38,384 nucleotides of DNA, taken from Ignavibacteriaceae bacterium. Its GTDB lineage: Bacteria > Bacteroidota > Ignavibacteria > Ignavibacteriales > Ignavibacteriaceae. Below the pieces are notes generated by a model. The model ran no database searches, had not been told where the DNA came from, and worked only from the letters and a program-made list of their open reading frames with translations. The DNA is taken from contig JACZKK010000143.1 of the NCBI GenBank assembly GCA_014860115.1, positions 1 through 38,384 on the forward strand, read 5' to 3'. The position numbers and the translations under genes are program-made. Position 1 is the stretch's first letter. Each line of letters begins with the position of its first letter. Shown here piece by piece: positions 1 to 38,384 of the stretch.

Positions 1-795
1 GGAGTTCTTACTGGTAAAGGCCTTAACTGGGGAGGTTCATTAATTCGTCCTGAAGCTACAGGATACGGAGCTGTCTACTTTGCAGCTGAAATGCTTGGTA
101 CGAAAAATCAAACACTTGAGGGCAAGACCTGTTTAGTATCAGGAAGCGGAAATGTTGCTCAGTATACAATTGAAAAGCTGCTTGAACTTGGAGCCAAACC
201 AGTTACAATTTCCGATTCCAATGGTTACATTTATGATCAAGAGGGAATCGACATAGAAAAACTGAACTTCATAATGGAACTGAAAAATGTCAGACGTGGA
301 AGAATAAAAGAGTACGTCGATAAATATAAAAACGCAGTTTATTTTGCTATTGACCCAAACCTTGACCATAATCCATTATGGGATCATAAAGCACATTGTG
401 CATTTCCAAGTGCAACACAAAATGAAATAAACTGGATTGATGCACAGAATCTGGTTAAGAATGGCGTTTATGTTGTTAGCGAAGGAGCTAATATGCCCAC
501 TACCATAGAAGGTGTAAATATCTTTCTTGAAAATAAAATATTATATGGTCCTGGTAAAGCAGCAAATGCTGGAGGTGTTTCCGTATCCGGTTTAGAAATG
601 TCGCAGAACAGCCAAAGGCTTCCATGGACACGAGAAGAAGTTGACGCAAGACTTCAACTTATTATGAAAAACATTCACAATACCTGTGTTGAAATGGCAG
701 ACAGATTTGGAACTCCGGGCAATTATGTAAACGGTGCAAACATCGGAGGTTTCCTAAAAGTTGCAGATGCGATGATTGATCAGGGGGTTGTCTAA
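1..795 (+). CDS. gdhA: NADP-type glutamate dehydrogenase, 3' part (5' end outside window)
   Basis: Catalyses reductive amination of 2-oxoglutarate to glutamate in the cytoplasm. The reading frame is open from base 1 and ends at TAA 793-795, so about 264 C-terminal residues are present of a protein normally near 445. The first residues read GVLTGKGLNWGGSL then RPEATGYG, the strongly conserved stretch before the nucleotide-binding domain of small hexameric (E. coli GdhA-like) enzymes. The Rossmann motif GSGNVAQYTIEKLLELGA follows, then the conserved AxCAFPSATQNE and EGANMP segments and the C-terminal PGKAANAGGV. NADP preference is inferred from family resemblance. The catalytic Lys region lies upstream of the window. 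A hairpin terminator follows 55 bp downstream, so this gene ends its transcript. A second, different glutamate dehydrogenase lies at 4216-5463. Confidence 0.95.
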   Translation, partial: GVLTGKGLNWGGSLIRPEATGYGAVYFAAEMLGTKNQTLEGKTCLVSGSGNVAQYTIEKLLELGAKPVTISDSNGYIYDQEGIDIEKLNFIMELKNVRRGRIKEYVDKYKNAVYFAIDPNLDHNPLWDHKAHCAFPSATQNEINWIDAQNLVKNGVYVVSEGANMPTTIEGVNIFLENKILYGPGKAANAGGVSVSGLEMSQNSQRLPWTREEVDARLQLIMKNIHNTCVEMADRFGTPGNYVNGANIGGFLKVADAMIDQGVV

Positions 796-850
796 TTAAT
801 TTCTTTTGATGACTTAATTATTCTGAATTCTAAAAAGTCATCAATTTCTC

Positions 851-894
851 GGCGAAGCAGGTTGTAGCCTCCTTACTTGCTTCGCCTTTTTTTT
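851..894 (+). terminator. Rho-independent terminator after gdhA
   Basis: A 9-bp perfect stem (GGCGAAGCA at 851-859, TGCTTCGCC at 878-886) is followed directly by eight T residues. The loop is 18 nt. It lies 55 bp past the gdhA stop and before the next gene on the same strand. Confidence 0.85.
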
Positions 895-989
895 CCTAAT
901 TCTAAAAAGAATTTGATGACTAAAAATTGTAAATTACATCAGGTTTGAATTCTTAATATTTTTTGAAATAAGCATTTGATTAAAAACGA

Positions 990-3986
990 ATGGATTACAT
1001 AAAAGAATTTAAAAGTAATCCCGAAGCCGATTGGGTTGAGCACGGTTACGGAACCCGTTTCCAGGGTTTTCAGAACCTTATGCGTCTCCGTGTAACAAAC
1101 ATCCTTCTTGTTTCCAGCCTTTACGATTTATACCTCTTTGAAGAAGACGGCAGATTATATGAACTCATCCGAAATGAATACCAGGGTCTAAACCTCAGCC
1201 ACTCACCTGAATTAACAAGAGTTTCAAGCGGGTATGATGCGATCAATCGTGTAAAAGAAGAAGGTCGCTTTGACTTAATCATCACCACGATGCACATCGA
1301 GGATATGACGGCTCTGAGTTTTGCCAAGCTCGTAAAACAATCCGGACTTGATATACCAATTGTTCTTCTCGCACACGATAACAGAGAGTTAAAATCTCTT
1401 TTAATGAATCCCGAAAGTTCTGTATTCGATAAAGTATTTAACTGGACAGGTGACTTTAGAATAATAATCGGAATAATAAAATATTTAGAAGACAGACTCA
1501 ATGTAGAACACGACAGCAAGATAGTCGGTGTTCAAAACGTAATTGTGATTGAAGATAGTGTAAGATATTATTCTGCATTCCTTCCAATAATCTACACCGA
1601 AATGCTGAAGCAAAGTCAGAGATTAATCTCTGAAGGAATTAATCTGACTCATAAATATTTAAGAATGCGTGCCAGACCAAAAATTCTTCTTTGCACAAAC
1701 TATGAAGAAGCATGGGATTATTTTGACAGATATAAAGAACTGGTTCTGGGAATTATTTCAGACATTGCCTTCCCCAAAAATGGTGAGCTTGATGAGACGG
1801 CAGGAATAAAATTTACAAAAGCAGTTAAAGAAGCAGTAAGTGACATTCCTATCCTGCTAACTTCTAATGATTCATCTAATGAGGAAGATGCGAAGAAAGC
1901 CGGGGCTAATTTTATTCTGAAGGATTCCCCAATCCTTATAACCAGGCTTCAGCATTTTATGAATAACAATTTTGGTTTTGGTGATTTTATTTTCAAAACA
2001 GCAGATGGCGTTGAGGTTGGAAGAGCAAACGATTTGAAGAGTATGGAAGATCAGTTAAAAATTGTCCCGATGGAAAGTATAAAATTTCATGCAGAAAGAA
2101 ATCACTTTTCAAACTGGTTCAAAGCAAGAACTGAATTCTGGCTTGCACACAGGCTAAGACCGAGAAAAGTTTCAGATTATCAAACTGGGGAAGCATTAAG
2201 AGAAGACCTCGTACATTCAATACACAATTATAGAATGTCCCGCCAGCGGGGAATAATAACTGACTTCAATAAAGAAACATTCGATCCTGAAAGCAGCTTT
2301 GCAAGAATTGGCGGCGGTTCTTTGGGTGGCAAAGCGAGGGGCCTTGGATTTGTTAACACACTCATTAATGATTATCAACTTCGCGATCAGTTTGAAGATG
2401 TACTAATTTATGTTCCTCCGGCAATTGTACTTGCAACGAATGTCTTTGATGATTTTCTGGATATGAACAACCTGAGAAGTTTTGCTCTTCATTGCGATAA
2501 CGATGAAGAGATAACTCAAAAATTTCTGGAAGCATCAAAATTCCCGGAGGATATCCTTGGTGAGCTTGCGGCGTTTCTGGATATCATAAGAAATCCGCTT
2601 GCAGTAAGATCATCTAGTTTGTTAGAAGACTCACAGTATCATCCATTCGCCGGTGTTTATCAGACTTACATGATTCCAAATGATAATGCTAATCCACTCA
2701 TACGCCTTAACGATCTTCTCACAACAATTAAAAGAGTTTACGCATCAACTTTCTATCAGAATGCAAAAAATTATATTAAGGTTACATCCTACCGATCTGA
2801 AGAAGAAAAGATGGCGGTGATAATTCAGAAGATGGTAGGAAATAATCATGAGAACAGATTCTATCCTGATTTTTCAGGTGTAGCAAAGTCATATAACTTC
2901 TATCCTCTGCCTCCTCAAAAATCTACTGATGGAATTGTTTCAGCAGCACTAGGTTTGGGTAAGTGGGTTGTTGAAGGAGGAAACACAGTCAGATTTTGTC
3001 CTAAGTATTCCACTGATTTGATTCAGTTTCACTCAGTTAAAGAATCGCTTAACAGCAGTCAGATGGAATTCTTTGCCTTACAGCTTGATGAAAAGACCGA
3101 CTTTGGAAATGTAACTTATGACAAGCTGGTAAAAACATTTCCTCTAAGTGTTGCTGAAAAAGATGGACCATTAAGATTTGTTGGTTCAACTTATCTTCCT
3201 GAAAATGATGCAATTTATGATGGACTGGGAAGAAGCGGTGTCCGATTAGTCACATTCGGACCAATACTAAGAAATAAAATTTTTCCTCTTGCAAACGTTC
3301 TTGAACTATTATTAGAAATGGGTAACTGGGGAATGGGAACTCCCGTTGAAATTGAATTTGCGGTAAACATTTCAAAACCTACCGGTAAAAAGAAAGAATT
3401 TGGGTTGCTTCAAATGAGACCGTTGGTTGTCAGTCACGAATTTGAAGAGCTCAGAATTGATGATATTCCGCAGGAAAAATTAATCTGCCAGAGCAATCAG
3501 GTGCTTGGCAATGGAATTATTCAGGATGTTTATGATGCAGTTGTAGTTGATTATAATTTATTTGACCGTGCTAAAAGCAGAGAAGTTGCAGCAGAAATTT
3601 CATCAATGAACAATAAATTACTTTCAGAAGGAAAACCATACTTGCTTGTTGGAGTGGGAAGATGGGGTTCGTTAGATCCCTGGCTGGGAATACCGGTTAC
3701 CTGGGAACAGATAGCAGGCGCAAGAGCTATTATTGAAACTTCATTTAAGGATATGGCCGTAGAGCCTTCACAGGGTTCACATTTTTTCCAGAATATAACT
3801 TCGTTCATGATTGGATATTTCACAATCAACTCTTCTGCAAGTAATGGATTTATTGATTGGGATTGGCTTTTAGCTCAGGATGCTATCGAGAGTAAAACTT
3901 TTACGAAGCATATCAGGTTTGAAAAACCAATTATAGTTAAAATGAATGGACACGAAAACAAAGGTATTATCATAAAACCTATTTGA
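990..3986 (+). CDS. Receiver-domain / PEP-synthase ATP-grasp-like protein of unknown function
   Basis: 998 residues. Residues ~34-150 look like a degenerate response-regulator receiver, with Thr (about 98) where the phospho-acceptor Asp should be. Residues ~180-330 look like a second receiver with an acidic pair (E188, D189), a candidate phospho-acceptor D258 in ISDIAFPKNG and a later Lys (ILKDSP). From ~440 comes the N-terminal ATP-grasp of PEP synthase / pyruvate phosphate dikinase: GGGSLGGKARGL, then AVRSSSLLEDS (~538) and ending QMRPLVV (~808). The phosphohistidine swivelling domain and PEP/pyruvate barrel expected next are absent. The last ~190 residues instead form an unrecognised domain with LVGVGRWGSLDPWLG and PSQGSHFFQNITSF. 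It is therefore unlikely to make PEP by the usual mechanism. A phosphotransfer or regulatory role is inference. It starts at ATG 990 with no clear Shine-Dalgarno and lies 23 bp before a zinc-ribbon gene. Confidence 0.8.
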   Translation: MDYIKEFKSNPEADWVEHGYGTRFQGFQNLMRLRVTNILLVSSLYDLYLFEEDGRLYELIRNEYQGLNLSHSPELTRVSSGYDAINRVKEEGRFDLIITTMHIEDMTALSFAKLVKQSGLDIPIVLLAHDNRELKSLLMNPESSVFDKVFNWTGDFRIIIGIIKYLEDRLNVEHDSKIVGVQNVIVIEDSVRYYSAFLPIIYTEMLKQSQRLISEGINLTHKYLRMRARPKILLCTNYEEAWDYFDRYKELVLGIISDIAFPKNGELDETAGIKFTKAVKEAVSDIPILLTSNDSSNEEDAKKAGANFILKDSPILITRLQHFMNNNFGFGDFIFKTADGVEVGRANDLKSMEDQLKIVPMESIKFHAERNHFSNWFKARTEFWLAHRLRPRKVSDYQTGEALREDLVHSIHNYRMSRQRGIITDFNKETFDPESSFARIGGGSLGGKARGLGFVNTLINDYQLRDQFEDVLIYVPPAIVLATNVFDDFLDMNNLRSFALHCDNDEEITQKFLEASKFPEDILGELAAFLDIIRNPLAVRSSSLLEDSQYHPFAGVYQTYMIPNDNANPLIRLNDLLTTIKRVYASTFYQNAKNYIKVTSYRSEEEKMAVIIQKMVGNNHENRFYPDFSGVAKSYNFYPLPPQKSTDGIVSAALGLGKWVVEGGNTVRFCPKYSTDLIQFHSVKESLNSSQMEFFALQLDEKTDFGNVTYDKLVKTFPLSVAEKDGPLRFVGSTYLPENDAIYDGLGRSGVRLVTFGPILRNKIFPLANVLELLLEMGNWGMGTPVEIEFAVNISKPTGKKKEFGLLQMRPLVVSHEFEELRIDDIPQEKLICQSNQVLGNGIIQDVYDAVVVDYNLFDRAKSREVAAEISSMNNKLLSEGKPYLLVGVGRWGSLDPWLGIPVTWEQIAGARAIIETSFKDMAVEPSQGSHFFQNITSFMIGYFTINSSASNGFIDWDWLLAQDAIESKTFTKHIRFEKPIIVKMNGHENKGIIIKPI

Positions 3987-4009
3987 AATTAGAAAAATTG
4001 GAGTAGCAC

Positions 4010-4216
4010 TTGGCAGAAGAAAATAAAATAACAAGAGAAGAAGTTCCGGATGCCTGTCCACACTGCGGGAATAAACTTTCACCATGGCAGCAGGTTCTTC
4101 TTGCAACTGACAGAGCACTTGTTTGCAAGAATTGCTGGTACAGAATTATCCTGGATGTAATTCCAACAACTAAGAAAACAGATTCAGAAAAATCAAAGAA
4201 TAAAGGTTCAAACTAA
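4010..4216 (+). CDS. Small zinc-ribbon protein (68 aa)
   Basis: Four cysteines in two knuckles, C16-P-H-C19 and C39-K-N-C42, predict a single zinc ribbon of rubredoxin/transcription-factor type. The C-terminus is Lys/Ser-rich and probably disordered. The start is TTG at 4010, chosen because TTGGAG lies at 3998-4003 and no in-frame ATG lies upstream after the previous stop. The gene sits 23 bp after the PEP-synthase-like gene. Its stop codon overlaps the next start (TAATG, 4214-4218), so translation of the downstream glutamate dehydrogenase is probably coupled to it. Function is unknown. A small regulatory or metal-binding partner of the dehydrogenase is possible but inferred only from coupling. 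Confidence 0.75.
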   Translation: MAEENKITREEVPDACPHCGNKLSPWQQVLLATDRALVCKNCWYRIILDVIPTTKKTDSEKSKNKGSN

Positions 4217-5463
4217 TGGAATCCTACAATTCATTTAAAGTAGCACGTCAGCAGGTTTTGGAAGCAGCTAAAATTCTAAACCTTGATGAAGCAACAACAG
4301 AATTTTTAATTACACCTCAACAGGAAGTAAATGTCACTTTGCCGGTTAAAATGGATTCGGGTGTGACAAAAATATTTCAGGCATTCAGAATTCAATACAA
4401 TCATGCCAGAGGTCCGGCGAAAGGAGGAATACGTTTTCATCCTGAGGAAACTGTAGATACAATTCGTGCTCTCGCTTGCTGGATGACATGGAAAACAGCA
4501 GTTGTTGATTTACCACTTGGAGGAAGTAAAGGTGGTATTCGTTGTAATCCTAAAAAATTATCTGAGATGGAACTTGAAAGATTATCGAGGGAATATATTC
4601 GTGCTTTTTCTCCAATGCTTGGAGTAGATATTGATGTTCCTGCAACAGATGTTTACACAAATCCTCAAACTATGGCCTGGATGATGGATGAATATGAAAC
4701 TATAACAAAGAGACATAGCCCTGGTGTATTCACTGACAAACCATTACAGGTCGGTGGAACAGAAGGCAGAAGAGATGCAACAGCCAGAGGAGGAATAATT
4801 TCAGTTCGCGAAGCTTGCAAAACATATGGATTTGATCCAAGTAAAGAATTTGCAATTCAAGGTTTCGGTGATGCAGGACAAAGAGCAGCACTGCTGCATA
4901 AAGAAATGTTGGGTGGAGGAAAACTTATATCTGCAAGTGATTCTCGGGGCGCAATATTCAACAAGAAGGGATTAGATCCGGAAGAGTTGGTTCATCACAA
5001 ACTAAAAACCGGATCAGTTATGAACTTCCCCGGCAGCAAAGAAATTCCACACGAAGAATTGCTGGAGCTTGATGTTGAGATTCTATACCCCGCAGCGTTG
5101 GAAAATGCTATCAACAATAAAAATGCAAAGAGCATTAAAGCAAGAGTAGTGTGCGAACTTGCTAATGGTCCAACAACTCCTGATGCAGATTTAATTCTTT
5201 TCAAAAACAATGTTCACGTAATTCCTGATATACTCGCAAGTGCGGGTGGAGTAACAGTTTCATACTTTGAAATGGTTCAGGACAAATCTTTATTCTTTTG
5301 GGAAGAAGAAGAAGTTCATAAACAGCTCGATAAAAAACTAACGCTTGCCTACAAGCGAGTTCAGGAAGCATTGAAAGAAAAGAAAGTTCATCCACGTTTG
5401 GCTGCTATGCTTGTTGGTGTGGCTCGTGTTGCACAGGCCTGTCAGCTAAGAGGTTGGGTGTAA
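4216..5463 (+). CDS. Glu/Leu/Phe/Val-type glutamate dehydrogenase
   Basis: 415 residues, the usual length for the archaeal/clostridial-type hexameric glutamate dehydrogenase, interconverting glutamate and 2-oxoglutarate plus ammonia. Conserved signatures are the substrate site HARGPAKGGIRFHP, the catalytic Lys segment LPLGGSKGGI, DVPATDVYTNPQTMAWMMDEY, and the Rossmann motif AIQGFGDAGQ followed by ISASDSRG. Family members more often have FGNVGQ, so the Asp-Ala variant at the dinucleotide site is notable. ANGPTTPDAD and DILASAGGVTVSYFEMVQ complete the family pattern. It differs clearly from the GdhA-type enzyme at 1-795 and is probably the NAD- or dual-specific, possibly catabolic enzyme. Coenzyme use cannot be read with certainty. 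ATG 4216 overlaps the stop of the zinc-ribbon gene. Confidence 0.93.
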   Translation: MESYNSFKVARQQVLEAAKILNLDEATTEFLITPQQEVNVTLPVKMDSGVTKIFQAFRIQYNHARGPAKGGIRFHPEETVDTIRALACWMTWKTAVVDLPLGGSKGGIRCNPKKLSEMELERLSREYIRAFSPMLGVDIDVPATDVYTNPQTMAWMMDEYETITKRHSPGVFTDKPLQVGGTEGRRDATARGGIISVREACKTYGFDPSKEFAIQGFGDAGQRAALLHKEMLGGGKLISASDSRGAIFNKKGLDPEELVHHKLKTGSVMNFPGSKEIPHEELLELDVEILYPAALENAINNKNAKSIKARVVCELANGPTTPDADLILFKNNVHVIPDILASAGGVTVSYFEMVQDKSLFFWEEEEVHKQLDKKLTLAYKRVQEALKEKKVHPRLAAMLVGVARVAQACQLRGWV

Positions 5464-5756
5464 AAACAGTAAGCTCTTGCTGTTTAAATTTGATCGTTAT
5501 ATCGACCTCAATAAAAAATTTAACTTAATACTTTCCATTCAGCAATAGTTTATTTGCTAATTATTCAGTAAAAATATTCAGTTCCTGCTTCAGAAATAAC
5601 ATTTTTCATCGTTAAAAATTTATCAACAAAGAATATTTCTTAACATTTTCTATTTACAAATTTTTTTTACGAAGTTTGGGTGTAACAAATTCGGTTTTTT
5701 CTGATGAATACTTCTTACGCCAATCGAATCTTCTCACAACTCTTTGGGGCAAAATT
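5464..5756 (+). other. AT-rich gap upstream of the NuoE-like operon
   Basis: No gene is supported here. The stretch is very AT-rich, with three scattered ATTCAG words and a weak AGCAA...TTGCT inverted repeat near 5540. It probably holds the promoter of the four-gene redox operon, but no promoter could be assigned with confidence. An in-frame TTG at 5676 would extend the NuoE protein by 27 unconserved residues and is rejected in favour of ATG 5757. Confidence 0.4.
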
Positions 5757-6605
5757 ATGACCACTCTGACAACTACACCGGAAAAGGAAAAAATAAAAGC
5801 CCGTGAAGGAATTATTTCTATCCTTGAAGATATACAAGCAAGGTACGGTTATCTTCCTCAAAAAGAACTAAGAAATGTTGCTGAAGAAACAGGTAAATCT
5901 CTTGTTGATATTTACGGAGTTGCAACTTTCTACAGATCTTTCAGTTTGAAACCTCGCGGCAAACATTTAGTTTCAGTTTGTCTTGGGACTGCGTGTCACG
6001 TTCGCGGTGGGCCAACGATTGAAAAGGAGTTTGAGCACCGGCTGAATGTCCGACCTGGTGAAACAACTGATGACAAAGAATTCACCCTTGAAACTGTAGC
6101 CTGCCTCGGTGCCTGTGCATTAGGACCGATAGTAGTTGCAGACGGGCACTATTTCTCCAAAGTCATCACACCAAAAGTAAAACAAATCTTAGATAAAACA
6201 CGCGAGGGATTAGACAAAGTAGAAATTCAAACTGATCAAAGAATTTTTCCTGTTGAAATCAGTTGTGCACGATGCAACCACAGCCTGATGGATACTGATC
6301 ATTTGGTTGATTACCATCCTTCAATACGGGTTACCATTTCATTCGAGAGAAAACACGGCTGGTTACGATTATCCAGCTTATATGGCAGCTACAACATAGA
6401 ATCAGAATATGAAATTCCGGAAGATACAGTTGTAAACTTTTTTTGTCCTCACTGCCACACCGAATTAAGAGGTGCAGCAAATTGTGTTGAGTGCAGTTCT
6501 CCGATGATACCGATGATTGTTAAAGGCGGCGGGGTTATGCAGATATGTTCAAAAAGAGGCTGTAAAGGACATATGCTTGATCTTTCAGGAGGTATTTATG
6601 GTTAA
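5757..6605 (+). CDS. NuoE/HydC-like [2Fe-2S] subunit with Cys-rich C-terminal extension
   Basis: Thioredoxin-fold [2Fe-2S] subunit that pairs with the NuoF-like protein in NADH-linked oxidoreductases. ATG 5757 is chosen because GGGG lies seven bases upstream and the upstream TTG extension is unlike the family. It gives 282 residues. Helical N-terminal residues 1-60 contain YGYLPQKELRNVAEETG and IYGVATFYRSF. The cluster ligands are C75 and C80 (CLGTAC), then C116 and C120 (CLGAC). Classical NuoE ends near residue 160. Here about 120 more residues follow with CARC, CPHCH, CVECS and CSKRGC pairs, suggesting one or two zinc ribbons or an additional metal site. It is first in a tight operon with the NuoF-GltD, NuoG-like and glutamate-synthase-like genes. 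Confidence 0.9.
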   Translation: MTTLTTTPEKEKIKAREGIISILEDIQARYGYLPQKELRNVAEETGKSLVDIYGVATFYRSFSLKPRGKHLVSVCLGTACHVRGGPTIEKEFEHRLNVRPGETTDDKEFTLETVACLGACALGPIVVADGHYFSKVITPKVKQILDKTREGLDKVEIQTDQRIFPVEISCARCNHSLMDTDHLVDYHPSIRVTISFERKHGWLRLSSLYGSYNIESEYEIPEDTVVNFFCPHCHTELRGAANCVECSSPMIPMIVKGGGVMQICSKRGCKGHMLDLSGGIYG

Positions 6606-6647
6606 TAATCGTTCAACTAATTCTGAATTTATCTTGGGGGTTTGGTT

Positions 6648-9600
6648 ATGCCAACAATAAAATCTATTAATGAATTTAGAGAACTTAAAAGCAGAATTAA
6701 AGCCGACCGTGATTCCAGCATTCCAACAATTGTAATATCTGCAGGAACGTGCGGACAGGCAAGCGGTGCTAACGATCTAATCCGAATAGCAAAGCGTGAA
6801 TTAATTGCGAACGGTTTGACGAATAGAATTCATCTTCGCATTACCGGATGTCATGGCTTTTGTGAAATGGAACCTTCAGTGCTTATTGAACCCTCCCGTG
6901 TTTTTTACCCGAAGGTAACAACAGAAAATATGAGTAAGATCATCAAATCAATTTACAGGGAGGAAATTTTAGATGATCTTCTCTTTCACGATGCGGAAAC
7001 CGGTAAACCGATTTTAAGGCAGGATGATATTCCTTTTTACAAAAAGCAAAAAAGAACTCTGCTTTCGATGAATGAAAAGATTGATCCAATTCGTCTGTTC
7101 GACTATTTGGAAGCAGGAGGTTATGATTCATTTATAAAAGTTCTTGAAGCGGCGAATCCAAACTGGGTTGTCCAGGAAGTAAAACATTCAGGCTTGCGAG
7201 GACGTGGCGGTGGCGGTTTTGCAACCGGAACCAAATGGGAAATGTTAGCAACACAAAGGAACGGAAGAGAAAAATATTTAGTCTGTAATGCTGATGAAGG
7301 AGATCCTGGTGCCTACATGGATCGAAGCTTGCTTGAAGGTAATCCGCACAGCATTATCGAGGGAATGTTAATCGGTGCTTTTGCAACAGGTGCTACAAAC
7401 GGAATTGTGTATGTTCGAAATGAATACCCTCTAGCAATTAAACATTTAATTATTGCATTAAGAGTTGCCCACGAATATGGATTACTCGGAAATAATATTC
7501 TTGGAACCGGTTTCTCTTTTGATATTACTATTGTAAGAGGTGCAGGTGCTTTTGTTTGTGGTGAGGAGACCGCACTAATCAGATCAGTTGAAGGTAAAAT
7601 GGGTGAACCGCGTCAGCGTCCACCTTTCCCGATTGAAAAAGGTATATATGGAAAACCGACCGCAATCAATAACGTTGAGACATGGGCAAATGTACCCTTG
7701 ATTTTGAAACTTGGGTCAAAAGAATATTCAAAAATTGGGACTCCTAAAAATTCTGGAACAAAAATTTTTAGTTTGGTTGGAAAAGTTAAGAACACGGGCT
7801 TGGTAGAAGTACCGATGGGTATTTCTATCAAGGAAATTATTTTTGATATCGGTGGAGGCGCATCAAGTAGTGCAAAAATAAAAGCTGTTCAGACCGGTGG
7901 ACCATCAGGCGGATGTATTCCTGTCGAAAAATTTAATCTGCCAATCGATTACGATAGTCTTTCTGCTGCCGGTTCTATTATGGGTTCAGGTGGAATGATT
8001 GTTATGGATGAAAGAACCTGCATGGTTGATGTTGCAAAATACTTTACTCGTTTCTTAAAAGATGAATCGTGCGGAAAGTGTTTTGTTTGCAGAAAAGGAA
8101 CCCAGCGAATGTATGAACTGCTTGAAGACATTTCAATGGGACTTGGCACTTTAGAAAAATTAGATTTGCTAGAGGAACTTGCCCACGTGGTTAAGGATAC
8201 ATCGATGTGCGGTTTGGGACAGACAGCAGCTAACCCGGTTTTATCAACTATAAAATATTACAGGCACGAGTATCTTGAGCATATCAACAATAAAAAATGC
8301 CGTGCTGGAGTTTGCAGAGATCTTGTTGGAGCTCCTTGTCAGACAGCTTGCCCGATTGGTACTGAAGCATGGAGATACATCGCTCACATAGCTGTTGGTG
8401 AATATGAGAAAGCCTACACTGCAATACGGGAAGCAAATCCATTTCCATCTGTTTGTGCAAGAGTATGCAGCCATCCATGCGAATATATGTGCAGGTCAGG
8501 GACGAGCGGAGGACAAGCAATTGCAATACGTGCGCTCAAACGATTTATTACAGATCGGATTGAGCCTTCAACATATAAACCTGTCAGAGATAAGGACAGT
8601 AAAAAATCAAAATTCAAAGTTGCAATCGTTGGTTCAGGTCCTGCCGGATTAACTGCCGCACATTACTTATCACTCAAAGGTTATAAAATTACTGTTTACG
8701 AAAAAGATGAAATACCTGGCGGAATGTTAACAAGTGGAATTCCATCATACAGGCTTCCGAGAGAAGTTATCAATAAAGAAATAGATGCACTGATTGATAA
8801 AAATATTACTCTCAAAACCAATTCTGTTCTTGGCAGAGATTTCGCTGTCGATGAATTATTTGAGCAGGGATACAATGCCGTATTTCTTGCAATGGGCGCA
8901 CACAAAAGTAAATTGCTGAATATTGAAGGTGAAGATCTTGATGGTGTTTATCCTGCAATTGAATTTCTGAAAGAGTTCAACTTGCACGGAAAGAATCTTG
9001 CTAAGGGACGTGTTGGCGTAATAGGTGGTGGTGATTCAGCGATTGATGCTGCTCGTGTTTCACTCAGACAGAAAGATGTCAAAAGTGTTACGCTTCTGTA
9101 TAGACGAACACGCCAGGAAATGCCGGCACTTCAGCATGAAATCGATGCTGCAATCGAAGAAGGTGTCAAGCTTGTAACATTGGTATCGCCAATAAAAATT
9201 CATTCTGAACATAATCATCTCTCAGGAGTTGAGTTCATTAAGAATAAACTTGGCGATGTAGATTCAAGCGGAAGAAGAAACCCTGTCCCAATTCCGGGTT
9301 CGGAAGAATTTATGTTTTTTGATACTTTGATTATTACAATTGGCGACACACCAGATGTTGATTATATCTCCTCGATGAAAATTGATGTAAGCAAGTGGGG
9401 CACTTTAATAGTCGATGAAGATACACTTGAGACAAACCGCGAGGGTGTTTTTGCCGGAGGTGATGTTGTCACAGGTCCAAACACAGTTGTTGATGCAATC
9501 GCTGCAGGAAAGAAAGCGGCGATAATGATTGACAGGTATTTAATGCAGGAAGAATTAAGACAGCCGCCTGAAATACGTTTACCGAAAATATACGTACCAC

Positions 9601-9821
9601 CCGTTGAAATTTCGGAAGAGGAGACGAAGAGAGTCTCACTTCCGACTATTCCGGTAGAAGAGCGAAAGTCCAGCCTGCACGAAGTGGAGCTGACTCTTTC
9701 TGCTGAACAGGCGAAGTATGAAGCACACCGGTGTATGAGGTGTGATCTTGAATTTATCCATGAGCAAAAAGATGGTAAGAAATTAGAACTCATCGAAAGC
9801 GAGGATATCTACCATGGTTAA
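6648..9821 (+). CDS. NuoF/HydB-GltD fusion flavoprotein, candidate bifurcating subunit
   Basis: 1057 residues from ATG 6648, preceded by GGGGG seven bases upstream (the TTG at 6642 is less likely). In order: an N-terminal thioredoxin-like [2Fe-2S] domain (SAGTCGQ, CHGFC); a NuoF core with FMN/NADH motifs GLRGRGGGGFATG (~182), CNADEGDPGAYM (~212) and GAGAFVCGEETAL (~298); and a [4Fe-4S] site ESCGKCFVCRKG (~473) with MCGLGQ (~520). At CRAGVC, where HydB proteins continue into a two-cluster ferredoxin, the chain switches to a GltD/NfnB-like module. That module has a Cys-rich N-terminus (CQTACPIG, CSHPCEYMC), an FAD site VAIVGSGPAGL (~658), an NADPH-type site GGGDSAIDAAR (~790) and FAGGDVVTGP (~934). 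It thus has NADH/FMN and FAD/NADPH centres on one chain, consistent with flavin-based electron bifurcation (Bfu/Nfn-like). That role is inferred. It overlaps the next gene by 8 bp. Confidence 0.92.
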   Translation: MPTIKSINEFRELKSRIKADRDSSIPTIVISAGTCGQASGANDLIRIAKRELIANGLTNRIHLRITGCHGFCEMEPSVLIEPSRVFYPKVTTENMSKIIKSIYREEILDDLLFHDAETGKPILRQDDIPFYKKQKRTLLSMNEKIDPIRLFDYLEAGGYDSFIKVLEAANPNWVVQEVKHSGLRGRGGGGFATGTKWEMLATQRNGREKYLVCNADEGDPGAYMDRSLLEGNPHSIIEGMLIGAFATGATNGIVYVRNEYPLAIKHLIIALRVAHEYGLLGNNILGTGFSFDITIVRGAGAFVCGEETALIRSVEGKMGEPRQRPPFPIEKGIYGKPTAINNVETWANVPLILKLGSKEYSKIGTPKNSGTKIFSLVGKVKNTGLVEVPMGISIKEIIFDIGGGASSSAKIKAVQTGGPSGGCIPVEKFNLPIDYDSLSAAGSIMGSGGMIVMDERTCMVDVAKYFTRFLKDESCGKCFVCRKGTQRMYELLEDISMGLGTLEKLDLLEELAHVVKDTSMCGLGQTAANPVLSTIKYYRHEYLEHINNKKCRAGVCRDLVGAPCQTACPIGTEAWRYIAHIAVGEYEKAYTAIREANPFPSVCARVCSHPCEYMCRSGTSGGQAIAIRALKRFITDRIEPSTYKPVRDKDSKKSKFKVAIVGSGPAGLTAAHYLSLKGYKITVYEKDEIPGGMLTSGIPSYRLPREVINKEIDALIDKNITLKTNSVLGRDFAVDELFEQGYNAVFLAMGAHKSKLLNIEGEDLDGVYPAIEFLKEFNLHGKNLAKGRVGVIGGGDSAIDAARVSLRQKDVKSVTLLYRRTRQEMPALQHEIDAAIEEGVKLVTLVSPIKIHSEHNHLSGVEFIKNKLGDVDSSGRRNPVPIPGSEEFMFFDTLIITIGDTPDVDYISSMKIDVSKWGTLIVDEDTLETNREGVFAGGDVVTGPNTVVDAIAAGKKAAIMIDRYLMQEELRQPPEIRLPKIYVPPVEISEEETKRVSLPTIPVEERKSSLHEVELTLSAEQAKYEAHRCMRCDLEFIHEQKDGKKLELIESEDIYHG

Positions 9822-10491
9822 TCTTAAATTGAACGGATTAATAGTATCAGTAGAAGAAGGAACAACTATCCTTGAAGCAGCGCAGTTTATGGGATTCCCG
9901 ATTCCAACTTTGTGTCATATGGAAGGACTTTCGCCATATGGTGCCTGTCGGCTTTGTGTTGTTGAAGTTGGTGAAGGAGTAAAAGCAAAGCTTGTTACAT
10001 CCTGCACATCTCTAGTTCAGGAAGGAATGAATGTCAGAACTGCTTCCAACCGTGTTGTAACAGCACGAAAGATGATAGTTGAACTTCTATTGGCTACTTG
10101 TCCTCAATCAAAAATTATTCAGGATATTGCTTCCGAGCTTGGTGTACGACAACAGAGATTCAGACAAGAGCACGAGGATTGCATTATGTGTGGTCTCTGT
10201 GTAAGAATGTGTGAAGAGCAGATGATGGCAAAGGCAATTGGTTTCCGTGGTCGCGGCGATCATCGCAGCATCGGAACACCATTCGACATCAAATCAGAAG
10301 TGTGCCGTTTATGTGGCGCTTGTATGTATGTTTGTCCTGCCTGTCAGTTAAGGTGCACTTACACTGAACCGGATAAAGCAATCTGTGGTGGATGCATGAA
10401 CCTGACACCACCTTGCTTAGAAAAAGAAAAATTTGATAATATGATGTGTTACATGGATCCCTGTGTAGCATGCGAAATTAAAATTAAATAG
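9814..10491 (+). CDS. NuoG/HydA N-terminal-like iron-sulfur subunit, no catalytic domain
   Basis: 225 residues forming only the electron-transfer part of NuoG/HydA. The N-terminal plant-type [2Fe-2S] domain has ligands C34, C45, C48 and probably C64. The His-Cys cluster segment of NuoG is degenerate (LLLATCPQSK). Two ferredoxin-type [4Fe-4S] motifs follow: CIMCGLCVRMC and CRLCGACMYVC. A further tail is rich in cysteine (CQLRC, CGGC, then CYMDPCVAC) and may hold another cluster or dock the next subunit. No molybdopterin or H-cluster domain is present, so the catalytic role must lie in another subunit, most simply the adjacent glutamate-synthase-like protein. ATG 9814 overlaps the end of the NuoF-GltD gene. 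Confidence 0.9.
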   Translation: MVNLKLNGLIVSVEEGTTILEAAQFMGFPIPTLCHMEGLSPYGACRLCVVEVGEGVKAKLVTSCTSLVQEGMNVRTASNRVVTARKMIVELLLATCPQSKIIQDIASELGVRQQRFRQEHEDCIMCGLCVRMCEEQMMAKAIGFRGRGDHRSIGTPFDIKSEVCRLCGACMYVCPACQLRCTYTEPDKAICGGCMNLTPPCLEKEKFDNMMCYMDPCVACEIKIK

Positions 10492-10504
10492 AGGAGAATA
10501 AAAA

Positions 10505-12088
10505 ATGTTGTACTCAAGAGTAAATTCATCAGCAGCAACACTTACCAAAAACAGAACAGAAGGTTCAATTACACCTTCATCCGGAATGTGTGTTACCTGT
10601 GTTGATGGCTGTATAGGAATGTGCGAGATCGGAAAATCTGCATACCGCGGACACGAGGTAATTTATCCTCAACCTTTTGGTGTAATAACGACTGCATCAG
10701 AAAAAATTTATCCCGTTGATTATTCTCACTTCAACATTATGGGAACTGCAGTCGGTGCTTACGGTATTGAAGCCGATAGTGACAAAGCCATCTTTCCAAA
10801 TGTCAGGATTGATGTTACATTCGGTCACGATAAAGGAATACACTTTAAGTATCCGTGGATCATTCCCGGAATCGGATCAACTAACATTGCGAAAAACAAC
10901 TGGGAAGGATTGGCAATCGGTTCAGCACTTGCCGGGACCGGATTAACAATCGGCGAAAATGTGACCGGTATGGATGTGGAATCTATTATAAACAGAGGAA
11001 AAGTATTTGATACAGTTGATTTGAAACGAAGAGTAAAACTTTACAAAGATCATCAGCGAAATGGATACGGCGCAATAGTAGTGCAGGCGAATGTTGAAGA
11101 TACACGTCTTGGAGTTCAGGAATATGCAATTGATAAACTTGGAGTTGAAGTTGTTGAACTTAAATGGGGACAGGGTGCAAAAGATATTGGCGGCGAAGTT
11201 AAGATAAGAGAATTGAAAAAAGCTCAGATGCTCTATGAACGTGGATATGTAGTTCTTCCAAATCCAACAGATCCTCATGTTATTCAGGCATTCGAAAGAG
11301 GTGCCTTTAAGGAATTCGAACGTCACTCAAGACTTGGCATGGTTAGCGAAGAAGGATTTGCCCAAAGAGTTGATGAACTTAGAAAAGCAGGGGCAAAGTA
11401 TATTTTCTTGAAAACAGGTGCATATCGCCCTGCTGATCTTGCACGAGCAGTTAAATTTGCTTCAAAGTATAAAATTGATTTGCTAACTGTCGATGGAGCC
11501 GGCGGTGGAACGGGAATGAGCCCGTGGAGAATGATGAACGAGTGGGGCGTTCCTCCGGTTGAACTTCATTCAATGCTTTATCAATACACAAAACAGCTTC
11601 ACGATAAAGGCGAATATGTTCCCGCGCTTGCTGTTGCCGGCGGATTTACATTCGAGGATCAGATATTCAAAGGACTCGCACTCGGTGCACCTTTTGTAAA
11701 ACTTGTTGGTATGGCACGTTCGCCAATTGCCGCTGCAATGGTTGGAAAGACTATCGGTCGTGCAGTTCAGGAAGGACAGCTTCCTGTTTATGTTGAGAGA
11801 TTTGGAAACAGTATCGATGAGATATTTGTTACAGCAAGCGAGTTAAGAAAAGAGCTCGGTAATTCTGAATTTGAAGCATTACCTCCGGGAGCGATTGGAC
11901 TCTATACTTATTATGAAAGATTAGGCCAAGGATTGAAACAGTTAATGAATGGCAGCAGAAAATTTGCTCCTGAGTTTATTACTCGAGATGATATTGCCGC
12001 GCTAACTCACGAAGCTGCAGAGATAAGCGGAATCAAATACATCACAGAAGTCGATAAAGAAGAAGCTCAGGTAATTTTGAACGGATAG
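10505..12088 (+). CDS. FMN-binding glutamate-synthase-family subunit
   Basis: 527 residues with the FMN-binding (beta/alpha)8 domain of the glutamate synthase large subunit, recognisable by KWGQGAKDIGGEVKIREL and DGAGGGTGMSP, which correspond to GQGAKPGEGG and GHDGGTGASP in GltB. The N-terminal glutaminase (GATase type 2) domain is absent. The CHLNTCPVG [3Fe-4S] motif of classical GltB is also missing: the region after FVKLVGMARSP has no cysteines. Instead an N-terminal C29-x2-C32-x3-C36-x3-C40 motif may carry a cluster. It is the last gene of the NuoE/NuoF-GltD/NuoG operon, with a strong GAGGAG ribosome site 8 bp upstream of ATG. It is proposed as the third catalytic site of the complex, but whether it makes glutamate is unproven. 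Confidence 0.9.
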   Translation: MLYSRVNSSAATLTKNRTEGSITPSSGMCVTCVDGCIGMCEIGKSAYRGHEVIYPQPFGVITTASEKIYPVDYSHFNIMGTAVGAYGIEADSDKAIFPNVRIDVTFGHDKGIHFKYPWIIPGIGSTNIAKNNWEGLAIGSALAGTGLTIGENVTGMDVESIINRGKVFDTVDLKRRVKLYKDHQRNGYGAIVVQANVEDTRLGVQEYAIDKLGVEVVELKWGQGAKDIGGEVKIRELKKAQMLYERGYVVLPNPTDPHVIQAFERGAFKEFERHSRLGMVSEEGFAQRVDELRKAGAKYIFLKTGAYRPADLARAVKFASKYKIDLLTVDGAGGGTGMSPWRMMNEWGVPPVELHSMLYQYTKQLHDKGEYVPALAVAGGFTFEDQIFKGLALGAPFVKLVGMARSPIAAAMVGKTIGRAVQEGQLPVYVERFGNSIDEIFVTASELRKELGNSEFEALPPGAIGLYTYYERLGQGLKQLMNGSRKFAPEFITRDDIAALTHEAAEISGIKYITEVDKEEAQVILNG

Positions 12089-12117
12089 AACGTTTCTTAA
12101 ATAAAACCTAATATTCA

Positions 12118-12152
12118 GCGTGTCAGAAAAATATTATCTGACGCGCTTTTTT
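12118..12152 (+). terminator. Terminator of the four-gene redox operon
   Basis: A 10-bp stem with one G-T pair (GCGTGTCAGA at 12118-12127, TCTGACGCGC at 12137-12146) has a 9-nt loop and is followed by six T residues. It lies 30 bp after the glutamate-synthase-like stop. Confidence 0.85.
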
Positions 12153-12204
12153 ATTTAATTTCATCAAGTATGACAGGGAACCTTTCCGCACCGGCAAAGT
12201 AAAA

Positions 12205-12229
12205 GGTTTAGAAATAACTAAACCGGAGG
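12205..12229 (+). promoter_or_regulatory. Hairpin abutting the ribosome binding site of the TonB gene
   Basis: GGTTTAG (12205-12211) and CTAAACC (12218-12224) form a 7-bp stem with a 6-nt loop. It ends exactly where the GGAGG Shine-Dalgarno (12225-12229) begins, six bases before ATG 12235. It could influence translation, but no regulator is evident and it may be chance in AT-rich DNA. Confidence 0.4.
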
Positions 12230-12234
12230 TTACA

Positions 12235-12882
12235 ATGTCGTCATTAAAAAATCCGAAAGCTGATTTAAGAAGGCTTTACTATCGTACATTCGAATCAGGA
12301 TTGATAATTTCTCTTATCCTGATTATCGCAGCATTCAAATTTTCACCAATTTCCTCAACTTCGGAATCGATTAAAGATAAGCCACCTGAACTGATAAAAA
12401 TTGAAGATATAATTAATACTGTTCAGAAACCGGATATTCCCCCACCACCAAAAGCGCCACAAATTATAACCGCGGCTTTAGATGATATTCCGGAAGATAT
12501 ATTTCTTGATGATATTGATGACATCAAGCCTGTTAAACTTCCTGATAAGCCACCATCAAAACCTAAAATAATTGATGATGAAATTATTTTTGTGTTTGTT
12601 GAAGAGATGCCAGAACCAATTGGTGGAATCAAAACTATTCAGGAAAAGGTTCATTATACTGAAATTGCCAGAAGAGCATTGGTAGAAGGAACAGTTTATA
12701 TCGAGGCAAGAATTGATAAAAATGGAAATATAATTGATGCAATTGTTAAAAAAGGGCTTGGTGCCGGACTGGATGAAGAAGCGTTGAATGCCCTTAAGTC
12801 AACTAAGTTTATTCCCGGAAAGCAAAGAGGAAAAGCTGTAAACGTGAAGATGGTTATTCCAATAAAGTTTGTTCTAAAATAA
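12235..12882 (+). CDS. TonB-family energy transducer
   Basis: 215 residues with the classical TonB layout. A short cytoplasmic N-terminus is followed by one membrane helix (~20-36, LIISLILIIAAF). A proline/acidic periplasmic spacer (~60-125) contains IPPPPKAPQ and KPPSKPKI. The C-terminal TonB domain (~135-215) contains VEGTVYIEARIDKNGNI and ALNALKSTKFIPGKQRGK. It couples the proton-motive force, through ExbB/ExbD, to outer-membrane TonB-dependent receptors such as the one at 22335-24704. No exbBD genes are adjacent. Ribosome site GGAGG lies 5 bp before ATG. It stands alone between a terminator and the antiporter gene, so it is probably its own transcript. Confidence 0.92.
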   Translation: MSSLKNPKADLRRLYYRTFESGLIISLILIIAAFKFSPISSTSESIKDKPPELIKIEDIINTVQKPDIPPPPKAPQIITAALDDIPEDIFLDDIDDIKPVKLPDKPPSKPKIIDDEIIFVFVEEMPEPIGGIKTIQEKVHYTEIARRALVEGTVYIEARIDKNGNIIDAIVKKGLGAGLDEEALNALKSTKFIPGKQRGKAVNVKMVIPIKFVLK

Positions 12883-13007
12883 GAACGCTGTCACAAAATT
12901 TTTTATAAGACTTCTCAGCAATACTGTTACATCTTTGATGATTGATCATTATCTTTAAATAAGAATATAAAAAATTATCAATCAATTTTAATCCTATCAA
13001 TTCTTAA

Positions 13008-14975
13008 ATGCACGATTACTCGATAATAAAAGATATCGTCCTGATACTTCTGGTATCGATCCCGATCATTGCAATCTTCAATCGTATTCAATTACCAAGC
13101 ATAGTTGGGTTTTTAATTGCCGGAGTCATCCTTGGACCTTCTGTTCTAAAGATCATAAGCAATCCTGACCAGATTGAAGTTATGGCTGAGATAGGAGTTA
13201 TTCTTCTCTTGTTTTCGATCGGCCTGGAACTTTCTTTGAAAGAATTAGCGGATATAAAAAAAATCCTGCTTATCGGAGGAGGCCTGCAGGTATCATTAAC
13301 TATTTTGATTGCATCGGTAATAATTTTTGTAATTGGGTTGCCTGCAAAACAGGCGATCTTCTTTGGAATTCTAATTAGTTTATCAAGTACTGTTATTGTT
13401 CTAAAACTTTTATCAGATAAAAATGAAATTGATGCGCCCCATGGTAAAATCTCCGTCGCTATATTAATTTTCCAGGACCTTGCTATAGTTCCGCTTTTTT
13501 TAATTGTAGACATGCTGGGTGCATCTGATAAGATTAGTTTTGGTGAAGTCTCAATCAGGCTATTGACTGCATTCGGAGCTGTAGCAGCCATTATTTTTAT
13601 TGCAAAATATCTTTCTCCTCACGTCCTTTATAGATTAGCAAAATTACGGATGAAGGAAATCTTTACTGTCGGTGTTATACTGCTGATTTTAGGAACTGCC
13701 TATCTGACTTATTCGCTTGGTCTTTCATTTGCATTGGGTGCTTTTATTGCGGGCTTGATTTTATCCGAGTCAGAGTATAGTCATCAGATAATAGCCGATA
13801 CTCTTCCATTAAGAGATGCGTTTAATAGCCTCTTCTTTGTTTCTATTGGTATGCTACTGAACTTAGGCTTTGTCATGGAAAGCCCTTTAGTTGTATTTGC
13901 ATTTTCTCTGGGGGTCGTTTTACTAAAGATTCTAATAATTTTCAGTGTAGTTCTTTTCTTGAAATATCCTGTCAGGATTGCAATCCTGGTCGGAATCGGA
14001 CTGGCGCAGGTCGGTGAATTTTCTTTTATCATAGGAGAACAAGGCTTTGGTCTGAATCTAATATCTCCTGAGCTTTTCAATATTTTTATTTCATCAACAA
14101 TAATAACAATGATTCTGACACCTTTGCTTTTCAAATTAGCCCCCAGAATTGCAGGTAAATCAGGTAACTTAGCTCCGGGCATATTAAAAGAAAAAATAAT
14201 TGAAAAAATTCAAGGGCATGTTATAGTTGCGGGATTTGGACTGAACGGAAGAAATCTTGCTCACGTTCTTAAAGAAACAGGAATCAAATATGTAATTATT
14301 GAAATGAATCCCGATACCGTTAAGAAAGAAAAATCAAAAGGTGAAAATATTATTTATGGTGATATTGGGAATTATGAGGTTCTTAAAACCGCTTTGATTG
14401 ATAAAGCTAAAGTACTTGTAATTGCTATTTCTGATCGTTCAACTTCAAGACGGGCTGCAAAAATTGCCAAGCAATTAAACCCGAACTTGTTTGTAATAGT
14501 AAGAACAAGATTTATGAAGGAAACTGATGAGCTGGTAAAGCTGGGCGCTGATATGGTAATACCGGAAGAGTTTGAAACATCAATACAAATTTTCAGGCAG
14601 GTGCTTGAGCAATATCATGTTCCGTTAAATGTTATTATGCAGCAGGTTAATTTACTCAGGGGTGAATCTTATAAGTATCTTCGTTCAGAAGAGGGTACAG
14701 AAGTTGCATTCACACACATTGACGAATTACTTTCTGCGCGTTTAACCGATACGTTCTACATAAATGAAGAAAATAAATTCACGGAAAAGACAATTGGCGA
14801 ATTAAATCTCCGGGACAAAACAGATGCAACAATAATAGCTATCGTTAGGAAGGGAACAACAATTACCACCCCGACAGCAAAAGACATACTTCACGCTGGC
14901 GACACACTTGTTATCACCGGAAGTCATAAGGCTGTGGATGACGCTTTTGATTTGCTTTCCAGCAAGTCAGCTTAA
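13008..14975 (+). CDS. KefB/CPA2-type monovalent cation:proton antiporter with TrkA domains
   Basis: 655 residues. Residues ~1-385 form 12-13 membrane helices of the Na+/H+ exchanger fold typical of CPA2 (SIVGFLIAGVILGPS, LLLFSIGLELSL, SLSSTVIVLKLLSD, ALGAFIAGLILSES). Residues ~403-520 are a TrkA-N Rossmann domain with VIVAGFGLNGRNLA and acidic IIEMN, a nucleotide-binding switch. The C-terminal ~90 residues are a TrkA-C domain (GDTLVITGS). The family moves K+ or Na+ against protons across the inner membrane. Ion specificity cannot be told from the sequence, and glutathione gating as in E. coli KefB is not implied. No Shine-Dalgarno is visible before ATG 13008. Single-gene unit. Confidence 0.9.
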   Translation: MHDYSIIKDIVLILLVSIPIIAIFNRIQLPSIVGFLIAGVILGPSVLKIISNPDQIEVMAEIGVILLLFSIGLELSLKELADIKKILLIGGGLQVSLTILIASVIIFVIGLPAKQAIFFGILISLSSTVIVLKLLSDKNEIDAPHGKISVAILIFQDLAIVPLFLIVDMLGASDKISFGEVSIRLLTAFGAVAAIIFIAKYLSPHVLYRLAKLRMKEIFTVGVILLILGTAYLTYSLGLSFALGAFIAGLILSESEYSHQIIADTLPLRDAFNSLFFVSIGMLLNLGFVMESPLVVFAFSLGVVLLKILIIFSVVLFLKYPVRIAILVGIGLAQVGEFSFIIGEQGFGLNLISPELFNIFISSTIITMILTPLLFKLAPRIAGKSGNLAPGILKEKIIEKIQGHVIVAGFGLNGRNLAHVLKETGIKYVIIEMNPDTVKKEKSKGENIIYGDIGNYEVLKTALIDKAKVLVIAISDRSTSRRAAKIAKQLNPNLFVIVRTRFMKETDELVKLGADMVIPEEFETSIQIFRQVLEQYHVPLNVIMQQVNLLRGESYKYLRSEEGTEVAFTHIDELLSARLTDTFYINEENKFTEKTIGELNLRDKTDATIIAIVRKGTTITTPTAKDILHAGDTLVITGSHKAVDDAFDLLSSKSA

Positions 14976-15219
14976 GTAACTATTTCGATTTTATTTCAAT
15001 TAACTTTCTTAATTTTTCTTCTAAAAACCAGCTTTTCTCAAAACTGGTGAACCTATTTCCGCTTTGAGTCACCAAATAGCCGTAAATTAAACTATTTTAT
15101 TTGCATATAAATTGTATATAAATGACGGATATTTGGATTTCTAGAAATGAGACTTAATGAGATAGTTAAAGAAATTAAACTTAAATTAGAATTATAAATA
15201 AACTTTAATGGGGTCAATA

Positions 15220-17907
15220 ATGACAAAATATTTTTTACTTGTTACTCTTTTTCTTTTCACCACACTAAATATTTTTCCACAGAATTATAAAGAAGTCAAA
15301 ATATATCTTAACGATATTACAGATATAAACACGCTCTTCAGTTCAGGAATGGAATTCGATCATCTCACTTACACTAAAGATGATGCTATACAAACTTTTA
15401 TAAGTGATAACGATTTTACCATACTTCAATCAACCGGGTTTACTTATGAAATACTGATTGATGATTGGTATAATTATTATGAAAATCTTCCTAAGCTAAC
15501 AGAATCTGAGAAGCATCAATTCATTCAATACAGCAAAGACAATTTTAATGTTGGCGGTTTTGGCTATGGTTCGATGGGCGGATTTTACACATTGGCAGAA
15601 ATTAACGCTAAGCTTGATACCATGTATATGCTTTATCCAAACCTTATAACTCAAAAATTTTCTATCGGATTATCTATTGAGAACAGACCTATTTATGCAG
15701 TTAAAATTTCTGATAATCCTAATGTTAATGAAAGCGAACCACAGGTTCATATGAATGCTCTTATTCATGCAAGAGAACCGCAGGCAATGATGACCATTAT
15801 GTATTACATGTATTATTTGCTTGAAAATTACGGCATCGATCCTGAAGTAACTTATCTCGTTGATAATAGAGAAATTTATTTCATCCCTTGCATAAATCCT
15901 GATGGTTATGAGTACAACAGATCAACAAATCCTGGTGGCGGTGGAATGTGGAGAAAGAACCGAAGGAATAACGGTAGCAGTTACGGTGTGGATTTAAACA
16001 GAAACTTCGGATATATGTGGGGTTATGATAACATTGGTTCAAGTGGAACACCAAGCTCAGAAACTTATAGAGGTACTTCTGCTTTCTCGGAACCTGAAAC
16101 TCAGAGAATAAGAGATTTTGCTAACTCAAAAAATTTCAAAGTAGCACTGAACTATCATACATATGGTAATTACCTGCTTTATCCTTGGGGATATATAAGT
16201 TCGCCTTCACCTGATAATGCTATCTTTGATGAATTCTCAACAGATATGGTTGCGTACAACGGTTATGAAAACGGGCAGCCGCCTGCAATTCTATATGAAG
16301 TAAATGGTTCATCAGATGACTGGATGTACGGCGAGCAGACAACAAAGCCAAAGATTTTTGCTATGACACCAGAAGTAGGAACCACAGGTTTCTGGCCAAC
16401 ACAAGCGGAAATCTTTCCACTGGCAATCGAAAACTTGCAGCCGAATCTTTATTACACTTGGGTTGCAGGAGCATTTGTGAAAATGATAAATCCCAGCTTC
16501 TCTCAGCAATATTTTAATCCTGGTGATTTTGTGGAAATTTCTATTCCTCAATTAAGGAATAAAGGATTGTCAGATGCTTCAGGTGTAACCCTTTCACTTA
16601 CTTCTGATAATCCGGAAATAACAATCAACAACGGGAATATTTCTGTTGGAGATATTCTTTCAAGAACAACAGTTAATAACACTCAAAAACTTTCTTTTAC
16701 TCTTGGAAGCGGATTGGCTGCCGATGTTAAAGTTAAAATGATAATTACTGTTTCCACCAATGGAACTCCGATGTATGCAGATACAATGAGCTTCATCGTT
16801 GGAACTCCGGTTATAATTTTTGCGGATTCAACAAATGATCCCGCAATTTTATGGACTATTACAGCAACTCCAACAACACCAAAGTGGGAGTCAACTACAA
16901 CCAGTTACCACTCAGCTCCAACTTCATTTACAGATAGTAAAACCGGGAGTTATGTTAACAATGCAACGGTTACGATGACATTGACAAACCCAATTAACCT
17001 GAGTATGTATCAGCACCCACGTTTGGGATTCTGGACAAGATACGATATCGAAGAAAACTGGGATTATGGACAGGTTAAAGTTTCAACTAACAACGGCACA
17101 ACGTGGTTTCCATTAGCTGGAAACTACACCGAGCCTGGTACCGGTTCATTCCAGCCAAATGGTCAGCCATTATACGATGGAACACAAACTGCATGGATTC
17201 AGGAAGAAGTGTCTTTAACAGGGTATAACGCAACGCAAAATAAACTTCAATATCAGCTTAAGACAGATGTCGCTGTTACCGCTGACGGCTGGTATGTTGA
17301 TGACATAGTCATTTACATTTACGGAATTGTTCCGGTTGAATTATCTTCATTCACTGCAACTGCAACTAATACCGAGGTAATTTTGAACTGGAAAACCTCA
17401 AGTGAACTGAATAATAGGGGATTTGAGATAGAAAGAAAATCACTCTCTGACAATAATGGATGGGTGACAATTGGTTTTGTTGATGGAAGCGGAAACTCTA
17501 CCAGCATAAAAGACTATTCTTTCACTGATAAAAATCCAATAAAAGGAACTTTACTTTACAGATTGAAACAGATTGATTTCGATGGATCATACACAATTTA
17601 TACTTCTGAAGGAGTTAAGTTTGAAGGTGTATATAATTATGCTCTTGAGCAGAACTATCCGAATCCTTTTAACCCTTCAACGGTAATCAACTACTCAATA
17701 CCAACTGCAGGACAGGTTAAACTGACTGTCTATAATCTTCTTGGCTCTGAAGTGGCTGTGCTCGTTAATGAAAACAAAGAAGCTGGCAATTACTCGGTTG
17801 AATTCTCAACTGAAAATCTGAGAAGTAACTTAGGTTCTGGAGTTTACATTTATACTCTGAAGTCCGGTTCATTTACACGGACGAGAAAGATGGTCGTTCT
17901 AAAATAA
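15220..17907 (+). CDS. Secreted M14 zinc carboxypeptidase with type IX sorting domain
   Basis: 895 residues from ATG 15220. This start is preferred over ATG 15208 because GGGG (15210-15213) then forms the ribosome site. A signal peptide (~1-21) and a propeptide-like region precede the M14 peptidase domain. Zinc ligands are H183 and E186 (NALIHAREP) and H313 (NYHTYG). The substrate-binding segment is GVDLNRNFGYMWG, and E385 (MTPEVG) is the general base. After the peptidase come a CARDB-like beta region, a sandwich domain (~520-700) resembling immune-inhibitor/MAM-type folds, the PVELSSFTA module, and a C-terminal sorting domain starting at ~813 with NYPNPFNPST and ending RKMVVLK. The protein should cross the outer membrane by the type IX system and lose this tail. 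Likely role: digestion of extracellular peptides. The AGAGTA-arm repeat follows directly. Confidence 0.93.
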   Translation: MTKYFLLVTLFLFTTLNIFPQNYKEVKIYLNDITDINTLFSSGMEFDHLTYTKDDAIQTFISDNDFTILQSTGFTYEILIDDWYNYYENLPKLTESEKHQFIQYSKDNFNVGGFGYGSMGGFYTLAEINAKLDTMYMLYPNLITQKFSIGLSIENRPIYAVKISDNPNVNESEPQVHMNALIHAREPQAMMTIMYYMYYLLENYGIDPEVTYLVDNREIYFIPCINPDGYEYNRSTNPGGGGMWRKNRRNNGSSYGVDLNRNFGYMWGYDNIGSSGTPSSETYRGTSAFSEPETQRIRDFANSKNFKVALNYHTYGNYLLYPWGYISSPSPDNAIFDEFSTDMVAYNGYENGQPPAILYEVNGSSDDWMYGEQTTKPKIFAMTPEVGTTGFWPTQAEIFPLAIENLQPNLYYTWVAGAFVKMINPSFSQQYFNPGDFVEISIPQLRNKGLSDASGVTLSLTSDNPEITINNGNISVGDILSRTTVNNTQKLSFTLGSGLAADVKVKMIITVSTNGTPMYADTMSFIVGTPVIIFADSTNDPAILWTITATPTTPKWESTTTSYHSAPTSFTDSKTGSYVNNATVTMTLTNPINLSMYQHPRLGFWTRYDIEENWDYGQVKVSTNNGTTWFPLAGNYTEPGTGSFQPNGQPLYDGTQTAWIQEEVSLTGYNATQNKLQYQLKTDVAVTADGWYVDDIVIYIYGIVPVELSSFTATATNTEVILNWKTSSELNNRGFEIERKSLSDNNGWVTIGFVDGSGNSTSIKDYSFTDKNPIKGTLLYRLKQIDFDGSYTIYTSEGVKFEGVYNYALEQNYPNPFNPSTVINYSIPTAGQVKLTVYNLLGSEVAVLVNENKEAGNYSVEFSTENLRSNLGSGVYIYTLKSGSFTRTRKMVVLK

Positions 17908-17913
17908 GATTAA

Positions 17914-17970
17914 GAAAAAGAGTAAGAGTAAGAAATTGATTTATCTTACTCTTTCTCATACTCTTACTCT
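17914..17970. repeat. AGAGTA-arm inverted repeat between convergent genes
   Basis: The purine arm AGAGTAAGAGTAAGA at 17919-17933 faces pyrimidine arms TCTTACTCT (17944-17952) and CTCTTACTCT (17961-17970), giving a 10-bp stem or a longer cruciform. It lies between the convergent peptidase and phosphatase genes and reaches into the last codons of the phosphatase, so it may be a two-way terminator. Related hexanucleotide arms occur at 19471 and 35773. Confidence 0.6.
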
Positions 17971-18617
17971 AAAATACTTTTCAATTCATTAAGGCCGGAG
18001 ATTAAAAAATCCGGCTTTTCTTTTTCAAGCTGATCTTCTGTCCGATAACCGTAAAGCGCTCCGCAGGTTTTTGCACCGGCACTTTTTCCACATTGAATAT
18101 CAAGCTCTGTATCACCAACCATCAAAGTTTCAGAAGTTTTAATTTTCAATTCGTTGCAGATAAATATCAGAGGTTCAGGTGACGGTTTGTGTGCCAATCC
18201 ATCTCTTCTTCCCATCAGATAATGAAAAGATGAACGAAGATTAAAATGATCAATTATTTTTTCTGCCTGATCCTGTACTTTTGTTGTAAGCAGCGAAACT
18301 TTAATATTATTTTCATTCAGATAATGAAGGGTTTGCTGAACTCCAGGATAAAGATATGATGAATCCATAAAATCAAAATAGAAAGCTTTGTAAATGGCAA
18401 TAAATTTATCAAAGTCAGTCACTTCAATATTCATTCTTTCAAAGATGTCAACAAAATGCATTCCTATCATATTTGTAAAAACACCCTCATCTATTCTATA
18501 ACTGATCTTCATCTTATCCAACGCAGCTTTTGTACTTTTGAGAATCGTATCTCCCGAATCAACCAAAGTTCCATCAAGATCAAAACAGATGTGTGTTATT
18601 ATTTTCTTATTCATCAT
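17964..18617 (-). CDS. HAD-family hydrolase, phosphoglycolate-phosphatase-like
   Basis: 217 residues, the normal size of the Gph/PGMB group of HAD phosphatases with an alpha-helical cap (residues ~20-85). Motif I is FDLDGTLVDSG near the N-terminus. Motif II is LLTTK, motif III is the Lys in AHKPSPEP, and motif IV is VGDTELDIQCGKSAGAKT. The substrate is probably a small phosphorylated metabolite, phosphoglycolate by closest resemblance, but this is not certain. It starts MMNKK. Its ribosome site and start region are exactly duplicated just upstream (22-bp tandem repeat, 18607-18650). The stop codon lies inside the AGAGTA-arm repeat. Confidence 0.88.
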   Translation of the reverse strand: MMNKKIITHICFDLDGTLVDSGDTILKSTKAALDKMKISYRIDEGVFTNMIGMHFVDIFERMNIEVTDFDKFIAIYKAFYFDFMDSSYLYPGVQQTLHYLNENNIKVSLLTTKVQDQAEKIIDHFNLRSSFHYLMGRRDGLAHKPSPEPLIFICNELKIKTSETLMVGDTELDIQCGKSAGAKTCGALYGYRTEDQLEKEKPDFLISGLNELKSILE

Positions 18618-18650
18618 TTATTATTTCCTTATTCATCATTTATTATTTCC
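18607..18650. repeat. 22-bp tandem duplication covering the phosphatase start region
   Basis: Two identical 22-bp units sit head to tail at 18607-18628 and 18629-18650. On the minus strand each contains GGAAATAATAA followed by ATGATGAATAA. Because 22 is not a multiple of 3, the upstream copy opens a different frame, a 10-codon mini-ORF (MMNKEIINDE) ending inside the true start region. Confidence 0.85.
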
Positions 18651-18985
18651 TTAACTAACAATGACAAATATATTAAAAACAAAATAGCTTCTGTTTTAAT
18701 CTTTGTTGAAAAATATTTTTATCTACACTTGATTTTATTAAGTAATTAGTTGAGTTTTTCAGGTGATCGCTAAAACATTTCCAACTTCGAAAAAAAATGT
18801 TCATAAAGGTAGAATTGTAATTCTTAACCAGTGTTTCGAAAATCAGGTAAAAATTAGCTGGACTCTCTTACTTCATCTAATTTTTATTTTGTTTTGTGGA
18901 TAATTTATTCATAGAATTCGGTACGATTTTTAGCATGGTAAGGACAAATAACTAACTTATTATTTAACTCATAAAGGAAACTATA
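18651..18985. other. Divergent intergenic region, no gene seen
   Basis: AT-rich gap between the minus-strand phosphatase and the plus-strand secreted protein. It should hold both promoters. No repeat, RNA gene or convincing ORF was found. An AAAGGA ribosome site lies just before ATG 18986. Confidence 0.5.
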
Positions 18986-19408
18986 ATGAAAAAACCAAAC
19001 TTCTTGCTTCTCTTTACAATGTTTCTTTCTTTCTTTGCACTATATTCGAGTACATTCGCTCAAGTTGAACCCGTGTTGTATTTTTGCGAAAGATATGATG
19101 CATATGAAGGCGAAATAGGAGTTAGAGATAGATTTACGAAAGGTCCGGTAACAGTGGTTGTTAAAAGCGAATTGGCATTGAATTTAGAGAGCGTAGCTAT
19201 CCAATTTGATAGATATAATTTCAGAAGTAACGAATTTGAGTTTTATAAAAAATTCTTCTTTACGATACAAAAAGAAGATACTTATGTTTACTTTGCTAAG
19301 AATGAGGAAAGCGATATGGAATTTGAATATCCCGGGTTTTACAGAGTATTCCTGCTTGATAAAGATGATAATACTGTGACAAGCGCAATTATAGAAATAA
19401 TTGATTAA
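18986..19408 (+). CDS. Small secreted protein of unknown function (140 aa)
   Basis: I do not recognise a family. The N-terminus is a clear Sec signal peptide (KK, then a hydrophobic core FLLLFTMFLSFFALYSS and FAQ cleavage near residue 26). The mature ~114 residues alternate charged and aromatic residues, as in a small beta-sandwich: YFCERYDAYEGE, GPVTVVVKSE, FYRVFLLDKDDN. Only one cysteine is present, and there is no lipobox. AAAGGA sits ahead of the ATG, and a strong terminator follows at 19428, so it is monocistronic. It has no type IX sorting tail, so it is probably periplasmic. Confidence 0.75.
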   Translation: MKKPNFLLLFTMFLSFFALYSSTFAQVEPVLYFCERYDAYEGEIGVRDRFTKGPVTVVVKSELALNLESVAIQFDRYNFRSNEFEFYKKFFFTIQKEDTYVYFAKNEESDMEFEYPGFYRVFLLDKDDNTVTSAIIEIID

Positions 19409-19427
19409 AAATAATCCTCTCAATTTC

Positions 19428-19452
19428 AGGCGGCTTTTAGCCGCCTTTTTTT
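19428..19452 (+). terminator. Rho-independent terminator after the secreted protein gene
   Basis: A 7-bp GC-rich stem (AGGCGGC 19428-19434, GCCGCCT 19440-19446) with loop TTTTA is followed by seven T residues, 19 bp after the stop codon. Confidence 0.92.
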
Positions 19453-19470
19453 GTTCAAAATTACCCTTTT

Positions 19471-19506
19471 CTTACTCTTACTCATACTCCTGCCTTTTCG
19501 GCAGGC
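19471..19506. repeat. Pyrimidine arm plus CCTGCC/GGCAGG hairpin
   Basis: CTTACTCTTACTCATACT is followed by CCTGCC-TTTTC-GGCAGG (19489-19505). The reverse complement of the sequence at 35754-35790 has the same order of parts, so these are two copies of one dispersed element. Confidence 0.65.
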
Positions 19507-19593
19507 AAGCTTTCTCTTAATCTGCTTTAGCCGTATTTTTAGATTACTATTCATTGAAATTAATCATTACCTAAAAATCTAAACGGAGTTATT

Positions 19594-20640
19594 ATGTTAA
19601 AAAAGATTCGGGAGTTGTTAGGCAAAGAGGCTGATGAACTCTTAAGCTATAAAGCAAAGTTTCCAAAAGAACAGTTAAACCTTCCCGGTCCTGACTTTGT
19701 TGACCGCGTATTTTTGCAAAGTGATCGAACACCAAATGTTATGAAAAATTTAAACTGGATCCTTCACTCAGGAAGATTATCAGGAACAGGGTACGTTTCT
19801 ATTCTTCCTGTCGACCAGGGAATTGAACATTCAGCAGGTGCATCATTTGCACCAAACCCTGCTTACTTTGATCCTGAAAATATTGTTAAGCTTGCTGTTG
19901 AAGGCGGATGCAATGCTTGTGCATCTACACTCGGTGTGCTTGGAATGGTTTCCAGAAAATATGCTCACAAAATTCCTTTCATCTTAAAGCTCAATCATAA
20001 TGAACTGCTTACTTATCCAAACAAGTTTGACCAGATAATGTTTGCAGGAGTTGAACAGGCATTTGATATGGGAGCTGCTGCGGTTGGTGCAACAATCTAT
20101 TTTGGCTCTGATGAAAGTGCACGACAGATAATTGAAGTAAGCGAAGCATTCCAGTATGCTCACGAAATGGGAATGGCAACTGTTCTGTGGTGCTATCTCA
20201 GAAATCCAGAGTTTAAAAAAGATAAGGATTATCACGTGTCTGCAGATTTAACCGGACAGGCAAACCATCTCGGTGTAACAATTCAGGCTGATATAATTAA
20301 ACAAAAACTTCCTGAAAACAACGGCGGTTACAATGCTTTGAAATTCGGAAAGACTCACAAAAAAGTTTATTCTGATCTGTCCACTGATCATCCGATTGAT
20401 TTAACCCGCTATCAGGTTATAAATAATTATATGGGAAGAGCAGGATTAATTAATAGCGGCGGTGCTTCCGGTGAAAATGATTTTGCTGAAGCTGCAAAGA
20501 CTGCAATTATTAACAAACGAGCCGGTGGAATGGGATTGATTTCAGGAAGAAAAGCCTTCCAGCGTTCGATGGCAGATGGCGTTAAGCTGCTTAATCTAAT
20601 CCAGGATGTTTATCTAGAAAAAGAGATAACGGTAGCATAA
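19594..20640 (+). CDS. fbaB: Class I fructose-bisphosphate aldolase (FbaB/DhnA type)
   Basis: 348 residues, normal length for the archaeal-type class I aldolase that cleaves fructose-1,6-bisphosphate by a Lys Schiff base in glycolysis and gluconeogenesis. Family signatures are [64 protein letters not shown], and the C-terminal phosphate-binding GGAGGENDF-like segment (here [13 protein letters not shown]) with [13 protein letters not shown]. The Schiff-base Lys is most likely in the [10 protein letters not shown] stretch. Ribosome site GGAG lies just upstream of ATG. It is flanked by a terminator upstream and a strong hairpin downstream, so it is a single-gene unit. Confidence 0.92.
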
Positions 20641-20655
20641 GAATAAAATGTAAAT

Positions 20656-20684
20656 GTGAGACTCACCTCAAAGGTGAGTCTCAC
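20656..20684. terminator. Perfect 13-bp hairpin between convergent genes
   Basis: GTGAGACTCACCT (20656-20668), loop CAA, then its exact complement (20672-20684). It sits between the aldolase (+) and thioesterase (-) stops. There is no T run on the plus strand, so efficiency is uncertain. A shared two-way terminator is the simplest reading. Confidence 0.65.
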
Positions 20685-20703
20685 TTAAATGTCCGAGATA
20701 TTT

Positions 20704-21174
20704 TTATTTATTGATCATATTTTCCGGCATTTGCACAGCCACAACTTTTCCTCTCGCTGTAATTTCTCCGTTTGTTGTTAACACTATTTCAGAGATTACT
20801 TTTCTTCCTTTTATTTCAAAAATTTTTCCACGTATTTCCAGCTCAACACCAAGCGGAGTTGGTTTTAAGTAATCAACCTGTAGAGATGCAGTAACAAAAC
20901 GGAAAGGAGGCAAAGAATCAATTTCTCTTCCCTCTACTTTGTAGGCAGCTAATGCAGCGGTTCCGGTTCCGTGACAGTCAATTAAAGAAGCAATCAATCC
21001 GCCATAAACATATCCCGGAATTGCTGTGTGATATTCTTTCGGAGTAAAACGTGTTACGGTTTCATCTCCTTCCCAAAAAGTTTTTATCTGGTGTCCGTGT
21101 TTGTTTAATTTTCCGCATCCGTAGCAATGTGCTACGTCATCGGGATAATAATCCTGCACTGCTTTTAATTTCAT
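20704..21174 (-). CDS. Hotdog-fold thioesterase (PaaI/4HBT family)
   Basis: 156 residues. The pattern HCYGCGKLNKHG near the N-terminus, followed by the hotdog core GYVYGGLIASLIDCHGTGTAALAA and FVTASLQVDYLKPTPLG, matches the PaaI-like thioesterase subgroup that has an N-terminal Cys-x2-Cys. The family hydrolyses acyl-CoA or acyl-carrier thioesters. The acyl substrate cannot be predicted. The central GGLIASLID segment includes the usual active-site Asp/Glu position. It stands alone, separated from the EamA gene by a repeat. Confidence 0.85.
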   Translation of the reverse strand: MKLKAVQDYYPDDVAHCYGCGKLNKHGHQIKTFWEGDETVTRFTPKEYHTAIPGYVYGGLIASLIDCHGTGTAALAAYKVEGREIDSLPPFRFVTASLQVDYLKPTPLGVELEIRGKIFEIKGRKVISEIVLTTNGEITARGKVVAVQMPENMINK

Positions 21175-21215
21175 AATAACTCCATTAATAAAGTAATAAT
21201 GAACTGTTTTATTAC

Positions 21216-21300
21216 AACTCTGTGTATCCTCTGTGTAACTGATTTTTCTTTTAAACTTACACAGAGTTTCACAAAGAAATCACAGAGAACCACAAAGAAT
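21216..21300. repeat. CTCTGTGTAA/TTACACAGAG inverted repeat element
   Basis: A 10-bp exact inverted pair (21229-21238 and 21257-21266) sits inside a run of CTCTGTGTA and CACAGAG/CACAAAG words. This degenerate palindromic type resembles small non-coding repeats common in Bacteroidota and relatives. The family assignment is from memory. Confidence 0.55.
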
Positions 21301-21315
21301 TAATTTTGTTTTTCC

Positions 21316-22194
21316 TCAATCCCTCAGAATTAATATCGCACCAAGAAGAATAAATAAAACAGCAATAGTCTTCTTTAGCAAGTTAGTGTCTTTAAAAATC
21401 TTCCCGCCAATAACCGTAGCCCACAAAACAGAAGTCCGTTTTACTGCAAGTGTCAATGCAACCGATGCTATGCTTATAGAAACAATCTGTGTATAGCGAT
21501 AACCGATTGTTAAAACTGAAATCAATAAAATCCAGAGAACATCAGTTTTATCTATTTGCGAAGAATTATTCTCAAGCTTTCCTTTAAATGCAAAGTAAAT
21601 GATAAAGAACAATACAGCAAAATAAACGTGCTGAAATGCAGTCAATGAAATGGGCGTGAGATTCATTTTTGCTACAAGCAGTTTGTCTATTACGGAAGAA
21701 GCTGTGAACAGCAGCAATGCAGCAAGTATGTATTGATGATACCTCGACCTGAAAAATACATCCAGCGGGAAAAGAATTTCTTTCAGATTTTTGCTTTCAA
21801 GAATATATGTCCCAACAATTAACGATACGAGTCCAAGAACCTCAAATAATTTTAATGCTTCACCAAGAAACAAAAAAGCAAACACCGCAACAAATCCGGG
21901 AGTTAGTGCAAGTAATGGAAGCGCATTACTGATTTGCAAATTCTTCAACGCTGTCATTACACATAAAAATGCTGCAACACCGATCAGAGACTTTAAAAAC
22001 AAAACAGAAAGATTAGAAAAGTTTATCGCGTTGTAATCAATAAAAAAAAAGAAGGGAATTGAAAGAACGAGATTTGCGATCGAAAGATAAAAAGAGAATT
22101 GAACAGGATTAAGATTAAACAGAACCTTCTTCTGAGTTATCGCAGCAAACGCAGAAAGAAAAGATGAAAGCAGTGCAATGAAAAACCAGGTCAT
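21316..22194 (-). CDS. EamA/DMT-superfamily permease
   Basis: 292 residues from ATG 22194. Ten hydrophobic helices in two EamA repeats span the protein, beginning TWFFIALLSSFLSAFAAITQKK and ending IAVLFILLGAILILRD. LPLLALTPGFVAVFAFLFLGEAL is the typical end of the first repeat. Substrates in this superfamily vary widely (metabolites, amino acids), and none can be named. The frame stays open upstream to 22260, but those 22 residues are a translation of an intergenic repeat (22231-22320) and are not part of the protein. No Shine-Dalgarno is evident at the chosen start. Confidence 0.85.
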   Translation of the reverse strand: MTWFFIALLSSFLSAFAAITQKKVLFNLNPVQFSFYLSIANLVLSIPFFFFIDYNAINFSNLSVLFLKSLIGVAAFLCVMTALKNLQISNALPLLALTPGFVAVFAFLFLGEALKLFEVLGLVSLIVGTYILESKNLKEILFPLDVFFRSRYHQYILAALLLFTASSVIDKLLVAKMNLTPISLTAFQHVYFAVLFFIIYFAFKGKLENNSSQIDKTDVLWILLISVLTIGYRYTQIVSISIASVALTLAVKRTSVLWATVIGGKIFKDTNLLKKTIAVLFILLGAILILRD

Positions 22195-22230
22195 TGGAAT
22201 AAATTTTTTATTTGTTGTTAGTTCTTTCCT

Positions 22231-22320
22231 GTCATTGCGAGGGAGGAACGACCGAAGCAATCTTTGAATTTAGCTTAGGTAGAGATCACTTCGTCCGGCA
22301 AATGCCGGACTCGTGATGAC
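22231..22320. repeat. GTCAT...ATGAC composite repeat with CCGGCA hairpin
   Basis: The element starts GTCATTGCGAGGGAGGAACG and ends CGTGATGAC, with an internal hairpin GTCCGGCA-AA-TGCCGGAC at 22293-22310. A second element with the same general plan is at 28771-28856. It falsely extends the ORF of the EamA gene. Confidence 0.7.
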
Positions 22321-22334
22321 AAGAATAAAAAATA

Positions 22335-24704
22335 TCAAAACTCCACAGCTAATTTAATGAATATATTTCTGCCCGGCTCAATTGTTATGCTTCCTCTTGT
22401 AGTCGATAGATGACTCCGGTAAGTTTTGTCAAAAATATTTTCTACTCCCGAATAAACTCTGAAACTGATGCTAGAAAATTTAATGGGAATAGTATTAAGA
22501 AGAAGATTAAAAACAGTATAACCCGGAGTTGTAATTTCACCTTCAGCCACATCATTCTGTGCAGCAAAGACTGATGAAGAAACATCTGCCTGTAAGTACT
22601 CTAGCAAGTTTAATTTGAAGCCAACTCGTCCGTTGAGCGGTGGAATTTCAGGAAGATTTCCGTCTATTGTAATATCATCTCCTTTAACGTAAGAAGCTGT
22701 TGTGTAAAAAATATAGTCGCGCCAGAAATTATAATCGACACTAAAATCAAATCCATAAATTCTCGCTTCGCCAATGTTGGTTTTTATGAGAGCATTTCGT
22801 CCTTCAAAAGTACCGGGAACTTCTGCAACGAGATCATTAAAGTAAGAGTAGAAAAAGCTCGAAATAATTTTCAGGTTTTTCGAATAATGACGCACACCAA
22901 AATCAATTGATTGTCCCTTTTCCGGATTCAAATCAGGATTACCGACACGCACAACACTCCCCTGATCAATATACTGGAATCTTTCTTCAAGCGATGGTGA
23001 ACGGAATGAAGCTCCAAGTCCGAGCGATAAATCTATTGATGGTAAAAGAGTATAAATAAATCCAATGTTTGCACTGTAAGAAGAATTGTTTGTGTCAGTG
23101 CTGTCCCAGATAACCTGTTGATTAGGAGGATTATTATTTAAAACACCGTTTGTGATTATATAAACAGGATTTAAAGTTTTTTCAGCAGTGATGTTGATGA
23201 AATCGTATCGCAATCCGAGAGTAGTTGATAGTCTGTCATCAAAAAGTCTGAATTCATCCTGTGCGAAAATTCCCAGACTTCTGTATTTTGAATTTGGAAC
23301 GGGAATCTCACCGGTGATTACATTTGTTGTGCTGCCAACATTTCCCATCGAATCAAGAACTTCAATCAACTGAAATCTTTCGCGTTCGCCTCTGTAGCTT
23401 CTGTCCCAGTAATCAAATCCTGCTGCAAGATTGTGGCTGTCAAATAACCAGAAATTTCCCTGAAGAGTTGCGTTGTTGTTTTTATGATCGGCTCGCGGAG
23501 TAATTTTTAAAACGCTTACTCGTCTTGCAGGATTTCCTCCTGACGCAGGGATATTCTGAACTATGTTTGGAATATTTTCAACGTCTCTGTTTATCAGTTG
23601 ATAGGAATACTTCGCTGAAAGTTTGTAAAACACTTTGCTGATATTCTGAATTTCATATCCGGCAGAAATCAACTCACGCTTTTCATAAGGATAACGGACT
23701 TCCGCATTATCAGGAAATACAGAAGCACCGGGAATTCCAACATCATCAGCTCTGAACAACTGGTAATCAATTTTCAGTTTGTGATTATCAATTGGAAAAA
23801 TATTAAGCGCACCCGAAAAGCTGTAATCTTCAAACTGACTATTTTTTAATTCACCAATTGGTGTTTGTGTGTTGTTTGCTTTTCTGTATGAACCGGAAAG
23901 TTTTGTCGACCAGAACGAACTTCCACCATAGACTGAGCCGCCGAATACAGACAGATCATTTACGGAATTGAATTCGCCAAGCACATTTCCTGAAAAAGAT
24001 AATCTCTCGTAAAGCTGAGGAGATTTTGTGATGATGTTTACAATTCCGCCGGTCGCACCTGATCCATAAATTGATGATGAAGCGCCTTTAATTACTTCAA
24101 CTCTTTCAACATCATTCAAATCGACCATTGATAATCTTGCAGCAACATCTGTTGAAGTAGCAATTCTGTTTCCATCAATGAGTGTTATAACATTTTCGCG
24201 GTTCAAACCTCTTATACTTACTTCTGTTCCCCAGATACCGTCACGAAGCAACGATACTCCGGGTTCATTCTGAAGTATATCAGGCAATGACATTGTTGAC
24301 CTGATTTGTATTTCTTCTTTCCCAACCAGTGATTCAGCGAAAGGGGAGTTGCGAAGATAATTTTCCGTGCGGTTTGTACTCACAACAACCTCATCGAGTT
24401 CTATAGCAGAATGAATCAAATTAAAATCTTTTACAATATCAGCATTGATCTCTAATTCTGTTGAGACACTTTTATATCCAAGAGATGAAACTTTTATTTG
24501 ATATTTACCGGGATTCAAACCGGATAAAGAATAAAAGCCATCACTATTTGAGTAAGCAAAACTACTATATGAAACAAAAACTGCAGCACCCTGAATTGGT
24601 AATCCGTTCTCAGCGTTAGTAATTTTTCCTTTGATAGTGAAAGTCTGGCCGTGTGATATTCCGGTAAAAAAAATAAACAGCAATAGAAAATATTTTGTTT
24701 TCAT
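22335..24704 (-). CDS. TonB-dependent outer-membrane receptor
   Basis: 789 residues. A signal peptide (1-19, ending SHGQ) precedes a carboxypeptidase-regulatory-like beta domain (~20-105, FTIKGKITNAENGLPIQGA). The TonB-box/plug region (~105-225) contains LDEVVVSTNRTENYL and DVERVEVIKGASSSIYGSGATGGIVNI. A 22-stranded barrel follows, ending in aromatic F (LAVEF), as expected for BAM-assembled barrels. It imports a siderophore, vitamin or other ligand using TonB energy. The ligand is not identifiable. It is the last gene of the predicted metal cluster (91 bp after the permease), which favours a metal chelate, but this is inference. Confidence 0.93.
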   Translation of the reverse strand: MKTKYFLLLFIFFTGISHGQTFTIKGKITNAENGLPIQGAAVFVSYSSFAYSNSDGFYSLSGLNPGKYQIKVSSLGYKSVSTELEINADIVKDFNLIHSAIELDEVVVSTNRTENYLRNSPFAESLVGKEEIQIRSTMSLPDILQNEPGVSLLRDGIWGTEVSIRGLNRENVITLIDGNRIATSTDVAARLSMVDLNDVERVEVIKGASSSIYGSGATGGIVNIITKSPQLYERLSFSGNVLGEFNSVNDLSVFGGSVYGGSSFWSTKLSGSYRKANNTQTPIGELKNSQFEDYSFSGALNIFPIDNHKLKIDYQLFRADDVGIPGASVFPDNAEVRYPYEKRELISAGYEIQNISKVFYKLSAKYSYQLINRDVENIPNIVQNIPASGGNPARRVSVLKITPRADHKNNNATLQGNFWLFDSHNLAAGFDYWDRSYRGERERFQLIEVLDSMGNVGSTTNVITGEIPVPNSKYRSLGIFAQDEFRLFDDRLSTTLGLRYDFINITAEKTLNPVYIITNGVLNNNPPNQQVIWDSTDTNNSSYSANIGFIYTLLPSIDLSLGLGASFRSPSLEERFQYIDQGSVVRVGNPDLNPEKGQSIDFGVRHYSKNLKIISSFFYSYFNDLVAEVPGTFEGRNALIKTNIGEARIYGFDFSVDYNFWRDYIFYTTASYVKGDDITIDGNLPEIPPLNGRVGFKLNLLEYLQADVSSSVFAAQNDVAEGEITTPGYTVFNLLLNTIPIKFSSISFRVYSGVENIFDKTYRSHLSTTRGSITIEPGRNIFIKLAVEF

Positions 24705-24795
24705 AACTCAAATTTAGTTCTATCCTATCTTATAATTAGTGATAAAAGTCAATAAATTCATGTATTTATTAATTCAACAAAACAATTGCTCAGGG

Positions 24796-25644
24796 CTAAA
24801 ATCCTAAAAAATAAATTATTATACCCAAAATTAATCCGAATGCAAGATTAAAGACTTTGATTAAAACAGAATCCTTTAATGAATAGGAAAGCATGGGCAG
24901 CATTCCGTGTCCATCCTGCACAACTGAACTTGTTAACAAAACAGAAAAAGGAATGAGTCCTTTTGCAAAGAGCATCACAAAAATCAGATGCGGACCCGAT
25001 TCGGGAATTAATCCAATCAACGCTCCAAGTACTAACAGAAGAAAAGTATATTCTGAAGTTATGCTTTCAAGATCAAAAAAAGTCATTGCATACTCAACAA
25101 CAAGAAGAGCACCGAAAGTCCACAGAAAAATTCTGATAAGGTGTCCTTTAATAATGTGAGTCCAGATATGATCTTCAAAATAATGTTTGTAACCCTCTTC
25201 ACCGGGATGGTATTGCTTGAATTCACAATCAGTGCATGTTTTTATTTTATATTTTTTAATGATAAAATCTGTCAGATAACCAGCAGCAATTCCAATCACA
25301 AAAAGAATTGCAAAAAGGATGATTGCTGTATCTGGAATCATTGCTAGCATAACAAATGCTTCATCACCGGAAGTTGCAAGCATTAAACCAGTAAGTGCAC
25401 CAAGACTTATCATTCCATGAATATAAAGTGAAACACCGGCAAAAGAACCAAGACAACCGGGTGCTGAACCCAGTATTGATGATACAATATATTGTTTCCA
25501 TTCATTTCCGGTTTGAAGAATTGATTCCAGTTTCCCTTTTGTTTTAACATTTATAAAATCTACAGCAACCATCATCACCAAAACGAAAAGTGTGACTTTA
25601 AGTGATTCCATTAAAACAGAGACAAGGATTCCTAAGGCAGGCAT
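24796..25644 (-). CDS. ArsP_2-like metal/metalloid permease
   Basis: 282 residues with about eight to ten hydrophobic helices. The N-terminal half begins PALGILVSVLMESLKVTLFV and contains SILGSAPGCLGSFAGVSLY. A central hydrophilic loop has CTDCEFKQYHPGEEGYKHYFEDHIW, rich in Cys and His. The C-terminal half contains LGALIGLIPESGPHLIFVMLFAKGL and SSVVQDGHGMLPMLSY. This pattern matches families annotated as ArsP_2 or putative manganese transporter, so metal or metalloid movement is likely, though the ion and direction are unknown. It lies between the NifX-like gene (53 bp) and the TonB receptor. Confidence 0.8.
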   Translation of the reverse strand: MPALGILVSVLMESLKVTLFVLVMMVAVDFINVKTKGKLESILQTGNEWKQYIVSSILGSAPGCLGSFAGVSLYIHGMISLGALTGLMLATSGDEAFVMLAMIPDTAIILFAILFVIGIAAGYLTDFIIKKYKIKTCTDCEFKQYHPGEEGYKHYFEDHIWTHIIKGHLIRIFLWTFGALLVVEYAMTFFDLESITSEYTFLLLVLGALIGLIPESGPHLIFVMLFAKGLIPFSVLLTSSVVQDGHGMLPMLSYSLKDSVLIKVFNLAFGLILGIIIYFLGF

Positions 25645-25697
25645 TATTATTTATCCAGTTAGCAAATGTATTTATAAATTCCAGTGGTTCGAATTAT

Positions 25698-26030
25698 CTA
25701 ATTTTTCTTTCTCTGCTTTTTAAAATATTTACTTAATGCAGATTTAACTGTTTCTCCTGATTTAATAAGTTCAATTTTTATATGCTCTTTCAGTAAAAGC
25801 GAATATGATTTACGGCCTATCTCCTTCGTCAATAAAACATCAGCATTATTTTCTAATAAGGTCTTCGAAGCTTCCAGACCAGAACCATCCTGAACTTGGA
25901 AGCCGGGGTTTTCAACAGATTCATAACTTCCGTCGGAACTATCATAAAAGATCAAAAATGGTGCTCGTCCCAAGGTGTCACTAACCGGTGAAGTCAGATT
26001 TTCACTTGTTGATGGTATTACTATTTTCAT
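25698..26030 (-). CDS. NifX/NifB-like (dinitrogenase Fe-Mo cofactor family) protein
   Basis: 110 residues of the Nif X/Y/B C-terminal fold: VIPSTSENLTSPVSDTLGRAPFLIFYD, then NPGFQVQDGSGLEASKTLLENNADVLLTKEIG. In nitrogenase organisms this domain carries Fe-Mo precursor, but no nif genes are present and stand-alone members occur widely with metal-handling clusters. It has no cysteine. The C-terminus is Lys-rich (YFKKQRKKN). It sits 26 bp after the radical SAM gene and 53 bp before the permease. Confidence 0.85.
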   Translation of the reverse strand: MKIVIPSTSENLTSPVSDTLGRAPFLIFYDSSDGSYESVENPGFQVQDGSGLEASKTLLENNADVLLTKEIGRKSYSLLLKEHIKIELIKSGETVKSALSKYFKKQRKKN

Positions 26031-26056
26031 CTTATCAACTCATACTTTTTAATTGC

Positions 26057-27010
26057 TTAAACATCAATTTTATTTTTAATATTTTTTACTAGGAATTTAT
26101 ATCCAGAATACTCTACTTCTTTCAAAATATTTTTATGAATCAAAGATTCGATTAAACTCCAGCTTTCATTTGCTTTGCGTAAAAAAGTATCAACGGCTTC
26201 CAGGCTCATCGGATGTACCGCTAGAATACTTACCAGTTCTTTCTCGACATCAGAAGAATAAGTAAAGTCTATTTCTCCGCTGCCGGTCAAAAGCTCAACT
26301 CTGTTTATTTCTGTATTAAATATTTGATATGCCATGTTCAGATTTTCTTCCGATGGAGTTTTTACGAATCCTTCGGCAGGAGGACGAGTAGGAACAAGTA
26401 TGTAAGTTTTATCAGGATTAATTTCTTTGATAAACTTGCTTGTATTGACTAAGGACTCTTTGTCATCGTTAATTCCATTTACCAGCATTGTTTCTGTTAC
26501 AAAGGTTCCTCTGAAAGAATGTCTGAAATTTTTAATACCGTTTAATATTTTAAGCACATCCAGTTTGCCGTAAGGTCGGTTTATTTTATGCCAGATTTTT
26601 TCATCAAGTGTATCAATCTTTACTGAAACCCAGTCAGCCAGCAGTAAATCTTCTCTCACTTCTTTATCCCAGAGTAGTGATGAATTTGTTATAACGGCAA
26701 TATTAATTCCAAGCGGTTTTAGCAATTGAATTTCTTTGCCAAGATTTATATCAAGAGTCGGTTCTCCATCCGGGACAAAACTTATGTAATCAATCTTTTC
26801 ACCTGAATTTTTTAGTTGACTTACTCTTTCGGAAACTTCCGCAACTATTTCTTCGAGAGGATAAAATTCTTTTCTTTGAATTGACAAAAAGTCAGTAAGT
26901 CCAACCTGACAGTACACGCACGAATAGCTGCAGATCTTTGGAGGAATGTTATTTACTCCAAGACTTCTTCCTAACCTGCGTGACGGAATGGGACCAAACA
27001 CGATAGACAT
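26057..27010 (-). CDS. Radical SAM protein
   Basis: 317 residues. The N-terminus FGPIPSRRLGRSLGVN is the hallmark of a widespread unassigned radical SAM subfamily. C27-x3-C31-x2-C34 (ICSYSCVYC) binds the [4Fe-4S] cluster that cleaves S-adenosylmethionine. Further motifs are FVPDGEPTLD (the GEP/GGEP SAM-binding segment), VITNSSLLW and SVKIDTLDEKIWHKINRP. The C-terminal ~80 residues look like a winged-helix domain. The reaction is unknown. Neighbours suggest it serves the metal or cofactor process of this cluster. It is 30 bp from the cupin gene and 26 bp from the NifX-like gene. Confidence 0.87.
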   Translation of the reverse strand: MSIVFGPIPSRRLGRSLGVNNIPPKICSYSCVYCQVGLTDFLSIQRKEFYPLEEIVAEVSERVSQLKNSGEKIDYISFVPDGEPTLDINLGKEIQLLKPLGINIAVITNSSLLWDKEVREDLLLADWVSVKIDTLDEKIWHKINRPYGKLDVLKILNGIKNFRHSFRGTFVTETMLVNGINDDKESLVNTSKFIKEINPDKTYILVPTRPPAEGFVKTPSEENLNMAYQIFNTEINRVELLTGSGEIDFTYSSDVEKELVSILAVHPMSLEAVDTFLRKANESWSLIESLIHKNILKEVEYSGYKFLVKNIKNKIDV

Positions 27011-27040
27011 AATTTTATTTCTTTGTGATTCTCTACTTAA

Positions 27041-27358
27041 TTATTGTATGGTATTCCAGAACACAATAATTACAGCACCGGATTTTGACGCAAACGGACC
27101 ATGATCTTTATGTGCGGGAATGTATCTATAAGTTCCCGATTGGAATACTTTACCCTCACTTTCGTATTCGCCCTCTAAAACCACATGTTGTTCATTGTAT
27201 ATATGAGTATGTGAATCCATGTGAAAACCTGCGGGCAATTTTAGAAGAATCGTTTTTGAACCATTATGATCCAGTAGGGCTTTGATTCTTGTACCAACCG
27301 GATAACCGGTAGCTTTTTCCCAGCCTAATTCATCATAGATATTTGTAACGTGTTTCAT
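27041..27358 (-). CDS. Cupin-domain protein
   Basis: 105 residues from ATG 27358, chosen because GAGGT lies just upstream and because it then avoids overlapping the CGGC gene. The cupin motif appears as GFHMDSHTHIYNEQHVVLEGE and later YIPAHKDHGPFASKSG, giving three or four histidines and a Glu as likely metal ligands. The barrel is short and probably dimeric. Such proteins serve as metal sensors or small dioxygenase-like enzymes, and the function here is unknown. It lies 19 bp after the CGGC gene in the metal cluster. Confidence 0.82.
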   Translation of the reverse strand: MKHVTNIYDELGWEKATGYPVGTRIKALLDHNGSKTILLKLPAGFHMDSHTHIYNEQHVVLEGEYESEGKVFQSGTYRYIPAHKDHGPFASKSGAVIIVFWNTIQ

Positions 27359-27377
27359 ATTTACCTCAGATTTAATT

Positions 27378-27824
27378 TTAATTGTAAGCCAATCGTATTT
27401 CTTCATCAGCTAATATTGGTTTGATGAGTTCCTTCCATTCCAGTGTATTCCAGGTATTCAATGCAGTATGAGTAATTAAATATTTCTCCGGTATCGGATG
27501 AGAGCCAACTATTACTTTCAACCCAAATTTTGTTTCTATAAATTTTTTGAAATAATTAATACTTGGGCAAGGCGGATAACCCACTAACATTCCCGTCGCA
27601 AAGTGAATTACTTCAGCTCCGTTCTTTTTCATTTCTTCCGGAGCGTATTCAATGTTTCCTCCGGGACAACCACCGCAGCTTGTATATCCAACTACTTCAA
27701 TTTCTTTGTCTTCATAAATATCAAATGCTCCGGCTCTTTCCTTAATTGCTCTGAAGCATTTACCACCTGCACAGTCTTTGTATCTGTCGCAGATTATGAT
27801 TCCTATCTTAACTAGATTTTCCAT
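27378..27824 (-). CDS. CGGC-domain metal-binding protein
   Basis: 148 residues. Cysteines occur in CDRYKDCAGGKC near the N-terminus, then SCGGCPGG and YPPCPSINYF, the pattern of the CGGC domain (a putative metal-binding domain). C-terminal VIVGSHPIPEKYL is also typical. The exact role is unknown, and a metal carrier or sensor is inferred. It lies between the His-rich NifX-like gene (39 bp) and the cupin. Confidence 0.83.
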   Translation of the reverse strand: MENLVKIGIIICDRYKDCAGGKCFRAIKERAGAFDIYEDKEIEVVGYTSCGGCPGGNIEYAPEEMKKNGAEVIHFATGMLVGYPPCPSINYFKKFIETKFGLKVIVGSHPIPEKYLITHTALNTWNTLEWKELIKPILADEEIRLAYN

Positions 27825-27863
27825 TACTTCCTTCTTTCTTTTAGTAAACAGATGAAAGTTTTT

Positions 27864-28283
27864 TTAATGATCACTATGATCGCAGACTAAATCAGTTTCA
27901 TTTTTAAGTTCACCCTTTATGAATTGATTTACAGCATCGTCAATCATTTCGATATCAGTAAAGAGAGTTGAAATATTGTGCTGCTTTAAATCCTCTACAA
28001 CTCGCCAGCCTCCTCCACTTGATATTAAATACTTACAATCCTTTAATCCTTCAATCAGGTGAGTGTGTCTGTGTTCACCGCCTTCTCCATGATGCTGATG
28101 ATGCTCTCCGCCTCTTCTGTGGTTTGTGAAAGAATTCTCTCGCAATTCTTTATTAACGATTTTCTCTCCATCAATTTCATAAACCATAAAAGTTCTGCAC
28201 CTACCGATGTGTCCTGTAACTCTATGCTGGTCGTTTGTTGCAATTGCTATTTTTCCTTTGAATGTGTTTGTCGGGTTGTTCAT
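27864..28283 (-). CDS. NifX-like protein with His-rich insert
   Basis: 139 residues of the dinitrogenase Fe-Mo cofactor (NifX/NifB) fold: GKIAIATNDQHRVTGHIGRCRTFMVYEI, ISSGGGWRVVEDLKQHNI and ALFTDIEMIDDAV-like ending. Between the strands (~60-80) lies a His-rich loop, RRGGEHHQHHGEGGEHRHTH, and the C-terminus ends CDHSDH, both likely metal-binding. It is the second NifX-like protein of the cluster, and unlike the one at 25698 it is strongly His-rich. It lies 42 bp after the DUF134 gene. Confidence 0.85.
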   Translation of the reverse strand: MNNPTNTFKGKIAIATNDQHRVTGHIGRCRTFMVYEIDGEKIVNKELRENSFTNHRRGGEHHQHHGEGGEHRHTHLIEGLKDCKYLISSGGGWRVVEDLKQHNISTLFTDIEMIDDAVNQFIKGELKNETDLVCDHSDH

Positions 28284-28325
28284 TGTTTATCTCCATATTT
28301 TAGTAGAAATTTTTTAAATATTTTA

Positions 28326-28607
28326 TTAATGGTTATCATTTATCCTGATAGCCTTTCCGTTTAAGATTCCGTCAGTAACTTTTTTCCGTGCAGCTTCCAC
28401 AATCCGTCCGAAAGTAGCCCTGGAAATTTTCATTTCCTTTGCTGCTTTTTCGTGAGAATAGGCAAGAAGGTCAGCAAGCCTCAATGATTCCAGTTCATCA
28501 TGATCGAGAACTATTTCCTGTAATTCATTCATTGGAATTCCTCGAGGTTTAAAATAATATGCTGATGGATTGCAGCAGATTCTTCTATGTTTTCTTGGTC
28601 TTGGCAT
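28326..28607 (-). CDS. DUF134 helix-turn-helix protein, candidate regulator of the metal cluster
   Basis: 93 residues, full family length. MPRPRKHRRICCNPSAYYFKPRGIP is the family's conserved N-terminus (given here as read in two parts: MPRPRKHRRICCNP and YYFKPRGIP), followed by LDHDELESLRLADL and a sigma-region-4-like helix-turn-helix, SHEKAAKEMKISRATFGRIV. The family is found beside NifX-like genes in many anaerobes and is generally thought to be DNA-binding. It is the first gene of the cluster. A perfect palindrome lies 20 bp upstream. Confidence 0.88.
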   Translation of the reverse strand: MPRPRKHRRICCNPSAYYFKPRGIPMNELQEIVLDHDELESLRLADLLAYSHEKAAKEMKISRATFGRIVEAARKKVTDGILNGKAIRINDNH

Positions 28608-28627
28608 TATTTCTTATAAATATGTTA

Positions 28628-28641
28628 TGAGCATATGCTCA
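28628..28641. promoter_or_regulatory. Perfect 14-bp palindrome, candidate operator
   Basis: TGAGCATATGCTCA at 28628-28641 is its own reverse complement and lies 20 bp upstream of the DUF134 start. It could be bound by the DUF134 protein or another regulator controlling the metal cluster. On the minus strand TTTTG directly precedes it and TATTTATAAG follows, so it may lie within the promoter. No second copy was noticed in the window. Confidence 0.55.
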
Positions 28642-28770
28642 AAACTATTTAAAATATAATCCAGAAGCAAATCAAATATTTTTCCAATGATAAGAGACGA
28701 TTAAGAAAAGATAAAATTGATTAAAAAAAAACAGTTTTTAGAAAGTTGCGATGATTAAAAGAATGTTGTT

Positions 28771-28856
28771 GTCATTCCGTGCTTGACACGGAATCCAGAA
28801 AAACAATGCTTGGATTCCGGATCTTCTCCGGCAATTGCCGGATTTACCAGAATTAC
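28771..28856. repeat. Composite repeat with two hairpins
   Basis: GTCATTCCGTG-CTTGA-CACGGAAT (hairpin 28774-28794) is followed by a second hairpin, TCCGGCAATTGCCGGA (28827-28842). It has the GTCAT start and CCGGCA core shared with 22231-22320, in the gap between the metal cluster and the cytochrome gene. Confidence 0.7.
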
Positions 28857-28904
28857 AATTAATATTGATGGTTAAAATTCAATCTGAGTTTTTTAAAAGT
28901 TTGG

Positions 28905-29324
28905 CTATCTTTCAAGGAGGTAGTCAACAATTTTACCAAGGTCCTTAATATCTTTATTTCCATATGATGGCATTATCTGTCCGCGATATTTTTCCTTGTA
29001 TTCATGAAATCGCTTTTGATTCATATAATCATTCGGATTCCTTAGATATGAAAGTAGACTTTCCTTCCCCCAGTATTGAGTTAAATTATTTAAGGCTGGA
29101 GCTAAATTCGTTCCTGCAAGATCGCTACCATGACAATTTGTGCATCCAAAATTGCTAATAAGCTGCTGACCGGATAATTCAGTTGTACTCTGTTCCGTCA
29201 TTGGGTTGTTCATTTGTGAGGATAAATCATGAGAGGCTTCTTCTTTTTTTGTTGCTTTCTGAAGAATAAAGAGTAAAATAAAAGCTGCTAAAAATGCTGC
29301 GACCCAAATCTGCGGTTTTGTCAT
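28905..29324 (-). CDS. Membrane-anchored monoheme cytochrome c
   Basis: 139 residues. An uncleaved N-terminal membrane helix (~5-21, QIWVAAFLAAFILLFIL) anchors a periplasmic domain after a ~35-residue linker. The single heme site is C61-T-N-C64-H65, and M118 (GQIMPSYG) is the likely axial methionine, so the fold is a class I cytochrome c. It probably shuttles electrons between a quinol-oxidising complex and an oxidase or other terminal enzyme. Neighbouring genes give no partner. The Shine-Dalgarno is weak. It ends in a long stretch of repeats. Confidence 0.88.
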   Translation of the reverse strand: MTKPQIWVAAFLAAFILLFILQKATKKEEASHDLSSQMNNPMTEQSTTELSGQQLISNFGCTNCHGSDLAGTNLAPALNNLTQYWGKESLLSYLRNPNDYMNQKRFHEYKEKYRGQIMPSYGNKDIKDLGKIVDYLLER

Positions 29325-29434
29325 AAAGTGTTCTTTTGTCTTTTTTAAATTCTAATTATTAAGAGTTAAAATTATCGAAACAAGCTTACTTAAACAATGC
29401 GATTGGGTAGCCAAATTAGATAACTCTCTCTGTA

Positions 29435-29565
29435 TCTCTCTCTTATAAAGAGAGAGAATTACATTCAAAATAATACCTTTTATTGAATTTTCTGTCAGAA
29501 TATATTTTGTTGTGATTCTCAGTCAATAATCCCTTCTCTTTTAAGAGAAGGGTAGGGATGAGTTC
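29435..29565. repeat. CTCTCTCTT and CCCTTCTCTT hairpins downstream of lpdA
   Basis: Two perfect 10-bp hairpins: TCTCTCTCTT-ATA-AAGAGAGAGA (29435-29457) and CCCTTCTCTT-TT-AAGAGAAGGG (29531-29552), the latter followed by TAGGGATGAGTTC. The second ends 4 bp before the lpdA stop and may terminate the PDH transcript on the minus strand. Confidence 0.65.
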
Positions 29566-29568
29566 CAA

Positions 29569-30993
29569 TTATAACCTAACCCTTTTTGGCCTGTAAACGT
29601 GAGTGCTCTGCCCGAAGAAAACTTCAGCCGCTTCCATAAGTGTTTCAGATAAAGTAGGGTGAGGATGAATTGTCAATTTCAAATCTGTTAGGTTTGCACC
29701 CATTTCAATTGCGAGAACACCTTCAGCGATAAGTTCACCAGCACCGGGACCGCAGATTCCAATTCCTAAAATTCTTTGAGTAGAAGGCTCAACTAATATT
29801 TTTGTTACACCATCGTTTCTATCTAACGTAACAGCTCTGCCGGATGCGGCCCAGGGAAATTTTGCTACCTCATAATTAATCTTTTTCTCTTTAGCCTGAT
29901 TCTCTGTCAATCCAGCCCATGCAATTTCAGGATCAGTGAAAACAACAGCAGGAATTGCCAGTGGTTCAAATGCTGATTTGTGTCCGGCAATTACTTCAAC
30001 TGCAACTCTTCCTTCGTGAGAAGCTTTATGTGCAAGCATAGGTTCACCAACAATATCACCAATTGCGTAAATATCCGGATCATCTGTTTTCATCTGGTTA
30101 TTCACTTTTATCCAGCCGCGCTCATTTACTTTTACTTTTGTGGTTTCTAAATCAAGTCCTGATGTATCAGGTCTCCTGCCGATTGACATCAAAACATAAT
30201 CGTAAATATTCTCGGAAGATTTTCCTTCACTATCCTGTATCTTAACCTGAATACCATCTTTCACTTCCTTCATCTCAACAACTTTTGAATTAAGCATAAT
30301 GCTATCAAATTTTTCTTTTAATCTTTTTGAAAGATGAGAAACAAGATCACGATCTGCACCGGGAAGTAATCCATCAAGCATTTCCACAACTGAAACTTTA
30401 GAACCAAGTGCCTGATAAACAGAACCAAGCTCTAATCCAATGTATCCTCCTCCAATTACGAGAAGTGATTTTGGAATTGCAGGCAGGTCAAGTGCGGAAG
30501 TTGAGTTTAACAATCTGCTACTCCTCATATCGAGAGAAGGAATTGTAGTAATTCTCGATCCGGTTGCGATTATAATTTTATCAAACTGAAGCTCTTCTTT
30601 TTTGCCGTCCTTCTTTTCAACTGTCAATGTATTAGAATTCTTAAAAGCAGCTGTTCCCTGGATGAAGTTTACTTTCCGGAATTTCGCGACTGAACCAACT
30701 CCGCTTGTGAGCTTATCAACAACTTTGTTTTTCCAATCGCGAAGTTTATCCAGATCAATTTTTGGTTTCTGAAATTCTATTCCCCAGTTTTTTGCTTCTT
30801 CAGTCTCGCTAAGAAGTTTGGCAACATGAAGTAATGCTTTGGAAGGAATACATCCTCTATAAAGACAAACTCCGCCGGGATTTTTTTCCTTATCAATTAA
30901 AGTAACATTCATTCCGAGATCAGCTGCGAGAAATGCTGCAGCGTATCCGCCGGGTCCGGCACCGATTACGCATATTTTTAATTGTTCACTCAT
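29569..30993 (-). CDS. lpdA: Dihydrolipoyl dehydrogenase (E3)
   Basis: 474 residues from ATG 30993. The open frame extends nine codons further, but those residues precede the conserved KICVIGAGPGGYAAA FAD motif and the ribosome site fits the later start. Redox disulfide is C43/C48 (GVCLYRGC then IPSK). The NAD motif is VIGGGYIGLELG, the second FAD segment is IYAIGDIVG, and the C-terminal dimer-interface catalytic pair is in IHPHPTLSE. It reoxidises dihydrolipoamide of the pyruvate dehydrogenase complex to yield NADH. It is the last gene of aceE-aceF-lpdA, 104 bp after aceF with a repeat between. Confidence 0.95.
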   Translation of the reverse strand: MSEQLKICVIGAGPGGYAAAFLAADLGMNVTLIDKEKNPGGVCLYRGCIPSKALLHVAKLLSETEEAKNWGIEFQKPKIDLDKLRDWKNKVVDKLTSGVGSVAKFRKVNFIQGTAAFKNSNTLTVEKKDGKKEELQFDKIIIATGSRITTIPSLDMRSSRLLNSTSALDLPAIPKSLLVIGGGYIGLELGSVYQALGSKVSVVEMLDGLLPGADRDLVSHLSKRLKEKFDSIMLNSKVVEMKEVKDGIQVKIQDSEGKSSENIYDYVLMSIGRRPDTSGLDLETTKVKVNERGWIKVNNQMKTDDPDIYAIGDIVGEPMLAHKASHEGRVAVEVIAGHKSAFEPLAIPAVVFTDPEIAWAGLTENQAKEKKINYEVAKFPWAASGRAVTLDRNDGVTKILVEPSTQRILGIGICGPGAGELIAEGVLAIEMGANLTDLKLTIHPHPTLSETLMEAAEVFFGQSTHVYRPKRVRL

Positions 30994-31010
30994 TTTACTC
31001 TCTATTAAGA

Positions 31011-31083
31011 AATAGAACACAGATTAAACTGATTTTGACTGATCTGCGCTGATCTTAAAACTCTGCGTCATCAGCGTTCTATT
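31011..31083. repeat. AATAGAAC-ended repeat between aceF and lpdA
   Basis: 8-bp inverted ends AATAGAAC (31011-31018) and GTTCTATT (31076-31083) bound an internal GATTAAACTGATTTTGACTG and CTGCGTCATCAGC. This resembles a widespread short non-coding repeat type of Bacteroidota relatives. It lies between aceF and lpdA and could form a hairpin or processing site. Confidence 0.6.
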
Positions 31084-31097
31084 AAAATTAATTTAAC

Positions 31098-32771
31098 TCA
31101 CATAAAAATCTTCAACGGTTCTTCAAGCGCTTCACAAACCCATCTTAAAAACCTTATTGCATCTGCACCATCAATAATTCTATGATCGTACGAAAGTGAA
31201 AGCGGAAGCATTAATCTTGGTTCAAATTTTCCTTCTTTGTTGTAAACGGGTTCATAATTTCCACGCGATACTCCAAGAATTGCTACTTCGGGAGTATTGA
31301 CAATCGGAGTAAAATATGTTCCGCCGATTCCACCAAGATTTGTAATCGTAAAACATCCGCCCTGCATTTCCTCCAGAGACAATTTCTTGTTTCGTGCTTT
31401 TTCAGCAAGCGTATTAAGCTCAACTGAAATATCTATCAAATTTTTCTTATCTGCATTTTTTATCACTGGAACAAGCAGACCGTATTCAGTATCAACTGCA
31501 ACTCCAATGTTGATATATTTTTTGTAGATGACTTCCATCTTGTCCATATCAATGCTGCTGTTGAACTGTGGAAACTTTTTCATTCCTTCTGCAATTATTT
31601 TAATGAGGATGCCGGTTACAGTGAGTTTTGCACCGTGCTCTTCAACTTTTTTACTGAGTTCTTTCCTGTCTTTTTCGAATTCAGTAATATCAGTTTTATC
31701 AAACTGTGTGACGTGAGGAATGACCGACCAGGCATAGCTCAAATGAGTTGCTGTTTTCTCTCGAATTTTGTTCATCGCAACTCGTTCAACTTTTCCGTAC
31801 TTCGTAAAATCAGGTAAAGCTTCTTTCTTTATTCCGATTCCAACTGCTTCACCTTTACCCTGCATAATATTTTTTACATAAGCTTTAACATCATCCATCG
31901 AAATTCTTCCGCTCTCACCTGAGCCTGGAACTTTGTTTATATCAACACCAAGTTCTCTTGCAATTCTTCTTACAGATGGTGCGGCAGGTGCCGAACCACG
32001 AAGTATCGGAGGTTGATCATCACGTTCACCGACTTTCAATTCACTTACTTCACCTTTTGGAATTTCAGTTGTTGCAGGAGTTTCTTTCTTGACTGGTTCT
32101 TCTTTTACTTTTGCGGGCTCTTTTTTGATTGATTGAGTTGAAGCAGATGATTCAACTTTTATGAGAACATTACCTACTTTTACTTTATCACCGGTCTTAA
32201 CATTCACTTCAACAACTTTACCTTGAACTGAGGAGGGGACTTCGATTGTAGCTTTGTCTGTTTCAATTTCTATCACGCCCTGATCTTTTGCAATTGAATC
32301 TCCAACTTTCACAAGAACATTAATTACATCTGCTGATTCAATATTCTCACCAAGATCCGGAACTTTAAACTCAACAATTTGTCCGGGACCAGATTGGACA
32401 GTTTCTTTAACTTCCTTTTTAGTTTCTGATTTTATCTCTTCTTTCTTTGTTTCTACCTCCACCTCAGCCTTGGTCTCTGCCTTCGATTCTTTCTTTGCCT
32501 CCGACTTCACTTCAGCCTTCGCCTCTGTTATTCCACCTTCGTCAACTTTAATAATTGTCTGTCCAACTTTAACTGAATTGCCTTGCTTCACGAGCACTTC
32601 AGTAATCTTTCCGGAAACATTTGATGGGACTTCAATTGTTGCCTTGTCGGTTTCAATTTCGATGATTGATTGTTCTTTCTCAATTACATCGCCAACTTTG
32701 ACAAGAACGTTTACAATGTCTGCCGATTCAATATTTTCGCCAAGTTCAGGTAGTTTAAATTCTGTTGCCAT
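31098..32771 (-). CDS. aceF: Dihydrolipoamide acetyltransferase (E2), two lipoyl domains
   Basis: 557 residues. Two closely similar lipoyl domains have lipoyl-lysines at K43 and about K173 (both in ETDKATIEVPS). They are joined by a long Lys/Glu-rich linker (~80-130) and followed by a second, less charged linker. The E1/E3-binding domain (~265-305) contains SVRRIARELGVDINKVPGSG. The C-terminal acyltransferase domain (~330-557) has catalytic H530 and D534 in SYDHRIIDGAD. It transfers the acetyl group from E1 to CoA. It is second in the minus-strand PDH operon, preceded by a palindrome-rich gap after aceE. Confidence 0.94.
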   Translation of the reverse strand: MATEFKLPELGENIESADIVNVLVKVGDVIEKEQSIIEIETDKATIEVPSNVSGKITEVLVKQGNSVKVGQTIIKVDEGGITEAKAEVKSEAKKESKAETKAEVEVETKKEEIKSETKKEVKETVQSGPGQIVEFKVPDLGENIESADVINVLVKVGDSIAKDQGVIEIETDKATIEVPSSVQGKVVEVNVKTGDKVKVGNVLIKVESSASTQSIKKEPAKVKEEPVKKETPATTEIPKGEVSELKVGERDDQPPILRGSAPAAPSVRRIARELGVDINKVPGSGESGRISMDDVKAYVKNIMQGKGEAVGIGIKKEALPDFTKYGKVERVAMNKIREKTATHLSYAWSVIPHVTQFDKTDITEFEKDRKELSKKVEEHGAKLTVTGILIKIIAEGMKKFPQFNSSIDMDKMEVIYKKYINIGVAVDTEYGLLVPVIKNADKKNLIDISVELNTLAEKARNKKLSLEEMQGGCFTITNLGGIGGTYFTPIVNTPEVAILGVSRGNYEPVYNKEGKFEPRLMLPLSLSYDHRIIDGADAIRFLRWVCEALEEPLKIFM

Positions 32772-32807
32772 TATTTCGTTTTAAGTTTTTTATTTCAATC
32801 AAAATAG

Positions 32808-32925
32808 CCCCGACCTTTAGGTCGGGGAAAAATGAGTAATTAAAAATTTTGGGCTTTAGACCAATCATTTTTGGCTAAAGCCAATTTTTGTTTTGGCTTT
32901 TCGCACCACGAGCTAAAGCTCGTGG
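32808..32925. repeat. Three CTAAAG/CTTTAG-centred palindromes between aceE and aceF
   Basis: Three REP-like palindromes share a central TTTA/TAAA: CCCCGACCT-TT-AGGTCGGGG (32808-32827), TTGGCT-AA-AGCCAA (32871-32884) and CCACGAGCT-AA-AGCTCGTGG (32906-32925). They lie within the 168-bp gap between aceE and aceF and may terminate, process or stabilise the transcript. Confidence 0.75.
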
Positions 32926-32939
32926 CTATTTAATCCTGG

Positions 32940-35615
32940 CTATGAAATCATCGGATTTAATTTATCCGGTTTAATCTCAAGATCTTTTTTTGCTTTTTCG
33001 AGAACTGTTACTTTTATCTTTCCTTCTTTTGCAAGTGCACCAAGCGTTGTATAAATAATATGCCGGTAATCAACTTCAAAGAAATCTCTGAGAGCTTTTC
33101 TTGCACCACTTCTTCCGTAACCATCTGTTCCTAAAGAATGAAGAGTTCCGGGAAACCATTTTGAAATAGAATCAGGAAGTGCCTTAACATAATCTGATGC
33201 TGCTACAAAAACACCCTCTTCTTTTGAAAGAGTTTGTGTGATGTATGAGGTCTTCTGCTTCTTATCAGGATTCAGCATATTCCATCTTTCAACATCGAGA
33301 GCTTCTCTACGCAATTCTTTGTAGCTTGTAACGCTCCAGACATCAGCAGAAACTTTGTAATCTTTCTCAAGAATTTTCTGAGCCTCCAGCACTTGATTTA
33401 TTATTGTTCCACTTCCAAAAAGCTGTGCTTTCAGTTTTGCATCTTTCATTTTTGAAGATTTGAACTTATACATTCCTTTGAGTATGCCTTCCTTCGCGCC
33501 TTTCGGCATTTCAGGCATTGCGTAGTTTTCATTCATCACCGTTATGTAGTAATAAATGTTTTCCTGGTCTTCAAACATTCTTTTTATTCCATCGCGGACG
33601 ATAACTGCAAGTTCAAAAGCAAAAGCTGGATCGTAAGCAACCATATTCGGAATTGCGTATGCAAGCAGATGACTATGTCCATCCTGATGCTGAAGTCCTT
33701 CGCCATTAAGCGTTGTTCTTCCAGCAGTTCCACCGATTAAAAATCCTTTTGCACCGATATCACCGGCAGCCCAGGCAAGATCTCCGACTCTTTGCAACCC
33801 AAACATCGAATAGTAAATGAAAAACGGAATCATATTTATTCCGTGAGTTGCATAAGCAGTTCCAGCAGCAATGAAGGATGACATCGAGCCAGCTTCAGTA
33901 ATTCCTTCTTCGAGTATCTGTCCGTTTTTAATTTCCTTGTAATAAAGAAGGCTGTCTCTGTCAACAGGTTCATACAACTGCCCTGCATGTGCATAAATTC
34001 CAACCTGTCTGAACAATGACTCCATTCCAAAAGTTCTAGCTTCATCAGGAACAATCGGGACAATATTTTTTCCAATCTCAGCATCTTTTAAAAGCTTAGC
34101 AAGAATTCTCACAAACACCATCGTAGTTGAAACTTCTCTTCCTTCTGTCCCTTTATAAAATTCTTCAAAGAGAGATTCATCCGGAGTTTTAATCGGCTTT
34201 AGATTTGTTTTTCTTGAAGGAACATAACCGCCCAACGCTTTTCTTTTTTCTTTAAGATATTTTATTTCAGCACTATCTTCATCCGGTTTGAAAAAAGGAT
34301 CGTTATGAATTTGTTCATCGGAAATTGGAATACCAAAACGTGCACGGAATTCTTTCATCTCATCTTCGTTCAACTTTTTCTGCTGATGAGAGATGTTCTT
34401 TCCTTCGCCGCTTTCACCAAGTCCGTAACCCTTTATTGTCTTTGCAAGAATAACTGTCGGAGCTCCTTTATGATTCACTGCCGCACTGAAAGCAGCATAA
34501 ACTTTTTCTGGATCGTGTCCGCCTCTTTTCATCTTTCTTAATTCATCATCCGACATACTTTCAACCATATCTTTCAGCTCTTCATCAACACCAAAAAAAT
34601 GTTCACGGATGTAAGCACCGCCTTCGACAGTATATTTCTGATACTGACCATCAACTACTTCACCCATTCGCTTGATAAGTTTTCCATCTTTATCCATTTC
34701 AAGAAGCGGATCCCAGTCTTCACCCCAAATAACTTTAATCACATTCCAGCCTGCACCACGGAAAGCTGCTTCAAGTTCCTGAATAATTTTTCCGTTACCG
34801 CGGACTGGTCCGTCAAGTCTTTGCAAATTACAGTTGATTACAAAAATTAAATTATCAAGCTGCTCTCTTGATGCGAGAGTAATTGCACCGAGAGTTTCCG
34901 GCTCATCCGTTTCTCCATCACCAAGAAATGCCCAGACTTTGCTTCCAGTATCTCTCTTCAAACCGCGGTCTTCAAGATAACGATTGAATCTTGCCTGGTA
35001 AATTGCCATAATTGGTCCGAGTCCCATTGACACAGTTGGAAATTCCCAGAACTCAGGCATTAACCACGGATGAGGATAAGAAGAGAGTCCGCCGCCTTTT
35101 GCAAATTCTCGTCTGAAATTTTTTATTTTCTCTTTTGAAATTCTTCCTTCAAGAAAAGCACGTGCATAAATTCCCGGTGATGCGTGTCCCTGGAAATAAA
35201 TCTGGTCGCCGTCGTAGCCTTCGCCTTTTCCTCTGAAGAAATGATTGAAGCCAATCTCATACAAAGTTGCAGCGCTTGCATAAGTTGAAATGTGTCCGCC
35301 GATTCCTTCTTCCATCTTGTTTGCATTCACAACCATCGCCATTGCATTCCATCGGATGAGTGATTTTATTCTTCTTTCTATTTCACGGTTGCCGGGGAAA
35401 GGCGGCTGCTTTTCTCTCGGGATTGTATTTATGTACGGAGTGTTTGCCGAGAAAGGAATTTGCACGCCAGCTTTGTGAGCACGTATCTGCAATTGCTGAA
35501 GTAACTCTCTTACTCTTTCAGGTCCGCCGTGTTCAAAAACATAATCGAGCGAGTAAAGCCACTCGCTGGTTTCTATTTCTTCAATTTCAGGATTTCGTTT
35601 ATAATCCTTAGCCAT
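32940..35615 (-). CDS. aceE: Pyruvate dehydrogenase E1, homodimeric type
   Basis: 891 residues, the length of the E. coli-type single-chain E1. The thiamine-diphosphate motif is GDGETDEPETLG at about residue 231, extending to INCNLQRLDGP. Other signatures are GGHISTYASAATLYEIGFNHFF, QGHASPGIYARAF, QHQDGHSHLLAY, GIKRMFEDQENIYYYITVMNENY and the C-terminal GTDGYGRSGARKALRDFFEVD. It decarboxylates pyruvate and passes the acetyl group to lipoyl-E2, feeding acetyl-CoA to central metabolism. It is the first gene of the operon. The upstream gap to 35906 holds its promoter, not identified exactly. Confidence 0.95.
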   Translation of the reverse strand: MAKDYKRNPEIEEIETSEWLYSLDYVFEHGGPERVRELLQQLQIRAHKAGVQIPFSANTPYINTIPREKQPPFPGNREIERRIKSLIRWNAMAMVVNANKMEEGIGGHISTYASAATLYEIGFNHFFRGKGEGYDGDQIYFQGHASPGIYARAFLEGRISKEKIKNFRREFAKGGGLSSYPHPWLMPEFWEFPTVSMGLGPIMAIYQARFNRYLEDRGLKRDTGSKVWAFLGDGETDEPETLGAITLASREQLDNLIFVINCNLQRLDGPVRGNGKIIQELEAAFRGAGWNVIKVIWGEDWDPLLEMDKDGKLIKRMGEVVDGQYQKYTVEGGAYIREHFFGVDEELKDMVESMSDDELRKMKRGGHDPEKVYAAFSAAVNHKGAPTVILAKTIKGYGLGESGEGKNISHQQKKLNEDEMKEFRARFGIPISDEQIHNDPFFKPDEDSAEIKYLKEKRKALGGYVPSRKTNLKPIKTPDESLFEEFYKGTEGREVSTTMVFVRILAKLLKDAEIGKNIVPIVPDEARTFGMESLFRQVGIYAHAGQLYEPVDRDSLLYYKEIKNGQILEEGITEAGSMSSFIAAGTAYATHGINMIPFFIYYSMFGLQRVGDLAWAAGDIGAKGFLIGGTAGRTTLNGEGLQHQDGHSHLLAYAIPNMVAYDPAFAFELAVIVRDGIKRMFEDQENIYYYITVMNENYAMPEMPKGAKEGILKGMYKFKSSKMKDAKLKAQLFGSGTIINQVLEAQKILEKDYKVSADVWSVTSYKELRREALDVERWNMLNPDKKQKTSYITQTLSKEEGVFVAASDYVKALPDSISKWFPGTLHSLGTDGYGRSGARKALRDFFEVDYRHIIYTTLGALAKEGKIKVTVLEKAKKDLEIKPDKLNPMIS

Positions 35616-35753
35616 AAATTTCCTTAGTTATCATATAAATAATGTTAGAATTCTGCTTAAAAGATGAATTTTGCTGAATGTTTTTGTCAGAAATCGAGGC
35701 GTCAAATTAATTGATTGATGAGTGAAATACAAGGTAGTGAAGCACAGAGTATG

Positions 35754-35848
35754 CCTGCCTGCCGGTAGGCAGGATTAAGAGCAAGAGTACGAGAAAGATC
35801 GGACATTGGGATTTTCTTACTCTTAATCTTACTCCTACTCTTACTCTT
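35754..35848. repeat. GGCAGG hairpin plus AGAGTA-arm inverted repeat
   Basis: CCTGCCT-GCCGGT-AGGCAGG (35754-35773) runs into a purine arm GATTAAGAGCAAGAGTACGAG, separated by about 20 bp from a long pyrimidine arm TCTTACTCTTAATCTTACTCC continuing to 35848. It shares both modules with the element at 19471 and the arms with 17914. It fills most of the 300-bp gap between divergent aceE and the Ycf48-repeat gene. No gene is seen there. Confidence 0.65.
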
Positions 35849-35917
35849 GAAAAGAAGTGACTTTCACGTTTTATTTTCTTAAGTTTCTGGTGAGTTTAAC
35901 ATTTAATGGAGCGTAAA

Positions 35918-38317
35918 ATGCGAGCCCTTAAAATATCTCTCCTGGTTATTATTCTTTCGATTACTATATCTGCTCAGTGGGAGTGGCAGAATCCATTACC
36001 TCCGGGAAATAGTTTGCTCTCTGTTGAATTTATAAATACGACAATTGGTTTCGCAGTTGGTGATGAATCAATGATTTTAAAGACGACTGATGGTGGGAAT
36101 ACATGGATAATGAAAGATGTGGGTCAGTATTCTTACTTAGTAGATGTTGAATTTATTAATGAAAACACTGGCTGGATTTTGGATTTTTACTATGGAAACA
36201 TTTTTAAAACAGTTGATTCTGGTGAATCTTGGTCATTAGTCGCTGATTTGGAGGATTATAAATATTGGGATTTGTATTTCATCAATAGCAGTGTTGGATG
36301 GCTTTCAGGTCAAGGATATATTTATAAAACTACCAATGGAGGAAGTAATTGGACATATCAGTTTTCTAATTCGGATTACAGTATAAGTTCATTGTTTTTT
36401 TTAAATGAACAATCAGGTTGGGCAATTGCTCAAGACTTCAATACTTATACAGCTGTAGTTCTCAGAACAACTAATGGGGGAATATTTTGGGAGGTATTTC
36501 CTCAATTAAATATACCAGATATACAATCAACTTATTTCTTTGATGATGTAAACGGATATGCAGTTGGTTCAGATGGTGCGTTATCTGGAAACGGAGGTTA
36601 CTTTTGGAAAACAACTGATAGTGGTACAACTTGGGATACACTCCTGGTTGGTATCAGATGTAGTGATATCAAGTTCGCAAATACCTTAGTCGGTTATGCA
36701 GTGGGAGTTGAGGGGAATATTTTTAAAACATCAAATGGTGGCTCTAACTGGTCGAGTTTATCTTCGGGTATTGATGAAAATTTATATTCAATTTCTTTAA
36801 TTGGACAAAATAATTGTTGGGTCGTCGGTTCTTTAGGTACCATAATTAAGACTACTAATGCTGGTCAAGAGTGGATTCCAATCTCTGGTGAAGAAAATCT
36901 GGACATGTATTCTATAGACTTTGCCGATCAGAATAATGGGGTTGCTGTAGGTTTGGGAGGAAAAATAATTATAACATCAAACGGAGGACAAAATTGGGTA
37001 TCATTCATAAATAGCTCTTCTTCTTGGTCATTAAATTCGGTCTCGTTCCCCAATTCACAAAATATTTGGGCTTCCGGTTATGATGGGGAAATAATACATT
37101 CGTCAGATGGTGGAAACAGTTGGGCACAGCAAAATAGTGGTATATCAACTCCACTGAGATCAATTTACTTCATCAATAGTGATACTGGCTGGGCAGCAGG
37201 AAATAATGGGATTGTATTAAAGACAACAAATGGTGGCAATAATTGGTTTCAACTTAATTCTGGAACAACCCGCCGGTTTTATACAATTTTTTTCCTTAAT
37301 GTTAATGATGGCTGGGCAGCAGGCTCATACACTACACTAATTAAAACTACAAATGGTGGTTTGAACTGGCAACCATTATCTGTTCCGGGTACACATTTTT
37401 TTAGCTCTCTATTCTTTTTTAATGAAGATTTAGGTTGGCTTGTTGATGATGCAGGAAGCATATTGAAGACAACTGATGGAGGTAATTCATGGTTACTTCA
37501 ACTTGATAATCCTGATTACGTTTTTAACGATGTTTATTTCAAAAACGAAAATACAGGTTGGGTCGTTGGAAGATATGGACAGATTTGGTATACAACGGAT
37601 GGAGGCAATAGCTGGATGATACAGGAGGATGATATCTATAATGAATTACATTCAATTGCACATTGCGAGACGGATGAACTTTGGATAGCAGGCAGTTTTG
37701 AAATTATTCTTCATTCATACAATGGTGGTGTTCCTGTTGAACTTACTTTATTCATAGCAGAAGTGTATGAGGATAAAATAGAACTTAACTGGTCAACCGC
37801 AACAGAAACAAACAACTCAGGTTTTGAGATTCTTCGCGGAGTTTATCCCGTAAATAGCGGGACTCAGAATGACAACAACGACTGGAATAAAATAGGTTTC
37901 GTTCCTGGACACGGAACAACAACAGAAACACAGAATTACTCTTTTATAGATAGCGATGTTACACCCGGCAAGTATCAATACAAACTAAAACAAATTGATT
38001 ACGACGGTACTTTCGAGTATTCACAAATTGTGGAAGTAGAAATTCCATTCGTTAATAAGTTCTCACTTTCACAAAACTACCCCAACCCGTTTAACCCGAC
38101 AACCAGTATGCAATACACAATAAGCAGTAGGCAATTTGTAACACTTAAAGTATATGATTTATTGGGTAGAGAAATTGCAACACTCGTTAACGAAGAAAAA
38201 CCTGCCGGTGAGTATGAGATTGAGTTCAATGGTTCTGCGCTTACAAGCGGGATTTATTTTTATCAGTTGAAGGCAGTAGATTTTGTTGAGACGAGGAAGA
38301 TGGTTTTAATCAAGTAA
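35918..38317 (+). CDS. Secreted Ycf48-repeat beta-propeller protein with type IX sorting domain
   Basis: 799 residues from ATG 35918. The ATG at 35906 is less likely because GGAG (35908-35911) fits as ribosome site for the later one. A signal peptide ends ISAQ. About thirteen repeats of ~45 residues follow (each with a W/G-rich part, a K-T-T/S-x-G-G-x-x-W strand and VG or AG turns), for example KTTDGGNTW, KTTNGGSNW and TSNGGQNW, as in Ycf48/BNR-type propellers, probably two propellers. Then come PVELTLFIAEVYEDKIELNW, also found in the peptidase at 15220, and a C-terminal sorting domain from ~721 (NYPNPFNPTT) ending RKMVLIK. A surface-attached or released binding protein is likely. The ligand is unknown. 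Confidence 0.9.
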   Translation: MRALKISLLVIILSITISAQWEWQNPLPPGNSLLSVEFINTTIGFAVGDESMILKTTDGGNTWIMKDVGQYSYLVDVEFINENTGWILDFYYGNIFKTVDSGESWSLVADLEDYKYWDLYFINSSVGWLSGQGYIYKTTNGGSNWTYQFSNSDYSISSLFFLNEQSGWAIAQDFNTYTAVVLRTTNGGIFWEVFPQLNIPDIQSTYFFDDVNGYAVGSDGALSGNGGYFWKTTDSGTTWDTLLVGIRCSDIKFANTLVGYAVGVEGNIFKTSNGGSNWSSLSSGIDENLYSISLIGQNNCWVVGSLGTIIKTTNAGQEWIPISGEENLDMYSIDFADQNNGVAVGLGGKIIITSNGGQNWVSFINSSSSWSLNSVSFPNSQNIWASGYDGEIIHSSDGGNSWAQQNSGISTPLRSIYFINSDTGWAAGNNGIVLKTTNGGNNWFQLNSGTTRRFYTIFFLNVNDGWAAGSYTTLIKTTNGGLNWQPLSVPGTHFFSSLFFFNEDLGWLVDDAGSILKTTDGGNSWLLQLDNPDYVFNDVYFKNENTGWVVGRYGQIWYTTDGGNSWMIQEDDIYNELHSIAHCETDELWIAGSFEIILHSYNGGVPVELTLFIAEVYEDKIELNWSTATETNNSGFEILRGVYPVNSGTQNDNNDWNKIGFVPGHGTTTETQNYSFIDSDVTPGKYQYKLKQIDYDGTFEYSQIVEVEIPFVNKFSLSQNYPNPFNPTTSMQYTISSRQFVTLKVYDLLGREIATLVNEEKPAGEYEIEFNGSALTSGIYFYQLKAVDFVETRKMVLIK

Positions 38318-38357
38318 GAAGAAAAAAGTTAAAAGTAAGAAGCTAGAAGTTAGTAGA

Positions 38358-38383
38358 GGCGAGTCAGTGACTCGCCCTTTTTA
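38358..38383 (+). terminator. Terminator after the Ycf48-repeat gene
   Basis: Near-perfect palindrome GGCGAGTCA-G-TGACTCGCC (38358-38376) is followed by CTTTTTTA. A realistic loop leaves a 7-bp stem. It lies 41 bp after the stop codon at the window edge. Confidence 0.8.
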
Positions 38384-38384
38384 T

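Follow-up and report, generated by a model that had tools for sequence, protein, structure and literature searches.

A GltS-like FMN-barrel protein encoded with BfuCBA-type subunits, a candidate third-substrate module found in many bacterial phyla

A 38,384-nucleotide stretch of an Ignavibacteriaceae genome (GenBank assembly GCA_014860115.1, contig JACZKK010000143.1; this whole stretch, as analysed, is referred to as the window) encodes a protein that carries the FMN-barrel motifs of glutamate synthase (GltS, GltB) without the parts by which that enzyme obtains ammonia and electrons. What does such a barrel reduce, and what reduces it? An original prediction, made from the letters of the sequence, held that the protein would need free ammonia or another amine, perhaps from neighboring glutamate dehydrogenases (GDH), or would act on a different substrate. 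The features of the protein on which the question turns are the following:

10505..12088, + strand: GltS-like FMN-barrel subunit, 527 aa from an ATG start; proposed third-substrate (catalytic) subunit
10589..10624, + strand: C29-X2-C32-X3-C36-X3-C40; predicted [4Fe-4S] ligands, from cysteine conservation
11162..11182, + strand: K220-WGQGAK-226; equivalent of GltS KxAQGAK, invariant and aligned to GltS by profile-profile comparison
11501..11524, + strand: GGGTGMSP (G333-P340); equivalent of GltS DGGTGASP
11714..11761, + strand: ARSPIAAAMVGKTIGR (A404-R419); in the place of the GltS [3Fe-4S] loop, free of cysteine

The barrel and its cysteines

The GltS-like protein is related to the GltS FMN barrel, distantly but genuinely. 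Its Pfam Glu_synthase match, above cut-off (E = 8.6e-16), covers residues 279-400 only, no NCBIfam model matches it, and neither single-sequence nor profile searches of the PDB matched it to a GltS structure; profile-profile and fold comparisons were needed to make the link. Aligned as a family with the GltS FMN domain, it matches over most of the barrel (hhalign, 98.2%, E = 5.5e-14), and a second profile-profile comparison agrees (97.6%, E = 4.8e-12). An early AlphaFold model built from 30 sequences was too poor to use (pLDDT 64), and one built from 80 sequences reached a pLDDT of 77.8 and a pTM of 0.81, with residues 1-67, which include the cysteine motif, at a pLDDT of about 30 and unplaced relative to FMN. 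The best 50 Foldseek matches to this model include FMN alpha-hydroxyacid oxidases and the GltS structures 1ofd and 1ea0; VIA gave a Z of about 26 over about 300 residues, with GltS chains absent from its best 50 matches. By profile, fold, and partial Pfam match, an FMN (beta/alpha)8 synthase domain of the GltB type is present, and the shared fold makes FMN-type chemistry likely while leaving the substrate unindicated. Other Glu_synthase matches in the same genome were set aside as GMP-reductase/IMPDH-like and IDI2-like proteins, and the viral contigs scanned yielded none.

The predicted barrel motifs are borne out: KxxQGAK, GE, and GGTGxSP are invariant in the family, and K220, Q223, K226, and E151 are kept, the first three lying in the counterpart of GltS KxAQGAK, which we take to be the FMN/2-oxoglutarate site. 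The GltS sequence GGQ has become GGE231, with an invariant E231 at the position of the Gln in GltS GGQLPG, and the GltS PPPHHDIYS loop has no recognizable counterpart in the profile-profile alignment; both points indicate a substrate pocket that differs from that of GltS. In the same alignment, the residues after FVKLVGMARSP fall on the GltS [3Fe-4S] loop (QCHSNTCPVG / ACHLDTCPVG) and contain no cysteine, just as the original prediction had claimed.

The loop's ligands have not moved elsewhere in the chain, as the protein has only four cysteines (C29, C32, C36, and C40), all N-terminal, in the pattern CX2CX3CX3C. Among 80 homologues, which share 81% pairwise identity on average and at least 74%, C29, C36, and C40 are present in 80/80 and C32 in 79/80, with a single Ser; distant relatives (39-62% identity) also keep all four cysteines together with GEN, GQGAK, GGE, and GGGTGMSPW, and the four-cysteine motif is retained in the relative at locus L117 (47% identity). 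The conservation of the N-terminal cysteines is far above chance. Thus, the prediction stands on both points that could have overturned it, the possible relocation of the [3Fe-4S] cysteines and the possible lack of conservation at the N terminus. The homologue set spans more than 10 phyla, and the carriers include Planctomycetota, Zixiibacteriota, Bacteroidota, Acidobacteriota, Calditrichota, Ignavibacteriota, and Coatesiibacteriota, among others. One copy, on a metagenome chromosome, has an in-frame TAG (L020:9234-9236) near the codon of the invariant K415, likely a single substitution in the metagenome assembly that reflects either an assembly error or a broken copy.

The class II glutaminase (GATase_2) that the protein was said to lack is indeed absent from it by Pfam and has no match anywhere in its 99%-complete genome; at cut-off, 38 of the 44 other carriers likewise have none. 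An MgsC-type protein (N-methylglutamate synthase, encoded beside MgsA and MgsB) was also considered as a candidate identity, but no curated NCBIfam model supports it and the genome offers no GATase_2.

The operon and its input subunits

A point missed by the original prediction is that the gene closes a conserved operon, ordered BfuC(NuoE)-BfuB(NuoF)-BfuA(HoxU-like)-GltS-like; the relevant comparison is therefore with the HydABC/Bfu family of electron-bifurcating enzymes. The spacings in the window are 36, -7, and 13 bp, and the four-gene order is kept in every locus with a long enough contig. An apparent HoxU-GltS fusion (in L076) was dismissed as apparent only, being due to an open frame upstream. 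The other members of the operon are as follows:

5676..6605, + strand: BfuC, NuoE-like [2Fe-2S] subunit (Pfam 2Fe-2S_thioredx PF01257, E = 9e-44)
6264..6563, + strand: C-terminal 8-Cys zinc-ribbon-like extension of BfuC
6642..9821, + strand: BfuB, 1059 aa; N-terminal thioredoxin-like part, NuoF FMN/NADH part, and N3-type [4Fe-4S] part, fused to a GltD-type domain
8298..9749, + strand: GltD-type Fer4_20 (DPD_II) + FAD/NADPH domain of BfuB, replacing the HydB bis-[4Fe-4S] ferredoxin end
9814..10491, + strand: BfuA-like (HoxU/NuoG N-terminal-like) iron-sulfur subunit, 225 aa (Pfam Fer2_4 + Fer4_7)
10342..10473, + strand: C-terminal 8-Cys extension of the BfuA-like subunit (C177-C220)

The coding start of BfuC is probably the ATG at 5757. 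Its four [2Fe-2S]-subunit cysteines occur in 61-62 of 62 homologues, and all eight cysteines of its C-terminal extension occur in 62/62; at a deep-branching Bfu locus (L129), BfuC is 167 aa long, with no room for the 8-Cys tail. Just upstream of BfuC at L025:2702-3043, and in 20 other loci, is a small ORF (about 114 aa) that is rich in Cys, has no Pfam match, and contains two similar repeats with Cys residues. BfuB residues 30-562 align to 7t2r_B/HydB/StnB (E = 6.4e-195), with the cysteines of the NuoF/N3-type part conserved; of the N-terminal [2Fe-2S] ligands (B5), C70 and C74 are found in 68/72 and C37 in 42/72. The best solved relatives of the BfuA-like subunit are 9mqx_A, HydA 8a6t_A, and StnC 8oh5_C. 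It has 21 nearly invariant cysteines, eight of them in the C-terminal extension, where each is present in 74-75 of 76 homologues.

It is the far end of BfuB that varies. In the window, BfuB has Fer4_20 + FAD where the ferredoxin-reducing B3/B4 bis-[4Fe-4S] end would be, and 50 of the 69 loci that could be classified are of this type (Fer4_20 + FAD/NADPH); the other 19 (L001, L010, and L021 among them) finish with the HydB-type bis-[4Fe-4S] (ferredoxin) domain, and these short variants match HydB, NiFe-Bfu B, and StnB of solved structure along their entire length. The two types are intermixed on the GltS-like tree, with at least 12 changes between them, although many inner branches of this tree are poorly supported. 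A GltS-like protein that changes little while the BfuB end switches is what one would predict for a catalytic module whose input can be exchanged.

Each known system that we compared shares part of this arrangement. With Bfu/HydABC (PMC9304861), the operon shares BfuC, the BfuB NADH/FMN core, and a BfuA-like subunit feeding a third-substrate module, as well as, in the short variants, the full HydB-type bis-[4Fe-4S] end; it differs in that the third-substrate module is a GltS-type FMN barrel, unnamed in that survey, and in that a GltD-type NADPH domain replaces the ferredoxin end in the window. The same replacement of B3/B4 by DPD_II + FAD/NAD(P) occurs in the BfuB of Hydrogenedentota sub-type I [FeFe] BfuABC, where it is accepted as Bfu (PMC11406978), but the catalytic unit there is an [FeFe]-hydrogenase rather than a GltS-like barrel. 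StnABC, the Nfn-Bfu transhydrogenase (PMC10482914), likewise joins a GltD-type NADPH/FAD domain to a NuoE/NuoF bifurcating core, but places that domain in StnC (BfuA) rather than in BfuB and has no FMN barrel. GltB/GltD (1EA0, 1OFD, 6S6X) share the barrel, with KxxQGAK, GE, and GGTGxSP, and a GltD-type NADPH partner domain, whereas the protein described here has neither glutaminase nor [3Fe-4S] loop, has the N-terminal CX2CX3CX3C instead, and is proposed to receive its electrons via BfuCBA. No description of a GltS-like Bfu subunit was found in the main texts of the open-licence literature; the combination of Bfu with a GltS-like protein, spread over many bacterial phyla, appears to be undescribed.

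Neighboring genes and sister clades

In the window, a glutamate dehydrogenase gene lies directly upstream of the operon:

4216..5463, + strand: glutamate dehydrogenase, 212 bp from the operon

GDH recurs as a neighbor in 9 loci. Across 76 loci, a GDH gene lies no more than 500 bp from the operon in 8 cases, where the GDH density of the carrier genomes would predict 0.03 (the loci are not fully independent), and these GDH-adjacent loci differ in phylum and arrangement. The adjacency on which the original prediction drew is, therefore, above chance, but its suggestion that the GDH neighbors supply ammonia would be circular because the GDH reaction is the same interconversion; more likely explanations are a 2-oxoglutarate/glutamate pool held in common or alternative electron carriers. 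Given that GDH is present in 43 of 45 carrier genomes, another route to glutamate exists in these organisms. Glutaminase-type glutamate synthase (GOGAT) is found in 6/45 carriers versus 173/247 genomes of the window's phylum, in 1 of 8 further members sampled from the window's family, and, in the phylum to which genome G250 belongs, in 1/10 versus 64/186 (p = 0.17). We considered and rejected the idea that the complex replaces GOGAT, the rarity of which is largely common to non-carriers in the family and phylum and is mostly a matter of lifestyle.

Histidine kinase/NtrC-type sigma-54 regulator genes form one neighbor cluster, present in as many as 39 loci and lying upstream in most of these; the window and many other loci have none. 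A sigma-54 promoter upstream of BfuC, found in 2 of 55 regions and not in the window, was discarded as a candidate. A 998-aa REC-like + PPDK_N protein (990-3986, + strand) is a recurrent neighbor of the operon (11 loci, up to 62% identity). Elsewhere in the window, two Nitro_FeMo-Co proteins are clustered with radical SAM, cupin, CGGC, and DUF134 proteins (24796-28607, - strand), adjoined by an ArsP_2-type putative heavy-metal exporter (24796-25644).

In the rooted tree, all Bfu-linked barrels group together in a single clade (100/99). A second (HDO) clade, at L118, L120, L121, L123, L125, and L127, has one to three haem-oxygenase-like (Haem_oxygenas_2) genes before the GltS-like gene, and most of its loci have a histidine kinase and an NtrC-type regulator further upstream; RidA lies 3' of the GltS-like gene in L123, L125, and L127, and a GDH-like gene of 918-920 aa is also present in L123 and L125, its L125 version bearing an Asp/Glu-racemase-like domain. 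The third clade, from genomes of the phylum Planctomycetota (L122, L124, L126, L128, L130-L132, L134, and L135), consists of a GltS-like paralogue (about 61% identity) that stands alone and is divergent from genes read from their sequence as MoxR/DUF58/VWA-like; three of its genomes carry the haem-oxygenase-linked form too. Both sister clades keep the cysteine motif without BfuCBA, which makes the Bfu-linked barrels one branch of a broader family that is itself undescribed.

Proposed electron path and competing explanations

Our preferred reading, to which we give about even weight, is of an undescribed Bfu variant in which the GltS-like protein serves as the third-substrate (catalytic) subunit and which reduces an oxo or imino acid, most likely 2-oxoglutarate with NH3. 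Gene content and order, the exchange of BfuB modules, cysteine conservation, and barrel homology are observed; we infer that the four proteins form one physical complex and that it confurcates electrons. Electrons would pass between NADH and BfuC with the NADH/FMN core of BfuB, and between NADPH and the GltD-type FAD domain fused to BfuB in the window; in relatives with the bis-[4Fe-4S] BfuB end, ferredoxin would take the place of NADPH. The clusters of the BfuA-like subunit, including those of its 8-Cys extension, may then relay electrons to a putative [4Fe-4S] cluster at C29/C32/C36/C40, which would take the role of the lost [3Fe-4S] cluster and reduce the barrel FMN. The FMN in turn would reduce the oxo or imino acid, most likely converting 2-oxoglutarate and free ammonia to glutamate without glutamine or glutaminase. 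Glutamate as the product is the least certain element: it is suggested by the retention of KxxQGAK and GE, by GDH adjacency, and by RidA adjacency in the sister clade. Because NADH suffices energetically to reduce 2-oxoglutarate, bifurcation is not required on thermodynamic grounds, which, like the altered pocket, counts against 2-oxoglutarate as the substrate. Also against the preferred reading are the other glutamate route that GDH gives nearly all carriers, the missing B3/B4 end of the window's BfuB and the uneven retention of its C37, and the sister clades without BfuCBA. Doubtful, in our estimation, is the claim that the complex is a glutaminase-free glutamate synthase of the Bfu-type confurcating kind, with NADH plus NADPH or reduced ferredoxin replacing ATP and glutamine.

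Less probable is a complex with the same electron path and a different substrate (another amino, imino, or oxo acid), the barrel then being a diverged GltS-family reductase or dehydrogenase. The altered pocket (E231 for Gln, and the PPPHHDIYS region) points this way, as do the three sister-clade loci in which RidA, of an imine deaminase family, adjoins the gene, and the several GDH genes that the organism already has; the invariance of KxxQGAK, GE, and GGTGxSP counts against it, as does the rank of GDH as the metabolic gene most often found beside the operon in the Bfu clade. We think it unlikely that the GltS-like enzyme is separate from BfuCBA, with BfuCBA acting as an NADH/NADPH(ferredoxin) transhydrogenase type and the barrel served by another donor. 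Sister-clade barrels that keep the cysteine motif without BfuCBA would be consistent with such independence, but the four-gene order is invariant over many phyla, no other third-substrate module is encoded, the 8-Cys extension of BfuA is invariant, and the Bfu-linked barrels are monophyletic.

Two further explanations fare worse. That the barrel is a redox or nitrogen sensor whose signal goes to a histidine kinase and an NtrC-type regulator, both encoded upstream, would accord with the many loci that have such genes, those of the HDO clade included; it is nonetheless very unlikely, given the loci (the window among them) from which the regulators are missing, a pattern of barrel conservation that looks catalytic, and three redox input subunits, which would be unusual for a sensor. 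Split GltS domains are known from archaea (PMC8097209), but an ordinary split glutamate synthase with its glutaminase encoded elsewhere is extremely improbable here, in view of the lack of GATase_2 in this genome and in most other carriers, the missing [3Fe-4S] motif, and the unmatched NCBIfam models.

The Bfu family is noted for the variety of its third substrates, which range from CO to H2O2 in the 2022 survey (Schut et al. 2022, PMC9304861); that survey lists no module for amino or oxo acids, and its main text does not contain the word "glutamate." A gene read as plain "glutamate synthase" from its Pfam match would lead to wrong metabolic reconstructions. If the barrel does make glutamate, nitrogen assimilation would be joined directly to electron bifurcation and ATP-costly glutamine would no longer be needed, and the complex would represent a further kind of ammonia-assimilating (or ammonia-releasing) enzyme, present in many phyla of mostly uncultured bacteria.
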